NCBI RefSeq assembly: GCF_000469135.2
Contig: NZ_CP048117.1
Coordinates: forward strand, 967,501 to 1,031,500
Length of the DNA stretch: 64,000 nucleotides
Direction of reading: 5' to 3'
Origin: Bacillus sp. SB49
GTDB taxonomy: Bacteria; Bacillota; Bacilli; Bacillales; Halobacillaceae
Shown here: positions 1 to 64,000 of the stretch, in pieces
Numbering within the stretch: position 1 is the stretch's first letter
How the letters are laid out: each line of letters starts with the position of its first letter
Program-made: the position numbers and the translations under genes
The notes under the pieces: model-generated
The model's database searches: none
What the model was told of the DNA's origin: nothing
Seen by the model: the letters and a program-made list of their open reading frames with translations, nothing else

Positions 1-196
1 CTTATAACAGGATAACGTCTTTTTTGTTTTACAGATAGGGTCTTCCTTATTCAATTAAAAACATGGTGAAAGACTGTGGAAGCTGTCGATCACTTCTAAA
101 AAGTGGGGACACACAAAGAGGTACAAAATGGTCATTTTCGTTCTTTTACGAATAGAATGCCAGGGTGTTTGGATAGAATGGTAGTGGGTGATAAAG

Positions 197-631
197 ATGA
201 ATATGATGATGTTTTTGGAATACGCTGCTTTCATGGGTCTGCTGATTCTTTCTGTTGTCCTCATTCTGCGTATCAAAGGGGAGGAAAGAGTTCCGTCCTT
301 GGATGAGAAGGACATCCTTTCTTCCACGATTGTGAAGAAATTGTACAGCGAACTTGTGTCGCATGGACTTCGGCCGGCTCTCCGTCATCAGGTGGGGAAA
401 TATCAGGTGGACGTTGCTTTTCCTTCCGTGAAAATTGCAGTGGAGGCTGTGGAACATGACTTTTTGGTCTCCTCTCCGGCAATGAATCAGGAATGGGAGA
501 AGGATGAGTATCTGAGGAACCATGGCTGGAAGATTCTTCGTTTCAGTGGAGCGAGGATTGAAGAAGACCTGCCGAGAGTGGTCGAGAAGATCAGTCGGGA
601 ACTAAGTGTGAAATCGAATTCAAGCTCATAA
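197..631 (+). CDS. Membrane-anchored DUF559/VSR-like nuclease-fold protein
   Basis: The 144-residue product has one hydrophobic segment at about residues 6-25. A cytosolic part follows that resembles the DUF559 / very-short-patch-repair endonuclease fold. Visible marks are VDVAFP with D72, the strand KIAVEA with E83, D103, and the C-terminal GWKILRF (110-116) that is typical of DUF559. The usual Q/H after the acidic strand is not obvious (VEAVEHDF), so catalysis is uncertain. GGGTGAT at 186-192 serves ATG 197; GTG 188 and ATG 203 are in-frame alternatives. A bidirectional terminator lies directly downstream, shared with the convergent adenine deaminase gene. Substrate and role are unknown to me; fold assignment is by pattern only. 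Confidence 0.6.
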   Translation: MNMMMFLEYAAFMGLLILSVVLILRIKGEERVPSLDEKDILSSTIVKKLYSELVSHGLRPALRHQVGKYQVDVAFPSVKIAVEAVEHDFLVSSPAMNQEWEKDEYLRNHGWKILRFSGARIEEDLPRVVEKISRELSVKSNSSS

Positions 632-662
632 AAACGGCCCGGCGAAGTCGCCAGGCCGTTTT
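631..662. terminator. Bidirectional terminator between convergent genes
   Basis: AAAACGGCC pairs with GGCCGTTTT across a 14-base loop, with A and T runs on both sides. It serves the nuclease-like gene (+) and adenine deaminase (-). Confidence 0.85.
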
Positions 663-664
663 AT

Positions 665-2410
665 TTATGAACAGGAAACGTCAATATGACGAAGTTTAGT
701 AACGTCGAACAAGCCTTTGTCTGTCAGTTTCAGAGACGGGATGACCGGCAGTGTGAGGAAGGATAGGGTAAGGAATGGATTGAAATCTCCTTGGAACCCC
801 TGCTCCTTTAATGAATGGTGCACATGATCCAAGGCGGCATTAACTTCTTCTGCCGTTTTGTCGGACATCAGACCTCCGATAGGAAGCGAGAGGGATGCGA
901 CAGGCTTTCCATCGACAACGACAGCAAGTCCGCCGTTTATGTCTGAGAGATGCTTGATTGCTTGGATCATATCATGATCATTCGTACCGACGGCGACAAT
1001 GTTATGGGAATCGTGGGCAATCGTTGTAGCAATGGCTCCGCGCTTTAAGCCGAGTCCTTTCACGACACCGAGTCCGATATTGCCTGTTTGATGATGACGT
1101 TCCACTGCAGCCAGCTTCAACTGATCTTTTTCCACAGAAGGAAGGAAAGAGCCGTTCTCTACCTGGACATGTTCCACGTTGTGGTCGGTTCTCAGGCTGT
1201 TAGGATTGATTTTTATGACGTTAGCTTTGGAGGATTCCATCGGGATTTTCAGTGAAACTTCCGACAGTTCCGGCAGGTGGACAGTGTTGGTAATCGCTGA
1301 TGCAAGGTCCTTCCTGCCCGGAGCAGGTCCGATGTAGGAACCATTTTTGGCAACATGCTTTCCTTCCTTATAGACATCTGAGATTACAGGATCATTCAAG
1401 TCGTCAAACAAGATCAAATCGGCTTTATATCCGGGAGCGACAGCCCCTTTATCAGTCAGTCCGTAACATTCTGCAGCATTCAGGGATGCCATCTGGATGG
1501 CTGTCATCGGATCTGTCCCGTTTGCTATGGCCAGACGGACATGATGATCGATGCTGCCGTTTCGAAGCAGATCATCGATATGTTTATCATCGGTGCAGAA
1601 GAAGAAGCGCCGTGAATTGTGAGGCTTTACTGCTGGAAGCAGGGCAAGCAGGTCTTTGGCAACCGATCCTTCCCGCATCATGACATACATCCCTCTCCGG
1701 ATACGTTCAAGGGCGTCTCCCGGCGTGTTGCACTCATGATCCGTCAGGACACCGGCAGCTCTGTAGATGTTAATGGCGTGCGGGTCCAGACCTGCCAGGT
1801 GACCGTCAATCTTTTTCCCTTCCAGGGTCGTGGACGTCAACTTGCCGATGAGATCGGGTGCGGCGCTCCGGAGGGAGGGGTAGTCCATCACTTCTGCCAG
1901 GCCAAGTACTTGGGGATGGTCATAGTAGGGACGAAGATCTTCATCCATGAGACGGGCACCTGCGTTTTCGAACGGTGTGGCGGGGACACAGGATGGCAGC
2001 ATGAAATGCATATCCATACAGGTATCCTTCGCCTGATCGAGCATGAACTGGATGCCGCGGTTTCCACAGACGTTGGCTACTTCATGTGGGTCTGTAACGA
2101 TCGTCGTCACGCCGTGAGGAAGAACGACTCTCGCGAATTCTTCGGGAGGAACCATAGAGGATTCAATGTGGACATGTCCGTCGATGAAGGCAGGAGCAAT
2201 GTACTTCCCATGGGCATCGATTACTTCGTTTCCATCGTATTCGCCGATTCCTGCAATCGTGCCTTCTGTGATGGCTATATCTGCTTCCAGGACTTCCATA
2301 TTGAAAACATCGATGATGCGCCCGTTCTTAATGACGACATCAGCGGGAACATCCTTATTGGCTGTCCGGATGCGTTTCGTTAGTATATCTTTGGGTGTAT
2401 TGGCTGTCAT
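665..2410 (-). CDS. ade: Adenine deaminase
   Basis: Amidohydrolase-superfamily enzyme that deaminates adenine to hypoxanthine and ammonia in purine salvage. At 581 residues it matches the long bacterial Ade/AdeC type (about 577 in B. subtilis). Metal-binding and catalytic motifs are present: DGHVHIES (77-84), TDPHEVAN (106-113), DGHLAG (202-207), TDHE (223-226) and FCTDDKH (271-277). The C-terminal adenine-deaminase domain contains the HDSHN motif. The gene is monocistronic. A purine riboswitch with its own terminator lies between the promoter and the start codon. A GGAGGAGA ribosome site precedes the ATG. Family assignment is very secure. Confidence 0.97.
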   Translation of the reverse strand: MTANTPKDILTKRIRTANKDVPADVVIKNGRIIDVFNMEVLEADIAITEGTIAGIGEYDGNEVIDAHGKYIAPAFIDGHVHIESSMVPPEEFARVVLPHGVTTIVTDPHEVANVCGNRGIQFMLDQAKDTCMDMHFMLPSCVPATPFENAGARLMDEDLRPYYDHPQVLGLAEVMDYPSLRSAAPDLIGKLTSTTLEGKKIDGHLAGLDPHAINIYRAAGVLTDHECNTPGDALERIRRGMYVMMREGSVAKDLLALLPAVKPHNSRRFFFCTDDKHIDDLLRNGSIDHHVRLAIANGTDPMTAIQMASLNAAECYGLTDKGAVAPGYKADLILFDDLNDPVISDVYKEGKHVAKNGSYIGPAPGRKDLASAITNTVHLPELSEVSLKIPMESSKANVIKINPNSLRTDHNVEHVQVENGSFLPSVEKDQLKLAAVERHHQTGNIGLGVVKGLGLKRGAIATTIAHDSHNIVAVGTNDHDMIQAIKHLSDINGGLAVVVDGKPVASLSLPIGGLMSDKTAEEVNAALDHVHHSLKEQGFQGDFNPFLTLSFLTLPVIPSLKLTDKGLFDVTKLRHIDVSCS

Positions 2411-2433
2411 AATGGAATCTCCTCCTTTTGATG

Positions 2434-2469
2434 AAAAAACCCCCTAGCATTTTTTCTAAAACTAGAGGG
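2434..2469 (-). terminator. Riboswitch-controlled intrinsic terminator of ade
   Basis: On the minus strand CCCTCTAG pairs with CTAGGGGG, followed by six T. The 5' arm (ACCCTCT) can instead pair with AGAGGG just after the aptamer P1 helix. This alternative is the expected antiterminator, so ligand binding should switch transcription off. Confidence 0.85.
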
Positions 2470-2520
2470 TACAAAAGAAGGACAGGCTGTGTGTCGTACA
2501 TGCACATGCAGCCTATCCCT

Positions 2521-2587
2521 CTCGTAGTCAAACCATTTACGGTAGTTCGGTAGAAACGTTTGGACCCTATTTCCAAATATATACGAG
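2521..2587 (-). promoter_or_regulatory. Purine riboswitch aptamer (guanine-class C74) upstream of ade
   Basis: The minus strand reads as a canonical purine aptamer. P1 is CTCGTA with TACGAG. P2 is TTTGGA/TCCAAA with an AATAGGG loop. The J2/3 segment is GTTTCTACC. P3 is CGAACTA/TGGTTTG with the loop CCGTAAA. J3/1 is ACTAC. The base that sets specificity (position 74 in xpt numbering, after the P3-closing GA) is C, the guanine/hypoxanthine class; adenine sensors have U. A further hairpin (about 2480-2518) lies between aptamer and terminator. Class assignment is from the known consensus; the specificity call is inference. Confidence 0.93.
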
Positions 2588-2608
2588 CTGTATGGATTTA
2601 TTATAGAG

Positions 2609-2637
2609 ATTTTATCTTTCTCCTTTCCGTTTGTCAA
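2609..2637 (-). promoter_or_regulatory. Sigma-A promoter of ade
   Basis: TTGACA (2632-2637), a 17-base spacer and TAAAAT (2609-2614), read on the minus strand. It sits just upstream of the riboswitch aptamer. Confidence 0.85.
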
Positions 2638-2739
2638 CGCCCGGGATAAATCAGGGGAAAGGATTCTCTTTTAAGGGAATCTAGTTTAATATGGTAGAAG
2701 AGAGGTAAATTTCTGACTTAAGACAAAGGAAGGTTTTTG

Positions 2740-3912
2740 ATGTCTATAATGGAAGAGAATATAACAAGGATACATATTGGTGAGAAGGAATTCATTCTTA
2801 TCGGTACTGCCCACGTGTCGAAGCAGAGCGCAGAACAGGTGAAGGAAGTCATCGAAGCGGAACGGCCGGACTCTGTTTGTGTCGAGCTCGATGAACAGCG
2901 TTTTGAATCGATCCGTGACGGGGACCGATGGAAGAATACAGATATATTTGAAGTGATCAAAAGTAAAAAAGCGTCGTTGCTGCTCGTCAACCTGGCGATC
3001 TCTTCGTTTCAAAAGAAGATGGCGAAGCAATTTGGGATCCAGGCGGGCCAGGAGATGATCCAGGGAATCGAATCAGCCGAGGAAACGGGAGCGGAACTGG
3101 TTCTTGCCGACCGTAACATCCAAATTACTTTTGCAAGGATTTGGGGAAATATCGGTTTTAAGGGAAAGGCGAAGCTGCTTCTCTCGATCATTTACGGGAT
3201 CTTCAGTAAAGAGGAGATATCAGAGGAAGAGTTGGAGAAGCTGAAAACACAGGATATGCTGGATGGTATGCTCCAGGATATGACGGATAGTTTCCCTACG
3301 TTGAAGAAGCCGTTGATCGATGAGCGTGATCAGTACTTGGCGCATTCCATCAAGCATGCTCCGGGGAATAAAGTGGTCGCTGTTTTGGGAGCTGCCCACG
3401 TTCCGGGGATCAAAGAAGAGATCCATAAAGAGCATGACTTGAAGAAATTGACGGAGCGGCCGAAGAAATCAAAAGCGCCGAAGATCATCGGTTGGACGAT
3501 TCCTTTATTGATATTGTCGGTCATTGTCTATACGTTCTTCTCCAACCCTGCCGCAGGGACGCAGCAGACCATCAGCTGGATCCTTTGGAACGGTTCTTTT
3601 TCGGCCTTAGGAACCGCTGTCGCCTTAGCTCATCCGCTGGCAGTTGTGACGGCCTTCATCATGGCACCGATCACTTCGTTGAATCCGCTGATTGCAGCAG
3701 GCTGGTTCGCGGGTATTGTCCAGGCGTACTTCCGACGTCCGAATGTAGGAGACTTCGATACGCTGTCGGATGATGTGACGAGTGTGAAAGGCTTTTGGAA
3801 TAACAAAGTGACACGGATCCTTCTCGTAGTCGTTCTTGCCAACCTCGGAAGTTCTTTAGGTACGTTTATCGGTGGCGCAGACGTCATTCGCTTGTTTATC
3901 CGAAATTTATAA
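2740..3912 (+). CDS. TraB/PrgY family (pheromone-shutdown-like) membrane protein
   Basis: 390 residues. The N-terminal TraB domain carries the two hallmark GxxHV motifs: GTAHVS (22-27) and a later GAAHVPG, plus CVELDEQR (47-54). The C-terminal 140 residues form several hydrophobic segments, so the protein is membrane-bound. Named relatives are enterococcal PrgY/TraB, which lower pheromone activity, and a TIKI-like metalloprotease relationship has been proposed for the family. The role in Bacillaceae is unknown. AAGGAAGG (2726-2733) sits 6 bases before ATG 2740; the in-frame TTG at 2737 is less likely. A terminator hairpin follows. Confidence 0.88.
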   Translation: MSIMEENITRIHIGEKEFILIGTAHVSKQSAEQVKEVIEAERPDSVCVELDEQRFESIRDGDRWKNTDIFEVIKSKKASLLLVNLAISSFQKKMAKQFGIQAGQEMIQGIESAEETGAELVLADRNIQITFARIWGNIGFKGKAKLLLSIIYGIFSKEEISEEELEKLKTQDMLDGMLQDMTDSFPTLKKPLIDERDQYLAHSIKHAPGNKVVAVLGAAHVPGIKEEIHKEHDLKKLTERPKKSKAPKIIGWTIPLLILSVIVYTFFSNPAAGTQQTISWILWNGSFSALGTAVALAHPLAVVTAFIMAPITSLNPLIAAGWFAGIVQAYFRRPNVGDFDTLSDDVTSVKGFWNNKVTRILLVVVLANLGSSLGTFIGGADVIRLFIRNL

Positions 3913-3934
3913 GTGGAGAATGGGTAATCTTTGG

Positions 3935-3972
3935 ACATTGCTTCCCTGTGGAGGGAGGCGATGTTCTTTTTT
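3935..3972 (+). terminator. Terminator after the TraB-like gene
   Basis: A 12-bp hairpin with two G-U pairs (ACATTGCTTCCC with GGGAGGCGATGT) followed by a T tract. Confidence 0.7.
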
Positions 3973-4000
3973 ATATTCTTTTGTTTTTTTCTGACATCCG

Positions 4001-4029
4001 TTTACAGTAATTTTTTGTAATGTTACAAT
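4001..4029 (+). promoter_or_regulatory. Sigma-A promoter overlapped by a palindrome
   Basis: TTTACA (4001-4006), 17 bases, TACAAT (4024-4029). The perfect palindrome TTGTAATGTTACAA (4015-4028) covers the -10 region. A second half site, ATGTTACAAAG, follows at 4031-4041. This arrangement looks like a repressor operator; the regulator is unknown. Confidence 0.7.
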
Positions 4030-4089
4030 CATGTTACAAAGTGTCGAAAAATTCCTTTTGTTCAGAGGGATAAGGAAGGAACGGGGTAA

Positions 4090-4593
4090 ATGAGCAGGTT
4101 TGTGAAAGTCACGTCCATACTGGGAATTGCAGCAATCAGCTTTGGAGTGTGGCAGTTAAGTCAGCAGGATAGTCAAGCGAATATAGAAGCAAGTCCAAAG
4201 GAAACCATCAGCGAGCATTCACAAACTTATCAGAGGATACACATTGACAAAGAAGAAGCGGAAGAACAGAAGGTATCCTTACGAGCGCCTGTGGATGCAC
4301 GGACAGTCAGATCTTTCAAGGAAGCGGTGGAGAAGCAAAAGGAAGTAAAGGTATTAGTGGAAGGCGTCGGTGAACCAGAAGGAAAGGAAGAGCCGAAGTG
4401 GTCTGATATAGAGAAAGATAGTAAGGAAAAAATGCAGTTGTTGGATAAATTAACGGGCTTATCGGACAATGATATTGTGGAAGAATTCGCAAAAAAGGCC
4501 AATCATAAGCTGGAACGTGCATTGGATAGCAAACAGGCAGCGGAATACATAGAAACGGTAGAGCTCTTCCATTACATCTCCGAGCAGTTATGA
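4090..4593 (+). CDS. Exported or membrane-anchored protein of unknown function
   Basis: 167 residues. Residues 8-24 form one hydrophobic stretch suited to a signal anchor; no lipobox cysteine is present. The rest is highly charged (Lys/Glu) and probably helical, with a conserved-looking C-terminal block LTGLSDNDIVEEFAKKA. I do not recognise a family. GGATAAGGAAGGAACGGGG precedes the ATG. The gene has its own well-formed promoter with a palindromic element over the -10, so it is probably regulated. The next gene starts 169 bases downstream with no clear terminator between. Confidence 0.7.
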   Translation: MSRFVKVTSILGIAAISFGVWQLSQQDSQANIEASPKETISEHSQTYQRIHIDKEEAEEQKVSLRAPVDARTVRSFKEAVEKQKEVKVLVEGVGEPEGKEEPKWSDIEKDSKEKMQLLDKLTGLSDNDIVEEFAKKANHKLERALDSKQAAEYIETVELFHYISEQL

Positions 4594-4762
4594 GGAATGA
4601 CGTCAACGGGAAAAGAAGGAACGATGTCGAAACTATCGAACTTTCGAAACCCCTTGAAGTATCGTGATTGGTAAATATTGTTTATATTTGCCAGCATTCG
4701 TTTTAGCAGCTCTTGAAACGGGGACTTGAACAGAGAAAGCAAATAAAGGAGGTTTTCTATTC

Positions 4763-5215
4763 ATGTCCCAAACACTGAAGGAAAGACTAAGTACGGAAGA
4801 ACTGGGTCACCTGCAAAGAGCCGCTGTACTGGAATTTACGGAAGACCTGTTTGAGTCTGATAACTATTGCTCGCTCGAAGCTGCCGATTCAGACCTGGAT
4901 CAATTATTTATTGTCAATCGGAACGATCGTACGTTGACAGTGCTCAGTATGTCCAAGGACATGTCGCTGAAGAAGGAAACACTCTTTACAGATCGGATCA
5001 TTTCCATGAAAGAATACTTCGAGGATTACAGCATGAATGAGAATACAGCTCCCCGGAAGATCGAAGTCGTTTTTGATGGGGGACGGACCCTGTTGATCGA
5101 ACCGGATCTCTCCGGTGAGAAGGCCGAGATGTACAAAAAGCCTGAAATCGCCCGGCAGGTCCAAGAGGAGTTTGAGAATCTGATTGCAGCATTAAAGAAT
5201 ACCGTAATTCTGTAA
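4763..5215 (+). CDS. Conserved-looking cytosolic protein of unknown function
   Basis: 150 residues, acidic, with no signal peptide or membrane segment. The N-terminal part is helical (KERLSTEELGHLQRAAVLEF). The middle alternates beta-type segments (LFIVNRNDRTLTVLSM; RKIEVVFDGGRTLLIE). A charged C-terminal helix follows. No catalytic motif stands out and I cannot name a family. AAAGGAGG sits before the ATG. A strong terminator closes the unit, separating it from the tRNA gene. Confidence 0.75.
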   Translation: MSQTLKERLSTEELGHLQRAAVLEFTEDLFESDNYCSLEAADSDLDQLFIVNRNDRTLTVLSMSKDMSLKKETLFTDRIISMKEYFEDYSMNENTAPRKIEVVFDGGRTLLIEPDLSGEKAEMYKKPEIARQVQEEFENLIAALKNTVIL

Positions 5216-5220
5216 AAAGA

Positions 5221-5260
5221 AAAGAGACGGCCCGCATCCACGGATGCGGGTCGTCTTTTG
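5221..5260 (+). terminator. Terminator before tRNA-Gly
   Basis: GACGGCCCGCATCC pairs with GATGCGGGTCGTC, then TTTTG. Confidence 0.85.
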
Positions 5261-5342
5261 TTTGGACATTGTGTATTGCAACACGCTTAACACGATCCTG
5301 TCATGAAAAAACAATATTCGACAAGAAATTGCAAATTAATTG

Positions 5343-5371
5343 TTGCATGGTTAAAAAACGATTGTTATAAT
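5343..5371 (+). promoter_or_regulatory. Promoter of tRNA-Gly
   Basis: TTGCAT (5343-5348), 17 bases, TATAAT (5366-5371), about 30 bases before the tRNA. Confidence 0.8.
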
Positions 5372-5400
5372 AGCAAATGTACTTCCGATGAGGGAGACAT

Positions 5401-5474
5401 GCGGGTGTAGTTTAGTGGTAAAACCTCAGCCTTCCAAGCTGATGATGAGGGTTCGATTCCCTTCACCCGCTCCA
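5401..5474 (+). tRNA. tRNA-Gly (anticodon TCC)
   Basis: The acceptor stem GCGGGTG pairs with CACCCGC. The D arm contains TTTAGTGGTAAAA. The anticodon loop CTTCCAA gives UCC. The T arm is GAGGGTTCGATTCCCTT, and CCA is encoded. It is a single tRNA with its own promoter and terminator, not part of an rRNA cluster. Confidence 0.97.
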
Positions 5475-5514
5475 AAAGCTATTATTTTTTATACTTATGT
5501 GAACCAACGCAGTG

Positions 5515-5552
5515 TTTCGTTAAATGGATAACGAAGCATTGCGTTTTTTCTT
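5515..5552 (+). terminator. Terminator after tRNA-Gly
   Basis: An imperfect hairpin of AACGCAGTGTTTCGTT with AACGAAGCATTGCGTT, then TTTTTT. Confidence 0.75.
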
Positions 5553-5605
5553 GAGGAAAAATGGATACATCCTATAGTAGAACTACAAATCAGGAGGAAT
5601 CCACT

Positions 5606-7315
5606 ATGAACCGGTTACAGCAGCAACTGAAACAGATAGATGGTAAAAGTTATAAAGCATACAAGCAGCTTCAGGGGAATTATCGTTTCCCGAATTACGA
5701 TTTATTCTTGGATTATGTCCAGGGGGATCCGTTTGCATCCCCGTCCAAAATCAGAATCCGAATCCCGGATAAACAGCGGGAAATGAAAGCGAGTTGGAAA
5801 GACGGGAGCAGACGGAAGTATTACACGGAAGACAGATTGACAAGAGCCGTGGCAAAAAGGATAAGTAAAACCCAGACGAGTGTGAAAGGGAGCGGCAAAA
5901 GCGGAATCGTTTCTGTCGATCGTCCCGGTCAGGAAATATTGGAGCGGACGGCTGTTCAGTTGGAGAACGATTCTGTGGTCGTTTGTCTTACGGTAGGTCT
6001 GCCTGCGAATGGGAGACGGATCAATGGGAAACAGGCAGAGAAACTGTTCTTCTCTATATTACCGGAAATCATGAAACAGTCGATTTTTAAAATCAAGGAT
6101 GAAGAATTGGAAGCAGCCTGCCAGCTTGCCGATCAGCATGAAGCGATTCTCCGTGAAATGAAGAAGAACGATTGGATTTCGTTTATAGCAGACGGTTCAG
6201 TCCTTCCAAGGGAGAGCGGCATCAGTCAGCGCCCGATGAAGGACGCGGTACCGTTCCGGAGCCCGGAGGAGAAGCGGGTGTCCTTCTCCATTCCACACAG
6301 AGAGGAACCGTTGACGGGGATGGCTCTGAACAAAGGAATTGTATTGATTGTCGGTGGAGGTTATCATGGTAAAAGTACCCTCTTGAATGCAATGGAGCGG
6401 GGTGTGTATCCTCATATTCAAGGGGATGGAAGGGAGTATGTGCTGACGGACCCCGATGCAGTCAAAGTTCGTGCGGAGGATGGCCGTCAGGTGACGAATG
6501 TAGATATTTCCCCATTCATCAAAAATCTTCCTCATGGTGCAGATACGACGACTTTCTCCACAGAAAACGCCAGCGGCAGCACGTCACAGGCCGCGAATGT
6601 AATAGAAGCTTTGGAAGCAGGTGCTACGACGCTTCTCGTCGATGAAGACACGAGTGCTACGAACTTCATGATCCGTGATGAACGGATGCAGCAGCTTGTT
6701 GTACAGGAGAAGGAACCAATCACTCCTTTCCTTGATAAAGTCAAGCAGCTCAGAGATGGCTTGGGAATCTCTACGCTCCTCGTGATGGGCGGATCCGGAG
6801 ACTATTTCCAGGTGGCCGACGACGTCATTATGATGGATCAATACATTCCTTATGATGTCACGAAGAAGGCAAAGCAAATTGCCGAAGCGTATCCGACCGG
6901 ACGTACGACCCAGGAGCAAGCGGCTTTTGGAACCCTGCCGAAGCGGGCGTTCCTTCCGAGTACTATCCAGGCACAAAAAGGCAGGAAGGAAAAGATGCAG
7001 GCGAAAGGGTTGAAAAGAATTCTCATGGGGCATACCGATATAGAGTTGGACGGGATCGAGCAGTTGATCGATTCGTCCCAGACGAGAATGATTGCCGATA
7101 TTCTGCTTCATTTGGAGAAGAGAGGCATCTGGAAAGAAGAACGGAGTGTATCGGAAATACTCTCCATGATTGAGAAACAAATGAACGAAGAGGGGCTGGC
7201 ATCTTTTGCACCTTTCAAAAACCAGCATCCCGGGGAGCTTGCCAGACCACGAATGATGGAAATAGCAGCGGTACTCAACCGCATACGGACAGCTAAAGTT
7301 AAAGACTTACGATAG
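5606..7315 (+). CDS. Predicted ATPase of the ABC class (COG3044 type)
   Basis: 569 residues. An atypical P-loop, GGGYHGKST, follows IVLIV near residue 260. An ABC-like signature region (FSTENASGSTSQAANVI) and a Walker-B-like LEAGATTLLVDEDTSATNF come after it. This order marks the ABC_ATPase / COG3044 family. No membrane segments and no partner permease are present. The N-terminal 240 residues are the family-specific domain. The function is not established; a nucleic-acid or nucleotide-handling role is only a guess. CAGGAGGAAT gives a strong ribosome site for ATG 5606; an upstream in-frame ATG at 5561 lacks one. It ends 16 bases before queG, so the two are probably co-transcribed. Confidence 0.85.
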   Translation: MNRLQQQLKQIDGKSYKAYKQLQGNYRFPNYDLFLDYVQGDPFASPSKIRIRIPDKQREMKASWKDGSRRKYYTEDRLTRAVAKRISKTQTSVKGSGKSGIVSVDRPGQEILERTAVQLENDSVVVCLTVGLPANGRRINGKQAEKLFFSILPEIMKQSIFKIKDEELEAACQLADQHEAILREMKKNDWISFIADGSVLPRESGISQRPMKDAVPFRSPEEKRVSFSIPHREEPLTGMALNKGIVLIVGGGYHGKSTLLNAMERGVYPHIQGDGREYVLTDPDAVKVRAEDGRQVTNVDISPFIKNLPHGADTTTFSTENASGSTSQAANVIEALEAGATTLLVDEDTSATNFMIRDERMQQLVVQEKEPITPFLDKVKQLRDGLGISTLLVMGGSGDYFQVADDVIMMDQYIPYDVTKKAKQIAEAYPTGRTTQEQAAFGTLPKRAFLPSTIQAQKGRKEKMQAKGLKRILMGHTDIELDGIEQLIDSSQTRMIADILLHLEKRGIWKEERSVSEILSMIEKQMNEEGLASFAPFKNQHPGELARPRMMEIAAVLNRIRTAKVKDLR

Positions 7316-7331
7316 AAAGGAGAGGACCAGG

Positions 7332-8465
7332 GTGGATTATCAACAGCTGAAAGACGAAGTCATCGCATACAGCAAAGAAATAGGCATTGATAAAATAGGC
7401 TTCGCTGCAGCAGACGTGTTCGGCGAACTGAAGGCACGCCTGATCCGTCAGGAAGAGCTCGGCTATCAGTCCGGATTTGAGAAAGGAAGCGCAGAAGAGC
7501 GGACGGAACCGAGTCGCCTTCTCCCGGGGGCACAATCGATCCTGTCGATCGCCCTGGCCTATCCTTCCAAAATGAAAGACGCTCCGAAAAGCAGAAAGGG
7601 AGAGCGAAGAGGCCTTTTCTGCCGCGCCTCCTGGGGACAGGATTACCATGATGTACTGCGCGACCGCCTGCAGAAGTTAGGGGAATTCCTTAAACAGAAA
7701 GTGCCCGACGCCGAACTGAAGATGATGGTGGATACGGGGGAACTTTCCGACAGGGCTGTGGCAGAGCGGGCCGGTATAGGCTTCAGCGGGAAGAACTGCG
7801 CCGTCATCACTCCGGAGTTCGGCTCATATGTATATTTAGGAGAAATAGTTACTAATATCCCTTTTGCCCCGGATGAACCGGTGGACGACAGCTGCGGGGA
7901 CTGTTCCATCTGCGTGGATGCATGTCCGACCGATGCTCTCGTGCAGGGCGGGCAGTTGAATGCCCAGCGGTGTATCGCTTTCCTTACGCAGACGAAGGAT
8001 TTTCTTCCGGATGAATTCCGAACAGTGATCGGCAATCGCCTCTATGGATGCGATACCTGTCAGACGGTCTGTCCGAAGAACAGAAAGAAAGATTTTCATA
8101 ACCATGAAGAATTCGAGCCGGACCCTGAAGTTGTGAAACCAAAATTGGTTCCGCTCTTATCCATTTCCAATCGAGAATTCAAGAATACCTATGGTTCTAT
8201 ATCAGGATCCTGGAGAGGTAAAAAACCTATTCAGCGTAATGCTATCCTCGCGCTCGCCCATTACCGGGATGAGACGGCCGTTCCGGAGTTGATCCGATTG
8301 ATGAAGGAAGATCCACGTCCGGTGATCCGGGGGACATCTGCCTGGGCACTCGGCAAGATTGGAACAGAGGACGGCAGGGAAGAGATCCTTAAGGCAATGG
8401 AGAAAGAAGAGAACGATCAGGTACGGGTGGAAATGGAGAAAGGGCTCCAATTTGAGAAACTATAA
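7332..8465 (+). CDS. queG: Epoxyqueuosine reductase
   Basis: Cobalamin-dependent iron-sulfur enzyme that reduces epoxyqueuosine to queuosine in tRNA, the last step of Q biosynthesis. 377 residues match the family. MVDTGELSDRAVAERAGIG carries the conserved Asp, and GFSGKN follows it. Two ferredoxin-type cysteine clusters are present: CGDCSICVDACP and CDTCQTVCP with a preceding C in QRCIAF. A HEAT-like repeat tail (about residues 300-370) is typical of Bacillus QueG. The start is GTG with GAAAGGAGAGG upstream. It forms a probable operon with the ATPase ahead of it. Confidence 0.96.
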   Translation: MDYQQLKDEVIAYSKEIGIDKIGFAAADVFGELKARLIRQEELGYQSGFEKGSAEERTEPSRLLPGAQSILSIALAYPSKMKDAPKSRKGERRGLFCRASWGQDYHDVLRDRLQKLGEFLKQKVPDAELKMMVDTGELSDRAVAERAGIGFSGKNCAVITPEFGSYVYLGEIVTNIPFAPDEPVDDSCGDCSICVDACPTDALVQGGQLNAQRCIAFLTQTKDFLPDEFRTVIGNRLYGCDTCQTVCPKNRKKDFHNHEEFEPDPEVVKPKLVPLLSISNREFKNTYGSISGSWRGKKPIQRNAILALAHYRDETAVPELIRLMKEDPRPVIRGTSAWALGKIGTEDGREEILKAMEKEENDQVRVEMEKGLQFEKL

Positions 8466-8538
8466 GCGCCTGTACCTTTTCATCTATCTACAGCTCTTGT
8501 ATAATAGAAAATAATGTTAATTGAAGAAGGGGTTGACC

Positions 8539-9093
8539 ATGAACCATCAGTCTTTCTTATATCATGACACATTCGAGACTCCTTTAGGTGCTGTTACAGT
8601 ACTTGCGAATGATGAAGGGGTCTGCCGCATTGATTATGGCAAATACGAAGATCGGACCGCATTCTATCAAACTTGGAAAAGGAAGCACTTTCTCAAAGGG
8701 GAGTTGGTCTACGACCCTGAGCAAACATATGTGGCACAGACGAGGGAGGAACTCCAGGAATATTTTGCAGGCAGGCGTTCGGAATTCCAGGTACCTCTCC
8801 AATGTTACGGTACGGACTTTCAACGGCAGGTCTGGCGGACGCTGCACCACCAGATCCCTTATGGAGAAACACGTTCCTATAAGGACATCGCCTCCTATAT
8901 CCACGCCCCGAAAGCGATCCGGGCTGTCGGAGGTGCTGTTAACCAAAATCCATTTTCTATCGTGGTCCCGTGTCACCGGGTCATTGGAAGTAACGGGAAA
9001 CTCGTAGGGTATGCGGGTGGAATAGATAAGAAAGAGAAGTTATTAGAGCTCGAACGAGAGCACCATTCCGTAACGGAACATAGAAGCGGCTGA
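8539..9093 (+). CDS. ogt: Methylated-DNA-protein-cysteine methyltransferase (Ogt/MGMT)
   Basis: Suicide repair enzyme that moves alkyl groups from O6-alkylguanine (and O4-alkylthymine) to its own cysteine. 184 residues. The acceptor motif PCHRVIG places the reactive cysteine at about residue 145. The helix-turn-helix region GETRSYKDIASYIHAPKAIR and the asparagine hinge (GGAVNQNP) precede it. GAAGAAGGGG lies upstream of ATG 8539. A possible promoter is TTTTCA, 17 bases, TATAAT just before the gene. Its stop lies inside the downstream terminator stem. Confidence 0.95.
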   Translation: MNHQSFLYHDTFETPLGAVTVLANDEGVCRIDYGKYEDRTAFYQTWKRKHFLKGELVYDPEQTYVAQTREELQEYFAGRRSEFQVPLQCYGTDFQRQVWRTLHHQIPYGETRSYKDIASYIHAPKAIRAVGGAVNQNPFSIVVPCHRVIGSNGKLVGYAGGIDKKEKLLELEREHHSVTEHRSG

Positions 9094-9118
9094 TCCTGTT
9101 TGGATGAGCCGTTTTTTT
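9087..9118 (+). terminator. Terminator of ogt
   Basis: CGGCTGATCC pairs with GGATGAGCCG, followed by seven T. It overlaps the ogt stop codon. Confidence 0.8.
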
Positions 9119-9168
9119 CATGTATTCCTATCCTTTTTCATAGATATGAAGGTGGGGAGGGGAGACGG

Positions 9169-10032
9169 ATGAGTGCTGTTCATTTATTACAGCGGTACTG
9201 GGAGAGAATCATGGATCGCCTGTTTGACCAGAACGAAGAAGAGTGGCTGAGAAAGAAAGTCGACGCATTAGAAGCGGGTGGGAAGTCGCTGCGACGGGTT
9301 ACATTTGAACTGAAACCGTACCACCGGGCCGCCTACGACAAGGAGGTCTGTCTTGATTATTTGCTGCACGTCTCCATGTTGGTGAAGGACGGACCGCGAA
9401 CTTACTTGGAAGAAGGAATATACGAGGGAAGAAGCAGATTCTCTAAAGGGGAGTGGCTGGATCATCGAATCCGAACGGAGCGCCCGGGTACGGATTCCTT
9501 AACATCCGCTTTGGAATTCAGTCATTCAAGGGAGAGGGAGGAGAGCCGTTTTACGTACGACAGAAGAGCAGCCGTGCGCTACGCGGACAGGTGGTGGGAC
9601 AGCTATAACCCGGCTTACCGGCACTTTGATGTCGATTGCACCAATTATGTATCTCAGTGTCTGCGGGCCGGTGGTGCCCCTATGCATGGCTCGCCTGCAA
9701 GAAGTAAGGGATGGTGGTATGGAAGTGGGACATGGAGCTACAGCTGGACGGTCGCTCATGCGCTGCGCTGGTATATGAGTGGTGCGCGGAAAGGATTGAC
9801 GGCTACGGAAGTATCATCAGCCGATCAGCTGTCGCCGGGGGATATCATCTGCTATGATTTCCAGGGGAACGGGCGCTTTGATCATAATACGATCGTAACA
9901 AGGAAGGATGCGAGCGGTATGCCGCTCGTCAATGCCCATACATCCAACAGCCGACATCGTTACTGGGCCTATGAAGATTCTACCGCCTATACCCCGTCAA
10001 TCCAGTACAAATTTTTCCGAATTGACGGATGA
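9169..10032 (+). CDS. Amidase_6 domain protein (YhbB-like)
   Basis: 287 residues. The C-terminal half (about 125-285) is an Amidase_6 / CHAP-like putative amidase domain. It shows a catalytic-type Cys in DVDCTNYVSQCL, then WWYGSGTWSYSWTVA, SPGDIICYDFQ, a likely catalytic His in FDHNTIV, and NAHTSNSRHRYW. The N-terminal half is charged and unassigned. No signal peptide is visible, which is unusual if the target is peptidoglycan. GGGGAGACGG precedes ATG 9169. The position between queG/ogt and trmL resembles the yhbA-yhbB-cspR neighbourhood of B. subtilis as I recall it. Cell-wall amidase function is inferred. Confidence 0.85.
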   Translation: MSAVHLLQRYWERIMDRLFDQNEEEWLRKKVDALEAGGKSLRRVTFELKPYHRAAYDKEVCLDYLLHVSMLVKDGPRTYLEEGIYEGRSRFSKGEWLDHRIRTERPGTDSLTSALEFSHSREREESRFTYDRRAAVRYADRWWDSYNPAYRHFDVDCTNYVSQCLRAGGAPMHGSPARSKGWWYGSGTWSYSWTVAHALRWYMSGARKGLTATEVSSADQLSPGDIICYDFQGNGRFDHNTIVTRKDASGMPLVNAHTSNSRHRYWAYEDSTAYTPSIQYKFFRIDG

Positions 10033-10083
10033 ACGGTATGTTATAATGGTCTGGTTGATTATGACTAGACTGAGGTGAAAGAC

Positions 10084-10560
10084 ATGCCGAACCATATTGT
10101 TTTATTTGAACCGGAGATTCCGGCTAATACCGGTAATATTGCAAGGACCTGCTTAGCGACAAATACAGAACTTCATTTGATCCGTCCGCTTGGTTTCTCA
10201 ACAGATGATAAGATGCTTCGCCGGGCCGGTTTGGACTACTGGCATAAGGTGAACGTCCACTATCATGATTCCATTAAAGAATTGTACGAGGCTTATCCGG
10301 AAGCGGAATTTTATTACATTGAAAATTTCGGAACGAAGTCGTATGCCGATTTCGATTTCAGCAGTCCGGAGAAAGATTGGATGTTCGTATTCGGGAAAGA
10401 AACGACAGGCATACCGAAAGACCTCCTTGAGGGATTGGAAGATCGCTGCCTGCGCATCCCTATGACAGGGGAAGTTCGTTCTTTGAATTTATCGAACACC
10501 GCCTCCATCATTTTATACGATGCGTTGAAGCAGCAAGGCTATCCAAACTTGATCAAATGA
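10084..10560 (+). CDS. trmL: tRNA (cytidine(34)-2'-O)-methyltransferase
   Basis: SPOUT-class enzyme that 2'-O-methylates the wobble base of certain leucine tRNAs. 158 residues, the usual short TrmL length. Knot motifs are present: EPEIPANTGNIARTC near the N terminus, VFGKETTGIP, and the C-terminal RSLNLSNTASIILYD. GAGGTGA (10072-10078) serves ATG 10084; a GTG nine bases earlier is inside that site. A terminator follows. Confidence 0.95.
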   Translation: MPNHIVLFEPEIPANTGNIARTCLATNTELHLIRPLGFSTDDKMLRRAGLDYWHKVNVHYHDSIKELYEAYPEAEFYYIENFGTKSYADFDFSSPEKDWMFVFGKETTGIPKDLLEGLEDRCLRIPMTGEVRSLNLSNTASIILYDALKQQGYPNLIK

Positions 10561-10561
10561 C

Positions 10562-10597
10562 AAAAAAGAGTGCGTCCGCAAAGGGAGGCACTCTTTT
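10562..10597. terminator. Terminator between trmL and a small minus-strand gene
   Basis: AAAAGAGTGCGTCC pairs with GGAGGCACTCTTTT (one bulge on each side). It works for trmL and probably for the convergent 31-codon gene. Confidence 0.8.
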
Positions 10598-10599
10598 CC

Positions 10600-10695
10600 T
10601 TATTTCTTAGGTGATCCAGCCTTCGTGTTGTAGCCGGCAGTAAAAATGGCCGTAAGAAATGCAACGCTTACAAGAATGATCAAAGTTAGATTCAT
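10600..10695 (-). CDS. 31-residue single-span membrane peptide
   Basis: A short ORF encodes MNLTLIILVSVAFLTAIFTA, then GYNTKAGSPKK. About 20 hydrophobic residues form one membrane span, followed by a short positive tail. It has a very good ribosome site: AAAGGAGG lies six bases before the ATG. It is converging on trmL and shares its terminator. No family is recognised. The ribosome site and membrane-peptide composition make a real gene likely. Confidence 0.55.
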   Translation of the reverse strand: MNLTLIILVSVAFLTAIFTAGYNTKAGSPKK

Positions 10696-10883
10696 CGTCC
10701 ATCCTCCTTTATTAGCCAGACAAGTCGTTCTGGTCTTTATTATACCTCACTTCCAAATTGAAGGAAATGGCTTGTCCTGCTAATTTTATCCTTTCTCGGA
10801 TGACAGATGCCTATACGCCTCACCGGGCGTTTACATAGAGTGAAGAGTAGGTGAATAACCAAGGTTGGATTGGAGGAGTAGGA

Positions 10884-11111
10884 ATGAATCAATATTCGTA
10901 TTACTACCCGAATCACATGCAGGATGGCTTCCGCGATGAAGATGAACGGTTCTTCTTTTTAGGGCCGTTCGCCGGCGGACTGCTCGGCGGTTTTCTCGGA
11001 GGTGCACTTGCTCCAGGTTTCTACGGAGGTTTTGGTGGAGGGTATCCGCCACCGCCGCCTCCGTACTATGGCGGATACTACGGACGTCCCCCATACGGCG
11101 GTTTCTGGTAA
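10884..11111 (+). CDS. Gly/Tyr/Pro-rich small protein
   Basis: 75 residues. A charged start (MNQYSYYYPNHMQDGFRDED) is followed by FFFLGPFAGGLLGGFLGGAL. A tail rich in Gly, Tyr and Pro ends PPYGGFW. Such composition is common among spore-coat and other surface-associated small proteins, but no family is clear. GGAGGA (10872-10877) serves ATG 10884. Upstream, AC (10815), 17 bases and CATAGAGTG (10834) resemble a sigma-K promoter. If real, that would support a coat role; this is weak inference. A perfect terminator follows. Confidence 0.65.
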   Translation: MNQYSYYYPNHMQDGFRDEDERFFFLGPFAGGLLGGFLGGALAPGFYGGFGGGYPPPPPPYYGGYYGRPPYGGFW

Positions 11112-11114
11112 ATG

Positions 11115-11147
11115 GAAAAGGCCCCTCGAATGGAGGGGCCTTTTCGT
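11115..11147. terminator. Terminator shared by the Gly-rich gene and lipA
   Basis: GAAAAGGCCCCTC pairs with GAGGGGCCTTTTC. It is symmetrical, so it can stop both converging transcripts. Confidence 0.85.
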
Positions 11148-11152
11148 TTAAG

Positions 11153-12097
11153 TTAGAAGTTTGTTGTATCCAATTCTTTTCCTTGAGACTCATAGCCTTT
11201 CATGTATTTGATTCGGCGCTGAGCGGATGTGGAATTGACTTGTTCATCTGCGTGGTAAGAAGAACGGACCATCGGACCGGCTTCACAGTGTCGGAAGCCT
11301 TTATCCAGAGCGATTTGTTTCAGCTCTTCGAACTCATCCGGATGGTAATAGCGTTCCACATTCAAGTGTTTTTTCGTCGGCTGCAAATATTGGCCGATTG
11401 TCATGATATCGACATTGTTTTCCAGCAGGTCGTCCATCGCTTGAATAATTTCTTCTTTCGTTTCCCCGAGGCCGACCATGATGCTTGATTTTGTCGGTGT
11501 GTTAGGGCGGATTTCCTTAACGCGGCGCAGCAATTCCAGAGAACGGTCGTACATCGCACGAGCGCGGACTTTCTTAGTAAGTCGACGTACGGTTTCGATG
11601 TTGTGATTGAAGATGTCCGGCTCTCCAGCCATAAGTGTGTGAAGGCTCTCGTAATCACCTTTCATGTCGGAAGGAAGGATTTCCACCGTGCATCCAGGGA
11701 CACGTCGGCGAATCGCTTTTACCGTTTCCGCGAAAACGGCTGCACCACCGTCATTCAGATCGTCACGGGCGACAGCTGTGACCACTACGTGTTTCAGTCC
11801 CATGATTTCGACAGATTCAGCCACGCGTTCCGGCTCTCCCCAGTCCAATTCGTTCGGAAGTCCGGTTTTTACCGCGCAGAAGCGGCACCCGCGTGTGCAC
11901 GTATCCCCAAGGATCATAAAGGTTGCCGTTTTACGTTCGCTCCAGCATTCGTGAATATTCGGGCAGCGTGCTTCCTCACAAACCGTGTTCAGTTTCTTCT
12001 CCCTCATCAGCTTTTTCAGCCCGGTGTAGGATTTATTCGTGTTGATTTTGATTTTAAGCCAATCCGGCTTTCTTATGTACTCTTGGTCTTTAGCCAT
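11153..12097 (-). CDS. lipA: Lipoyl synthase
   Basis: Radical SAM enzyme that inserts two sulfurs into protein-bound octanoyl groups to make lipoyl cofactor. 314 residues. The N-terminal auxiliary cluster is [12 protein letters not shown] and the radical SAM cluster is [10 protein letters not shown]. The C-terminal RSSYHADEQ region supplies the conserved Ser. Start ATG 12097 has AAAGGAGTG upstream; a longer start overlapping lipM is unlikely. It lies 17 bases downstream of lipM in the same direction, a two-gene lipoylation operon. Substrates include OdhB, encoded about 10 kb away. Confidence 0.97.
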
Positions 12098-12114
12098 GTT
12101 GTCCACTCCTTTAA

Positions 12115-12930
12115 TTATCGGGAAAAGTTCCACTCATCCGATTGATATCGTTCTGCGGCGATTTTCTCTACTGTTTTCCATTGATCATCAGAGAGTTCGA
12201 AAGGTTCAAGCGTTATGTCCATCCCTTTTTCAAATCCACTCTTAAACGCATGTTTTGTCTCGTTGAAATCAACGGGCTTATCGAGCAGTTGGTTGATGGC
12301 AACCGCTTTGTCTCCGAATGCTTTTCGCGCGCGTTCTTTCACCCGTTCATTTTTATATAGGAACATATCGAAAAGCTTGACATCATCTACATCAATCGGG
12401 ATCGATCCGTGCTGCAGGATGATTCCCTTTTTGCGTGTCTGGGCACTGCCAGCAGCTTTCTTTCCCTCTACAATCAGTTCATACCAGGACGGCTCTTCAA
12501 AACATACGGCAGAGCCTGTCACACCAAGTTTACCTTCCGGTACAGCAAAATCAGCTTGGATCCCCAGGTTACGAAACCCTTCTAGGAGTCCTTTGGAAAT
12601 TACCAAATAGGCTTCTTTCACGGAAGCCGGCATCGCTTCATGTTGTTCTGAGACGATAACACTGTATGTCAGTTCTTTGTCGTGCAGAACAGCCCGGCCG
12701 CCGGTTTGGCGACGGACAAGCTCGTAGCCGTGTTTTTTCACGCCATCCATGTCTATCTTACCGTTCACTTTCTGAAAGTACCCTACGGATAAGCCGGCTG
12801 GGGCCCAGCCGTAGAATCGGAGGACAGGCGGAATTTCTCCGGCTCTGTGCCAATTCATCAAAGCCTCATCCAGTGCCATGTTCATGGCAGGAGTACAGTG
12901 ACCGGAATCGACAAAGTACCATGTTTCCAT
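12115..12930 (-). CDS. lipM: Octanoyl-[GcvH]:protein N-octanoyltransferase
   Basis: Transfers octanoate from acyl carrier protein to GcvH at the start of the Bacillus lipoylation pathway. 271 residues in the LplA/LipB/LipM fold. [12 protein letters not shown] (73-84) is the lipoate-ligase signature. C143 in [15 protein letters not shown] is at the place of the LipM catalytic cysteine, followed by [10 protein letters not shown]. LipM rather than LipL is supported by this motif and by linkage to lipA. AAGAAGGA serves ATG 12930; the TTG two codons earlier is less well spaced. Confidence 0.92.
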
Positions 12931-13130
12931 ATGCAATCCTTCTTTCTGTCAGTTAAGCACTTTATCACATTAAAATAACCACAATCATTCTAACAAGGGC
13001 AATGGAATGTGTCAAAATTTGCAAAGGATGTAAATGTCCTTGTTTTATAGGTTTAATTACCCAGTTACAATGGTTGGTGGCATACATAAGTACAGAATTG
13101 TTTTATAATTGAAACAGGAGGGGATGCCTT

Positions 13131-13310
13131 GTGAATCAGTCTTTGATATCCAGTGTGCTTTTTTTGATCAGCGCTTTCATTTGGGCATTGCTAGCAATCA
13201 TTTATGAAGAATTCCGACTCCTCAATTTTTTTCTTTTTATTACTTTTCTGGTAATCGGACTGGCGAAGAGGCGCCGGTATCAGGAACGAAGGGATTATGA
13301 AGAAGACTGA
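13131..13310 (+). CDS. 59-residue small membrane protein
   Basis: GTG start with AGGAGGGG seven bases upstream. The peptide begins MNQSLISSVLFLISAFIWAL, continues with a second hydrophobic stretch (LNFFLFITFLVIGLA), and ends in a basic/acidic tail KRRRYQERRDYEED. Two membrane spans are likely. The stop codon lies inside a strong terminator stem, which argues that the reading frame is real and monocistronic. No family is recognised. Confidence 0.6.
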   Translation: MNQSLISSVLFLISAFIWALLAIIYEEFRLLNFFLFITFLVIGLAKRRRYQERRDYEED

Positions 13311-13332
13311 AATTTCCAGTCTTCTTTTTTTA
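13302..13332 (+). terminator. Terminator of the 59-residue gene
   Basis: GAAGACTG pairs with CAGTCTTC, followed by seven T. Confidence 0.85.
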
Positions 13333-13454
13333 TGGTCAAGATTTGAAGCGGTGCGGCATAGGCATGAAGAAGGTGGACAGCTCAGGTGCTTAAGGGGATG
13401 GACCTTCTAACGGTCTCTGGTGTCCGCCTGCATCCTTAATTACGAGTCAGTCAC

Positions 13455-13483
13455 ACATGTTTTCGATAATCCAAGCATAGGAT
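13455..13483 (+). promoter_or_regulatory. Candidate sigma-E promoter of prkA
   Basis: ACATGTT (13455-13461), 14 bases, CATAGGAT (13476-13483), compared with the sigma-E consensus KMATATT-N14-CATACAHT. prkA is a sigma-E gene in B. subtilis, which supports the match. Confidence 0.5.
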
Positions 13484-13522
13484 GTATTAAAATTCGTCTC
13501 TTACGACGGGGGAGGTCGCGAA

Positions 13523-15418
13523 GTGGACATTTTAAAGAAAATACAAGACCACCGGGAACACGAAGAGGAACTCAAATGGGAAGGTACATTCGCAGAATAT
13601 TTGGATCTATTGAAAGAACGTCCGTATTTAGCTCAATCCGCACATTCCCGCGTTTACAATATGATCAAGAATGCGGGGGTTGCAGAAGAACATGACCATA
13701 AGCGGTATAAATTCTTCGATGAGGATATTTATGGTCTTGATGAAGCGATGGAGAAACTGGTAGAGGAGTACTTCCACCCTGCGGCAAGGCGGTTGGATGT
13801 CAGGAAGCGGATCCTTTTATTAATGGGACCGGTCAGTGGTGGTAAATCGACGCTTGTCAACTTGTTGAAGCGGGGAATGGAAGAATACACCCATACAGCG
13901 GAAGGCGCGGTCTTTGCCATTAAAGGATGCCCGATGCATGAAGATCCCCTGCATTTAATACCTAACCATTTGAGGAAAGAATTCCAGGAGGAGTATGGAA
14001 TTCGTATAGAGGGCAGTTTGTCACCTTTGAATACCATGCGGGTCGAGACAGAATATGACGGCCGGATTGAGGACGTTCAAGTAGAGCGTATCTTTTTCTC
14101 CGAAGATAAGCGTACAGGCATTGGAACATTCAGTCCATCTGATCCGAAATCTCAGGATATCGCCGATTTGACAGGATCGATCGACTTTTCTACTATCGCC
14201 CAGTTTGGTTCGGAATCGGACCCTCGTGCGTACCGGTTTGACGGGGAATTGAATAAAGCGAACCGCGGCATCATGGAATTCCAGGAGATGCTGAAGTGTG
14301 ATGAGAAATTCCTGTGGCACCTGCTCAGTTTGACGCAGGAAGGGAATTTCAAAGCCGGTAGATTCGCGCTAATATCTGCAGATGAATTGATCATCGCCCA
14401 TACGAACGAAGCGGAGTATCGGTCTTTCATTGCTAATAAGAAGAACGAAGCTCTCCACTCCCGTATGATCGTGATGCCGGTCCCTTATAACTTGAAAGTG
14501 AGTCAGGAAGAGAAAATCTATGAGAAGATGATCCGGGAAAGCGATATAAGAGACGTGCACATCGCACCACATACGCTGCGGGTTGCGGCGATGTTCACGA
14601 TATTGACAAGGCTTAAGGAGTCGAAGAAAGCTTCCATTGATGTATTGAAGAAGATGCGTCTGTACGATGGAGAAATCCTGGAGGGCTTCAGTGATGTGGA
14701 TGTCGAGGAGTTGAAGAAGGAGCATGCAGATGAGGGAATGAGCGGAATTGATCCTCGTTATGTCATTAACCGTATTTCATCCACCATCATCAAGAAGGAG
14801 TTGACTTCCATCAACGCGCTGGACGTTCTCCGGTCGTTGAAGGACGGCCTTGGAAGCCATGCCTCCATTTCCAGTGATGATAAGGAGCGTTACTTGGATT
14901 TCATATCCCTTGCACGGAAGGAATACGATGAGATCGCTAAGAAAGAAGTTCAGAAAGCGTTCGTCTATTCTTATGAAGAGTCAGCTGTCACTTTGATGGA
15001 TAACTACCTGGATAATGTCGAAGCTTATTGCAACAAAGCAAAACTTCGTGACCCTCTGACAGGAGAGGAGTTGAATCCGGATGAACGTTTGATGCGTTCC
15101 ATTGAAGAGCAGATCGGTGTTTCTGAAAACGCGAAGAAAGCGTTCCGGGAAGAAATCTTGATTCGTATCTCCGCCTATGCCCGTAAAGGGAAGAAGTTCG
15201 ATTACCAATCTCATGAACGGCTTAGAGAAGCCATTCAGAAGAAGCTGTTTGCCGACTTGAAAGACGTAGTGAAAATTACGACGTCTACGAAAACACCGGA
15301 TGAACAGCAGCTTAAGAAGATCAATGAAGTGGTGGCGACTCTCGTGGATGAGCATGGATACAACTCCAGCTCCGCTAATGAATTGCTTAAATATGTAGGA
15401 AGTCTTTTAAACCGATAA
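13523..15418 (+). CDS. prkA: PrkA family serine protein kinase / AAA+ protein
   Basis: 631 residues, the normal PrkA length. The Walker A motif GPVSGGKST (102-110) lies in the PrkA AAA domain. The C-terminal region is the kinase-like PrkA domain. In B. subtilis PrkA is made in the mother cell during sporulation and aids sigma-K-dependent expression; AAA+ protease activity has also been reported for the family. The start is GTG with GGGGGAGG 7-8 bases upstream. A sigma-E-like promoter precedes it. Its usual partner yhbH is in this window but 9.5 kb away, with ppx-ppk, odhAB and yidC2 between. Confidence 0.96.
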   Translation: MDILKKIQDHREHEEELKWEGTFAEYLDLLKERPYLAQSAHSRVYNMIKNAGVAEEHDHKRYKFFDEDIYGLDEAMEKLVEEYFHPAARRLDVRKRILLLMGPVSGGKSTLVNLLKRGMEEYTHTAEGAVFAIKGCPMHEDPLHLIPNHLRKEFQEEYGIRIEGSLSPLNTMRVETEYDGRIEDVQVERIFFSEDKRTGIGTFSPSDPKSQDIADLTGSIDFSTIAQFGSESDPRAYRFDGELNKANRGIMEFQEMLKCDEKFLWHLLSLTQEGNFKAGRFALISADELIIAHTNEAEYRSFIANKKNEALHSRMIVMPVPYNLKVSQEEKIYEKMIRESDIRDVHIAPHTLRVAAMFTILTRLKESKKASIDVLKKMRLYDGEILEGFSDVDVEELKKEHADEGMSGIDPRYVINRISSTIIKKELTSINALDVLRSLKDGLGSHASISSDDKERYLDFISLARKEYDEIAKKEVQKAFVYSYEESAVTLMDNYLDNVEAYCNKAKLRDPLTGEELNPDERLMRSIEEQIGVSENAKKAFREEILIRISAYARKGKKFDYQSHERLREAIQKKLFADLKDVVKITTSTKTPDEQQLKKINEVVATLVDEHGYNSSSANELLKYVGSLLNR

Positions 15419-15427
15419 ACTTGTCGT

Positions 15428-15461
15428 ACCCCCGCCTTCGACAGCGAAGGCGGGGGTTTTT
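15428..15461 (+). terminator. Terminator of prkA
   Basis: ACCCCCGCCTTCG pairs perfectly with CGAAGGCGGGGGT around ACAG, then TTTT. Confidence 0.9.
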
Positions 15462-15464
15462 CTA

Positions 15465-15473
15465 TGGTATAAT
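15465..15473 (+). promoter_or_regulatory. Extended -10 promoter of ppx-ppk
   Basis: TGGTATAAT lies directly after the prkA terminator, 31 bases before the ppx start. There is no clear -35 because that position is terminator sequence. Confidence 0.55.
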
Positions 15474-15503
15474 GTCGGAAAATGAAGGGAGTGGGGAGAG
15501 ACG

Positions 15504-17036
15504 ATGCCGAAGAAATATTATGCCATCATCGATGTCGGTTCCAATACCATGCGTCTGGTCATTTACAGGAGAGACAATGGCGGGCGTTTCCGTGAAATTG
15601 AAAACGTAAAGGCGGTGGCCCGCCTTAGAAGTCACCTGCAGGATGACGGTACTCTGTCCAACGCAGGTATGGATACCCTTTTAAGAACGTTGAAAGGATT
15701 CAGCGAGGTTGTTCTCTCCTATCGTCTGGAAGAGCTCATTTGTGTCGCTACGGCTACCATCCGTCAGGCTGGGAACCAGGAGGATATCATACGTGCTGTA
15801 TCCGATGAGACAGGGTTTGATATGAGGATTCTTACAGAGCAGGAGGAAGCCTATTATGGTTACCTTGCTGTCGTTAATTCCACACCTGTCAAGGAAGGGA
15901 TCACGATTGACATCGGAGGAGGCAGTACGGAAGTTACATATTTCAAAGACCGTCAGCTGATCGACTCTCACAGCTTCCCCTTCGGTGCCTTGACCTTAAA
16001 GCAGGATTTCTTTGCAGACGATCTTCCATCAGAAGAAGAGCTGGGAGAGCTCCGCAGGTATCTGCTTGAGCAGTTCGGCACGCTCCCATGGTTGAAGGAC
16101 CGCCGTGTTCCTGTTATCGGAATCGGCGGAGGAGCCAGGAACCTTGTCCAAATCGACCAGAATATGAAGGAATACCCGCTTGCGGGACTGCATCAATACA
16201 GAATGAAGGAAAATGACCTTGCTTTCATTAAGAATTATCTGCACACCCTGTCTATGGAAAAACTGCAGAAAGTAGAAGGGTTATCGAAAGATCGTGCCGA
16301 TATCATCTTACCGGCTACCGAGGTTTTTCACTGTCTATACGACCGGACAGCGGCGACCAGCTTTATCCTCAGCCGTAAAGGGTTGAGGGACGGAATCTTT
16401 TATGAACAGTTGACGAAAGATATGGGGACTGATGTGTTTCCGAATGTACTGGAAGAAAGCATCCAGGAACTCGTCAGTGACTATGACTTGAACCTTAAGC
16501 AGATTCATCATGTCCAGCACTTGGCTGGTGATCTCTTCCGTGCCCTTCAGGAGAAGGGAATCGGGTCTTTGAATAAGGAAGACTGGCTCGAAGTGAAACG
16601 TGCCGGCCACGTGTTTAATTTAGGAGAATATATTGACGGGGAATCGAGTTCTCAACACACTTTTTATCTGCTTGCGAATCGTACGATCGACGGACTGATG
16701 CATACGGACAGGCTGCGTCTCGCACTGCTCGCTTCTTTTAAAAATAAAACGGTGTTTAAACAGTTCCTGTCTCCTTTCAAGGAATGGTTTTTAAAAGAAG
16801 AACGGAAAAAACTCCGTCTGATGGGGGCACTTCTGAAATTATGCTACAGTCTCGACAGTACGAGGAGGCAGGCTGTGGAGAAGTTGGAAGTTGAGGTGAC
16901 TTCGGAGGAAGTTCTGCTCATCTGCCATTGTAAAGGAGCGTGGATGGCGGAGGAATACCAGGCGGAAAAGCATAAAAAGCATTTGGAAAAGTCGATCAAG
17001 AGGTCTATTACGATGCAGTTTGTGGAAAAGAGATAA
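15504..17036 (+). CDS. ppx: Exopolyphosphatase (Ppx/GppA family)
   Basis: Releases terminal phosphate from polyphosphate, and may act on pppGpp. 510 residues, the long two-part form with a C-terminal HD-like extension. Actin/sugar-kinase-fold phosphate motifs are visible: IIDVGSNTMRLVIY near residue 10, TIDIGGGSTEVTYF near 135, and IGIGGGARNL near 210. It starts with ATG behind GGGAGTGGGGAG and runs 31 bases ahead of ppk; the pair forms a polyphosphate operon in which synthesis and breakdown are co-expressed. Confidence 0.94.
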   Translation: MPKKYYAIIDVGSNTMRLVIYRRDNGGRFREIENVKAVARLRSHLQDDGTLSNAGMDTLLRTLKGFSEVVLSYRLEELICVATATIRQAGNQEDIIRAVSDETGFDMRILTEQEEAYYGYLAVVNSTPVKEGITIDIGGGSTEVTYFKDRQLIDSHSFPFGALTLKQDFFADDLPSEEELGELRRYLLEQFGTLPWLKDRRVPVIGIGGGARNLVQIDQNMKEYPLAGLHQYRMKENDLAFIKNYLHTLSMEKLQKVEGLSKDRADIILPATEVFHCLYDRTAATSFILSRKGLRDGIFYEQLTKDMGTDVFPNVLEESIQELVSDYDLNLKQIHHVQHLAGDLFRALQEKGIGSLNKEDWLEVKRAGHVFNLGEYIDGESSSQHTFYLLANRTIDGLMHTDRLRLALLASFKNKTVFKQFLSPFKEWFLKEERKKLRLMGALLKLCYSLDSTRRQAVEKLEVEVTSEEVLLICHCKGAWMAEEYQAEKHKKHLEKSIKRSITMQFVEKR

Positions 17037-17067
17037 CGAAGCGAATACGAGATAAAGGGTGATCACC

Positions 17068-19167
17068 ATGTCCATGGAAGATGAGAAGGCGGTGCTGGGG
17101 CGGCCGGATTATTATAACAACCGTGAACTCAGCTGGCTCGCGTTTAATGAGAGGGTGCTCGCTGAGGCGCTCGATTTGGATAATCCCTTGATGGAACGGT
17201 TGAAATTTCTTGCCATCGGTTCCTCCAACCTGGACGAATTCTTCATGGTCCGCGTAGCGGGTCTGAAAGATCAGGTGAAGGCTGGTTTTAACAAACCGGA
17301 GAATAAAGCAGGTCTGACTCCAAAGCAGCAGTTAAAGAGGATTGCGGATACCAACCACCGGATCGTTGACAGGCAATACGACTCTTTCCGCTCTATGAAG
17401 GCGGAGCTGAAAGAGGAAGGGATCAACTTAATGAACATGGCGGACCTCTCCAATGCAGAAAAAGCGTTACTGGAAAAATATTTCGATGAAGAGATCTTTC
17501 CTGTTCTTACTCCAATGGCTGTAGATGCGTACCGGCCATTTCCCATGCTCTTGAATAAATCGATCAATCTGGCAATTGTCATACGAGATGTTCTGGATCC
17601 GGAACAATCTAAGAAAACAGCTATTGTCCAGGTGCCTTCGGTGCTCGACCGTTTCATTCAACTGGATCATCAGACAGACTATCCGTTTATTCTCCTCGAA
17701 GAAGTCATCGGTCACTTCATCGGAAAGCTCTTCAAAGGGTATGAAGTAGAATCGATAACGGAATTCAGAATAACGAGAAATGCTGATATGACCATTCACG
17801 AAGAAGGTGCTCGTGATCTACTGAAAGAAATTGAGAAAGAATTAAAAAAGAGGAAATGGGGAGCTGCCGTCCGTCTGGAAGTCCGGGAAGGCAAATATGA
17901 TGAGAATGTTATCCATTTTCTCCGTAAGGTATTGGAAGTAGAAAAAGCCGATATTTATGTGAATGACGGACCTTTGGATCTTACTTTTTTGTTCGCGTTC
18001 CATGGTGCTTTGGAGAAAGAAAAGGAGCATTTATACTATGAAACATTGATTCCCCAGCCCCCGAAGGATCTGGAAGGAAGAGAAGATATCTTTCAAGCGA
18101 TCGAGGAGAAGGATATCTTCCTCCATCATCCGTACGAATCATTCGCGCCGGTCGTCGACTTTGTTTCCGACGCAGCGGATGACCCATACGTCCTTGCGAT
18201 CAAGCAGACGCTCTACCGGGTGAGCGGCGACTCTCCCATTATCGATGCTTTGAAACGAGCAGCAGAAAACGGCAAGCAAGTGACGGTGTTAGTGGAGCTG
18301 AAGGCCCGGTTTGACGAAGAAAACAACGTTCAATGGGCAAAAGAATTGGAAAAGGCAGGCTGTCATGTCATTTACGGGATGACATACCTCAAGACCCACA
18401 GCAAAATTACTCTCATCGTCCGGAAGAAAGAAAAAAAGATTGAGCGGTACGTGCATTTAGGCACAGGGAACTATAATGACCAGACGGCATCGTTATACAC
18501 CGATATGGGCATCTTCACCGCTGACGATCCATTCGGAACGGATGCGACCGATTTCTTCAATTATTTGAGCGGCTACACAGAAAAACCGCAATTTCATTAT
18601 CTTTCCATGGCTCCGTTCGATATCCGTAATGATTTTATCCGCTGCATAGAACAGGAAATCCGTTTTCATGAAGAATATGGGAACGGCCGGATCATTGCAA
18701 AGATGAATTCACTGACGGATAAGTATTTGATTATGAAGCTCTATGAAGCTTCCCGAGCGGGCGTTCACATCGATCTGATCGTCCGCGGCATCTGCTGTCT
18801 GCGTCCGGGTATCCAAGGGGTGAGTCAGAACATCCGTGTCATCAGTATTGTCGGACGGCTTCTTGAGCACAGCCGGATCTATTATTTCCACCACCACGGA
18901 CAGGATAAACTCTTTCTGTCTTCTGCAGATATGATGACAAGGAACATGGTCAAACGGGTGGAACTCCTGTTTCCTGTGGTTGAACCTGCGATTAAGCTCA
19001 GGCTGAATAAGATTCTGTCTATCATGCTTAGCGATAATGTGAAGGCGAGGGAGCAGAGGAACGACGGCAGTTATGTATATGTGAAGCGGGACCACGGGCA
19101 GGAGCAGATTGACAGCCAGCGGCTTCTGTATGACATGGCTTACCGCGTGCTGGAAGATGAAGAATGA
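17068..19167 (+). CDS. ppk1: Polyphosphate kinase 1
   Basis: Reversibly polymerises the gamma phosphate of ATP into polyphosphate. 699 residues, normal for PPK1. The N domain begins YYNNRELSWLAFNERVL. Phospholipase-D-like catalytic domains carry the autophosphorylated His in THSKITLIV and the HLGTGNYND motif. A conserved YYFHHHGQDKLFLSSADMMTRN block is split here as YYFHHHGQDK and LSSADMMTRN. ATG 17068 is preceded by AAAGGG; the in-frame GTG at 17059 overlaps that site. It is the second gene of the ppx-ppk unit, ending in a weak terminator. Confidence 0.95.
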   Translation: MSMEDEKAVLGRPDYYNNRELSWLAFNERVLAEALDLDNPLMERLKFLAIGSSNLDEFFMVRVAGLKDQVKAGFNKPENKAGLTPKQQLKRIADTNHRIVDRQYDSFRSMKAELKEEGINLMNMADLSNAEKALLEKYFDEEIFPVLTPMAVDAYRPFPMLLNKSINLAIVIRDVLDPEQSKKTAIVQVPSVLDRFIQLDHQTDYPFILLEEVIGHFIGKLFKGYEVESITEFRITRNADMTIHEEGARDLLKEIEKELKKRKWGAAVRLEVREGKYDENVIHFLRKVLEVEKADIYVNDGPLDLTFLFAFHGALEKEKEHLYYETLIPQPPKDLEGREDIFQAIEEKDIFLHHPYESFAPVVDFVSDAADDPYVLAIKQTLYRVSGDSPIIDALKRAAENGKQVTVLVELKARFDEENNVQWAKELEKAGCHVIYGMTYLKTHSKITLIVRKKEKKIERYVHLGTGNYNDQTASLYTDMGIFTADDPFGTDATDFFNYLSGYTEKPQFHYLSMAPFDIRNDFIRCIEQEIRFHEEYGNGRIIAKMNSLTDKYLIMKLYEASRAGVHIDLIVRGICCLRPGIQGVSQNIRVISIVGRLLEHSRIYYFHHHGQDKLFLSSADMMTRNMVKRVELLFPVVEPAIKLRLNKILSIMLSDNVKAREQRNDGSYVYVKRDHGQEQIDSQRLLYDMAYRVLEDEE

Positions 19168-19197
19168 GCGTCCAACAGATTATTTGGAAAAAAGTGA

Positions 19198-19227
19198 AAA
19201 AGGCGTACCCATGCGGTCGCCTTTCTT
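19198..19227 (+). terminator. Terminator of ppx-ppk
   Basis: AAAAAGGCG pairs with CGCCTTTCTT around TACCCATGCGGT; the T tract is interrupted. Confidence 0.6.
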
Positions 19228-19273
19228 GTTATAATGGTCTTGTTGATATTTTGAAAAAAAACAGTGAAATTTG

Positions 19274-19303
19274 TTGAATAAGTAAGCGTTTCAATTCTAT
19301 AAT
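19274..19303 (+). promoter_or_regulatory. Promoter of odhAB
   Basis: TTGAAT (19274-19279), 18 bases, TATAAT (19298-19303). Confidence 0.75.
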
Positions 19304-19315
19304 AGTACTTGGACT

Positions 19316-19329
19316 TGGAAACGTTTTCG
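19316..19329 (+). promoter_or_regulatory. Candidate cre site in the odhA leader
   Basis: TGGAAACGTTTTCG matches the CcpA consensus TGWAANCGNTNWCA at 12 of 14 positions and lies just after the predicted transcription start, where CcpA would block transcription. A weaker partial match overlaps the promoter spacer (AGTAAGCGTTTCAA, 19281-19294). Confidence 0.55.
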
Positions 19330-19367
19330 AGGAAACGATAGCCAACAATTACTTGGGGGTATTTTAC

Positions 19368-22232
19368 GTGTCTAAACAAGGCTCCAATCAAAGCTTTTGG
19401 GAAATTTTCCATGGCCCCAACATGGGGTATATTGAAGAACAATTCGAACAATATGAGAACGATCCTAGTGCTGTCGATCCTTCCTTGCGGGAGATCTTCG
19501 AAGAGCACGGGGCACCGGACTGGATGGAAAGCGCACCGGCGTCTGCAGTAGAGACGAACGGAAAGGCGGCGCCTTCAGGGCTGGACGTTGCAAAGATCTC
19601 CTCAGCGTTGAAACTTGTTGAGGCTATTCGTCGTCATGGTCATCTTCACGCTAACATATATGCCGTGGGAAGCGATGAACGACCATCAACAAATTTACTT
19701 GAACTAGAAACATATGGCCTGAAAGAGCAGGATCTCAAGGAGATGCCTGCAGAATGGGTATGGCCTGATTCGCCTATCAAGCTTGATAACGCCCTTCAGG
19801 TCGTCCGTACCTTGAAAGAAAGGTATGCAGGTACTATTTCGTTTGAATTCGGCCATGTGAACAATGAAGATGAAAGAAAATGGCTACTTGATAAAGTGGA
19901 TACCGGTTCCTATCAGGCATCTTTGAGTAAGGAAGAGAAGAAACAGCTGCTTCACCGGCTTGCAGAGGTGGAGGGTTTTGAAAACTTCCTTGCGAAAACC
20001 TTTGTGGCGCAGAAGCGATTCTCCATTGAAGGTTTGGACGTTATGGTTCCGATGCTTGACCATATTATCCAGTCTGCCTCCCTTGATCGTATTAAAAATA
20101 TCATGATGGGTATGGCCCACCGTGGACGTTTGAACGTCCTTGCGCACATTCTCGGTAAGCCGTATGACAAGATCTTTTCCGAGTTTCATCACTCTCCGGA
20201 TAAAGAATTGATGCCTTCGGAAGGTTCCATGGGAATCAACTACGGCTGGACAGGAGATGTGAAGTACCACTTTGGTGCGAGAAGAGAAATCGAGAACGGG
20301 GAACAATCGGCGACACGTGTAACGTTGAGCCACAACCCTTCCCACTTGGAATATGTTAATCCGGTGGTAGAAGGATTCACAAGAGCAGCTCAGGATGATC
20401 GCTCGGAACCTGGCTATCCGGAGATGGACCAGGATGAAGCTGTCGGCCTGCTTATTCATGGAGACGCTGCCTTCATTGGAGAAGGTGTTGTCGCTGAAAC
20501 ATTGAACATGAGTGACCTTCCGGGTTATCGTACCGGAGGAACCGTTCACATTATTGCAAACAACTTGATCGGGTTTACGACGAACAGAAAAGACGGTCGC
20601 TCTACAAGGTATGCCAGTGACTTGGCGAAAGGTTTTGAGATACCTGTCGTCCATGTCAATGCGGATGATCCGATCGCCTGCTTGTCTGCGATGACGTTCG
20701 CCTATGAATACCGCAAGAAGTTTCATAAAGACTTCCTGATTGACCTGGTCGGCTATCGTCGCTTTGGACATAACGAAATGGACGAGCCGAGATCAACACA
20801 GCCGAAGCTCTATAAAGAGATTGACGATCATGCAACGGTCGCGGAAATCTTTGAGAAGCAGCTTCAGGGTGAGGCAATCGTGGAAGAAGGAACGCTTGCC
20901 GGGATGAAGGAAGAATTTGAGCAGAAACTCCGCGATATTTACAACAATATGGGAGAACACGAAACAACTTCGCCGGATGTGAAAGATCGTCCAAGCGGGG
21001 TGGAGCGTGATCTTGATGAGATTCAAACGGCTATCGGCCGCGATCGCCTTACAAGCCTTAATGAGGGATTGTTGAAACGCCCGGAAGGCTTCAACGGGTT
21101 CAAAAAACTTGAAAAGATTTTGCAGCGCCGTGCCAAAATGCTGGATGATGGTCAGAAAGTGGACTGGGCTACGGCGGAAGCGCTTGCTTTTGCTTCGATT
21201 CTCGAAGACGGCACGCCGATCCGTATTACCGGACAGGATACCGAGAGGGGGACATTTGCCCACCGTCACCTCGTCCTGCACGACGTGGAAACAGGAGAGA
21301 CCTATTGCCCGCTGCACGGACTGGAACAGGCAAAAGCCTCCTTTGATATTCATAACAGTCCGCTGTCGGAAGCCGGAGTGATCGGTTTTGAGTACGGCTA
21401 CAGTGTACAGGCTCCGGAAGCGCTCGTCCTTTGGGAGGCGCAGTTCGGTGATTTCGCCAACGCCGGACAGGTCATCTTTGACCAGTTCATTTCCGCCGGC
21501 CGTGCCAAATGGGGCGAGAAGTCCAGTATGGTCTTTCTTCTGCCGCACGGATATGAAGGACAGGGGCCGGAACACTCAAGCGCACGTTTAGAGCGTTTCT
21601 TGCAGTTGGCTGCTGAGAACAACTGGACGGTCGCTAATGTTACCTCATCCGCTCAGTATTTCCACTTGCTGCGCAGGCAGGCGGCGATCAGCAATGAAGA
21701 AGAAGCGCGTCCGCTTGTCTTGATGACACCGAAGAGTCTGCTCCGTAACCAGCGTGTAGCCGTAGGGAGTCAGCAGTTCGTTGACGGTCATTTCCAATCA
21801 ATTATGAAACAGCCGCTGCTTTCAGAGAACAAGGATAAGAAGAAAGTGAAAACGCTTCTCCTTGGAAGCGGAAAGATCATGGTTGATATTGAGGATAAAG
21901 TGGAGAACAGTGACGAGAGTTTTGAAACGATCGATGCTGTAAGAATTGAACAGATTTATCCATTCCCTGAAAAACACCTGGCAGAGATGCTCGAAACGTA
22001 TCCGAATTTAGAAGAACTCGTATGGGTCCAAGAAGAACCGCAGAACATGGGTAGCTGGTATTTCGTAGAAGGAATCCTTTATAAGCTGTTGAAAGAGGGA
22101 CAGATCCACCGTTATGTTGGACGACCTCATCGCGCATCTCCTTCTGTCGGAGAACCGAACATCCATAAAACAGAGCAAAATCGCATTATTCACGAAGCGC
22201 TACAGATTTCTAAAGGAGGAAATACGAAATGA
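19368..22232 (+). CDS. odhA: 2-oxoglutarate dehydrogenase E1 component
   Basis: Thiamine-diphosphate enzyme of the TCA cycle that decarboxylates 2-oxoglutarate and passes the succinyl group to the lipoyl arm of OdhB. 954 residues, as in B. subtilis OdhA. Motifs include MMGMAHRGRLNVLAHI, HGDAAFIGEGVVAETLNMS, YRRFGHNEMDEP and the C-terminal PYPHASPSVGEP-like segment (PHRASPSVGEPNIH). The N-terminal FWEIFHGPNMGYIEEQFEQY is the E1o-type leader. GTG 19368 is seven bases after GGGGGT; the upstream TTG at 19353 lies before that site. The stop overlaps the odhB start by four bases (ATGA). Confidence 0.97.
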   Translation: MSKQGSNQSFWEIFHGPNMGYIEEQFEQYENDPSAVDPSLREIFEEHGAPDWMESAPASAVETNGKAAPSGLDVAKISSALKLVEAIRRHGHLHANIYAVGSDERPSTNLLELETYGLKEQDLKEMPAEWVWPDSPIKLDNALQVVRTLKERYAGTISFEFGHVNNEDERKWLLDKVDTGSYQASLSKEEKKQLLHRLAEVEGFENFLAKTFVAQKRFSIEGLDVMVPMLDHIIQSASLDRIKNIMMGMAHRGRLNVLAHILGKPYDKIFSEFHHSPDKELMPSEGSMGINYGWTGDVKYHFGARREIENGEQSATRVTLSHNPSHLEYVNPVVEGFTRAAQDDRSEPGYPEMDQDEAVGLLIHGDAAFIGEGVVAETLNMSDLPGYRTGGTVHIIANNLIGFTTNRKDGRSTRYASDLAKGFEIPVVHVNADDPIACLSAMTFAYEYRKKFHKDFLIDLVGYRRFGHNEMDEPRSTQPKLYKEIDDHATVAEIFEKQLQGEAIVEEGTLAGMKEEFEQKLRDIYNNMGEHETTSPDVKDRPSGVERDLDEIQTAIGRDRLTSLNEGLLKRPEGFNGFKKLEKILQRRAKMLDDGQKVDWATAEALAFASILEDGTPIRITGQDTERGTFAHRHLVLHDVETGETYCPLHGLEQAKASFDIHNSPLSEAGVIGFEYGYSVQAPEALVLWEAQFGDFANAGQVIFDQFISAGRAKWGEKSSMVFLLPHGYEGQGPEHSSARLERFLQLAAENNWTVANVTSSAQYFHLLRRQAAISNEEEARPLVLMTPKSLLRNQRVAVGSQQFVDGHFQSIMKQPLLSENKDKKKVKTLLLGSGKIMVDIEDKVENSDESFETIDAVRIEQIYPFPEKHLAEMLETYPNLEELVWVQEEPQNMGSWYFVEGILYKLLKEGQIHRYVGRPHRASPSVGEPNIHKTEQNRIIHEALQISKGGNTK

Positions 22233-23515
22233 AGGAAATAAAAGTTCCTGAATTAGCTGAATCCATAACAGAAGGTACGATCGCAGAGTGGTTAGTGAAA
22301 AAAGGGGATCAGGTGGAAAAAGGCGACCCGATTCTTGAATTGGAAACGGATAAAGTAAACGTAGAAGTAAATGCGGACGCAAGCGGCATCATTGCCGAGT
22401 TGCTTGCCGGGGAAGGGGATGACGTCGAAGTCGGAGACGTCATCGCCAAAGTGGATGAGAACGGTGAAGCAGGTGGCGGCAGTTCGGAAGTAGAAGGTTC
22501 CGCCAAGGAAGAACCGGCACCATCTAACGAAAAACAGGAAAAAGAAGAGCCTGCACAGAAAACGGAAGAGAAGCAGCCGGAAGAAAGCAATGGATCCAAA
22601 GACGTCATTGCGACACCTGCTGCCCGCAAACGCGCCCGTGAGCTCGGAATCGACCTTAGCGAAGTTTCCGCACGCGATCCACTTGGCCGCATCCGTCCGG
22701 AAGATGTCGACGCAGCAGCAAAAGGCAGCGGAAACAAGCAGGAACAGCCGAAAGCTTCCTCCTCTTCCAAAGAGAAAGAGAAACAGAACAGCTCAGATTC
22801 CAGTGATTTCGATAAGCCGGTGGAACGCATCAAGATGTCCCGACGCCGTCAGACAATTGCCAAGCGTCTCGTCGAAGCACAGCAGACATCCGCTATGCTT
22901 ACAACGTTCAACGAGGTCGACATGACGAATGTCATGAAGCTTCGTAGTGAACGGAAGGAATCCTTCCAGAAGAAACATGATATTAAGCTCGGGTTCATGT
23001 CCTTCTTCACCAAAGCGGCTGTCGGTGCTTTGAAAGAGTTCCCGCTTATCAATGCAGAGATTCAAGGCAATGAAATCATTAAGAAGAAATTCTATGACAT
23101 TGGAATGGCCGTATCTACAGAAGAAGGTTTGGTCGTACCGGTCGTCCGTGACGCCGATCGTCTTGATTTTGCAGGTATTGAGAAAGGTATTGCTGATTTG
23201 GCGACAAAAGCACGAAACAAAGAACTTGGTTTGGAAGACTTGCAGGGCGGGTCGTTCACGATCACTAATGGAGGTATCTTCGGTTCCATGCTTTCTACAC
23301 CGATTCTGAATGCTCCACAGGTCGGGATCCTCGGTCTTCATAACATTGAGAAGCGTGCAAAAGTTATGCCTGATGATTCGATTCAGGTGCGTCCAATGAT
23401 GTATATTGCCCTTTCCTATGATCATAGAATCGTAGATGGTAAAGATGCTGTTCAATTCCTGAAGCGTATCAAAGAAATGATTGAAGATCCGTTTGATCTT
23501 CTATTGGAAGGCTGA
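22229..23515 (+). CDS. odhB: 2-oxoglutarate dehydrogenase E2 (dihydrolipoyl succinyltransferase)
   Basis: Core of the 2-oxoglutarate dehydrogenase complex. 428 residues. The lipoyl domain has the modified lysine at about K42 in ELETDKVNVEV. An Ala/Pro/Glu/Lys-rich linker follows. The E3-binding domain is ATPAARKRARELGIDLSEV (about 127-145). The catalytic CoA-acyltransferase domain ends with SYDHRIVDGKDAVQFL, which holds the active-site His and Asp. AAAGGAGGAAA lies inside the end of odhA and the start overlaps the odhA stop, giving translational coupling. Lipoylation would depend on the lipM-lipA operon nearby. Confidence 0.97.
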   Translation: MKEIKVPELAESITEGTIAEWLVKKGDQVEKGDPILELETDKVNVEVNADASGIIAELLAGEGDDVEVGDVIAKVDENGEAGGGSSEVEGSAKEEPAPSNEKQEKEEPAQKTEEKQPEESNGSKDVIATPAARKRARELGIDLSEVSARDPLGRIRPEDVDAAAKGSGNKQEQPKASSSSKEKEKQNSSDSSDFDKPVERIKMSRRRQTIAKRLVEAQQTSAMLTTFNEVDMTNVMKLRSERKESFQKKHDIKLGFMSFFTKAAVGALKEFPLINAEIQGNEIIKKKFYDIGMAVSTEEGLVVPVVRDADRLDFAGIEKGIADLATKARNKELGLEDLQGGSFTITNGGIFGSMLSTPILNAPQVGILGLHNIEKRAKVMPDDSIQVRPMMYIALSYDHRIVDGKDAVQFLKRIKEMIEDPFDLLLEG

Positions 23516-23530
23516 GTTATTCACGGAAAT

Positions 23531-23578
23531 AAAGGCTGTGCATCTTCCCTGGGACAGGGGGGAGGCACAGCCTTTTTC
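23531..23578 (+). terminator. Terminator of odhAB
   Basis: AAAGGCTGTGC pairs with GCACAGCCTTT around a long partly paired loop, then TT. Confidence 0.8.
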
Positions 23579-23640
23579 TTTACCAGAAGAGAAGGCGGTT
23601 TAGTCTTTCCTGGTATCTGTGTTAATATAGAAGGAGAAAA

Positions 23641-23691
23641 ATGATGAAACGTTTCTTCTGCTTGATTCGTATCATTATTACTACCGCATAG
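23641..23691 (+). CDS. 16-codon upstream ORF ahead of the mifM-like gene
   Basis: AAGGAG (23631-23636) precedes two in-frame ATG codons at 23641 and 23644. The peptide is MMKRFFCLIRIIITTA and then stops. This is the strongest ribosome site between the odhAB terminator and yidC2. Its stop is 13 bases before ATG 23705 of the next gene, close enough for translational coupling. The peptide is basic then hydrophobic. No known leader peptide is recognised; it could be fortuitous. Confidence 0.4.
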   Translation: MMKRFFCLIRIIITTA

Positions 23692-23704
23692 AAAAGAGAT
23701 GCTT

Positions 23705-23992
23705 ATGTTCCCAATAATGGAATGGCTGGACGGATCTTATGATTTGCTGTTCCTGTCTATATACGTAACCGCCCTTACCGGTATGGCGCTTCAATCGCTG
23801 TGGTCCCACTTCATTAATGACTCTTCATCGTGGATAGAGGATCGATCCATTGAATTAATGACAGCTGATACGGGGCAGATCGGTGAAAGTACGGGGGCAG
23901 TGTTCGTACAACCGTTAATCCATTGGCTCCGCCGTACGGTTTGGAGGCAGGAGGCTTCGGACGAAAGCGACTATTCCCTCATTATTCGTTAA
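23705..23992 (+). CDS. mifM: MifM-like translation-arrest leader protein upstream of yidC2
   Basis: 95 residues from ATG 23705 (AAGAG six bases upstream), the length of B. subtilis MifM. One membrane span (about residues 12-33) is followed by a soluble tail. The C-terminal tail reads PLIHWLRRTVWRQEASDES then DYSLIIR. The spacing of Ile/Leu-x-x-Trp-Leu, basic residues and the acidic DESD cluster near the end resembles the MifM arrest region, which has W-I, M-N and DEED in similar places. It lies 33 bases before yidC2, and its last codons form the 5' arm of a hairpin that hides the yidC2 ribosome site. In B. subtilis, MifM senses insertion capacity by stalling and opening such a hairpin. Homology and arrest here are inference from position, topology and motif. 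Confidence 0.72.
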   Translation: MFPIMEWLDGSYDLLFLSIYVTALTGMALQSLWSHFINDSSSWIEDRSIELMTADTGQIGESTGAVFVQPLIHWLRRTVWRQEASDESDYSLIIR

Positions 23993-24014
23993 CAGATATA
24001 CACGAATAATGAGG
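23977..24014 (+). promoter_or_regulatory. Hairpin sequestering the yidC2 ribosome binding site
   Basis: CCTCATTATTCGT (23977-23989) pairs perfectly over 13 bp with ACGAATAATGAGG (24002-24014), with a 12-base loop holding the leader stop codon. The 3' arm covers the first half of AGGAGG (24012-24017), the ribosome site of yidC2 (TTG 24026). A ribosome stalled on the acidic codons at 23960-23971 would reach into the 5' arm and open it. Confidence 0.85.
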
Positions 24015-24025
24015 AGGAATTATAA

Positions 24026-24769
24026 TTGAAACGTTTATTATCCATTTTCGGTTTATTGACATTGCTGCTTGCCGGGTGTTCGCCATCTGATCAACAAGGG
24101 GGAGGCTTCTTCCACACCTATTTCGTAGAGCCGTTCATTCAGGCGATTCAATTCCTTGCAGGATTGTTCCATGATAACTATGGACTGGCTATCATTATCA
24201 TTACGCTCGGTGTCCGCTTCATTCTGATGCCGATCATGCTGAGAACTTACAAGAACAGTCAGCAGATGCGTGTGAAGATGAATACCGTCAAACCGGAGAT
24301 GACCCTTGTTCAGGATAAGATGAAGAAGGCGAAGACACCAGAAGAAAAGCAAAAGGCTCAGGCGGAAATGATGGAACTGTATCGTAAACACGACATCAAT
24401 CCGATGAACATGGGCTGTCTGCCGATTCTCATTCAAATGCCTATATTTATGGGTGTGTACTATGCTATTCGAAGCTCTGAAGAGATTGCAACCCATTCAT
24501 TCCTCTGGTTCGATCTCGGTCAATCAGATATTGCGATGGCGTTAATAGCTGGATTGTTGTATTTCATTCAATACCGCGTTACCTTGATTGGAATACCGGA
24601 ACAGCAGCAAAAGCAGATGAAAGTGATTGGTCTTCTGTCTCCGATCATGATTCTGATCATTTCCTTTAATGCCCCATCCGCGCTGCCTCTTTATTGGGCA
24701 GTCGGAGGACTGTTCCTGATCATTCAGACATTAATTTCTAAAAAACTATATCCTGTTCAACAAAGCTGA
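24026..24769 (+). CDS. yidC2: YidC/Oxa1 membrane protein insertase, lipoprotein type (YidC2-like)
   Basis: Inserts membrane proteins, alone or with SecYEG. 247 residues. The lipoprotein signal ends LLAGC (Cys 18). Transmembrane helices follow, with the conserved Arg in ITLGVRFILMPIMLR that sits in the hydrophilic groove. The cytosolic hairpin lies between, then MNMGCLPILIQMPIFMGVYYAI and the C-terminal helices (SALPLYWAVGGLFLIIQ). TTG start, eight bases after AGGAGG. A regulatory leader and hairpin upstream suggest this is the inducible paralogue (YidC2/YqjG), not SpoIIIJ. A perfect 15-bp terminator follows. Confidence 0.93.
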   Translation: MKRLLSIFGLLTLLLAGCSPSDQQGGGFFHTYFVEPFIQAIQFLAGLFHDNYGLAIIIITLGVRFILMPIMLRTYKNSQQMRVKMNTVKPEMTLVQDKMKKAKTPEEKQKAQAEMMELYRKHDINPMNMGCLPILIQMPIFMGVYYAIRSSEEIATHSFLWFDLGQSDIAMALIAGLLYFIQYRVTLIGIPEQQQKQMKVIGLLSPIMILIISFNAPSALPLYWAVGGLFLIIQTLISKKLYPVQQS

Positions 24770-24771
24770 TG

Positions 24772-24806
24772 AAAAGCACAGTCCTATTAATAGGACTGTG
24801 CTTTTC
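24772..24806 (+). terminator. Terminator of mifM-like/yidC2
   Basis: AAAAGCACAGTCCTA pairs with TAGGACTGTGCTTTT around TTAA. Confidence 0.9.
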
Positions 24807-24883
24807 TGTTTGTTCGAGGATAGCGTTTAGGTGGGATAGGGCAGGTTTTTATATGAAATTATCCATTCCTCTCTTAATAAGTT

Positions 24884-24912
24884 TCATCCATTGACGTGGA
24901 CCTGCATACGAT
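24884..24912 (+). promoter_or_regulatory. Candidate sigma-E promoter of yhbH
   Basis: TCATCCA (24884-24890), 14 bases, CATACGAT (24905-24912). The -10 matches the sigma-E consensus at 7 of 8 bases; the -35 is weaker. Confidence 0.45.
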
Positions 24913-24942
24913 AAAGTAATACTCGATTAGGAGGGAAAAAAT

Positions 24943-26100
24943 ATGGATGAAGAGAAAAGTTTCGTAATCGCCGAAGACGACTGGTCCCTCCATCGGAAAG
25001 GCTACGACGATCAACGGCGACATCAGGAAAAAGTAAAAGACGCCATGAACAAGCAGCTTCCTGATCTTATTACAGAAGAGAATATTGTGATGTCGAATGG
25101 AAAACGAGTCGTAAAGATTCCTATACGTTCCCTTGATGAATATAAGATTCGATACAACTACGAGAAGAATAAGCATGCAGGACAAGGAGACGGGGACAGC
25201 CAGGTCGGAGATGTAGTGGCCCAGGCTCCTCAGTCAAAAGGAAAGCCTGGAGACGGAGATGGAGCAGGTGATCAGGCAGGAGAAGACTACTATGAAGCGG
25301 AAATTTCCCTTGCAGAGTTGGAGGAGGCCTTGTTCAAGGAGCTGACGCTTCCCAACCTTGATGAAAAAGAAAAAGACAATATTATTCAGACCGATATTGA
25401 GTTCAGCGATATTCGGAAGACCGGATTGACTGGAAACATTGACAAGAAGCGTACAATGTTGGAGGCGTATAAGCGGAATGCATTGAGTGGGGATGCGGCT
25501 TTTGCGCCGATTTATCCGGAAGATATCCGTTTTAAAACGTGGAATGAAAAAACAAAGCCGGAATCAAAAGCTGTCGTTCTTGCCATGATGGATACGAGCG
25601 GCTCGATGGGACAGTGGGAAAAATATATGGCGCGCAGCTTCTTCTTCTGGATGAATCGTTTTCTAGGGAAGAATTATGAGACAGTCGAAGTAGAGTTTGT
25701 TGCGCACCATACACAGGCGAAAGTAGTCAGTGAGGAAGATTTCTTCTCGAAAGGCGAAAGTGGTGGAACGATTTGTTCTTCGGCCTACCGCAAAGCGTTG
25801 GAATTGATAGAGACGAAATATTCACCGGACCGCTATAATATCTATCCGTTCCACTTCTCGGACGGCGATAATTTAACATCAGACAACAAACGCTGCCTCG
25901 GGTTAATCGATCAGTTGATTGAAGTTTCCCAGATGTTCGGTTATGGAGAAGTAAATCAGTATAACCGCTCTTCGAGTCTCATGCAGGCGTACAAAACGAT
26001 TGATCATCCGAAGTTCAGGCACTATATTCTTCGGAGGAAAGCGGATGTGTTCCATGCCATGAAGCACTTTTTTAATGAGCAGGGAGAAGTCGTTAAATGA
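24943..26100 (+). CDS. yhbH: Sporulation protein YhbH (DUF444)
   Basis: 385 residues, the usual length. A DUF444 protein with a von Willebrand A-like region containing the metal-site motif [15 protein letters not shown] central Gly/Asp-rich flexible segment ([23 protein letters not shown]) is also family-typical. YhbH is needed for normal sporulation in B. subtilis and functionally travels with PrkA and SpoVR-type proteins in many bacteria. AGGAGGG precedes the ATG. It has its own sigma-E-like promoter. Molecular function is not known. Confidence 0.95.
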
Positions 26101-26108
26101 ATCTTTTC

Positions 26109-26188
26109 AACCGGATGGCTCCCAAGGCCGTCCGGTTTCGTTTGTCTACACGAAAAAAGCTGAGCTTAGGGCAGCTCAGCTTTTTTCG
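26109..26188. terminator. Tandem terminators between yhbH and proC
   Basis: A first hairpin, AACCGGATGGC with GCCGTCCGGTTT (26109-26138), is followed by a perfect 15-bp hairpin, CGAAAAAAGCTGAGC with GCTCAGCTTTTTTCG (26151-26188). Confidence 0.85.
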
Positions 26189-26327
26189 TAGCAGCTATGA
26201 TATTTTGGGCGTTTCACTATGATATGAAGAATACAGTTTCTATTATAGGTAATCCAGAACAGTTTGTAAACCTCTCTTCTAGAAAATATGTAATTTTTAC
26301 TAGAAACTTACAACAACCCGAAAGGAA

Positions 26328-26356
26328 TTGTACAGTCGACCTTCTTCCTATACAAT
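26328..26356 (+). promoter_or_regulatory. Promoter of proC
   Basis: TTGTAC (26328-26333), 17 bases, TACAAT (26351-26356). No riboswitch or T-box is visible in the 140 bases upstream. Confidence 0.75.
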
Positions 26357-26382
26357 AAGGAAAGATGAAGGGGGAATGTACG

Positions 26383-27195
26383 GTGAATAAGCGGATTGGG
26401 TTCATTGGTTGCGGACAAATGGGGCGTGCGATGATTCAGGGCATGATTGATGCGGGTCTCGTCCAGGCGGAGGAGATAGCCGCAACGGCCCTGTCGGATG
26501 AAACGATTGACTTCGTAACCGATGAGTACGGGATTCAGATCAATCATGACAATAAACAACTGGCCAGAGAATGTGACCTGCTGTTTCTTGCTATCAAGCC
26601 ATATGTGTATGAAGATGTGATAAAAGAAATAAAAGACGATGTACCGGCGGATACAGTGGTCGTTACCATTGCTGCCGGTATCACTCTGCAGGCGATGAGG
26701 GATGCGTTCGGCCGTGATGTCAAGGTGATACGCTCGATGCCTAATACGCCTTCCTTGGTAGGTGCCGGGATGAGTGCCTTATGTCCGAATGAACTCGTTT
26801 CAAAAGAAGAGTTGGCGGACGTAATGGAAGTGTTTGAGAGCTTTGGAGAAGCCGAAATCGTTCCCGAGAAGCTGATGGACGCTGTCCCGTCCGTAAGCGG
26901 GTCGGCACCGGCCTTTATTTATATGCTTATTGAAGCCATGGCTGATGCAGCTGTCGCTCAAGGATTTCCGCGGGATAAAGCGTATAAGATGGTTACCCAG
27001 ACGGTGGAAGGCTCCGCCCGGATGGTACGGGAAACTGGTAAACATCCTGGTGAACTGAAGGATGCTGTCTGTACCCCCGGGGGGACGACCATAGCCGGAG
27101 TAACGAAATTAGAAGAAGCAGGTCTTCGAAATGCGATCATCCAAGGGATGTACGCATGTACAGAGAAGTCTAAAGAATTATCTAAAGGAAAGTAA
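26383..27195 (+). CDS. proC: Pyrroline-5-carboxylate reductase
   Basis: NAD(P)H-dependent last step of proline synthesis. 270 residues. The Rossmann motif is GFIGCGQMGRAM near the N terminus. VIRSMPNTPSLVGAGMSAL and the C-terminal signature DAVCTPGGTTIAGV confirm the family. GAAGGGGG sits eight bases before GTG 26383; the upstream ATG at 26365 is nearer the predicted transcription start. A ProI/ProH-type paralogue is possible; proline as an osmolyte would fit a salt-adapted bacterium, but the sequence does not show this. Monocistronic. Confidence 0.93.
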   Translation: MNKRIGFIGCGQMGRAMIQGMIDAGLVQAEEIAATALSDETIDFVTDEYGIQINHDNKQLARECDLLFLAIKPYVYEDVIKEIKDDVPADTVVVTIAAGITLQAMRDAFGRDVKVIRSMPNTPSLVGAGMSALCPNELVSKEELADVMEVFESFGEAEIVPEKLMDAVPSVSGSAPAFIYMLIEAMADAAVAQGFPRDKAYKMVTQTVEGSARMVRETGKHPGELKDAVCTPGGTTIAGVTKLEEAGLRNAIIQGMYACTEKSKELSKGK

Positions 27196-27202
27196 AGGGG
27201 AA

Positions 27203-27230
27203 AAAACCGGACGAAATGTCCGGTTTTTTT
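27203..27230 (+). terminator. Terminator of proC
   Basis: AAAACCGGAC pairs with GTCCGGTTTT, followed by further T. Confidence 0.85.
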
Positions 27231-27253
27231 AAACCGTTTGAGGAGGTGGAGAG

Positions 27254-27733
27254 ATGGAGCAGCAACTGCAGCGGGTCATATCTGAAAAAGCTTTGTTTAT
27301 CTGGAGAATTCATGGAGGAATTCAGGCTTTTCTTCTTTTCCTGATCTGCATTGCACTTTCGACTGCTGTTTATCTTTGGCAATGGCCGGTCTGGCTCGTC
27401 TTCACGGGTGCAGGAACATTGCTCCTGCACGTAGTGCTTATGATCTGGCTGATTCCTGTTTGGCGTTGGCGGCGCTGGAAATACCATGTCAGCGAAAAGG
27501 ATATTGATATCCAACATGGTATTTTTATTGTGACTCGAACGCTTATACCTATGGTACGTGTGCAGCATGTCGATACAGAACAGGGGCCGTTATTAAGGAA
27601 GTTCGGGGTTTCCACCATTCGGATTTCGACAGCCGCCACCGTTCATAAAATTCCGGCGCTTGATCAAAAGGAAGCGGAAAGGCTGAGGTTGTCCATTTCT
27701 GCGCTGGCAAGGGTGGCCGAAGATGATGTTTAA
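27254..27733 (+). CDS. PH-domain membrane protein (YdbS-like)
   Basis: 159 residues. Two membrane spans (about 25-45 and 48-70) are followed by one bacterial PH (bPH2/DUF304) domain with the typical YHVSEKDIDIQHGIFIVTRT and RVQHVDTEQGPLLRKFGV segments. It overlaps the next gene by 11 bases, as in the ydbS-ydbT pair of B. subtilis, which has been linked to resistance against membrane-active peptides. AGGAGGTGG precedes the ATG. The specific function is unknown. Confidence 0.85.
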   Translation: MEQQLQRVISEKALFIWRIHGGIQAFLLFLICIALSTAVYLWQWPVWLVFTGAGTLLLHVVLMIWLIPVWRWRRWKYHVSEKDIDIQHGIFIVTRTLIPMVRVQHVDTEQGPLLRKFGVSTIRISTAATVHKIPALDQKEAERLRLSISALARVAEDDV

Positions 27734-29183
27734 AAAGAGACGCCTTCATCCTTTATCCGCTCTCCTTCATGTCGGGGGCCTGTTGAAAAATGCGTTTTTT
27801 CCTTTAATCGTTATTCTTTTCTTGAATGGCGGAAATATTGTTAAGGGTAATATGGGATGGATGCCTCTGCTTATCGGGGGCGGCATTTTTGGGCTCGTGT
27901 TTGTTTCCGGGCTTATAAGGTGGTGGCGCTTCACGTATCGAGTGGAAGAAGGGGAGCTTAGAATCGAATACGGGTTAATTTTCCGGAAGAAACGGTACAT
28001 ACCTTTGGAGCGGATTCAAAGTCTCGATCATTCCGAGGGAATCGTTCATCGACCTTTCGGCTTAGTAAAGCTGTCCATAGAGACAGCGGCTTCCAGCGTT
28101 GGGAATGCGGAAGCGGAATTAACTGCCATTCGATTGTCCGAAGCGCTTGAACTGGAAGCGTTATTGGTACAAGCGCATAAGGAAGAATCGGAGTCGCTTC
28201 TAATCCAAGGTCACGAGGAGAAGAGGAACTATCTGTTCCGAATGGACACGAAGGACATTATGCTGATGGCTGTAACCTCCGGGGGAGCGGGTGTGGTACT
28301 TTCCGGCGTTGCCGTATTTTTGTCCCAAGCGACAGACATACTTCCTATGGGCTGGATGTATGATCAGCTCATCCAGTGGATCCGCTTCGGATTCTTTCTT
28401 GCAGCCCTTCTTGTTTTCGGTGTCTTCGTGTTTGCATATGGCTTTTCCATTCTCCTTGCATTCATCCGTTATGCCGGCTTTTCCGTTTCTTTGGAGGGGG
28501 AGGATGTCATCATAACGAGAGGGCTTCTCGAGAAGAAACAGATTACTGTTCCAATCAATCGAATACAGGGGATCCGGGTGGACGAGAATATGCTCAGACA
28601 GCCCATCGGCTATGTCAGTGTGACACTGATTAGTGCAGGCGGGACCGTTGATAAAGGATCAGAACATAAGTGGAATCTGTTTCCTTTGATTAAGAAGAAA
28701 GATATGCCCGCGGTATTGAAAAGTGTGCTGCCGGAGTATCAATGGAACGATGTGTACAATAAGGCGCCGAAACGGGGGAGAAGAAGGTACCTGATTACTT
28801 ATACCTTGTTCCCGCTGATCGGCTCCGCTGCTGTGAGTATTTTCTTCTTTCCATACGGTCTGTTATCTATGATTTCCTTTCCTCTGTTTCTCGTACTGGG
28901 CGACCTGGCTTTCCGTGATGCCGGGTGGCGGATCGATAATCAGCAGCTGACTCTGCGCAGCCGGTCATGGAGCAGGCATACGTTTCTGATGAAGAAACAC
29001 CGGATACAGTCTGCCCGTATAACACAAACCATTTTTCAAAAGAATGCAGATCTCGGCAGTGTAAGGTGTACACTCCCTTCTGGACAAGGGCCGGCAGTAG
29101 CGCGTTGCTTCCATTTGGATAAGGACACGGCAGAAGAGATCCTGACATGGTACAAACCTGGATATCATAACGAAAACCGGTAG
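27723..29183 (+). CDS. Multi-PH-domain membrane protein (YdbT-like)
   Basis: 486 residues. It contains about six membrane spans in three pairs, each pair followed by a bPH2 (DUF304) domain. The conserved phrases recur: RVEEGELRIEYGLIFRKK and IPLERIQSLDH, then EDVIITRGLLEKKQITVP and NRIQGIRVDENMLRQPIG, then NQQLTLRSRSWSRHTFLMKK. Translation is coupled to the YdbS-like gene by overlap. ATG 27726 is an alternative start. The stop is inside the terminator stem. Function beyond the envelope link is not known. Confidence 0.85.
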   Translation: MMFKKRRLHPLSALLHVGGLLKNAFFPLIVILFLNGGNIVKGNMGWMPLLIGGGIFGLVFVSGLIRWWRFTYRVEEGELRIEYGLIFRKKRYIPLERIQSLDHSEGIVHRPFGLVKLSIETAASSVGNAEAELTAIRLSEALELEALLVQAHKEESESLLIQGHEEKRNYLFRMDTKDIMLMAVTSGGAGVVLSGVAVFLSQATDILPMGWMYDQLIQWIRFGFFLAALLVFGVFVFAYGFSILLAFIRYAGFSVSLEGEDVIITRGLLEKKQITVPINRIQGIRVDENMLRQPIGYVSVTLISAGGTVDKGSEHKWNLFPLIKKKDMPAVLKSVLPEYQWNDVYNKAPKRGRRRYLITYTLFPLIGSAAVSIFFFPYGLLSMISFPLFLVLGDLAFRDAGWRIDNQQLTLRSRSWSRHTFLMKKHRIQSARITQTIFQKNADLGSVRCTLPSGQGPAVARCFHLDKDTAEEILTWYKPGYHNENR

Positions 29184-29210
29184 AAGGAGGAAGGCTCTGC
29201 CGGTTTTTTT
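29173..29210 (+). terminator. Terminator of the PH-domain gene pair
   Basis: AAAACCGG pairs with CCGGTTTT, followed by T; it overlaps the stop codon. Confidence 0.75.
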
Positions 29211-29224
29211 ACTGCTTGTAAGCT

Positions 29225-29279
29225 AAACACGAACATTAACAATTTTAATATTGATTTTTGTTCGTGAAAAGTATATGAT
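29225..29279 (+). promoter_or_regulatory. Promoter of the NCS2 permease with PurR-box-like inverted repeat
   Basis: TTGATT (29251-29256), 17 bases, TATGAT (29274-29279). CACGAAC (29228-29234) and GTTCGTG (29260-29266) form an inverted pair; AAACACGAACATT matches the PurBox AWWWCCGAACWWT at 11 of 13 bases. The gap between the two cores (27 bases) is slightly longer than the usual 24-25. Confidence 0.5.
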
Positions 29280-29316
29280 AGGGAACGTTGTCATCATAAA
29301 AGAAAGTCAGGTGTTC

Positions 29317-30615
29317 ATGACTATGAAACGTTTTTTTAAATTAGATCAAAACCAGACCAACGTCAAAACGGAAATTCTTGCGGGAATTACGACGTTCTTG
29401 ACGATGGCCTATATTATAGTAGTCAACCCCGTCATCCTGTCGGGTGCGGAGGTGCCGTTCCAGCAAGTGTTCATGGCTACGATTCTTGCCGCTGTGATCG
29501 GAACGCTGATCATGTCCTTTGCTGCCAATTATCCAATCGCCATAGCTCCCGGAATGGGATTGAACGCATACTTCGTGACGGAAGTGGTGCAGCAGGATGT
29601 CAGCTACTCCGTTATGTTCGGTGCGGTATTCGTTTCCGGTATTCTTTTCGTTATCTTGAGTATGACGAGTCTGCGCAAGACGTTGATTAAGGCTATTCCT
29701 CCTTCTTTGAAGTATGGAATTACATCAGGAATCGGCTTATTTATCGCGTTTCTCGGGCTGCGCATGAGTGGGATCATCGAGCCGAGCGAATCCACGTTAG
29801 TGACTCTTGGTGACCTGACGGCGCCGGGACAGCTGCTTACCGTCTTCGGACTGATTGTCACGTTGATCCTCATCGCACGAAATGTGACAGGAGGTCTGTT
29901 CATCGGAATGTTCCTGACAGGTCTTGTAGGCTTTTTCACTGGTCAGCTTGAAATCAACGGATTTGTGGATACGCCGCCTGCTCCGGTTTTTTGGGATATG
30001 GATATTGCGGCCGTATTCAGCAACGGTTTATACACCGTCGTATTCGCTTTTCTGCTCGTTACAATCTTCGATACGACAGGTACGATGGTCGGAGTGGCCG
30101 AGCAGGCAGGGTTCATTAAACCGGACGGAAGCCTGCCGCGTGCCCGTGCCGCATTGATGGCAGATGCTTCTGCCACTACGGTGGGTGCCATGTTCGGGAC
30201 GAGTCCGTCTTCTGCTTATGTAGAGTCTTCTTCTGGAGTCGCAGCAGGTGGTCGTACAGGGCTGACGACGCTTGTCGTGGCTGCTCTGTTCCTATTGTCG
30301 ATGTTCTTCTCTCCAATCGTCGGAGCTGTATCAGGGCTTCCGGCAATTACGGCGCCGGTCTTGATCATCGTCGGGTGCTTCATGATGGAAGGACTTGCCA
30401 AGGTCAATTGGGGTTCATTCGATGATGCTTTCCCGGCTTTCATCATTATATTGTCCATGCCTCTTACATCCAGCATTGCGACAGGAATTTCCTTCGGTTT
30501 CATCACGTATCCGATCCTGAAGCTTGTAGTCGGAAAAGGAAAAGATGTACACTGGATTCTTTATATGTTCGCCATTATTTTCATCCTTCAACTGGCCTTC
30601 TTCCCGGGTCATTGA
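29317..30615 (+). CDS. NCS2-family purine permease (PbuG/AzgA-like)
   Basis: 432 residues with about 12-13 membrane spans. The start MTMKRFFKLDQNQTNVKTEI and motifs APGMGLNAYF, FDTTGTMVGVAEQAG and GTSPSSAYVESSSGVAAGGRTGLT define the hypoxanthine/guanine/adenine (AzgA/PbuG/PbuO) branch of NCS2 transporters rather than the xanthine/uracil branch. It therefore probably imports hypoxanthine and guanine. AGGTGT precedes ATG 29317; the reading frame is open further upstream across the promoter. A PurR-type operator fits, but no purine riboswitch is present in the short leader, unlike pbuG of B. subtilis. Confidence 0.9.
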   Translation: MTMKRFFKLDQNQTNVKTEILAGITTFLTMAYIIVVNPVILSGAEVPFQQVFMATILAAVIGTLIMSFAANYPIAIAPGMGLNAYFVTEVVQQDVSYSVMFGAVFVSGILFVILSMTSLRKTLIKAIPPSLKYGITSGIGLFIAFLGLRMSGIIEPSESTLVTLGDLTAPGQLLTVFGLIVTLILIARNVTGGLFIGMFLTGLVGFFTGQLEINGFVDTPPAPVFWDMDIAAVFSNGLYTVVFAFLLVTIFDTTGTMVGVAEQAGFIKPDGSLPRARAALMADASATTVGAMFGTSPSSAYVESSSGVAAGGRTGLTTLVVAALFLLSMFFSPIVGAVSGLPAITAPVLIIVGCFMMEGLAKVNWGSFDDAFPAFIIILSMPLTSSIATGISFGFITYPILKLVVGKGKDVHWILYMFAIIFILQLAFFPGH

Positions 30616-30619
30616 TTCT

Positions 30620-30649
30620 AAAGCAACCACTTCTGTGGTTGCTTTTTTT
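30620..30649 (+). terminator. Terminator of the purine permease
   Basis: AAAGCAACCAC pairs with GTGGTTGCTTT, followed by T. Confidence 0.9.
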
Positions 30650-30675
30650 TATACCTGCTATTTTCCCGTAGGACA

Positions 30676-30705
30676 GTATAGTTTTACCATGGCGGTGGCA
30701 ATCTA
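30676..30705 (+). promoter_or_regulatory. Candidate sigma-G promoter of the first ger operon
   Basis: GTATA (30676-30680), 18 bases, CAATCTA (30699-30705), compared with sigma-G GHATR-N17/18-CATNHTA. The leader would be very short. Confidence 0.5.
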
Positions 30706-30721
30706 AGTGTAGGTGATGCAT

Positions 30722-32296
30722 ATGGGATTTTTAAAACGATTATTTTTCGGAGATCATACGAAAATTGCAGATAGGAAAATTGCTGATCAAGCCGAGGAGC
30801 CGGTCCAGCTCAGTACAATGAAGCTCGCTGAAAATGTGGAGTACATTTTGAATGCCTTCCACGAAACGAATGACCTGAAAATACGGGTGATGCATAAGGG
30901 AAATGCGGCTTTAATGTACTTCGAATCCATGAGTGAGCAGGAAAAGATTCATGAGAAGATCTTTGAGCCGGTTCAACTTGGTAATGTCGACAGCATAGGG
31001 GAAATTCCGGATTGTAAACATACCAATAACCTTGAAGAAGCGATCGTTACGCTGCTTCGGGGGCATGCCATTTATTTGGAAGATGGCAGCCGCCGCATTT
31101 CGATGTTTAACGTAACCTCATCCTTCAATAGAAGTCCGGAAGAGCCGGCCAATGAGAAAGTAGTACGCGGATCGCACGATGGCTTCGTCGAGAACATGAT
31201 GATCAATATCAACCTTGTCAGGAAGAGGATCGAGCATAGGGATTTAACGGTTAAATACTACAAGCTCGGAAAGAAAACCAACACCAATGTCGGTCTTTTA
31301 TATATGGATGGAATTACAGATCCAACTCTTGTTGAAGAGATTGAGAAACGGATGAAGACGATCCACACAGATATGGTGCACAGTCCGGGATATGTAGAGG
31401 AATTCATTGAAGACCAGACCGTTTCTCCATTCCCGCAAATGCTTAATACCGAACGTCCTGATCGGGTAGTGGCCAATTTGATGGAAGGGAGGGTCGTCAT
31501 CATGGCTGAGGGAAGTCCTACGGCCTTGATTGCACCTTCTACCTTCTTCATGTTTTATCAATCGCCGGATGACTACAACATGCGCTGGTTTACGGGCACC
31601 TTTATTCGCTTGATCCGTTTATTCAGTTTTGTCATAGCTGTGACGCTGCCTGCTTTTTATATCGCTGTCGTCAGTTTTCATTTTGAAGTGATTCCGGATG
31701 AGCTCATCATCCCCGTCAAGTCATCGATCAATGAAATAGCCTATCCGCCGATTATGGAAGCATTGGTGATGGTCATCATCATCGAGCTGATAAGGGAAGC
31801 GGGGATCAGGCTGCCGCAGCCGATCGGACAGACGATCGGCATCGTCGGCGGTCTCGTCATTGGAGACGCGGTCGTCCGGGCCGGCCTTGTTTCCAATCTG
31901 ATGGTCATCGTCGTTGCGTTGACGGCCATCGCATCCTTCGTCGTCCCGTCAAATGAACTCAGTACGACGCTGCGCCTGTTGACGTTCCCGTTGATCCTGC
32001 TTGCAGGAACACTCGGATTTATCGGCATCGTCTTCGGAATGCTGTTCATCCTCGTCCATCTGACGAGACTTCACTCCTTCGGCGTACCTTATTTTGCGCC
32101 GCTGGCTCCTTTAAGTATCGTAGACCTCAAAGATACGTTCGTACGCGTACCTTTGCCGATGATGAAACGAAGACCGAAAGACGCTCACTCGATTGATCCT
32201 GTCGCCTTTAAATCGTCTAGGGAGTGGAAGCAAATTGAGCACGAAAAAGAAGAACAAGCAAGAGCAAACGATACCTCAGAGTCAGGCGAATCCTAA
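30722..32296 (+). CDS. Spore germination receptor A subunit (GerA/GerKA family)
   Basis: 524 residues. The N-terminal soluble domain (about 1-290) is followed by a membrane part of four or five helices. Family marks are DGITDPTLVEEIEKR, YVEEFIEDQTVSPFPQMLNTERPD and REAGIRLPQPIGQTIGIVGG. It is part of an inner-membrane nutrient receptor with B and C subunits encoded next. AGGTGAT sits just before ATG 30722. The C-terminal tail is charged. The germinant cannot be told from sequence. Expected in the forespore, consistent with the sigma-G-like promoter. Confidence 0.95.
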   Translation: MGFLKRLFFGDHTKIADRKIADQAEEPVQLSTMKLAENVEYILNAFHETNDLKIRVMHKGNAALMYFESMSEQEKIHEKIFEPVQLGNVDSIGEIPDCKHTNNLEEAIVTLLRGHAIYLEDGSRRISMFNVTSSFNRSPEEPANEKVVRGSHDGFVENMMININLVRKRIEHRDLTVKYYKLGKKTNTNVGLLYMDGITDPTLVEEIEKRMKTIHTDMVHSPGYVEEFIEDQTVSPFPQMLNTERPDRVVANLMEGRVVIMAEGSPTALIAPSTFFMFYQSPDDYNMRWFTGTFIRLIRLFSFVIAVTLPAFYIAVVSFHFEVIPDELIIPVKSSINEIAYPPIMEALVMVIIIELIREAGIRLPQPIGQTIGIVGGLVIGDAVVRAGLVSNLMVIVVALTAIASFVVPSNELSTTLRLLTFPLILLAGTLGFIGIVFGMLFILVHLTRLHSFGVPYFAPLAPLSIVDLKDTFVRVPLPMMKRRPKDAHSIDPVAFKSSREWKQIEHEKEEQARANDTSESGES

Positions 32297-33386
32297 GCCG
32301 GAGCAGAAACTGTCTCAGCGGCAGTTCTTTTTCATGATCATTCAAACCCAAATCGGGGTCGGGGTGCTGTCTATTCCCCATGAGCTTCATAATGCATCCA
32401 AACAGGACGGATGGATTTCCTTGATTATTGCCGCGATTCTTATACAAATCGTGGTATTTGTCATCTGGCTGACAGCAAGAAACCATCCGGAGGACAACTT
32501 GTTTCAAATTAACGAACTTATCTTCTCCAAATGGATCGGTAAAGGGCTCAGCTTTCTCTATGTACTCTATTTCCTTGCTGTCGGCACGTTGATCATTCTC
32601 TTGTACGGGCGGATGATCAGTGTTTGGGTCCTGCCCAACACCCCGTTATGGGTGCTGTCGTTGTTAATGATTCTTATTTGCGGCTATTTGGTCGCGGGCG
32701 GCCTTCTTGTGGTAGCCAGACTTTATACGATGCTGTCTTTCCTGCTTATCATTTTGATTGCGCTTGTTATTTATTCCATGAAAGAAATGAACCTCATGTA
32801 TATTCTCCCCGTTTTTGAGGAAGGTGTCGGAAGGGTTCTCAAAGGGGTGGATAAAGCCGTCCTTTCCTTTTTTGGATTTATCGTTTCCCTTGTTATATTT
32901 CCGAAGGTGGAAGGAACACCGAAGCAGCGACTGAAGACGATGGTGAAGGCGCACTGGTTTGTCACCGGGTTTTACCTGTTTACCGTTTTCGCAAGCTTTA
33001 CTTTCTTCAGCTCAATGGAATTGACGACCATTCCGGAACCGCTCTTATACATGTTGAAATCTTTTGAACTGCCAATCATAGCAAGAATTGATCTGTTTTT
33101 CATATCGATTTGGATTATCAGCGTAGCTACGTCCTTTGCCACCTACATTTATATGGGAAGCCTTGGACTGAAGCATACGTTCATGAAGAAAGGAAATGTC
33201 CGGCATATTGTATTGATTAGTTCCGTCATTTTTGTCATTACGATGTATATGGGGTTTGACATCACAAAAGTAGAAACCTTTAACAAGTTCGTGGTCTACG
33301 CCGGTTATTTCTTTTCCCTGATGCTCCCATTTATTATGCTCCCATTCAGTTATCTTGCGAAAAAACGGAAGAAAGGAAAGGGCTGA
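32235..33386 (+). CDS. Spore germination receptor B subunit (GerAB-type permease)
   Basis: 383 residues with ten predicted membrane spans, in the amino acid-polyamine-organocation fold used by GerB subunits to bind germinant. It begins with a polar, Lys/Gln-rich stretch and then RQFFFMIIQTQIGVGVLSIP. The family motif KVEGTPKQRLKTMVKAHWF is in the second half. TTG 32235 with GGGAGTGG upstream gives a 62-base overlap with the A gene; a later ATG at MIIQTQIG would remove part of helix 1 and is unlikely. Translation is probably coupled to the A subunit. Confidence 0.92.
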   Translation: MSTKKKNKQEQTIPQSQANPKPEQKLSQRQFFFMIIQTQIGVGVLSIPHELHNASKQDGWISLIIAAILIQIVVFVIWLTARNHPEDNLFQINELIFSKWIGKGLSFLYVLYFLAVGTLIILLYGRMISVWVLPNTPLWVLSLLMILICGYLVAGGLLVVARLYTMLSFLLIILIALVIYSMKEMNLMYILPVFEEGVGRVLKGVDKAVLSFFGFIVSLVIFPKVEGTPKQRLKTMVKAHWFVTGFYLFTVFASFTFFSSMELTTIPEPLLYMLKSFELPIIARIDLFFISIWIISVATSFATYIYMGSLGLKHTFMKKGNVRHIVLISSVIFVITMYMGFDITKVETFNKFVVYAGYFFSLMLPFIMLPFSYLAKKRKKGKG

Positions 33387-33390
33387 ACGT

Positions 33391-34509
33391 ATGAAACGAT
33401 GCATCATAGCACTCGCATGTCTGCTTCTGCTGACAGGCTGTTGGGATGAACGTCAGTTTAAGAATATGAAGCTGGTCCTTTCCATGGGATTGGATAAAGG
33501 GGAGGAGCAGGAAATCCGCCAGACCGTTTCCATTCCGACTGTGGAAAGAGGGTTGGATGGACCGGGGGCAGAAAAGGTGCAGATCATCTCCACCGATGCT
33601 CATACGCCCAGGGATGGAAGGGATAAAATTGACCAGATGATATCGGAATCGTTCGATCCCTCCAAGCTGCGCGTCATCGTGCTCGGAGAAGAGCTGGCGA
33701 AAGAGAATATGTATCCCGTTTTGGATGAACTTTACCGTAACCCGAACAGTAATTTGAATGCCGCTTTAGTCATTGCAGATGGTACAACTGCCGAAGGAAT
33801 TCTGAATGTGAAGAATGAAAATGAAATGAGGATCAGCAACTATTTAAGCGGGATTATCGAAGCTGGAGTTGCCGCCACCCATACAACCGGGGAAAATCTA
33901 CAGATGCTGAACGCTGAAATTCTGGAACCGGGCGTTGATTTCTCTGTGCCGACGATGGCGGTAGATGAAAACAGGCAGCTGTTGATCATTACCGGGATGG
34001 GACTCTTTCACGGAAAACATTACACTGGAAAGAAAATCGACTCTTCTTTGACGGTCCTTTACATGCTTCTCGAAGGGAAAATGGGAAATGTGGCAAGGCT
34101 TACGGAAAAGATATCCGACGGGGAAGATGATGATCTGCTTAATTATGTCACCGTTCACGTCTTGAAGAATGACCGGAAGATGAAAATAGACGTAGTAGAC
34201 GGGGAAGTGAAGGTGAAAATCAATCTGAACTTATCGGTGAAGATTGTGGAATACCCTTCCGATCATCTTTACGTCAAAGGCAAAATCGGAATGGTTGAGA
34301 AGGAGCTTGAAAAAGTGTTGACAGAGAAATCGAAAGACATTATTTCCACCATTCAAGAGGCTAACAGCGACGTCCTGGGTATTGGAAGGCGTGTAAGAGC
34401 TTATCATAATAAAGATTGGAAGAAACTGAACTGGGAAGAAGAGTACCCGAAGATAACAATAGAACCCCATATCAACGTGAAGGTTGTCCAACACGGGATC
34501 ATCAATTAG
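33391..34509 (+). CDS. Spore germination receptor C subunit (GerAC-type lipoprotein)
   Basis: 372 residues. The signal peptide ends in LLLLTGC and the mature protein begins CWDERQFKNM, the classic Ger(x)C start. Domain marks include MGLDKGEEQEIRQTVSIPT, VRVIVLGEELA-like (LRVIVLGEELAKENM) and the C-terminal ISTIQEANSDVLGIGRRVRA. It is anchored at the outer face of the spore inner membrane as part of the receptor complex. AAGGAAAGGG precedes ATG 33391, five bases after the B gene. It is the last gene of this A-B-C operon. Confidence 0.94.
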   Translation: MKRCIIALACLLLLTGCWDERQFKNMKLVLSMGLDKGEEQEIRQTVSIPTVERGLDGPGAEKVQIISTDAHTPRDGRDKIDQMISESFDPSKLRVIVLGEELAKENMYPVLDELYRNPNSNLNAALVIADGTTAEGILNVKNENEMRISNYLSGIIEAGVAATHTTGENLQMLNAEILEPGVDFSVPTMAVDENRQLLIITGMGLFHGKHYTGKKIDSSLTVLYMLLEGKMGNVARLTEKISDGEDDDLLNYVTVHVLKNDRKMKIDVVDGEVKVKINLNLSVKIVEYPSDHLYVKGKIGMVEKELEKVLTEKSKDIISTIQEANSDVLGIGRRVRAYHNKDWKKLNWEEEYPKITIEPHINVKVVQHGIIN

Positions 34510-34539
34510 AAATGTGCAAAAAGTGAAACCTTTAAGCAA

Positions 34540-34694
34540 GCTCGCTCGTCTGTATAGGGAATCATAGAGGAAGTAATGGACCGGGAGGGGCTCTCATCCA
34601 GTGCCAAATGACGGACCCCTGCCATTCATTCATACATCACTATACCTCCCCTAAGGTATAGCCCCCGTCGACTGACCATCGGCGGGGGTATTTT
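34540..34694 (+). ncRNA. Candidate structured RNA ending in a terminator
   Basis: The 414-base gap between the ger operon and the nucleoside transporter begins with GC-rich, self-complementary sequence unlike the AT-rich spacers nearby. AGGGG/CCCCT encloses a 25-base loop (34586-34620). CTATACC/GGTATAG (about 34640-34661) has a TCCCCTAA loop that could pair with GGGAGGGG upstream. A strong terminator follows. It does not match any riboswitch class I know. It could be a small RNA or a long operon 3' end. Confidence 0.3.
34661..34694 (+). terminator. Strong terminator downstream of the first ger operon
   Basis: GCCCCCGTCGA pairs with TCGGCGGGGGT (imperfect) around CTGACCA, then ATTTTATTT. Confidence 0.8.
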
Positions 34695-34787
34695 ATTTGT
34701 AGAAAATGGGAGGACTTTATTCCTTTATTATACAAATGCAAGTATGACATCTGCGAATTTAGACATATTAAGATGTGACTAGACACT

Positions 34788-34801
34788 TGTCAGCGTTTCC
34801 A
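34788..34801 (+). promoter_or_regulatory. Candidate upstream cre site of nupC
   Basis: TGTCAGCGTTTCCA matches the CcpA consensus at 12 of 14 positions, upstream of the -35. Confidence 0.4.
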
Positions 34802-34824
34802 TATTTTTTTCTTGCGAATAAGCC

Positions 34825-34853
34825 TTGCATGACGTCTGACAACCTGATAAAAT
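34825..34853 (+). promoter_or_regulatory. Promoter of nupC
   Basis: TTGCAT (34825-34830), 17 bases, TAAAAT (34848-34853). Confidence 0.65.
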
Positions 34854-34872
34854 CCATAATAGAATTACTTTG

Positions 34873-34886
34873 TGTAAGCATTTTCA
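34873..34886 (+). promoter_or_regulatory. Candidate downstream cre site of nupC
   Basis: TGTAAGCATTTTCA matches TGWAANCGNTNWCA at 13 of 14 positions, about 20 bases after the -10, a roadblock position for CcpA. Confidence 0.65.
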
Positions 34887-34923
34887 TAAGGGTCAAAACA
34901 ACAACATCAGGGGAGGATTTATT

Positions 34924-36111
34924 GTGGATATTCTTTTAGGTATTCTTGCTGTTGCGGTCATTCTCGGGATCGCTTTTTTAATGTCCAATGATCGTAAGAA
35001 CATTAATTATAAGGGCATCGTGATTATGATCGCCGTTCAGTTGATCATCACGTGGTCTATGTTTAATACGGAAATCGGGAGAATCATCATTGACGGGATC
35101 TCTACCGGCTTCAACAAGCTGATCGGTTACGGATCCGAAGGGGTCGCTTTCGTCCTCGGCGGTTTTGAAATCGGAGAGGGCGGCGTGTTTTTCTTCAATG
35201 TCCTGTTGATCATCATATTCTTCGCTACTATTTTGTCTGTGCTGACATATTTGAAGATTTTGCCATTCATCATTAAGTATCTCGGTTGGGGTCTTTCCAA
35301 AATTACAGGTCTTCCGAAAGTAGAATCATTTAACGCTGTCAACAGTATCTTCTTCGGCCAATCGGAAGCGTTGATTGCCATCAAGTCTCAGTTCCATAAT
35401 TTGAATGATAACCGTCTGTACATTGTCAGTGCATCAGCGATGGGATCTGTTTCCGCATCCATCGTCGGAGCATATCTCGGGATGCTTCCTCCACAATATA
35501 TCCTTGTGGCACTGCCGCTTAACATGTTCAGTGCATTGATCGTCTCCTCGATGATTGCACCGGTCAAGGTTCCTAAAGAAGAGGACAAGGTAGACGTGAA
35601 AGACGTATCAAATGCCAAGAGCTTCTTCGAAGCGATGGGTAACGGTGCCCTTGATGGTGGTAAGATTGCCTTGATTGTTGCAGCTATGCTGATCGCCTTC
35701 ATCGCCTCCCTGGAGCTTGTGAACGCGGTATTTGGAGCTGTCTTCAATGGATTTACCCTTCAGGAACTGCTTGGATACATCATTTCGCCTCTAGGTATCC
35801 TTATGGGTATCCCGATGAGTGAAGTAGTCGATGCAGGAGCGATCATGGGGACGAAGATCGTGACGAACGAATTTGTCGCTATGCTTCAATTCCAAGGTAT
35901 GCTTGACGCTGTGTCTGAGAAGACGATTGGTATCGTCACTGTGTTCTTGACAAGCTTTGCCAACTTCTCCTCTATCGGTATCATTGCAGGTACGGTACAG
36001 GGAATTGATGCAGAGAAGGGTGCGCGCGTTTCCGGTTTCGGTATGAAACTGTTGATCGGTGCCACACTTGCTTCTATGTTGTCTGCGACGATTGCCGGAT
36101 TGTTCATTTAA
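34924..36111 (+). CDS. nupC: Concentrative nucleoside transporter (NupC family)
   Basis: Ion-coupled nucleoside uptake across the cell membrane. 395 residues, the bacterial CNT length. Motifs are GVFFFNVLL with nearby YLKILPFIIKYLGW, VESFNAVNSIFFGQSEALIAIK in the substrate-binding core, and TSFANFSSIGIIAGT near the C terminus. GGGGAGG precedes GTG 34924. Two cre sites suggest glucose repression, as expected for nucleoside use as carbon source. Base specificity (pyrimidine or purine type) cannot be told. A terminator shared with the convergent MATE gene follows. Confidence 0.93.
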   Translation: MDILLGILAVAVILGIAFLMSNDRKNINYKGIVIMIAVQLIITWSMFNTEIGRIIIDGISTGFNKLIGYGSEGVAFVLGGFEIGEGGVFFFNVLLIIIFFATILSVLTYLKILPFIIKYLGWGLSKITGLPKVESFNAVNSIFFGQSEALIAIKSQFHNLNDNRLYIVSASAMGSVSASIVGAYLGMLPPQYILVALPLNMFSALIVSSMIAPVKVPKEEDKVDVKDVSNAKSFFEAMGNGALDGGKIALIVAAMLIAFIASLELVNAVFGAVFNGFTLQELLGYIISPLGILMGIPMSEVVDAGAIMGTKIVTNEFVAMLQFQGMLDAVSEKTIGIVTVFLTSFANFSSIGIIAGTVQGIDAEKGARVSGFGMKLLIGATLASMLSATIAGLFI

Positions 36112-36114
36112 TAG

Positions 36115-36157
36115 AAAAAAGCCGACTGAGGATCATATCCTGAGCCGGCTTTTTTTG
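36115..36157. terminator. Bidirectional terminator between nupC and the MATE gene
   Basis: AAAAAAGCCGACTGAGGAT pairs with ATCCTGAGCCGGCTTTTTT with small mismatches. Confidence 0.85.
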
Positions 36158-36163
36158 TCTTTC

Positions 36164-37525
36164 TTATGTAGAAAGAGCGGTTTTTCTTTCTCTGCGCTGT
36201 ATATGCAGCATGCGCAGAAGCAGGGTAACAGCACCGGCTGTCAACCCAAGGGTCAGGCTGATCCAATATCCGTAGGGACCGAAGCTTGTGTAGTTCGCCA
36301 GTAGATAACCGCTCGGGAGACCAATGCCCCAGTAAGAGATGAATGCCATGATGAGCGTTATGTTCACGTCTTTGTACCCGCGCAGGATACCTTGAAGAGG
36401 TGCACCGAAACCATCGGATAACTGAAAGAAAATAGCAAAGAAGATGAAATTCTTGGTCAGTTCGATCACTTTCTCATCAGAGCTGTATAGACGAGCCACC
36501 GTATCATCAAAAGTGAACAAGATGACACCAGCGACGATACTCATCATAACGGCAAACGTAATACCCAGATAGGAATACGCGCGTGCCGCCTGGTGCCGCC
36601 CTCCTCCTATTTCAAATCCCACCGCAATCGTCAAGGTAAATGCGATGCTCAATGGAATCATGTAAAGGAAGGAAGCAAAGTTGATCGCTGCCTGGTGCGC
36701 CGCAATTGTGTTCGTATCATAGGCCGTCATAAACAGGGTGACAGCTGCGAAAATGCTCGTTTCAAAAAAGATGGAAAAACCGATGGGAATGCCGATTTTC
36801 AGTTGAGCAGCCCATTCTTTCATAACCGGGAGGACAGGATTTCTGAATATCCCGTACTTTTTTATAGACGGCAGCTTATGTATAAGCATAACGATTACAC
36901 CGAGAGAGACCCAATATGTTATGGCACTTGCTACTCCTGCCCCGACACCGCCGAGCTCCGGAGCACCGAACTTACCGAAAATGAAGAGGTAATTGAAGAA
37001 GACATTTGTCGGAAGCGTCAACAGAATGACCAGCATGGATATCTTCGTCATTCCGAGCGCGTCTACAAAGGAACGCAATAAGTTAAAAATGAATAAAGGA
37101 ATGATGCCGGCACTGAGAGCAATCAAATAATATTTAGCGACACGATTCACTTCTGGCTCGATATCCATGAGAGAAAGAACAGGATCGAGCAGGAAGAATC
37201 CGACACAGGCAACCGTGACGGCAAGGGCGATGGCAAGGTAAATCCCCTGCTTGACAGAATGGGTGATTTCCCCTGATTTTCCAGCGCCTTTCAACTGGGC
37301 AACGATGGGGGACACAGCCATCAGAATTCCGTTCAAACCAGTGAAGACAGGCACCCATATGCTTGACCCGATCGCAACTCCGGCCAGTTGGTCAGGACCT
37401 GCTTTCCCTGCCATGATCGTGTCGAAGAAGTTCATGGCATACAAACCGATTTGAGTGATCAGGATGGGTACCAGAATCGTGAAGAACAATTTCATTTTTT
37501 CTTTTAAAGTCTTTGTTTCATACAT
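36164..37525 (-). CDS. MATE family efflux transporter
   Basis: 453 residues with 12 membrane spans, the size of NorM-type multidrug and toxin extrusion pumps, which exchange Na+ or H+ for cationic compounds. N-terminal marks are LVPILITQIGLYAMNFFDTIMAG and GLNGILMAVSPIVAQ. The second half repeats the pattern with IGIPIGFSIFFETSIFAAV and DGFGAPLQGILRGYKD. It is encoded opposite to its neighbours, with a short divergent spacer to the murG-like gene. No regulator is adjacent, so the substrate is unknown. Confidence 0.92.
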   Translation of the reverse strand: MYETKTLKEKMKLFFTILVPILITQIGLYAMNFFDTIMAGKAGPDQLAGVAIGSSIWVPVFTGLNGILMAVSPIVAQLKGAGKSGEITHSVKQGIYLAIALAVTVACVGFFLLDPVLSLMDIEPEVNRVAKYYLIALSAGIIPLFIFNLLRSFVDALGMTKISMLVILLTLPTNVFFNYLFIFGKFGAPELGGVGAGVASAITYWVSLGVIVMLIHKLPSIKKYGIFRNPVLPVMKEWAAQLKIGIPIGFSIFFETSIFAAVTLFMTAYDTNTIAAHQAAINFASFLYMIPLSIAFTLTIAVGFEIGGGRHQAARAYSYLGITFAVMMSIVAGVILFTFDDTVARLYSSDEKVIELTKNFIFFAIFFQLSDGFGAPLQGILRGYKDVNITLIMAFISYWGIGLPSGYLLANYTSFGPYGYWISLTLGLTAGAVTLLLRMLHIQRRERKTALST

Positions 37526-37636
37526 AGGACCCCTTCTTTTCTGTTACAATTCTTTTAGAGGAAACATGAGGATTATAGCATATCGGGGCTGAACAGCCTA
37601 CCTTTTGAGTACCTCAGAAAGGACGTTGAACGAAAT

Positions 37637-38713
37637 ATGAACCGTAATAAAAGGATTTTATTTACCGGTGGTGGAACAGCAGGGCACGTGATTGTGAACC
37701 TGGCCCTCATTCCGGAATTCCAAAAACAAGGATATGATGTAGACTATATTGGATCTTATGAAGGAATTGAGCGTCAGCTGATCGAGCCGTTGGAGGGCGT
37801 AACGTATCATGGAATATCCACCGGTAAACTGCGCAGGTATATGTCGAAGGAAAATTTTAAGGATCCGTTTAAAGTATTGAAAGGATTGATGCAGTCCCTC
37901 CGGATTCTTTCGAAGCGGAAGCCGGATGTCATCTTTTCCAAAGGTGGATTCGTTTCTGTTCCCGTTGTCATGGCGGGAAAAATTAAAAATGTCCCGACGG
38001 TTATTCACGAATCGGACTATACTCCAGGACTTGCCAACAAGCTGTCGTTCCCGTTCGCGAAGAAAATCCTTGCGACTTTTCCGGAAACGATGCAGCATCT
38101 GCCGGAAGGGAAAGGCGAGTTCATTGGAGCCGTCGTGCGTGAAGAATTGTTCACCGGTGACCGTTTGAAGGGGTTATCGATGTGTGGATTCCATAAACAG
38201 AAGCCGGTCGTTATGGTCATGGGAGGCAGTATGGGATCGAAGCGGATCAATGATGCCATCCGTGAAAACTTAGACGACTTGCTGAAGGACGTACAAATCA
38301 TCCATATCTGTGGAAAAGGAAACGAAGATTCCACTATCCATAGACAGGGATATGCCCAGTTCGAGTATGTGCAAGATGAATTGAAGCACCTATTCGCCGC
38401 TTCGGATTATGTCGTTTCCCGCGCAGGTTCCAATGCCATCTTCGAGTTTCTGGCTTTAAAGAAACCGATGCTCCTCATTCCGTTATCCAGAGCAGCGAGC
38501 AGAGGGGACCAAATTTTAAATGCCGACTCCTTCGTAAAACAGGGCTATGCGTTAAAACTGGAAGAGGAAGAATTGACGAGCGAGCGTTTTCTTGCAGAAC
38601 TGCAGAAATTGATGAAGGAAGAACGAGCGATCCTCTCAGCTATGGAGAGTTATCAAAGTGAGGAAGCAAAAGAAAAAGTGATGACAAGAATTAAGGAACA
38701 ACAGAGAAGATAA
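37637..38713 (+). CDS. murG: MurG-type UDP-GlcNAc:lipid I transferase (second, non-dcw copy)
   Basis: GT28 glycosyltransferase that adds GlcNAc to lipid I to make lipid II on the inner face of the membrane. 358 residues. The N-terminal glycine loop is [11 protein letters not shown] (11-21), with Ala where most MurG have Gly. [43 protein letters not shown] and the UDP-sugar site [22 protein letters not shown] follow. It stands alone, away from any division/cell-wall cluster, like the extra murG of the B. cereus group as I recall. The ribosome site is weak (AAAGGA, 13 bases away). Confidence 0.88.
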
Positions 38714-38786
38714 ATTATAGAGGGATACCTCTTATCCAGAACCAAACTATATCCATGAATCATAAGTTATCGTTTAATCATAACCG

Positions 38787-38828
38787 ATAACCCTTTGCAC
38801 CAAAAGGTGTGAAGGGTTATTTTTTTAA
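38787..38828 (+). terminator. Terminator of the murG-like gene
   Basis: ATAACCCTTTGCACC pairs with GGTGTGAAGGGTTAT around AAAA, followed by seven T. Confidence 0.85.
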
Positions 38829-38853
38829 TTTTATGAATTTTTAGAGAAAAGTG

Positions 38854-38878
38854 GTTTGTCTGCAGGAAGATAGGGTAT
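38854..38878 (+). promoter_or_regulatory. Candidate sigma-B promoter of the chemoreceptor-STAS unit
   Basis: GTTTGT (38854-38859), 13 bases, GGGTAT (38873-38878), compared with the sigma-B consensus GTTTAA-N12-15-GGGTAT. The -10 is exact. Confidence 0.55.
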
Positions 38879-38931
38879 TTGTTTATTATTATAATGGAAA
38901 TGAGTCATAAGTCTTAGGAGGAGTTGATCAT

Positions 38932-40341
38932 ATGAATGAGAAAAGTAGTTCGGCATTCACCCAATGGAGTATAGCGAAGAAGCTTATGCTGGTTGTCGTT
39001 GCAGCAACCGTCTTCAGTCTGCTTATGGGGACGCCGATTTCGTATGTCCAGCGTTTTCTGCTGCAGTCAGAGCTTGCAGAAGCTCTCGGTCCAACGGCCG
39101 TCGCATTTATTCAAACCTATTTTACTATTCTCATCAACCTGTTTATTATGGTGGCTTTTGTGTATTACGGCATACGGAAGGTTATCTCGAAGCCGATGAA
39201 GGAACTGGAGGCCCATATGAAATCCATGAACGGGTCGACCATCGATTTATCAAAGGATATGGATATAAGGACGAAGGATGAGTTTGGCAGGCTGGCTGCA
39301 ACCTTTAATCGATTAAACGCTACGCTTCGTAATGTCGTGCAGACGTTTAAAGAGTCCAGTGAATCGGTAGCAGCGACATCAGAAGAGAATGCAGCATCCG
39401 CAGATGAAGTAGAGGAACAGTCCAAGCGGGTGATGGTACAGGGGGATATGCTGCAAAAACTAGCGGAAAAGGGGGAGGTGACAGTAAGAGAGGTATCGCG
39501 TAGTCTTTTGGAGCTTTCCTCCCTGATCCAGATTGCAAAACAAAGGGCAGAGTTGGCAAGAGAATCGTCAGAAGCTACTGTGGAAGCTGCGGAGGAGGGG
39601 AAGAGCGCCGTACAAACTGTCCTTGAGACGATGCATGGGATCAAGAATCAAAATGCCAGAACGAAAGTAGAGATTGAGAACCTTCATCATTTCTCCAGCA
39701 AGATTAACCGAATGGTAGATACGATTTCAAACATTGCTGAACAGACGAATCTGCTTGCATTGAATGCGGCGATTGAAGCGGCAAGGGCTGGAGACTCCGG
39801 TAGAGGATTTGCTGTTGTTGCCGATGAAGTGAGGAAGCTTGCGGAAGAGTCCACGAAGGAAGCTGCAGAAATCGCTGATGTTGTTAAACAGGTGACCGAT
39901 ACGACCGCTGATGCATCGAAAGAAATGGAGCGAAGCGTAGCGCTCATTGAAGACGGAGTGAAATTTGCTGGACAAGCGGACGACTCCCTCCGGCAGATCG
40001 AAGAATCCTTCCAGCGGTCGGAAGCAGAGTTGAAAGAGATTAAAATAGTGACAGGAGAAAAAGTGGCAACGAGTGCCGATATTCTCTCCTTAATCAAAAG
40101 CCTTGGTCATTTTCTCGACGAAACTGCCATCTCCTCCAGGGAAATGGACCTTCGTACGAAGGAAATTAATACTTCCATAGCCAATATCGTCGGAACATCC
40201 GACCATATGAGCCGGATGGCAACAGAATTGACGGATGAATTGAGAGTTTTTGAAACGTCCAAACATACGGAAGCAACCGTTTCACCATTATTTGAAACAG
40301 AAAGGGGGCGTCGAAATGAACGGAACAATCAAGCCTCTTAA
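38932..40341 (+). CDS. Methyl-accepting chemotaxis-type receptor without a large sensor domain
   Basis: 469 residues. Two membrane spans (about 18-42 and 62-84) enclose only about 20 external residues. A HAMP domain (about 85-140) and a full MCP signalling helix follow, including [36 protein letters not shown] and RKLAEES. The canonical hairpin tip suggests it can still couple to CheA/CheW. There is no C-terminal CheR/CheB pentapeptide. Its last 26 bases overlap a STAS gene, and an anti-sigma-type ATPase follows. A sigma-B-like promoter precedes it. The short loop suggests sensing in the membrane or cytosol. Confidence 0.9.
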
Positions 40342-40618
40342 TCGAGGAGCTGCCATCCGTTTCCCTGTTAAGGACGATATTCGAGATATCGTTGACTTTC
40401 GCAGTGCTATGCTGGATAGGATAGAAAAAGGAGAAACCTATCTTACGGTAGATATGTCAGATACGCTGGTGGTGGACAGTGCCGGCCTTGGTATTCTGGT
40501 AACGGGGTATAAACGTTTGCAGGAGAAGGGTGGGCACTTGATCATCAGAGGTGTCCGTAATTCTGTGAAGGAGACATTTGTTCAGGCACGATTGTCAGAC
40601 ATATTCACTTTCCAATGA
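40316..40618 (+). CDS. STAS-domain anti-anti-sigma-type protein
   Basis: 100 residues, the size of SpoIIAA/RsbV. The phosphorylation loop reads [17 protein letters not shown]: the D54-S55 position equals Ser56 of RsbV, while the next residue is Ala rather than Ser/Thr. AAAGGGGG lies inside the receptor gene, and ATG 40316 overlaps its end by 26 bases, so translation is coupled to the receptor. The likely role is as target of the HATPase encoded 145 bases downstream, in a partner switch. Which sigma factor or other effector it releases is unknown. Confidence 0.88.
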
Positions 40619-40671
40619 TTCACTCCTGTTGCTGAGTCTTCCGATATTTGTAAAATAACCGTAATCCCCCT

Positions 40672-40696
40672 TTTGAAATCCCGGGGATAAGGGAAT
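40672..40696 (+). promoter_or_regulatory. Weak sigma-B-like promoter of the HATPase gene
   Basis: TTTGAA (40672-40677), 13 bases, GGGAAT (40691-40696). The spacing equals that of the receptor promoter, but the -35 is poor. Confidence 0.3.
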
Positions 40697-40762
40697 AGAT
40701 GAATGAACCAATCATTCAGGTCTAATTTACAATCATCGACTCAGCGGAGGAGAGGTTGAATT

Positions 40763-41185
40763 ATGAAGACATCAATAGAAGCGAAAATAAGACATCCGAG
40801 AGAGTTGAAGTCCGTCCGTCGAAGGTATTATCCCTATCTAGCGAAGTTCTACGGACACGACCAACTTCTGGTGGATGCTTCCATCAGCGAAGCGGTTTGG
40901 AATGCGTGGACATACGGCCATGATAAAAAAAGCCATTATCCTATTTATTTAAACCTGCGCTTTTTGAATACGCGATTGATTGTTCGTATATCGGATCATG
41001 GAGGAGGATTTGATTGGAGATCTTATCACCTGGCCGGTGATGTAAAGCAGTGGTTTCCGACGCTTGATGATTTGGAACAGAGCGGACGAGGTATAATGTT
41101 AATGCTTAGAGTTATGGATGTTTTGCGGTATAATGATAGTGGCAATGAATGTTTGCTGATGAAAAAATATCTATTTCAGGAGTAG
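40763..41185 (+). CDS. RsbW/SpoIIAB-like HATPase (serine kinase / anti-sigma type)
   Basis: 140 residues, a HATPase_c_2 domain. The N box is ISEAVWNAWTYGH with E43 and N47. The G1 box is ISDHGGGFD (76-84). The G2 box is SGRGIMLMLR (107-116). These are all the nucleotide-site motifs of anti-sigma serine kinases. No sigma factor lies next to it, so it may act on the STAS protein and an unlinked partner. GGAGGAGAGG precedes the ATG. Seven bases downstream is a small zinc-knuckle membrane protein in the same direction. Confidence 0.87.
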   Translation: MKTSIEAKIRHPRELKSVRRRYYPYLAKFYGHDQLLVDASISEAVWNAWTYGHDKKSHYPIYLNLRFLNTRLIVRISDHGGGFDWRSYHLAGDVKQWFPTLDDLEQSGRGIMLMLRVMDVLRYNDSGNECLLMKKYLFQE

Positions 41186-41192
41186 ATCTTTC

Positions 41193-41543
41193 GTGAAAAC
41201 AAACATGTGTCGCTACTGCTATAAAGAAATCAGGGATAGGGATGAACTGGTAACGGCGTCAAACTGGTTTCGCATCCGCCCTTATCATTACCGCTGTTTT
41301 GAAAAAATGGAGCAGGATACAAAAACTATCGCAGGAACGTGGACACCAATCAATGGTCGAGTCGGGCTGATTACCGTTCTTTTAATGGCTGTTCTTTCTG
41401 GACTTATGTTGTTAACGGACTTACTTGGTGGGATTGGAGACCTGCTTGGTGTATTGGCATTGTACCCGATCCTGCTGCGTGTTTTATCCTATTTCGTCTT
41501 TGAGATGCCTCTGCCTAAACTGGCGGATGATAAACGAAAATAG
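41193..41543 (+). CDS. Small membrane protein with an N-terminal zinc-knuckle motif
   Basis: 116 residues. C6-x2-C9 and H32-x2-C35 form a likely zinc site (MCRYCYKEI and YHYRCFEK). Two membrane spans follow (about 57-78 and 82-102), then a charged tail. The start is GTG, seven bases after the HATPase stop, so it is co-transcribed and may anchor or modulate that module. No named family is recognised. A perfect palindromic terminator follows. Confidence 0.7.
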   Translation: MKTNMCRYCYKEIRDRDELVTASNWFRIRPYHYRCFEKMEQDTKTIAGTWTPINGRVGLITVLLMAVLSGLMLLTDLLGGIGDLLGVLALYPILLRVLSYFVFEMPLPKLADDKRK

Positions 41544-41554
41544 CGTGAAGTATG

Positions 41555-41583
41555 AAGACCGCTGCCATATGGCAGCGGTCTTT
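41555..41583. terminator. Bidirectional terminator between the HATPase unit and the second ger operon
   Basis: AAGACCGCTGCCAT pairs with ATGGCAGCGGTCTT, flanked by T and A runs on either side. Confidence 0.9.
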
Positions 41584-41584
41584 A

Positions 41585-42718
41585 TTATTCGGATATTCCG
41601 TATCGGACCAAACGGAAGTTAACCTTAAATTCAACGTTTAAATCTTGAATTTGATCTTTCCAGTTTTCTTTCTTCACACGGTTCGTCCGGTTTTTGGAAT
41701 TATATTCTGCTCCAAAGCCTACAGGATCGACTTGCAGTTCTTTAAAAATCTCCATCGTTTCTTTTAAGCGTTTTGTTATTGCCTGTTCCAATTCTTTTTC
41801 GATTGCTTCGATCGCTTTCTCTTCTTTTAAATCGATGTCTTTTGTGATTTCCAGGAGACGTGCTTTCATATCGATCTCCATCGTATAGCGGGTGGGATCG
41901 CCCTTTGTCACTTTTACTTTTTTATCGGTGTCCAACTCATGAAGGGATAACAAAAGTTTCCCGCTTGTTGTAGAAATCGTTCCCGTTTCCTTTAAGTGAT
42001 CATTCAGTGAATCGGACGGCAGCTCTATTTGAAACTCCCCAAACTCAAATTCGTTCTTCATCAACATTAAATAAAAGACATCTTTTTCATTTAATATAGA
42101 AACAAAGCGGTCGTCCTGGAACAAAGCGACCCCCTGAATAATCGCTTTGCTTTGGTTCATGGATAAAACGGGAAGAACCGGATCGATGCCGTCATCGTAA
42201 TATTCCCTCATGAAGAACGTCATTAAAGCATTAGGAATAGTTTCATCTTTTATGCTTTTTTCAATTAAGCGTTGGATATACGTTCCTGTATTAGGTTTAT
42301 CCTCCGAATTGTTGGATTGGAGCAGTTGGCTTGTCGGAACCGTACTGACTGCCAAATATCCCATATCGGATATTTTCGCGTCCCGTTGCAACGTATCCAT
42401 ATACTTCATCATGCCGTTGGCTGCCAGCTTATCTTGGAACAATTCTAAACGGACCTGCCCCGAAACGAGTTTATGACTTGTCATGTGATCGGTTGCCGCG
42501 CGCAAACCCTTTGATGTTTCCGCTTCTGCAGAAACTACTTGGGAAGTGCCGGTAGCCGTCGGATCAAATTCATACATAACCATTGTTCCTCGGAGCCGCT
42601 GGTCATCAAGTAAGTCGTATCCCACGGCCGTAATAATACCTAGCTGTTCAATATAGCTTTTAGGAATGCATCCGCATAACAAAAGAAGGGAGATGCTAAG
42701 AATGACCCATTTTTTCAT
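41585..42718 (-). CDS. Spore germination receptor C subunit, second operon
   Basis: 377 residues. The lipoprotein signal ends LLLLCGC, with ISLLLL before it; the mature start is CIPKSYIEQLGIITAVGYD. Compared with the first operon's subunit it lacks the CWD start and is divergent, though the Ger(x)C N- and C-terminal domains are recognisable (SGQVRLELFQDKLA; FKELQVDPVGFGAEY). AGGGGAAG precedes ATG 42718, which overlaps the end of the B gene by 23 bases. Last gene of the minus-strand receptor operon. Confidence 0.9.
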   Translation of the reverse strand: MKKWVILSISLLLLCGCIPKSYIEQLGIITAVGYDLLDDQRLRGTMVMYEFDPTATGTSQVVSAEAETSKGLRAATDHMTSHKLVSGQVRLELFQDKLAANGMMKYMDTLQRDAKISDMGYLAVSTVPTSQLLQSNNSEDKPNTGTYIQRLIEKSIKDETIPNALMTFFMREYYDDGIDPVLPVLSMNQSKAIIQGVALFQDDRFVSILNEKDVFYLMLMKNEFEFGEFQIELPSDSLNDHLKETGTISTTSGKLLLSLHELDTDKKVKVTKGDPTRYTMEIDMKARLLEITKDIDLKEEKAIEAIEKELEQAITKRLKETMEIFKELQVDPVGFGAEYNSKNRTNRVKKENWKDQIQDLNVEFKVNFRLVRYGISE

Positions 42719-43820
42719 TGGACTTCCCCTTCCTGAACAATTTCTTAAGAAGTAATCCGACATATAGAATCCATGGATAGATAAATACAACCCAGAAACC
42801 TACTTCTCCTGTGATGGAGGTAAGGTAGTTGATACCTATTCTTTCTTCGATAAGTATAGAGGAGAAGAATAGCATCAATGCTGTTATATAGAGGCTCGGC
42901 TTCTTGGGGAAGCTGAACAGCCGCTTCAAAGAGTGGATGATGATCCATCCGAAAAGGACAACGTTCGGAATGATGACCATCATCCATAAGGCTACTGCGA
43001 GAAAATCGAAGCGCTCTATGATGGAAAAACTAATGATTTTAAACAACGAAAGTGTCGCCCAGACGGTCTCCTTCAATTCATCCGGGCTGAAGTAGCCGAT
43101 GGAGACGACCGTCACCAGCAGAATGAGGATCGTCGTAAAGAATACACCGGCATGAGCTGCCACTGCAATTTTTTTCTTGTTCTGGATGTAAGGATAGATG
43201 AAAAATAAGATTTCCAGCCCTAATACAGAATAAGCAACTTGTTTCGCCCCGGCGAGAATCTCCATTGGGGAGCTCATGAAAATAGGGGTGAGGTGCTTCC
43301 AGTCCATAAACGTCACTGGTTTATAGACGGGAAGCACCAGCCAGATGGTTAAGAAAAAGAAGAGAAAGCTGGTACCTACGACAACTCGGAATCCTCCCAG
43401 GATGCTGTAAACCATCAGAATCAGCATGAAAGCACTCATCAGCCATATAGGGATTTGCGGGAAAATAAATACCTGAACCACTTCAATGTAATTCTTCATG
43501 ACTGTCAACAGTAACAAAAATATATACAGGATATACAGGACACCGAGGCCTTTGCCGATCCAGGGTCCGAACAAATCGACTTGGACACCGATCAAGTCCG
43601 TGTTCTCATAATTTCGAAGAATGGTCAGCATCAGGAGGACAAGCACATGCATATAAGCACCGGTAACCAGTACCGAAACCCAGGCATCCACTCCTGCCTC
43701 CAAAAATAAGATTCTTGGAACACCCATTAACCCTGCACCGATTTGACAGGTATGGATGATGAAAAAGACGTAGAAGGCATGGACAGCTTTATCTGGATTT
43801 AATCGAATATTAATATTCAT
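42696..43820 (-). CDS. Spore germination receptor B subunit, second operon
   Basis: 374 residues with ten membrane spans in the GerB/APC-type permease family. It begins NPDKAVHAFYVFFIIHTCQI, followed by GAGLMGVPRILF, the GerB helix 1 motif. It overlaps the A gene by four bases (ATGA) and the C gene by 23, so the whole operon is translationally coupled. Sequence differs widely from the first operon's B subunit, suggesting a different germinant. Confidence 0.92.
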   Translation of the reverse strand: MNINIRLNPDKAVHAFYVFFIIHTCQIGAGLMGVPRILFLEAGVDAWVSVLVTGAYMHVLVLLMLTILRNYENTDLIGVQVDLFGPWIGKGLGVLYILYIFLLLLTVMKNYIEVVQVFIFPQIPIWLMSAFMLILMVYSILGGFRVVVGTSFLFFFLTIWLVLPVYKPVTFMDWKHLTPIFMSSPMEILAGAKQVAYSVLGLEILFFIYPYIQNKKKIAVAAHAGVFFTTILILLVTVVSIGYFSPDELKETVWATLSLFKIISFSIIERFDFLAVALWMMVIIPNVVLFGWIIIHSLKRLFSFPKKPSLYITALMLFFSSILIEERIGINYLTSITGEVGFWVVFIYPWILYVGLLLKKLFRKGKSNEKMGHS

Positions 43821-45295
43821 GGAGACTTCACATCTTTATGCTCTTCGGCTTTACTGCTGTTGTATCTCGTTGGATCCTGCGGCATGGTACTTACCGGGCG
43901 CCGGCTGTTCTTCTGGAAAGGTACCCGGAATAAGGAATCATTAAAGTCTCTCCACTGAAAGGGATAGATTGGAGCAAGGTAAGGGCGGCCGAGAGACTTT
44001 TGTTTTAAGAGATGGATGATAAGGAAGGATAAGGCGAATACGATTCCAACGAGACCCCACATTCCAGCCAGTATGATCATGGGGAACCGTATGATCCTTA
44101 CAGCCGTCCCCATTAAATAGCTTGGTGCGGTGAAAGAAGCAAGGGCACTTAATGCAATGATAATAATAAGGATATTACTGGTGAACCCTGCCTGGACGGC
44201 AGCCTGGCCAAGGACAATACCGCCCACAATACCCATGGTTTGTCCGACCTTCGTCGGCAGTCGAGCTCCCGCCTCTCTTAACAATTCAATGAGAATTTCG
44301 AGTAGTAGTGCTTCCAGTACGGGCGGGAATGGAACCGTAGCTCTCGATTGGCCTAACGATACGAGCAGAGTACTCGGAATGATCTCATAATGATAAGTGA
44401 GGGCCGCAACGTACATTGGTGTCAAGATGATGGATATGGCCATGGCAATAAAACGCAGCATCCGAATGAACGATCCCATGTTCCACCTCATATACAGATC
44501 CTCGGTCGATTCGAAGAAGCTGAACAAAGACATAGGCCCGATCAGCATCGTCGGGCTTTTATCCACCATCACCCCGACTCTTCCTTTTACGATCGAATTA
44601 CAGAAACGGTCCGGTAATTCGGTAAATATTAATTGAGGAAAGACGCTGGTGGAGGAGTCCTCAATCAGCTGCCCCAGTACGCTGGAATCTTCAATCTGAT
44701 CTACTTGCAGGTTCTTAATTCTTTCCCGGAAGGTAGCTACATTTTCCTTATCCGCCATCGACTTTAAGTAGACAATGCGGACCTCGGAAGGAATTCTTTC
44801 TCCAACGATCAGCTTTTCCATAACGAGATCGTCCGTGTCCAGCCGCCAACGTACGACATTCAAATTGGTGTTTAATGATTCTGTAAAAGAGACTTGAGGT
44901 CCGAACACGAGAGACTCGGTTTCAGCACGGTTCAATCCTCGATCGTCCAGTTTTGGTAACGCAAAAATTACGGCTTCTTTTTCCCCTTCGATATAAACGG
45001 ATATACTTCCGTGCAACACTTTTTGGGTAATTTGATCTACAGAACATACGCATTCCGATGCAGCGATCGGTATCTTATTCATCAAGGCATCGTTTGTCCA
45101 GCGTTTAGGGGAGGCAGTAAGGGCATTTAAGATTTCACGTTCGAGTCTTTCTCTGTCGACAAGGTAAGAAATGAACTGGACGACAATTGCCTGCCCTTTA
45201 ATATGGAAGACCTTCTGGATAAGGTCCGTACTATTATTGAATTTCTTCTTCATAGTCTCCTTATATTCTTCAGTGCTTAACAGAAGTTTCTCCAA
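43817..45295 (-). CDS. Spore germination receptor A subunit, second operon
   Basis: 492 residues. Typical GerA marks are ISVYIEGEKEAVIFALPKLD, FTESLNTNLNVVRWRLDTDDL, FPQLIFTELPDRFCNSIVKG and REAGARLPTKVGQTMGIVGG, then the C-terminal membrane helices. The start is TTG with GGGTGAG six bases upstream; the ATG 14 codons later has no comparable site. A sigma-G-like promoter lies just upstream. The gene is divergent from the DUF389 gene. Confidence 0.94.
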   Translation of the reverse strand: MEKLLLSTEEYKETMKKKFNNSTDLIQKVFHIKGQAIVVQFISYLVDRERLEREILNALTASPKRWTNDALMNKIPIAASECVCSVDQITQKVLHGSISVYIEGEKEAVIFALPKLDDRGLNRAETESLVFGPQVSFTESLNTNLNVVRWRLDTDDLVMEKLIVGERIPSEVRIVYLKSMADKENVATFRERIKNLQVDQIEDSSVLGQLIEDSSTSVFPQLIFTELPDRFCNSIVKGRVGVMVDKSPTMLIGPMSLFSFFESTEDLYMRWNMGSFIRMLRFIAMAISIILTPMYVAALTYHYEIIPSTLLVSLGQSRATVPFPPVLEALLLEILIELLREAGARLPTKVGQTMGIVGGIVLGQAAVQAGFTSNILIIIIALSALASFTAPSYLMGTAVRIIRFPMIILAGMWGLVGIVFALSFLIIHLLKQKSLGRPYLAPIYPFQWRDFNDSLFRVPFQKNSRRPVSTMPQDPTRYNSSKAEEHKDVKSP

Positions 45296-45330
45296 TTCTT
45301 ACTCACCCGCCTCTTATTCTTAGTTGGAAT

Positions 45331-45359
45331 TAGTATGTGGAATAAGGGGGACATTATGA
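45331..45359 (-). promoter_or_regulatory. Candidate sigma-G promoter of the second ger operon
   Basis: On the minus strand TCATA, 17 bases, CATACTA (plus-strand 45331-45337). The -10 is a perfect sigma-F/G match; the -35 has one mismatch. Confidence 0.5.
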
Positions 45360-45391
45360 GAAATTAATGCAAAATCGGAGAGTGATTTCTC

Positions 45392-46408
45392 ATGAGTCTG
45401 CAACTGATTGAAGCCTATATTCCTGATCGTCACTTCCAAAAAGTTGATCAGAAATTAAAAGAATATACACACCGTTCCTATTGGGTTTCCGATGAGCCTG
45501 AAGAAAGAAAGCTGATTCGGATGCTGACGGACACGAATGAAGTCGAGTCCATCCTGAATTATTTGGAGAGTATTTCCAATGTTATTGATGGGTTCGAAAC
45601 GATGCTTTTTCCCGTACAGACCTACATATCCAGGGAAACAGTTGAAGAGGACGCGGATCGGGAGAATGAGGGGACGAAGGAGGAGGAGAAACGTCTTCTC
45701 CTTCGAGCAAGCCGGCAGGAGCTGATGGATAGTGTGGAAAAGAGCAGTAAAATCACATTGAATTATACTTTGTTAATCATATTGTCAGCCATTGTCGCAA
45801 CGGTTGGGTTTTTGAAAGACAGTGAAGCGGTGGTCATCGGAGCGATGGTGATTGCTCCAATGATTGGTCCTGTCATAGCTGTAGCTTTCAGTTCGATCCT
45901 GGGAGATTATAAGCGTCTTCTTATCTCCGGTTTGACCTCCTTGTACGGGGTGGCAATTGTATTGGTCATATCGGTGGCTTTCGGATATTTTACCGATATG
46001 GGAATGCATAATGCTCAGTATCTGGAGCGGACAAAGGTGGAAATCCTGGACATTTTTCTAGGGGTAGCTTCCGGAGCGGCAGGAGCACTCGCGTTTCTGA
46101 ATCGCCTGTCCGGTAACCTTGTCGGTGTTATGGTCGCTGTTGCACTGCTGCCACCTTCCGTCGCAATGGGGATGTCTCTTGGTGATGGAGCCTTTCAAGC
46201 TGCGTACGGAGCTTTCTTATTAGTAGCGGTTAATATTATGTCCATTCTGCTTGCTGCTGTCCTCATTTTTTCTATAAGCGGTATCCGGCCGGTGCGCTGG
46301 AGTGAAGTGAAGAGAGCGAATGTATCGAGACTGCTGTCCATCGTATTTGTCTCCTTGATCGTGTTTTTCTTAGCTGTTGTCATCCTGGTCGGGAAGAGTA
46401 TGCGATAA
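45392..46408 (+). CDS. DUF389 (TIGR00341-type) membrane protein
   Basis: 338 residues. A soluble N-terminal domain (about 1-120) is followed by six membrane spans. The DUF389 signature is visible as LLIILSAIVATVGFLKDSEA, then VVIGAMVIAPMIGPVIA and later NLVGVMVAVALLPPSVAMGM. Family function is unknown; a transport role has been suggested. GGAGAGTGAT precedes the ATG. It is divergent from the second ger operon and separated from it by about 95 bases. Confidence 0.9.
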   Translation: MSLQLIEAYIPDRHFQKVDQKLKEYTHRSYWVSDEPEERKLIRMLTDTNEVESILNYLESISNVIDGFETMLFPVQTYISRETVEEDADRENEGTKEEEKRLLLRASRQELMDSVEKSSKITLNYTLLIILSAIVATVGFLKDSEAVVIGAMVIAPMIGPVIAVAFSSILGDYKRLLISGLTSLYGVAIVLVISVAFGYFTDMGMHNAQYLERTKVEILDIFLGVASGAAGALAFLNRLSGNLVGVMVAVALLPPSVAMGMSLGDGAFQAAYGAFLLVAVNIMSILLAAVLIFSISGIRPVRWSEVKRANVSRLLSIVFVSLIVFFLAVVILVGKSMR

Positions 46409-46497
46409 GGCATATTTCCCGGGTAATACAAAAAATCCTGAATTCTTGTCGAATTTTCGAGAGCTGCATAAATGAGCACGTCTTTTACGTAATTCAT

Positions 46498-46506
46498 GGT
46501 ACAATG
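46498..46506 (+). promoter_or_regulatory. Extended -10 promoter of the HtrA-like gene
   Basis: TGGTACAAT, 60 bases before the start; no good -35. Confidence 0.45.
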
Positions 46507-46565
46507 ATACTTGCATTCCATGATAGGAAGGAATGCCTTGACTGCTGCACATGGGAGGACGTCTC

Positions 46566-47390
46566 ATGAAAGAGCATGACAAAGATGAAATAGATATTAT
46601 AGATGAAGATTTATATGAAGAGATAGATGAGGATGAGTTGTACGAGCTGGTTCAAGAGGAAAAGCGGAAGGCATGGGAGAAGGCGAGAATGGAAAAAGAA
46701 AGCCATCAGTCTAAACGTCCGTTTCCAAAATGGATTTTCTGGCTGGTAGCAGGGGTGATGGTCATTAACATCATCGCCGTTCTTCCCAATACTTTCTCGA
46801 TCCCGGCCCTTGATTTCTTAGTCACCTCAGCGAAATTGTCCACAGACGAAGATACTGCCGCCCGAAAGAAAGCGGTTGTCGTCGTGGAAGCGGGAGAGAG
46901 TCGAGGTACTGGTTTTGCTGTATCAGAAAAAGGTCTAATTCTTACCAATCATCACGTAATCGAAGGGGAAAAGCGGATCGCGGTTGCATTCACCGAGGAA
47001 GGGTTATTTGAAGCGGAAGTAGTGAAAAGGTACCCGGACATCGATTTGGCCCTGCTCAGAATCGAAGGCTCCGGGCTTCCTTATTTGGAACTGGCGGAGG
47101 AAGGTGCCGGCAGGACGAATGAGAAGGTATCCTTCATCGGCAATCCCCTCAGCTTCACTAATATAGCGAATGAAGGAGTATTGATCGGGTACACACAGCT
47201 CTCCAATTGGGAAGTCCCGGTTTGGATGATGGATGCTCCCGTCTACAGAGGTAATTCGGGTAGCCCGGTTTTGAATCAGGAGGGGAAAGTCATCGGTGTC
47301 GTGTTTGCGACGCTTGATGATCCGGATGAAGGACGCGTCGGCCTGGCCGTTCCCATTGAATACTATTTGGAAAAAGGGGAAAGTCCATGA
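46566..47390 (+). CDS. HtrA/DegP-like S1C serine protease without PDZ domain
   Basis: 274 residues. A very acidic cytosolic N-terminal region (DEIDIIDEDLYEEIDEDELY) precedes one membrane span (about 55-75). A trypsin-like domain facing outside follows, with the triad H130 (TNHHVIEG), an Asp in YPDIDLALL (158/160) and S231 (RGNSGSPV). The chain ends right after the protease domain (VGLAVPIEYYLEKG), so the PDZ domain found in HtrA is absent. Likely an envelope quality-control protease. GGGAGG precedes ATG 46566. A hairpin at the 3' end serves as terminator. Confidence 0.88.
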   Translation: MKEHDKDEIDIIDEDLYEEIDEDELYELVQEEKRKAWEKARMEKESHQSKRPFPKWIFWLVAGVMVINIIAVLPNTFSIPALDFLVTSAKLSTDEDTAARKKAVVVVEAGESRGTGFAVSEKGLILTNHHVIEGEKRIAVAFTEEGLFEAEVVKRYPDIDLALLRIEGSGLPYLELAEEGAGRTNEKVSFIGNPLSFTNIANEGVLIGYTQLSNWEVPVWMMDAPVYRGNSGSPVLNQEGKVIGVVFATLDDPDEGRVGLAVPIEYYLEKGESP

Positions 47391-47429
47391 AAAAAGAAAC
47401 AGCAGGAGAAACCGGCTGTTCCTTTTTTC
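47388..47429. terminator. Terminator between the protease and the FMN reductase genes
   Basis: GAAAAAAGAAACAGC pairs with GCTGTTCCTTTTTTC with two mismatches; symmetrical. Confidence 0.7.
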
Positions 47430-47436
47430 CGTGGAA

Positions 47437-48030
47437 TTATTCCGCCGTTACCTGTTTTCTGATCCGGTTCCCTGTAACGGGAATCGGATGGAAGGTTAGT
47501 ATTTCGGCGAAGTGTATGAGGTTATAAGTCATTTTGTCGATTTGGTCTTTGCTGTGATCGTGCTTTTGGCAGACGGCACTGGAGTGGGGAGGCAGGGTGA
47601 AACCTAGCATCGACAGATAGTACTGGATGGATTGAGCAGCGGCCTGGGATCCTCCGTAGCCACCGTCGGCAATAATCGCTCCACCTACCTTATTGTAGAA
47701 GACCCCCTGGCCTTTCTGGTTCGTCATTTGATGGTAGCCTTGGAGTCTTTCAAGCACGAGGGAGGCAAGGCTGCTCTTGTCCCCCATTGTAATCGGTGTC
47801 CCAAGCAGGATGATATCTGCTTCTAAGATCTTCTCGAATATGAACGGCCAGTCTTCTTCCTGATCCAGCTTTTGGGTAATTCCGAATTCGATGTGGAAAT
47901 CTCGAAGATGAATCCGTTCAACGTCAATTTTTTCTTTTTGGAAAATCCGTGCCGCTGCATCAAGGAGCTGCTCCGTGTCGGTTTCTTTGCTGCCTTTTTC
48001 CAAACTGCAATTCAAGAGTATCGCTCTCAT
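47437..48030 (-). CDS. NAD(P)H-dependent FMN reductase / flavodoxin-fold protein
   Basis: 197 residues. The flavodoxin-like fold begins MRAILLNCSLEKGSKETDTE, which holds the FMN phosphate loop. ADIILLGTPITMGDKSSLAS is the second FMN contact and IIADGGYGGSQAAAQSIQYY the third. It resembles iron-sulfur-flavoprotein/WrbA-like oxidoreductases with unknown physiological substrate. AGAAAGGAGG precedes ATG 48030. The promoter lies in the divergent 423-base gap shared with sigI. Confidence 0.85.
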   Translation of the reverse strand: MRAILLNCSLEKGSKETDTEQLLDAAARIFQKEKIDVERIHLRDFHIEFGITQKLDQEEDWPFIFEKILEADIILLGTPITMGDKSSLASLVLERLQGYHQMTNQKGQGVFYNKVGGAIIADGGYGGSQAAAQSIQYYLSMLGFTLPPHSSAVCQKHDHSKDQIDKMTYNLIHFAEILTFHPIPVTGNRIRKQVTAE

Positions 48031-48453
48031 AAAGTGATTCCTCCTTTCTATGAGTCGTTTTTTTGTTATGTCCGATATAGATACACTTAAGATATAACCC
48101 AGTTCTTCCACAGATAAACCAACTGTTAAGTCGTGTTCAAGGATGGAAATGGCGATGCCAGGCTGTGCATTCCTTTCTTCACATGGATGATAATGGAGTG
48201 GATTGGGTACAAAGGACTTATTTTTTGAAATGTTTATTTAACAAAATGTAAACCAGATGTGGTGGAACGTCATACACTTATTCAGTAAAATGGTCATGCT
48301 TGCTTACAATACTTTTTTACCTGCCTGACGAACGGCATACTTCAGAAACACCGGTTGATACAAAGCTGTAACATAATTGAAATAAAAATGGTTTGAGACA
48401 CCCAGAAAAGACACAAATAAGACGAAAATAGTAGTAGCTGGAGGTGATAAAGG
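48031..48453. other. Divergent intergenic region upstream of sigI and the FMN reductase gene
   Basis: 423 bases, AT-rich, with no convincing coding sequence, riboswitch or repeat. Near sigI, ACACCC (48398-48403) and CGAAA (48423-48427) recall the -35 ACCCCC and -10 CGAA elements of sigma-I promoters; the spacing (19 bases) looks long, so this is only a hint of autoregulation. I can support nothing else. Confidence 0.3.
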
Positions 48454-49194
48454 TTGATCAAACGTCTTTTTTCCAAAAATGACGACACCTCCCTGGATGA
48501 ACAAGTAGCTTCGGCTAAGCAGGGGGATGACGAAGCGCGGAACGAAATGCTTAAACAGTATCAACCTTTCATCGCCAAAAGTGTTTCTGAAGTATGCAAG
48601 AGATATATCGACCCTGCGAGAGATGATGAATTCAGTATCGGACTGCTTGCGTTCAACGAAGCGATCCAGTCCTATTCGTGTGATAAGGGAAGCTCCTTCC
48701 TCTCTTTCGCCCGTCTCGTTATTAAACGAAAAGTTATTGATCATATCCGTAATGAACAGAAAAGGATTTCCGTAACTTCGTTGGATGAAGACTTTCACGA
48801 CGACGAACAGATGGAGAATCCTATCGAGATCTCAGCGGCCAAAGATCGGTACATTCTAGAGACAGAGGCGTGGCATCGAAAGGAAGAAATCCTGGAATTC
48901 AAAGCAGAATTGAAGAAATACAAACTTTCCTTCGATGAACTGATCGACGTGTCGCCGAAGCACCGGGATGCCAGAGAATCAGCAGTCCAGGTCGCACGAC
49001 TCGTCTTCGAAGACGAGCATTTGAGAAACCAGGTCATTGTGAAAGGCCGACTGCCTATCAAAGACCTCGTGCATCAAGTCGACGTCAGCAAGAAAACGTT
49101 GGAAAGGAACCGTAAATTCATCATCGCACTCGTACTCATATTGAACGGGGATTACATTTATCTCAAAGATTATCTGAAAGGGGTGGGTATGTGA
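48454..49194 (+). CDS. sigI: RNA polymerase sigma factor SigI
   Basis: 246 residues. An alternative sigma-70-family factor that in B. subtilis responds to heat and cell-wall stress. Region 2 is visible as DDEFSIGLLAFNEAIQSYSC and GSSFLSFARLVIKRKVIDHI. The C-terminal SigI-specific domain ends LVHQVDVSKKTLERNRKFII. TTG start with GGAGGTGAT upstream. It overlaps rsgI by four bases, giving stoichiometric synthesis with its anti-sigma factor. Confidence 0.96.
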   Translation: MIKRLFSKNDDTSLDEQVASAKQGDDEARNEMLKQYQPFIAKSVSEVCKRYIDPARDDEFSIGLLAFNEAIQSYSCDKGSSFLSFARLVIKRKVIDHIRNEQKRISVTSLDEDFHDDEQMENPIEISAAKDRYILETEAWHRKEEILEFKAELKKYKLSFDELIDVSPKHRDARESAVQVARLVFEDEHLRNQVIVKGRLPIKDLVHQVDVSKKTLERNRKFIIALVLILNGDYIYLKDYLKGVGM

Positions 49195-50351
49195 GAAAAG
49201 GTATTGTCATGGAGCAGAGCAAACGTTACATGATTGTCATGACAAAAGATGGCCAGTTCCATCGTGCTCATAAAATGGCTGGCGCTGAGATCGGAATGGA
49301 AGTCCAATTCTCTGTAGTGGAACCTCGAAAGGGAATGGTTCTTTGGTCCTGTGTCAAGCGTCATAATCATATGAAAGTGGCCATTTTTTGTATTATTTTC
49401 CTTCTGGCGTTGTTTCCTGCCTATTCCTGGTACGGAAGCAATCAAGCGTATGCCTATATGAATATTGACATCAATCCGAGTGTGGAACTTGAATTGAATG
49501 ACCACATGCAGGTGCTGGATATAACCCCTCAGAATGCAGAAGCGGAAGAGATTGTCGCTTCTCTTGGGGATTGGAAGAAGAGAGATGCCTCGGAAGTGAC
49601 GTTTGATTTAATCAATAAAAGTCACGAAAAGGGGTATGTCAATGAAGCCAATCAAGTGTTGATTGGAATCAGTTATTTACAGTCTGAATATGATCATGAT
49701 TATGCAGAAGAAATGGAAGAATACTTAACAGAGCAGGAAGAACATTTGTCTGTAGCGACTTTCCTTGTCCCTGACGATTTAAGGCGTCAGGCAGAGAAAG
49801 GCAAAGAGACGGTGAACGAACTGCTTGCCGATCGATTGAGTGACGATTCTACAGAGGAAGAAGCAGAGACGCAGGCGGTAGCCATCGAAGATGACGATAA
49901 AGAAATTATTCAATCCTTTTATAACGACGATGAGTCTTCTGAAGGCAGCGAAGAGTCTGTTGTCCCTGTGGAAATCCCAGTACTTCCGAATGTAGAGAAG
50001 AAGAATCCTCATTCGACTTCTCCAACAGAACCGGAAGGGATGAATGCTGACAAACCATTGTCCGATCCCGCGCAACCGCAAGATCCCCCTGACGAAAAGG
50101 TGAAGGGGCGGGACATCAATCCGAATGTGCCGGAGAAGGAAAGAAAAGAACCTTCGGTGGAACATCGGAAGGATAAAGACAAATCTCCAGAGCGGAAACA
50201 AGGGAAAGCGGATCGTCCGGAAGGTAATCCTGAGAAGCCGGAGAAAGACGACCATGATCCTGCACCTGAAACGGACAAATTGAAAAAACAGAAAAAAGAA
50301 GAGAAAAGTAAGGACCCGGCTCCTAACAACCGGAACGATGAACACTCCTGA
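49191..50351 (+). CDS. rsgI: Anti-sigma-I factor RsgI
   Basis: 386 residues. The N-terminal cytosolic domain that holds SigI (about 8-58) includes KRYMIVMTKDGQFHRA. One membrane span (62-78) follows. The external domain begins AYMNIDINPSVELELN; as I recall, self-cleavage at an Asn-Pro bond in this motif has been reported for the family, and that N-P pair is present (residues 95-96). The last 150 residues are a disordered Pro/Glu/Lys/Asp-rich tail, which could reach into the wall as a sensor. GTG start overlapping sigI. The stop is in the terminator stem. Confidence 0.94.
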   Translation: MRKGIVMEQSKRYMIVMTKDGQFHRAHKMAGAEIGMEVQFSVVEPRKGMVLWSCVKRHNHMKVAIFCIIFLLALFPAYSWYGSNQAYAYMNIDINPSVELELNDHMQVLDITPQNAEAEEIVASLGDWKKRDASEVTFDLINKSHEKGYVNEANQVLIGISYLQSEYDHDYAEEMEEYLTEQEEHLSVATFLVPDDLRRQAEKGKETVNELLADRLSDDSTEEEAETQAVAIEDDDKEIIQSFYNDDESSEGSEESVVPVEIPVLPNVEKKNPHSTSPTEPEGMNADKPLSDPAQPQDPPDEKVKGRDINPNVPEKERKEPSVEHRKDKDKSPERKQGKADRPEGNPEKPEKDDHDPAPETDKLKKQKKEEKSKDPAPNNRNDEHS

Positions 50352-50373
50352 TCTATACAGGAGTGTTTTTTTC
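50341..50373 (+). terminator. Terminator of sigI-rsgI
   Basis: AACACTCCTG pairs with CAGGAGTGTT, then T run. Confidence 0.9.
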
Positions 50374-50423
50374 TTTGGATTTGAGTGAATATATAGGTAA
50401 CTGCTGGAAAAGGAGGAAGACGA

Positions 50424-50819
50424 ATGAAGGATTCTTACATTGGTGTGAAAAGCGGACGGCTTTCGGCATGCCCGGATAAGCCGAACTGTGTTTCCACCCA
50501 GGCGGATCAGGAAGAGAAACGGATGAGTCCGCTGCCGTTCACCCGTGATTTAGAGACATCAAAAAAACATATCATGAATGTCCTTGGGGATATGGACCGG
50601 ACGAAGGTGGAAATAGAGGAGGACCACTACATTCATACGGTTGTAACTACCAAGGTATTAAAATTCAAGGATGACGTGGAATTTTACTTCGATCCGGATG
50701 AACGTGTCATCCATTTCCGCTCTGCATCGAGGGTCGGGTACTCAGACTTCGGTGTCAATAAGAAACGGATGCAGGAGATATCAAAGAAATATGAGCAGGT
50801 AAGGAGACAGGAGTTATGA
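50424..50819 (+). CDS. DUF1499 family protein
   Basis: 131 residues. The DUF1499 signature is clear: LSACPDKPNCVSTQA near the N terminus, then VVTTKVLKFKDDVEFYFD and IHFRSASRVGYSDFGVNKKR at the C terminus. The family has no established function. AAAGGAGGAAG precedes the ATG. Its stop overlaps the start of the next gene (ATGA), a tight coupling with a disulfide oxidoreductase. Confidence 0.9.
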   Translation: MKDSYIGVKSGRLSACPDKPNCVSTQADQEEKRMSPLPFTRDLETSKKHIMNVLGDMDRTKVEIEEDHYIHTVVTTKVLKFKDDVEFYFDPDERVIHFRSASRVGYSDFGVNKKRMQEISKKYEQVRRQEL

Positions 50820-52237
50820 CATTCGATTATCAGGTTGCGGTCATCGGTGGAGGGTCCGGTGGATTGACGGTAGCTGCAGGTGCAGCGAACTTCGGAGCTG
50901 ATGTCGCTTTGATCGAGAGGAAGACAGAGCTTGGAGGAGATTGTCTACATTACGGCTGTATGCCGTCGAAAGCATTGATCCAGGCAGCCAAAGAGGTCTA
51001 CGACCATTCCCGTTTCAAAGAACTCACACCGAATGAGTATGATCGTCTTTTCAAAAAGGTGATGGACCGTGTGTCCGAAGCGGTGGAGGATGTACAGCAG
51101 CATGATTCCAAAGAACGATTCATCGATCTCGGCATTGATATATTTGAAGCAGAGGCTGCGTTTGAAGATGAACATACTCTGCGCGTGGGAGATCGGAAAA
51201 TAACGGCCAAGCGTTTTGTCATCGCCACCGGGTCTTCACCGGCCGTTCCACCGATAGACGGGTTGCATGCGGTGGACTATCTGACGAACGAGACCATTTT
51301 CTCCCTTAAGACACGGCCGGATTCTCTAGTCGTGATCGGTGGTGGGGTAATCGGCGCCGAGCTGGCACAAGCTATGAGCCGTCTCGGTATTGATGTTACC
51401 ATCATCGAAGGAGCGGATCAGATTTTGTCCAAAGAGGACAAAGAAATCTCCCAAACAGCCTGCCGGATCATGGAGGAAGAATTGACCGTCCTTACCGGCG
51501 CAAAGATTGAGCGTGTGGAGCAGGCAGATGGAAAAACGATTGTGCATTACAGGAAAGACGGCCGGACCCTCAGGGTTGAATCCGAAGCGCTTTTGGTTGC
51601 TGCAGGTCGGCAAGCGAATATAGAGAAGCTCAGTCTGCCTAAAGCGGGAGTGAATGTAGTGGAAGGACACATAGATGTGGATCATGCAATGAGAACCTCT
51701 GCCAAGCATATCTATGCCGTCGGCGACTGCAATGGCTCGATGCCGTTTACCCACGTCGCAGGGATGGAAGGGAAGCTTGCCGTCTCGAATGCCGTGTTGG
51801 GACTTTCGCGGAAAGCATCGTATGCGAAGGTGCCGTGGGTCGTCTATACCGATCCGGAAATATACCATTTGGGACTTACAGAATCGGAAGCAAAAGAACA
51901 ATATGGAGATAAACTTTTGACGTTTAAAATGAAACTGGCCGACAACGATCGGTTTATGGCCGAGCGCAGAAAAGACGGTCTTGTTAAAATTTTGACTACG
52001 GAGAGTGGTAAGATCGTCGGTGCCCATGCCATCGGTGCCGGTGCCGGGGAGTGGATGCAGGAAGTAGGGACGGTTCAGGCACTGAACAAGAAGTTCCAGT
52101 CCATTTCTAATGTTCTCCACCCTTATCCGGCACGGAATAACGTCGTTTCACAGACGGCGGATCTATATTGGAGAGAGAAGCTGTTCGGCAGCCGCATCAA
52201 CGATGTCATCCGCTGGTATGTAAGAAAACTGCGTTAA
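50816..52237 (+). CDS. Pyridine nucleotide-disulfide oxidoreductase (mercuric reductase/Lpd-like)
   Basis: 473 residues. FAD motif IGGGSGGLTVAAGAANFGAD, redox-active disulfide GGDCLHYGCMPSKAL, NAD(P) motif VIGGGVIGAELAQAMSRLG, second FAD motif IYAVGDCNG, and a dimerisation domain ending with HPYPARNNVVSQTA in place of the lipoamide-dehydrogenase His-Pro-His. It lacks the N-terminal heavy-metal domain of MerA, and no mer genes are near. It belongs to the MerA/YkgC-like group of unknown substrate. Translationally coupled to the DUF1499 gene. Confidence 0.9.
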   Translation: MTFDYQVAVIGGGSGGLTVAAGAANFGADVALIERKTELGGDCLHYGCMPSKALIQAAKEVYDHSRFKELTPNEYDRLFKKVMDRVSEAVEDVQQHDSKERFIDLGIDIFEAEAAFEDEHTLRVGDRKITAKRFVIATGSSPAVPPIDGLHAVDYLTNETIFSLKTRPDSLVVIGGGVIGAELAQAMSRLGIDVTIIEGADQILSKEDKEISQTACRIMEEELTVLTGAKIERVEQADGKTIVHYRKDGRTLRVESEALLVAAGRQANIEKLSLPKAGVNVVEGHIDVDHAMRTSAKHIYAVGDCNGSMPFTHVAGMEGKLAVSNAVLGLSRKASYAKVPWVVYTDPEIYHLGLTESEAKEQYGDKLLTFKMKLADNDRFMAERRKDGLVKILTTESGKIVGAHAIGAGAGEWMQEVGTVQALNKKFQSISNVLHPYPARNNVVSQTADLYWREKLFGSRINDVIRWYVRKLR

Positions 52238-52263
52238 TGAATTTCCTCTTATTAGGATGAATT

Positions 52264-52305
52264 TAAAAAGGAAGAAACGCCGGCGATGCCGGGTCTCTTC
52301 CTTTT
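52264..52305. terminator. Terminator between the oxidoreductase and TetR genes
   Basis: AAAAAGGAAG pairs with CTTCCTTTTG-side CTTCCTTTT, with an inner CCGGC/GCCGG stem. Confidence 0.75.
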
Positions 52306-52312
52306 GTTACTT

Positions 52313-52915
52313 TTATAGGTGATCCTTGTCCATTCCTGCTAAACCATAAAAAAACAAGTCCGACCATTCTTCACTGAGCGATTCAGGAGAAGCGGTGAAG
52401 AAGTCAGCATTCGTCCGCAGTGCTTTGTAGTACATATCGATATAGAGCAGGATGGACTGGAAGGAAAGGCTGGCACGGACGGATCCTTCCGCTTTCCCCT
52501 GTTCAATCAACTCCGTCAGGATCGGTATCGTTTCCCGGGCTGTAAAACGGTCGACCCAATCTTTCAGCTCAGGATGACTGCCGGTCACTGCTTGCAGGAA
52601 ATCCTGGTGCAGATGCAGCATGTTCTCTTTTTTGTCTTGTAAAAGTTTGTGGATTTTATCACGAAACGATTGGTCGGTGTTCTGAACGGTAGCACGGAAT
52701 TGTTCGGTTTGATCCTTTATAAACATTTGGACAGCTTCGAATAAGAGCTCGTCTTTGCCGCCAAAATAATTGTAAATCGTTACTTGAGATACTTGGGCTT
52801 TCGCTGCAATTTCTTTAATACTCACCTTCTGAACTCCGGATTCGCTGAATAAACGGAGGGCGGTATGGAGGATTGCCTGTTTCTTTCGTTCTTTTCGTTT
52901 TTCAAAGCCATTCAT
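52313..52915 (-). CDS. TetR family transcriptional regulator
   Basis: 200 residues. The N-terminal helix-turn-helix is typical: AILHTALRLFSESGVQKVSI, then KEIAAKAQVSQVTIYNYFGG and KDELLFEAV. The ligand-binding C-terminal domain is unassigned. It is encoded convergent to the oxidoreductase and divergent from the yhcX-like gene (about 160 bases), so either could be its target. No effector can be named. Confidence 0.92.
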   Translation of the reverse strand: MNGFEKRKERKKQAILHTALRLFSESGVQKVSIKEIAAKAQVSQVTIYNYFGGKDELLFEAVQMFIKDQTEQFRATVQNTDQSFRDKIHKLLQDKKENMLHLHQDFLQAVTGSHPELKDWVDRFTARETIPILTELIEQGKAEGSVRASLSFQSILLYIDMYYKALRTNADFFTASPESLSEEWSDLFFYGLAGMDKDHL

Positions 52916-53073
52916 TCGCTACACCTCTTCCCATCCATCATACATGAGGTTTTGAAACGGTTCAATTCAATGGTTTCATTTATTTATCTTCCACGCTTCC
53001 AGACTAGACAGGGGTTATGTCTGTTGAGTACGATTAAGTGGAAAAGAGATCGATTAGAAAGGGACGATATACG

Positions 53074-54621
53074 ATGTCGAAGGAGTTAGACCTGACCCAA
53101 TACGAGAAGAAAATTATCGTAAGAACGATGCAGGAAAAAGATATAGAGCAGATTTTTGAATTGCAGCAGGTGTGTTTCCCAGGGATGGATCCGTGGAAGC
53201 GGGAGCATTTGGAAAGCCATTTGAAGCATTTTCCTGAAGGACAGTTTGTCGTCGAATACGAGGGGAAAATCATCGGGAGCTGTTCCAGTCTTATTGTCAA
53301 TTTCGATGAATATGACGATAAACATACGTGGGATGATATTACGGATGAAGGGTATATCACCAATCACGACCCTGATGGGTATAACTTATATGGAATTGAA
53401 GTAATGGTCCATCCGGAGTACCGTGGGATGAAAATCGGCCGCAGACTTTATGAGGCACGTAAAGATTTGGCCAGAGAGCTCAACTTGAAAAGTATTATTA
53501 TCGGAGGGAGAATTCCGAATTATCACCAGTATGAAAATGAGCTGAGTCCGAGAGAGTACGTAGAAGAAGTAAGGAATCAGAACATTTACGACCCGGTCCT
53601 CACTTTCCAGGTGATGAATGGTTTTACGGTTATGCGGATCAATCCTGACTACCTTCCGGATGACAGAGCTTCCATGAAATATGCGACGTTGATGGAATGG
53701 AACAATATTGATTACCGTGCCAGAACAAAACGTTATTTCAAGACAAGTCACCCGGTTCGGATCATGGTCATTCAATACATGATGAAAAATATTGATTCCT
53801 TCGAGGAGTTCGCTAAGCAATGTGAATATTACGTTGATGTTGCAGCGGATTACGGCTCGGATTTCGCCGTATTTCCAGAGATATTCACGACACAGTTGAT
53901 GTCATTCCTGGAAGAAAAGGTGCCTTCCAAAGCTGTCCGCAAACTGAGTGAATTCACGGAAGATTATATTGAAATGTTCACCGACTTGGCGGTGAAATAC
54001 AATGTTAATATTATCGGCGGCTCGCATTTCGTCGAAGAAGATGAACAGATCTACAATATATCGTACCTGTTCCGCAGGGATGGAACGATTGAAAAGCAGT
54101 ATAAAATTCACGTAACGCCGAATGAACGGACGTGGTGGGGTATCCAGCCGGGAGATGCCATCAAGGTGTTCGATACCGATTGTGGAAAGATTGCCATTCA
54201 GATCTGTTACGACATCCAATTTCCTGAATTGGCGCGTTATGCCGTTGATCAGGGTGCGAACATTATTTTTGTTCCATTTTGTACGGATGACCGCCAGGGA
54301 TATTTACGAGTCCGTTACTGTGCGCAGGCACGTGCCGTTGAGAATCAGGTTTACACCGTCATTGCAGGGACAGTCGGAAACTTGACGCAGGTGGAGAACA
54401 TGGATATTCAATATGCCCAGTCTGGTATCTTCACACCATCAGATTTTGAATTTGCACGTGATGGCATTATCGGGGAATGTAACGCCAATGTAGAGACGGT
54501 TGTCGTCGGTGATGTTGATTTAGAGATTCTGCGTCGACAGCGCAAGTCGGGGACGGTCCGTCAGCTTCGGGATCGCAGGCGCGACCTGTTCCGATTGGAG
54601 TATAATGTGGAAACAGAATAA
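53074..54621 (+). CDS. yhcX: GNAT acetyltransferase / carbon-nitrogen hydrolase fusion (YhcX-like)
   Basis: 515 residues, close to B. subtilis YhcX (about 513). The N-terminal 215 residues are a GNAT domain with the acetyl-CoA loop EVMVHPEYRGMKIGRRLYEA. The C-terminal 300 residues are a nitrilase-superfamily domain with the Glu-Lys-Cys triad: Glu in FAVFPEIFT, Lys in YKIHVTPNE, and Cys in IAIQICYDIQFPE. The substrate is unknown; an amidase acting on a small amide is expected from the superfamily. ATG 53074 follows AAAGGGA. A perfect terminator follows. Confidence 0.93.
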   Translation: MSKELDLTQYEKKIIVRTMQEKDIEQIFELQQVCFPGMDPWKREHLESHLKHFPEGQFVVEYEGKIIGSCSSLIVNFDEYDDKHTWDDITDEGYITNHDPDGYNLYGIEVMVHPEYRGMKIGRRLYEARKDLARELNLKSIIIGGRIPNYHQYENELSPREYVEEVRNQNIYDPVLTFQVMNGFTVMRINPDYLPDDRASMKYATLMEWNNIDYRARTKRYFKTSHPVRIMVIQYMMKNIDSFEEFAKQCEYYVDVAADYGSDFAVFPEIFTTQLMSFLEEKVPSKAVRKLSEFTEDYIEMFTDLAVKYNVNIIGGSHFVEEDEQIYNISYLFRRDGTIEKQYKIHVTPNERTWWGIQPGDAIKVFDTDCGKIAIQICYDIQFPELARYAVDQGANIIFVPFCTDDRQGYLRVRYCAQARAVENQVYTVIAGTVGNLTQVENMDIQYAQSGIFTPSDFEFARDGIIGECNANVETVVVGDVDLEILRRQRKSGTVRQLRDRRRDLFRLEYNVETE

Positions 54622-54627
54622 GGTAAG

Positions 54628-54663
54628 AAGAAAGCTCTCCGGATTTCTCCGGAGAGCTTTCTT
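54628..54663. terminator. Bidirectional terminator between yhcX and the yhdB-like gene
   Basis: A perfect 16-bp stem, AAGAAAGCTCTCCGGA with TCCGGAGAGCTTTCTT, and a TTTC loop. Confidence 0.92.
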
Positions 54664-54896
54664 TATATGGTGAAACTCGGCTCCAGCGTCTTCGTCTGGG
54701 CGTGGTCGATATAACTCAATAACGCTTCATGGGCTTCGAGCATTTCACTTTGATCACTCGGGTAATAACAGGAATGCAGGAATGATTCGATCTTTTTTGA
54801 TAAGAACTGGTCTCGTGTGCGGACCATCAAAACAAGTAAGTCATCCCATTGTCCCCAAATCATGAAGTGAAGTGCTTTGTCATAATCGTAATTCAT
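54663..54896 (-). CDS. Small YhdB-like protein
   Basis: 77 residues from ATG 54896 (AGAGGA about ten bases upstream; GTG 54905 is a possible longer start). MNYDYDKALHFMIWGQWDDL, then LVLMVRTRDQFLSKKIESFL and HSCYYPSDQSEMLEAHEALL look like the short YhdB family of Bacillus as I remember it. The place next to yhcX and near spoVR agrees with the B. subtilis yhc-yhd order. No function is known. Mostly helical and cytosolic. Confidence 0.65.
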   Translation of the reverse strand: MNYDYDKALHFMIWGQWDDLLVLMVRTRDQFLSKKIESFLHSCYYPSDQSEMLEAHEALLSYIDHAQTKTLEPSFTI

Positions 54897-55082
54897 GATG
54901 GACACATCCTCTGTTTAATGAAGCTTACGATTATTATCTCCTGTCCGGGAGTGTTAACTCGAGTGAGTTCGTCACATTTATGGGAATGCCGACACATTGT
55001 TACGTATTTCTTCCGCAAAATAAAGCGAAATTTGTTATGATGGAGTGGAAAAGTTTTGCTGTGATGGGGGAGAGTCGGGTAA

Positions 55083-55550
55083 ATGAATAAACGAGTAATG
55101 CTGTACATAAACACAGGAATCACCGCTTTATTCGTCATCAGTCTGTTCATAAGTTTTGCAACGATGGAAGCGGAAGGAACGCACCAGACATGGGTGACGA
55201 TTACGGAATGTGTTGGAGGTGCTTCCATACTATTGGCAGGTATTTCTTTGGTTTACTTAAAAGATGAGCACCGTTTCGTGCCATTATCTATATTGTATTT
55301 TTTTGCCCCATGGCTTTTGTATGCACTCGGGCATGAGATCGGTTTCGATGCATCGACACCTTACGTATGGGCCTGGTTTATCGGTTTGTACCTTCTGTTG
55401 ATTGCGGGCTTCATCCTGATCCGCATGTTTTATTTTAAAATGCACGGTGTTTATCAATTAATTCCGGCAGTCCTTCTATTTGTGAACGGAATCCTGTTGG
55501 TTTACCTTCTTTTTCTTCAACTATGGTGGCTGCTGCCATTCGGTTCTTAA
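55083..55550 (+). CDS. Five-span membrane protein of unknown function
   Basis: 155 residues with about five hydrophobic helices: residues 8-26, 39-57, 64-82, 93-113 and 119-145. The sequence is rich in Leu, Phe and Trp, with the external segment FATMEAEGTHQTW. No motif or family is recognised. GGGGGAGAG precedes the ATG with close spacing. Monocistronic, closed by a GC-rich terminator. Confidence 0.7.
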   Translation: MNKRVMLYINTGITALFVISLFISFATMEAEGTHQTWVTITECVGGASILLAGISLVYLKDEHRFVPLSILYFFAPWLLYALGHEIGFDASTPYVWAWFIGLYLLLIAGFILIRMFYFKMHGVYQLIPAVLLFVNGILLVYLLFLQLWWLLPFGS

Positions 55551-55553
55551 GCC

Positions 55554-55588
55554 GACCCCCGGTCTTCTTCGGAAGGCCGGGTTTTTTT
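55554..55588 (+). terminator. Terminator of the five-span membrane protein
   Basis: CCCCCGGTCTTC pairs imperfectly with GGAAGGCCGGG, followed by seven T. Confidence 0.75.
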
Positions 55589-55604
55589 GCCTCTGTTTGC
55601 TGTC

Positions 55605-55633
55605 GCATATTTAGAAGGTACCCACACATACTA
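55605..55633 (+). promoter_or_regulatory. Sigma-G promoter of the yhcN-like gene
   Basis: GCATA (55605-55609), 17 bases, CATACTA (55627-55633): a full match to the sigma-G/F consensus at both elements. Confidence 0.75.
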
Positions 55634-55662
55634 CCCATAAATCCATGGAAGGAGGTAGACGC

Positions 55663-56208
55663 ATGAAAATAAAAGCACTTGCTATCGGACTGTTGGCAGC
55701 AACGTCGCTTGTAGCCTGTCAAGCAGAACAGGAAGCGAGAGATAACGATGCCAATTATGACGGTGTTCAGAACACAAGGTTTGAACGCTCCGCCGACAAT
55801 ATGTATGAAGAAGGTAACAATGCCAATCAGTATGACAATGACCGCGGAATGCAGCATAATACGAATTACCATGTAGCTAAAGATGCAGCAAACCGTATCG
55901 AGAAAAATGTCAAAGGCGTCAAGAATGTTTATGTGTTGAAAACACGTGACAATGCCTATGTAGCGGCAGAGCTTGATAATCCAACCGGAGACAAGAACGA
56001 AGTTTCCGATGAAATGGAGAAGCAGATCAAAAAAGCGGTGAAGGATTCGGACCAGGATATTAACAATGTCTATATTTCCACGAATCCGGACTTCGTTGAT
56101 TTGACGAACAACTATGTACAGGATGTAGAAAACGGACAACCTGTACGTGGTTTCTTCCGTGAATTCGGAGAAATGGTTGACCGGGTTTTCCCGGACCAAC
56201 GCTCGTAA
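55663..56208 (+). CDS. yhcN: Sporulation lipoprotein, YhcN/YlaJ family
   Basis: 181 residues. The lipoprotein signal ends ATSLVAC, then QAEQEARDN. An Asn/Asp-rich linker (about 25-70) leads into the YhcN/YlaJ domain: VAKDAANRIEKNVKGVKNVY, then VLKTRDNAYVAAEL and EKQIKKAVKDSDQDINNVYI. In B. subtilis, YhcN is a forespore lipoprotein found in the spore inner membrane. GGAAGGAGG precedes ATG 55663. The near-perfect sigma-G promoter supports forespore expression. Confidence 0.9.
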   Translation: MKIKALAIGLLAATSLVACQAEQEARDNDANYDGVQNTRFERSADNMYEEGNNANQYDNDRGMQHNTNYHVAKDAANRIEKNVKGVKNVYVLKTRDNAYVAAELDNPTGDKNEVSDEMEKQIKKAVKDSDQDINNVYISTNPDFVDLTNNYVQDVENGQPVRGFFREFGEMVDRVFPDQRS

Positions 56209-56210
56209 GG

Positions 56211-56252
56211 AAAAGCCCAATGCCCTTCGTGGGTCTTGGGCTTTCTTTTTTT
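56211..56252 (+). terminator. Terminator of the yhcN-like gene
   Basis: AAAAGCCCA pairs with TGGGCTTT around a 17-base partly paired loop, then CTTTTTTT. Confidence 0.8.
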
Positions 56253-56372
56253 GGATAGGGGCGGGTCCTCTAAATTTTCACTGCAGTCTGAAAGAGCAGG
56301 ATATACTCCTGTACATAGTAACTTAAAACAGATAGAAGGATGCGTGTCGATGTTCTAACTTGGCTCATTCCT

Positions 56373-56401
56373 TCATGTTCACGGTCCCCCTTTCATATAG
56401 T
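56373..56401 (+). promoter_or_regulatory. Candidate sigma-E promoter of spoVR
   Basis: TCATGTT (56373-56379), 14 bases, CATATAGT (56394-56401), compared with KMATATT-N14-CATACAHT. The -35 closely resembles that in front of prkA. Confidence 0.6.
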
Positions 56402-56432
56402 TAAGTAAGCGAAATTGAAGGAGGGGGCATCT

Positions 56433-57842
56433 TTGAAGCCAGATGACCAAAAAAAACTGGAATATGCCATCAGGGAAATAACAGAGATTGCTAAAGGTTT
56501 CGGACTGGATTTCTATCCGATGCGGTATGAGGTCTGTCCTGATGATATCATTTATACATTCGGCGCATACGGCATGCCGACGCGATTCTCTCATTGGAGC
56601 TTTGGTAAGCAGTACTATAAAATGAAGCTTCAGTATGATTTAGGACTGAGTAAAATATATGAACTTGTCATTAATTCGAATCCCTGCTACGCGTTTCTGC
56701 TCAATTCCAACAGCCTGATCCAGAACAAGTTGATTGTTGCCCACGTTCTTGCACACTGTGACTTCTTCAAAAATAACGCCAGGTTTCAGAATACGAAGAG
56801 GGATATGGTCGAGAGCATGGCGGCAACGGCCGAAAGGATTGCTGCATACGACCGATTATATGGTAAGGAAGAAGTGGAATCTTTCCTGGATGCTGTTCTG
56901 GCTATACAGGAACATATCGATCCTTCGCTCGTAAGGCCGAAACTCGCCTGGTCTTTGGATGAAGAGGAAAGTGAAGAGAAGGCCCCGCGTACGGTTTACG
57001 ATGATCTGTGGAAAATGGATGAATCTTCCTCTGAAGAGCAGCCAGCCTTCCGTAAGAAAAAGAAGTTTCCGCCTCGTCCAGAAAAGGACTTGCTGTTGTT
57101 TATTGAACAATACAGCAGGGATCTCGAGGACTGGCAGCGGGATATTCTGACGATGATGCGTGAAGAAATGCTCTATTTCTGGCCTCAACTGGAAACGAAA
57201 ATTATGAACGAAGGGTGGGCGTCCTTCTGGCATGCCCGTATTATCAGAGAAATGGACCTGACAAGTGACGAAGCGATTGAATTCGCCAAGTTGAATGCCA
57301 GTGTTGTCCAACCGTCGAAGACACAGTTGAACCCTTATTACCTCGGACTGAAAATTTTTGAAGACATAGAAGAGCGTTATAATAATCCGACAGCAGAAAT
57401 GAGGAAACACGGTATTGAGCCCGGAAGCGGTCGAGAGAAGATGTACGAAGTACGGGAGATCGAGTCCGATCAGAGCTTCATCCGGAACTATTTAACGAAG
57501 GAATTGGTGCGTCAGGAGGATTTATATCTTTTTCAAAAGCAGGGACAGAAATATAAAATAACCGATAAAGATCATGAATCGGTAAGAGATCAGCTCGTAA
57601 CGATGCGTGTCAATGGAGGGTTTCCTTATCTTACCGTCCAGGACGGTGATTATATGAAGAGCGGCGAGTTATATATTAAGCATCATTTTGAAGAGGTGGA
57701 GCTTGATGTTGGGTACTTGGAGAAGACGCTCCCATACATTCATCAGCTCTGGGGCCGCCCTGTCCATATGGAAACACTCATAGAAGGACGGGACGTCGTG
57801 TTCAGCTATGGAGGAAAAAAGATTCAAAAGAAATACTTGTAA
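56433..57842 (+). CDS. spoVR: Stage V sporulation protein R
   Basis: 469 residues, essentially the length of B. subtilis SpoVR (468), which is made in the mother cell and needed for proper spore cortex. Family marks include [20 protein letters not shown], the HWSFGK segment, [16 protein letters not shown], and the central [12 protein letters not shown] with nearby metal-like residues. TTG 56433 lies six bases after AAGGAGGGGG; the upstream TTG at 56415 overlaps that site. A sigma-E-like promoter lies directly upstream. Molecular function is not known, but SpoVR-type proteins co-occur with PrkA and YhbH in many bacteria. Confidence 0.95.
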
Positions 57843-57847
57843 GTACC

Positions 57848-57880
57848 GGACGGCCCTGTGAAAGGGCCGTCGTTTTTTTA
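57848..57880 (+). terminator. Terminator of spoVR
   Basis: GACGGCCCT pairs with AGGGCCGTC, followed by seven T. Confidence 0.9.
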
Positions 57881-57995
57881 CATAAGAGACTTCCAAACGA
57901 CAGCATCTGATCCGACGCTTGGGGAAAGCGGGTTCAAGGAGGAGGATGCCGTCGGATTTTCACGTTCAACGATCGCTCTATCAGAAGGGTTTCTC

Positions 57996-58004
57996 TGCTA
58001 TAAT
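57996..58004 (+). promoter_or_regulatory. Extended -10 promoter
   Basis: TGCTATAAT, 37 bases before the next gene; no good -35 is visible. Confidence 0.5.
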
Positions 58005-58040
58005 GGCGGTAAACGTTACCATTCGGGGGAGGCGTGGAAT

Positions 58041-58577
58041 ATGAAACGTGTTCGTTTGGCGATTGCAGGTCTCGTTGTCCTTCTGATCATCTGCTGTTTC
58101 TTTTATTTCGATAATCGTAAGTTAAATCAATTGGCTGGTGATGAGTTGTATCCTATGGCAGGCGAACCTACACAGCATCCACAGCCGCTGACAGCGTCGT
58201 CGGTAGATATAGGGAATACGGGAATCCACGTAACGAGACTGTACAGTACCAATGCTTCTAAAGGGCTTTTTATGGGCATCTGGTATGGAAAGGGTAATAA
58301 TAAAATGAATGCTGGTGAAAACGACTGGCTGATGGAAGACGGGGAAATCGATTTTCTTGTACAGGCCGTGGATACGAATGGAACAACCTTCAACGGTGAA
58401 ATGAATGGTGTGATCCGAGGCACTTTCTCCACATTCCGGTATGTGAAGTTCGATAATTTCCATTATGATGATGAACTGGAGTCCATCACCCTCGCTTTCT
58501 ACCCATTGATGGAAGGGGAGGAAGGAAAGGAGCCCTATCCCCATGCGTGGCTGGAAACATCGATTCCGGTAGAGTGA
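58041..58577 (+). CDS. Membrane-anchored extracytoplasmic protein of unknown function
   Basis: 178 residues. One N-terminal span (about residues 5-25: LAIAGLVVLLIICCFFYF) is followed by an external domain with beta-type segments (NTGIHVTRLYS; FLVQAVDTNGTTFNGEMNGV; ESITLAFYPLM). No named family is recognised. GGGGGAGG sits eight bases before ATG 58041; the reading frame is open further upstream, but across the extended -10 promoter, so the shorter form is preferred. Monocistronic. Confidence 0.7.
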   Translation: MKRVRLAIAGLVVLLIICCFFYFDNRKLNQLAGDELYPMAGEPTQHPQPLTASSVDIGNTGIHVTRLYSTNASKGLFMGIWYGKGNNKMNAGENDWLMEDGEIDFLVQAVDTNGTTFNGEMNGVIRGTFSTFRYVKFDNFHYDDELESITLAFYPLMEGEEGKEPYPHAWLETSIPVE

Positions 58578-58746
58578 CGAGCAAGGAATGGCTTCCTCCT
58601 GCATAGGTTAGTTTAAGACGGAGGACGGAGACGGACTGGTATCGGAAATGCTGTTTGTGCAAATATTTCGTAAATAATGCCCCTAACTTCTCTGTTTTCT
58701 GATACACTATTCGTTAATCGATATTAGGAGTGGAGGATGCTTATTC

Positions 58747-59637
58747 ATGACGATCTATGACCATGTTTTGACAGAAGGCGGCTTTGTTGACCAGAACGAT
58801 CTGCGTTACCCGTTTGAGGAACGGGGACTCCAATTCGGAGACGGCATCTACGAAGTCATCCGGGTTTACAACGGGACCAGTTATTTAATTCAGGAACATG
58901 TCGAGAGGCTGTACCGCTCAGCGGCGGCTGTTAAGATCAATGTTCCTTTTTCCAAAGAAGACATGTACCACAAGATGGAAGAGCTGCTTCATAAGAACGG
59001 GATCGACGGGGATGCCAAAATCTATCTTCAGATCACACGCGGATCTGCTCCACGCGACCACGTCTTTCCTTTAAATACAAATGCGAATCTTTATGCTTAT
59101 GTGAAAGATCTTCCGCGTCCGGAGGCACTCCTTCGTGAGGGTGTATCAGCTGTAACACAGGAGGACGTAAGGTGGGATTGGTGCTACATTAAGAGCCTCA
59201 ACCTGCTTCCGAACGTCCTTGCCAAGCAGGCGGCAAAAGAACAAAACTGTTACGAAGCCATTCTCCATAAACAGGGGGAAGTGACCGAGTGCAGTTCATC
59301 GAATATCTATTTGGTAAAAGACGGGAGCGTGTACACGCATCCGGCTAAGAAGAACATCCTTCATGGGTGTGTACGTATGCGAGTAGAGGCATTCTGCAGT
59401 GAGGAGGGCGTTTCTTTCATCGAGCAGGCGTTCCAGGTGGAAGACATATGGAATGCGGATGAAGTATTTCTTTCCAGCAGTACCTCAGAGGTGATGCCAG
59501 TCATCCAGGTTGATGGAAAACAGGTAGGGAACGGTGTGCCCGGGACCGTTACACGTACGCTTCAGAAGAAATATGAAGAAGATGCAAAGCTTTCTGCAGA
59601 CGCATCTCTATTCTCCAGCGAAGTCGCAGCAGAATAG
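58747..59637 (+). CDS. dat: D-alanine aminotransferase
   Basis: PLP enzyme interconverting D-amino acids and 2-oxo acids, supplying D-glutamate for peptidoglycan. 296 residues in the fold-type IV class. The early motif GLQFGDGIYEVIRVY is D-AAT-like. The PLP lysine is K149 in CYIKSLNLLPNVLAKQ, followed by EVTECSSSNIYLV with the pyridine-binding Glu. FLSSSTSEVMPV is the phosphate-site region. AGGAGTGGAGG precedes the ATG. It corresponds to yheM/dat in the B. subtilis map. A terminator follows. Confidence 0.95.
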   Translation: MTIYDHVLTEGGFVDQNDLRYPFEERGLQFGDGIYEVIRVYNGTSYLIQEHVERLYRSAAAVKINVPFSKEDMYHKMEELLHKNGIDGDAKIYLQITRGSAPRDHVFPLNTNANLYAYVKDLPRPEALLREGVSAVTQEDVRWDWCYIKSLNLLPNVLAKQAAKEQNCYEAILHKQGEVTECSSSNIYLVKDGSVYTHPAKKNILHGCVRMRVEAFCSEEGVSFIEQAFQVEDIWNADEVFLSSSTSEVMPVIQVDGKQVGNGVPGTVTRTLQKKYEEDAKLSADASLFSSEVAAE

Positions 59638-59642
59638 AAGTG

Positions 59643-59675
59643 GAACCCGCCCGGCATGAACCGGGCGGGTTTTTC
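59643..59675 (+). terminator. Terminator of dat
   Basis: AACCCGCCCGG pairs with CCGGGCGGGTT, then TTT. Confidence 0.9.
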
Positions 59676-59718
59676 GTGTGCGCTGGTTTCACGGGGCTCC
59701 CTTTCTTTTTCTATGGTA

Positions 59719-59727
59719 TGCTATAAT
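59719..59727 (+). promoter_or_regulatory. Extended -10 promoter
   Basis: TGCTATAAT, 33 bases before the next start codon. Confidence 0.5.
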
Positions 59728-59759
59728 GCTTAATGAAATCTTCGGAGGGAGTGAGCGAT

Positions 59760-60197
59760 TTGGCAGACGTCAAAATCGAAATGACGAAAGAACAATATGA
59801 AACGCTTGTGGAAGCGGTATTTCTTGGAACATGGATGGTTAACTCAACGAAGATGGAACTGGACGAAGCGTTTGAAGATGTTCGGGAACTTGTTCTATCT
59901 AAATATAAAGAAGCCGGATTAGAAGACCGTATCGTTTATCAGGATGCCATGGATATACATGACCTCGATGTGGATTATGAGTCTAAGCTGCTTGATACGC
60001 ATGTGGAGGATTATGATGAATTCAGTTTCTGGGACAAGCTTGTGGAGAAGCTTACTGAAAAGGAATGGACAGAGAAGTATGGACCGATGGAAGGTTCTAT
60101 GAATGAAGAGCAAATGATGAAGCGTCTGGAGATCGAGGAGAAGATCGGGCAGAAGCTTGAAGAAACTGGAGTAACGAAGCTTTCATTTGATAAGTAA
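59760..60197 (+). CDS. Acidic cytosolic protein of unknown function
   Basis: 145 residues, strongly acidic and helical, with no membrane segment. It begins MADVKIEMTKEQYETLVEAV, includes FLGTWMVNSTK and the acidic block VEDYDEFSFWDKLVEKLTEK, and ends KLSFDK. TTG 59760 has GGAGGGAG eight bases upstream; in-frame GTG 59751 is closer to that site. No family is recognised. The acidity fits a cytosolic protein of a salt-tolerant organism but is not proof. A terminator shared with the convergent YczE-like gene follows. Confidence 0.72.
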   Translation: MADVKIEMTKEQYETLVEAVFLGTWMVNSTKMELDEAFEDVRELVLSKYKEAGLEDRIVYQDAMDIHDLDVDYESKLLDTHVEDYDEFSFWDKLVEKLTEKEWTEKYGPMEGSMNEEQMMKRLEIEEKIGQKLEETGVTKLSFDK

Positions 60198-60201
60198 CGG
60201 A

Positions 60202-60234
60202 CAAAAAGCGTGAGGCACGGCGTCACGCTTTTTG
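60202..60234. terminator. Bidirectional terminator overlapping the YczE-like stop
   Basis: CAAAAAGCGTGA pairs perfectly with TCACGCTTTTTG. Confidence 0.9.
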
Positions 60235-60858
60235 TTTCTCTTTTTTATTTGATTTCGTCCACATGCCCGCAACGGGTCGTGCGAGCGGGAAGGACCATTG
60301 AATAAACGGCCCGAGAAGGATGGCTACAAGTAATGTTCCGATACCGACCGGCGCTCCTAACAGGAAGCCGATCAAAGCCATTCCCGATTCGGTGAATATC
60401 CGGACGGTACTCTTTGATTGATTGGTCCTTTCGTTCATAATCATCATGAAATGATCGAGGGGGATTCTTGGGAATGGTGTACGCAGATAAAAAGCGATTC
60501 CGACAGCGGTGGCGATCAAACCGAGCGAGAAGGTCCCCCATTGGCTCCACCATGCTTCCAATTCAACGTCGGCAAGCATCCCGTAAAGAAAGATATCGAG
60601 CGTGCGGCCGCGTATAATGATTGGAATCAGCGATTCATATTGCGGCCGCTTTTTCTCCAGTTTGGCATTAATGAGAAGTAGTATGATGAATGCCGCAATC
60701 ATGACGCTCCCGACAGTCACAGGCAGGTGCATCGATAAACCTACTGCGATACTGTCCCCGGGACCGACACCAAGACCAGAACGGATAATCAATGCCAGGC
60801 CGAGACTGGAAACGATCAGCCCTGCTGCATAGATGATAAACAATAAAAAGTATTTCAT
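60223..60858 (-). CDS. YczE/YyaS/YitT-type integral membrane protein
   Basis: 211 residues with five to six membrane spans. The YczE-type signature appears at the start: SGLGVGPGDSIAVGLSMHLP after the first helix, and GRTLDIFLYGM and RIPLDHFMM later. In B. subtilis YczE influences lipopeptide production by an unknown route; broader family function is not known. AAGGAGACG precedes ATG 60858; the longer start at 60876 is less suited. The stop lies in the shared terminator. Divergent from the SDR gene. Confidence 0.85.
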   Translation of the reverse strand: MKYFLLFIIYAAGLIVSSLGLALIIRSGLGVGPGDSIAVGLSMHLPVTVGSVMIAAFIILLLINAKLEKKRPQYESLIPIIIRGRTLDIFLYGMLADVELEAWWSQWGTFSLGLIATAVGIAFYLRTPFPRIPLDHFMMIMNERTNQSKSTVRIFTESGMALIGFLLGAPVGIGTLLVAILLGPFIQWSFPLARPVAGMWTKSNKKEKQKA

Positions 60859-60991
60859 GGTCGTCTCCTTTGGCAAGATTCAAATGGACTGCGTATATCA
60901 TATCGCTACCGGTGGGGGATGTAAAGCGATGCTGTATGGAGTGGTTTCGTCCTATAACGGGAACAGAAAAAAGAAAAGGAGGAGAAGATGA

Positions 60992-61741
60992 ATGAACTAT
61001 GCAATTATTACCGGTGCTTCACGTGGACTCGGAGAAGCGATAGCCGAGCAGTTGATGGATCGACAGGTATCTATACTTTCCTTATCTCGAACTTCTAATG
61101 AAGCGTTGAAACAGAGAGCAAAGGAGAAAGGGGTCTCTTTTTACCACGTTGCCTGTGATTTAAGTGAAGCAGAAGATACAGAAAGAGCGGTGGCGCGTGC
61201 ATCCGAAATTGTCTTCCGACCGGATACGGATTACATCTACCTTGTAAATAATGCCGGTGTCGTAGAACCCATCGAGACGGTAGGTCAGTTGGACCCTGAT
61301 TCGGTTTCCAAGCATATTCGAATAAACGTAACGGCACCGATGGTCCTCACTAATCATTTTTTGAAGGAAGCGAACAGCCGCAGCATACAGATGGGAATCA
61401 TCAATATTACTTCCGGAGCGGCAGAGAAAACGATTCATGGTTGGAGTGTGTACAGCAGTTCGAAAGCAGCACTGAATAAGTTTACAGAGACACTGGCACT
61501 TGAGCAGAAAGATCGTACGCATACCATTATTTCCTTTAGTCCAGGCGTCATGGATACGGAGATGCAGGGCGATATCCGCTCATCATCCAAGGATGCTTTT
61601 GCTGATGTAGAAAAATTTAAAAAGCTGAAGGAAGAAGGCGGGCTGAGGTCACCGGAAGAGGTGGCCGCTGTCCTGATGAAACTGCTTGGGGATAAAAGTA
61701 TAGAAAATGGGAAAGTATATCGGCTTTACGATCTAATTTAA
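60992..61741 (+). CDS. Short-chain dehydrogenase (sepiapterin/benzil reductase-like, YueD type)
   Basis: 249 residues, classical SDR. The NADP motif is TGASRGLGEA near the N terminus. NNAGVVEP, the catalytic Ser in INITSGAA, and the YSSSK catalytic Tyr-Lys follow. The C-terminal SPGVMDTEMQGDIRS and the overall pattern match bacterial benzil reductase/sepiapterin reductase-like proteins. The physiological substrate is unknown. AAAGGAGGAGAAG precedes the ATG. Confidence 0.9.
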   Translation: MNYAIITGASRGLGEAIAEQLMDRQVSILSLSRTSNEALKQRAKEKGVSFYHVACDLSEAEDTERAVARASEIVFRPDTDYIYLVNNAGVVEPIETVGQLDPDSVSKHIRINVTAPMVLTNHFLKEANSRSIQMGIINITSGAAEKTIHGWSVYSSSKAALNKFTETLALEQKDRTHTIISFSPGVMDTEMQGDIRSSSKDAFADVEKFKKLKEEGGLRSPEEVAAVLMKLLGDKSIENGKVYRLYDLI

Positions 61742-61779
61742 AACGAAATCCGCCCTTTGGAGGGCGGATTTCGTTTTAT
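61741..61779. terminator. Bidirectional terminator between the SDR and LD-carboxypeptidase genes
   Basis: AAAACGAAATCCGCCCT pairs perfectly with AGGGCGGATTTCGTTTT around TTGG. Confidence 0.93.
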
Positions 61780-62756
61780 TAATGCTTTAGAATTTCAATG
61801 CACGGGCTCTCATTGGAAGTGGAGATCCGTACACGTCCGCCGATTGGGAAGGTGAACATAGGCGTCGTATGACCGAAGCTTGCTCCGGCAATAATCGGTA
61901 TGTGGTCGAGTTCCCGTTTGGAGCGGATGATGGCTGTAAGCTGTTCGTCTGTGATGTCTGAAACTTCCTGAAACTTTCCGAATACGATCCCCTGCACTTT
62001 ATCAAAACCTGGTTGATGGAGCAGGGACTGCAAATCCCGATCGAATGTCCCTGCGTTCGTGAGTTTGTCATCTTCCAGAAATAAAACCGTGCCTTCCAGT
62101 GACGGCATATACTCTGTTCCTTGGAGGAGGTTGAGCGTGCAGAGATTTCCCCCCAGGGATATCCCTTCTGCTTCGCCTTCATTCAGAACGATACAGCCCG
62201 GATTCGGATGAAACGTTCTGTCTTCCTGATTTATGTACCATAAATCATCGCTCCAATGATCAGCAGGTGTGATGCTGATGGGTTTATCTGATGTCATCAT
62301 ATCAATGAAATGCTTGAAGGTGTATGCCGTCCCGCTTTTCATTCCGAACGTTGAAAAGTGGGGACCATTGTAGGTGACAAGACCTGTCTGTTTATAAATA
62401 CTGCTGGAAAGAGCCGTAATATCAGAGTATCCGCAAAAAATCTTCGGATTTCTACCGATCAACTCATAATCGATGTAGCGGAGCAGCTGATTGCTGTCAT
62501 AACCGCCGAGAGTCGTCCACACTGCTTTCACTGCCGGGTCGAGAAACGCTTCGTGCAAGTCCGATATGCGATGTTCAATAGGATTCGAGTGCAGAGATCT
62601 GTGCTCATCTGCATAAGTGCTGAAGGTCACGATAAATCCTGCGTCGGTCATCCGTTGTACAGCTAACTGCTTTTGATCCTCCGCTACAATAGCCAGCGAT
62701 TCGGCAGGGGAAATCACACGTATTTCATCCCCTTGCTTCAATTTTTCAGGAAACAT
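61779..62756 (-). CDS. Peptidase S66 (LD-carboxypeptidase / MccF-like)
   Basis: 325 residues. The nucleophile elbow GYSDITAL has Ser at 111. ISLGGNLCTLNLLQGTEY, GTVLFLEDD and the terminal GASFGHTTPM supply the family's Glu and His positions. These enzymes cleave the L,D-bond of muropeptides during wall recycling; MccF members inactivate microcin-like aminoacyl nucleotides. Without a linked gene cluster I cannot choose between them; length and motif WTTLGGYDSNQLL suit the MccF-like branch. ATG start with GAGAGGGC upstream. Confidence 0.9.
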   Translation of the reverse strand: MFPEKLKQGDEIRVISPAESLAIVAEDQKQLAVQRMTDAGFIVTFSTYADEHRSLHSNPIEHRISDLHEAFLDPAVKAVWTTLGGYDSNQLLRYIDYELIGRNPKIFCGYSDITALSSSIYKQTGLVTYNGPHFSTFGMKSGTAYTFKHFIDMMTSDKPISITPADHWSDDLWYINQEDRTFHPNPGCIVLNEGEAEGISLGGNLCTLNLLQGTEYMPSLEGTVLFLEDDKLTNAGTFDRDLQSLLHQPGFDKVQGIVFGKFQEVSDITDEQLTAIIRSKRELDHIPIIAGASFGHTTPMFTFPIGGRVRISTSNESPCIEILKH

Positions 62757-62873
62757 AGTCCAAGCCCTCTCTTTCTTTTGAAATTACTCAACTATATCAA
62801 ATAGGGAAGAAAGAGTCTAGATAAATTTGGAAAATGGATCGAATAGAAGAGTGCAGCCGTAAAGAAGATGCGC

Positions 62874-63413
62874 CTACTTCTCCGTGGCAGTATTTCTGCG
62901 CGCATAGGTGACAAGCAGCATACCATCAGGATAGTGCTTCACGTCTTTGGTCATCAACTCTTCTTCGTGCTCATTATCGAGAAACAGTCGAATGCCTCTG
63001 CCAATTAACGTCGGCTGGATGGCTATTTGGAATTCGTCGATCAAGCCTGCACCAATGAAGTGGTGAATCAACTGGGCGCCACCGACCACCCATATGTTGC
63101 GGTCCTGCTCCTTCGACATAATTTGAATGAAAGGAACAATCTGCTCCGGTTCTAAATACGTCGCAAAATGATCATGACCTTGTCTGTGATCGCTGACCAC
63201 ATAAACATCCTTTGACTTGTAAGGGAACTCATCCGTCAATTCGAAAATATGGTCATACGTTTTCCGACCGAGAATGATGGTATCGATCGTTTGGAGAAAC
63301 GCTTCATATCCGTAATCTTCATCGGTATCACTCCAGAGCCAGTCAATGCTCCCGTCCTCTCTTGCAATATATCCATCCAACGACTGGGCGATGTAAAGGA
63401 TCACTTTTCCCAT
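62874..63413 (-). CDS. Dihydrofolate reductase / RibD C-terminal family protein
   Basis: 179 residues. The YIAQSLDGYIA start, the TIILGRKTYD motif and NIWVVGGAQLIHHFIGAGLI are typical of the DHFR-like RibD_C family. Such stand-alone proteins are NADPH-dependent reductases of unknown substrate and are distinct from true folA. AAGGAGG precedes the ATG. Spaced about 95 bases from the EamA gene upstream. Confidence 0.9.
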   Translation of the reverse strand: MGKVILYIAQSLDGYIAREDGSIDWLWSDTDEDYGYEAFLQTIDTIILGRKTYDHIFELTDEFPYKSKDVYVVSDHRQGHDHFATYLEPEQIVPFIQIMSKEQDRNIWVVGGAQLIHHFIGAGLIDEFQIAIQPTLIGRGIRLFLDNEHEEELMTKDVKHYPDGMLLVTYARRNTATEK

Positions 63414-63507
63414 ATCAGGTCCTCCTTCTTAATCGTACTTCAGACTAATCATAAAGAAAAAAGAGGCGAAAGAAAAGAAGCGCCCATTCACATGGACGCT
63501 TTCTTCT

Positions 63508-64000
63508 TCAGGCTTGTTCTGTTTTCTTTGCTTCTTTATTATTACGCAGGAACATGTACAGAGAAGCACCGAAGATGACGACATAGCCGATCACACTCAG
63601 AATATCAGGTATTTGTCCGAAGAGCAGAATGCTGATAAGGGCCGAGTACACCACTGTTGAATAGAAGAAAATAGAGATTTCTCTTGCTGGTGCGAACTTG
63701 TAAGCAATAGTCAGTCCGAACTGTCCGAGGGTAGCAAATAACCCGGCAGAGAGCAGGTAAACCCATTGTTTAACCGTCATCGGCTCATAGAACGCGATGG
63801 TAAACGGCAGAAGAATGACGGTGGTGAAGAAAGAGAAATAGAAAACGATCGTGTAGAATTTTTCTCTGTCTCCAAGCACACGAAGCAGCGTATAGGCACC
63901 TGCCGCAAATACTGCCGACAGCACCCCGGAGACATAGGGAATGAACTCTACCGAAAACTGTGGCTTAATAATAAACAAGGTTCCTACGAATGCGATAATA
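63508..64000 (-). CDS. EamA/DMT family transporter (5' end beyond the window)
   Basis: Partial: the frame is open to the window edge, and about 164 C-terminal residues are seen. They hold the second EamA repeat: AFVGTLFIIKPQ, then membrane helices ending LSVIGYVVIFGASLYMFLRN and a basic tail. The first half and the true start lie beyond position 64000; the in-frame TTG at 63978 is not a start. Drug/metabolite exporter family, substrate unknown. Confidence 0.88.
   Translation of the reverse strand, partial: IIAFVGTLFIIKPQFSVEFIPYVSGVLSAVFAAGAYTLLRVLGDREKFYTIVFYFSFFTTVILLPFTIAFYEPMTVKQWVYLLSAGLFATLGQFGLTIAYKFAPAREISIFFYSTVVYSALISILLFGQIPDILSVIGYVVIFGASLYMFLRNNKEAKKTEQA

Follow-up and report, generated by a model that had tools for sequence, protein, structure and literature searches.

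How does a bacterium with two YidC insertases decide when to make the second one? The question is raised by a locus in the window analysed here, a stretch of 64,000 nucleotides from a 3.77-Mb one-contig genome, in which a small open reading frame (ORF) lies directly upstream of yidC2 and in line with it. MifM is the best-studied membrane-insertion sensor, with its wiring worked out in B. subtilis, and its class has been catalogued with 572 sequences from 592 Firmicutes genomes (PMC10987492). The leader described below is as such one more member of that class; what we add is a promoter layer and a view of which arrest residues are typical. At a probability of about 0.8, our reading is that mifM-yidC2 is under two serial controls, a sigma-W-type promoter followed by a MifM-type arrest that frees the yidC2 Shine-Dalgarno (SD) sequence.

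All window features discussed here lie on the forward strand, in the order odhB-like gene, leader, yidC2 and yhbH-like gene, where odhB and yhbH are the names that we take to apply to the flanking genes. The odhB-like gene ends with its stop codon at 23515 and the yhbH-like gene begins at 24943. The sequence-only reading of this DNA had placed a 95-residue single-span protein directly before a lipoprotein-type YidC, and both genes are indeed there, the leader at 23699/23705-23992 and yidC2 at 24026-24769. The latter has a TTG start and encodes a lipoprotein-type YidC/Oxa1 insertase (PF02096, E 7.6e-42) with a weak lipobox match that stays under the cut-off. It is the second of the two YidC genes of the genome. 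The other is placed after ORFs reading like rpmH and rnpA, the usual location of YidC1/SpoIIIJ. A terminator-like repeat with a 16-pair stem and a T-rich tail follows yidC2 at 24771-24806; it comes from a simple consensus scan that found 2 terminators, against 1.1 in shuffles. A further terminator-like repeat with a T run lies between odhB and the promoter at 23530-23580, and is absent from the scan list since its loop exceeds the length that the scan allows. With this repeat upstream of the promoter, mifM-yidC2 transcription probably relies on its own promoter.

Of 22 genus genomes, 8 had a detectable leader, and these 8 were also the ones with a second YidC. Among the 14 single-YidC congeners the odhB locus could be recovered in 13 (all but G019), with a yhbH-like gene 185-967 nt after odhB in 11 and the contig end in 2. 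In the eight leader genomes yhbH lies 1265-1427 nt downstream in six, with none within the 1497 nt read in two. The recovered single-YidC odhB loci had no promoter pattern of the kind described below within 400 nt (291 nt in one that ended early). From this odhB-yhbH comparison among congeners, promoter, leader and yidC2 appear to behave as one cassette at one site. Within the family (44 genomes) a profile of the genus leaders added two genomes with a second YidC, G034 and G027. It missed G039-G042, where a second YidC (broken in G040) is likewise present and a leader was seen on reading. A weak leader-like match (L050, G025:C31:144873-145118, E 0.0018) with three stops in a single-YidC genome is either chance or a decayed leader.

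For the wider survey 118 yidC2-like loci were fetched, 112 of them order-wide from outside the genus (among the matches listed, with E down to about 1e-65) and six from the family. A strict filter required a small ORF containing both a hydrophobic span and an acidic cluster. It was passed by 98 loci, and 12 of the 20 failing loci showed such a leader on reading by eye. The f40 family (L065, L075, L078, L091, L099, L137, L145) has a lipoprotein-type yidC2 with other DNA upstream, in which no leader was seen by eye, and in G143 an unlike, multi-span ORF stands upstream of yidC2. The yidC2 frame of L134 (G040) and L167 (G165) is interrupted by a stop, with the leader apparently intact.

The new element, absent from the sequence-only reading, is a predicted sigma-W-type (ECF) promoter before the leader. 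It occupies 23645-23671 as TGAAAC, a 17-nt spacer and CGTA, a perfect match to the sigma-W promoter consensus TGAAAC-N16/17-CGTA, and transcription would start near 23679. The element was spotted under an apparent mini-ORF of 16 codons at 23641-23691 (MMKRFFCLIRIIITTA). As a candidate second leader this mini-ORF was dropped; by eye it has no counterpart upstream of the 7 other genus loci, and it also overlaps the conserved promoter element.

The promoter pattern is found 54-65 nt before the leader start in all eight genus loci, with mostly different spacers. Order-wide, 37 of 98 loci, spread over 14 of 30 families, have a perfect pattern within 200 nt upstream, as compared to 0 of 1960 shuffles. 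Within 150 nt, 7 further loci have it with one mismatch vs 0.68 expected (perfect matches expected, 0). The pattern is absent from 54 of the 98 loci even with one mismatch allowed, and from all 8 loci of the B. subtilis-type family f43 in the stretch read. The yidC1 genes gave no perfect match in the 800 nt upstream at any of the 22 genus loci. Across the genome of the window the pattern matches 47 times, vs 6 times for the reversed pattern. Two other genomes are less enriched (38 vs 15 reversed in G253, 58 vs 16 in G117), so not every match elsewhere is a promoter; in G253 none of the 38 sites is near its mifM.

One of the 47 sites starts 64 nt 5' of the SigW gene (L180:1565-2125; 315 bits vs a cut-off of 243.1 for the NCBI SigW equivalog), as expected for what would be an autoregulated sigma-W. 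Thirty of the 47 sites (L179-L208) outline a possible sigma-W regulon of the genome. Among the ORFs downstream of them are sigW and, judged by eye, genes resembling those of ABC transporters and membrane proteins, and some of the sites are intragenic. The ECF promoter does not appear in a sigma-70-type consensus scan, which by its description is blind to ECF sites. The open-access main texts searched gave no tie of sigma-W to mifM or yidC2. In the 2012 paper on the regulon (PMC3498285) the main text does not contain the names yqjF, yqjG, yqzJ and yidC, and the passages of PMC6827917 consulted link YidC1 to sigma-M stress and give no sigma-W control of yidC2.

The matches suggest sigma-W control of mifM-yidC2. 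A possible, though distinctly less probable, alternative retains the MifM-type arrest leader and has TGAAAC-N17-CGTA either read by another ECF sigma factor of the M, X or Y class or serving as a minor start beside a main vegetative promoter; since its arrest half is also that of our favoured reading, the odds of the two are not exclusive. ECF sigma regulons do overlap in B. subtilis (PMC3498285), and the TG-T-TAATAT sequence at 23620-23628 would be compatible with the extended -10 of a vegetative promoter. Against a different sigma factor, all 37 strict order matches and all 8 genus matches end in CGTA despite other endings (CGTC) having been allowed, and the SigW gene carries the same element. 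Against a vegetative promoter, none of the three sites that the sigma-70 consensus scan gave for 23400-24900 has its -10 at 23623.

The leader that this message would begin with is an ORF of 97 codons from ATG 23699 or 95 from ATG 23705, ending at 23992. ATG 23705 is the likelier start because all 8 genus leaders have a Met there and because GAAAAGAG sits 6 nt 5' of this codon but touches ATG 23699. The residue numbers of the window leader given here count from ATG 23699. Hydropathy reaches 1.66 at residues 16-34 and 63 residues come after the span (by a hydropathy calculation), which is the arrangement of MifM, where an N-terminal span precedes a soluble part longer than 30 residues. The span is weaker (KD 1.66) than those of five other computed leaders (1.91-2.35). 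Its flanking charges are -3 and -3, from which an N-out topology is not predicted; in the four congeners computed the C-side flanking charge is 0 to +2.

The 3' end of the leader gene is predicted to hide the yidC2 ribosome binding site. As the sequence-only reading had described, the last leader codons take part in a perfect 13-bp hairpin: 23977-23989 pairs with 24002-24014 without mismatch around a loop at 23990-24001, and the first half of the SD sequence AGGAGG (24012-24017) is in the stem. The arrangement is that of MifM, a stem-loop over the yidC2 SD with its 5' arm within the leader. The window hairpin folds at -18.2 kcal/mol (z -4.76), and none of 200 shuffles was as stable. Four congeners folded with both arms gave z values of -3.59 to -4.82, again with 0 of 200 shuffles. 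Folds lacking the 5' arm give no hairpin (z -0.19 for L012, 0.06 for L014 and 0.97 for the window cut at 23985). In the genus alignment of 8 sequences and 12 pairs, 96.9% of the cells are paired, and sliding the partner by 1-3 columns lowers this to 42.7-74.0%. Eight pairs never vary, two vary on one side and one departs by unpaired cells only. The remaining pair changes on both sides, in the window; this was reached by 64 of 500 shuffles and is weak evidence of covariation.

Across the order, counted over 93 of the 98 leaders, with five lacking a recognised SD before yidC2 left out, the region has a median z of -3.12 and z < -2 in 74 of 93 loci. At the control places z < -2 was obtained in 8 of 71 loci for the leader's own SD (71 of the 93 having a usable one) and in 3 of 93 for the middle of the leader. 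The pairing probability of the SD was unspecific, exceeding 0.5 in 90 of 93 loci, in 79% of shuffles and at 58 of 71 leader SDs. Because shuffles also exceeded this value so often, it was dropped as evidence and the folding energy was used instead.

The front edge of a ribosome lies 12-15 nt beyond the first base of the P-site codon. In the computation the window SD becomes free once the covered mRNA reaches about 23978-23987, with pairing falling from 0.75 to 0.41-0.16. Together these values would put the stop at Asp91 or within the next few codons, in agreement with the MifM stops at D89-S92 (PMC4423224) when these are transferred through the ungapped alignment described below. Of the pause that had been proposed at 23960-23971 as reaching the hairpin, a stop at Asp88 (23960) would be too early, and a P site at Asp91 or later fits. 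Combining the alignment by hhalign, the residue frequencies, the MifM stall sites and the SD release, we predict an arrest region from W76 to Y92 (23924-23974) with P-site codons from about D91 (23969) to I95.

Across the order the acidic cluster keeps a narrow range of distances to the SD (deciles 40-52 nt, sd 6.7), whereas the leader stop does not (sd 30.1). Leaders end at positions between 44 nt upstream (69 nt in one case) and 71 nt downstream of the yidC2 start. Counted by hand, the window has 43 nt from Asp91 and 49 from Glu89 to the SD. Such a nearly fixed cluster-SD spacing would be required if the stalled ribosome served as a ruler. When the ribosome front was set at +15 from the last acidic codon, SD pairing still exceeded 0.5 in 63 of 93 relatives; either many of these would depend on stops further along the leader, or the model oversimplifies. 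At L117:118-480 (-), L118:133-510 (-), L155:463-819 (+) and similar loci the leader overruns the yidC2 start by 26-71 nt in another frame, and these overrunning leaders keep the usual cluster-SD distance.

These distances bear on an alternative that we regard as improbable, namely that the leader just couples translation, the passage of a ribosome near its stop opening the hairpin with no arrest by the nascent chain. The hairpin does overlap the last codons, so that any terminating ribosome would open it briefly, and the leaders of some relatives extend past the yidC2 start. Yet the spacing that is held is the one from acidic cluster to SD rather than from stop to SD, and the C-terminal residues are conserved as protein, with W76, R79-T80-V81, R83, D91 and L94 invariant in 8 of 8 genus leaders. 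The leader is moreover homologous to a proven arrest peptide, as set out next, which argues for the MifM-type arrest rather than for coupling.

That the leader is a MifM-family arrest peptide is the most likely assignment, with arrest as such inferred from homology. The sequence-only reading had asked for a profile comparison with MifM proteins, and this came out in favour of the relationship. The window leader is the top match in its own genome to an order-wide profile (E 5.5e-8; next 0.54), built from 66 leaders from outside the family of the window, of 92 listed outside family f1; the 26 left out include long overlapping leaders. Alignment of the genus leaders with the order-wide family by hhalign gave a probability of 98.8 and an E of 6.4e-17, and placed the arrest region without gaps, W76-Y92 on W73-D89 of MifM. 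When the profile of the 8 genus leaders was searched directly against 10 genomes, it picked up mifM in three of them (G262, G213, G109) and in none of the five that belong to f43; B. subtilis-type MifM is therefore linked to this leader by way of intermediates.

The local charge of the leader is -0.6, where the published MifM classification rule asks for a value below -0.3 in residues 70-100 (PMC10987492). Pfam and NCBIfam hold no family for the leader, both Rfam matches are far under their gathering scores, and a single-protein search of the genome contigs with the leader gave no relative. A search with the genus alignment returned five named Halobacillus records as leader relatives, and on this basis the bacterium is taken as Halobacillus or a near relative. 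The published B. subtilis arrest motif is RIxxWIxxxxxMNxxxxDEED (PMC7897499); the leader of G253, RITTWIRKVFRMNSPVNDDED, fits it except for DDED and was taken as B. subtilis-type. That an unrelated small membrane protein acquired a MifM-like hairpin and motif by chance would accord with the low identity to B. subtilis-type MifM and with the direct genus-profile search missing it, but is very improbable given that no unrelated small membrane protein of the genome scored as well against the order profile, and given the hhalign result, the co-occurrence with yidC2 in 8 of 8 genomes and the hairpin z values.

The arrest region itself departs from that of B. subtilis. Among its arrest residues (R69, I70, W73, I74, M80, N81 and DEED) only the Trp is identical in the window leader; R69 is replaced by Pro, M80 by Arg, N81 by Gln, and I70 and I74 by Leu, while the acidic run in register is E-S-D-Y, not DEED. 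Two of the six residues needed in B. subtilis MifM (Arg69 and Met80) are thus replaced, by Pro and Arg. The sequence-only reading had taken such residues (WRQ for MN) as a sign of divergence. The residue frequencies in one automatic alignment of 106 leaders contradict this, Arg-(Lys/Gln) being the common form of the family and Met-Asn a rare one. At the Met80 position 70 leaders have Arg and 2 have Met, and at the Asn81 position 80 have Lys or Gln and 1 has Asn; the window has Arg and Gln. The Trp73 position is Trp in 66 of the 106, as in the window, and the position of residue 86 is Asp in 84, with Glu in the window. As judged from these aligned leaders, the exact B. subtilis arrest residues are not a defining feature of the family as sampled. 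On the ribosome side, L22 of the genome has Met90 and Phe85 (positions counted by hand). L22 Met90 is responsible for the species specificity of MifM arrest, and Phe85 makes contact with MifM Ile74 (PMC4423224).

The homology, gene pairing, hairpin, spacing, L22 Met90 and promoter conservation observed here would fit the following course of events, for which arrest, insertion-dependent release and sigma-W dependence are taken from homology or sequence. The sigma-W-type promoter would start a two-gene mRNA, so that the message would be present mainly under envelope stress. On this mRNA the yidC2 ribosome site is predicted to be held in the conserved hairpin, the 5' arm of which is formed by the last part of the leader gene. 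The leader would be a substrate of YidC. With YidC active, its span would be inserted as in MifM, the resulting pull would free the nascent chain, and the ribosome would clear the leader, after which the hairpin would re-form. When YidC capacity runs short, the basic-acidic C-terminal region would jam the peptidyl-transferase centre with the P site near Asp91-Ile95. By the computed geometry the stalled ribosome would then cover the 5' arm, leaving AGGAGG free, and the backup YidC2 would be made.

If the promoter is real, the envelope-stress response and the insertase backup are coupled in at least some members of 14 of the 30 sampled families, which tells when a second YidC is needed. We lean, with some reserve, towards a broader view in which, over a large part of the Bacillales-type order sampled, YidC2 would be an envelope-stress insertase under an AND gate, with mRNA made by sigma-W and translation allowed by MifM arrest only if insertion is failing. 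The B. subtilis model would then be the second half only, and its Met80-Asn81 contact a lineage oddity, the usual constriction contact being Arg/Lys-Arg-Lys. The residue survey suggests that the published constriction contact map describes an unusual member, and a typical member should therefore be studied.

Compared with known systems, the locus shares its promoter type with the B. subtilis sigma-W regulon, and the sigW gene here has the same element. ApcA of actinobacteria is likewise an arrest peptide before a second yidC (PMC7897499). It differs in its RAPG-type motif (PMC10987492) and in the SD-hiding hairpin, which its authors' programs did not find (PMC7897499). CliM of Clostridia (uC_KYxIW) also monitors YidC as an arrest peptide encoded before yidC2, again with a stem-loop (PMC13183943), but its lineage and arrest motif are unrelated, and the K-Y-x-I-W motif is absent from the leader translation. 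The B. subtilis pair MifM (YqzJ)-YidC2 (YqjG) differs from the pair described here in having Met80-Asn81 for Arg-Gln, Arg69 for Pro and DEED for E-S-D-Y in register, and in the sigma-W-type promoter that precedes the leader here and none of the eight loci of the B. subtilis-type family. In common the two have the position before yidC2, the 95 codons and the N-terminal span (PMC6037786, PMC4423224), a C-terminal region with Trp followed by basic and acidic residues, which aligns without gaps to the B. subtilis-type leader, and both the SD-hiding hairpin and the L22 Met90 on the ribosome (PMC6037786, PMC4423224).
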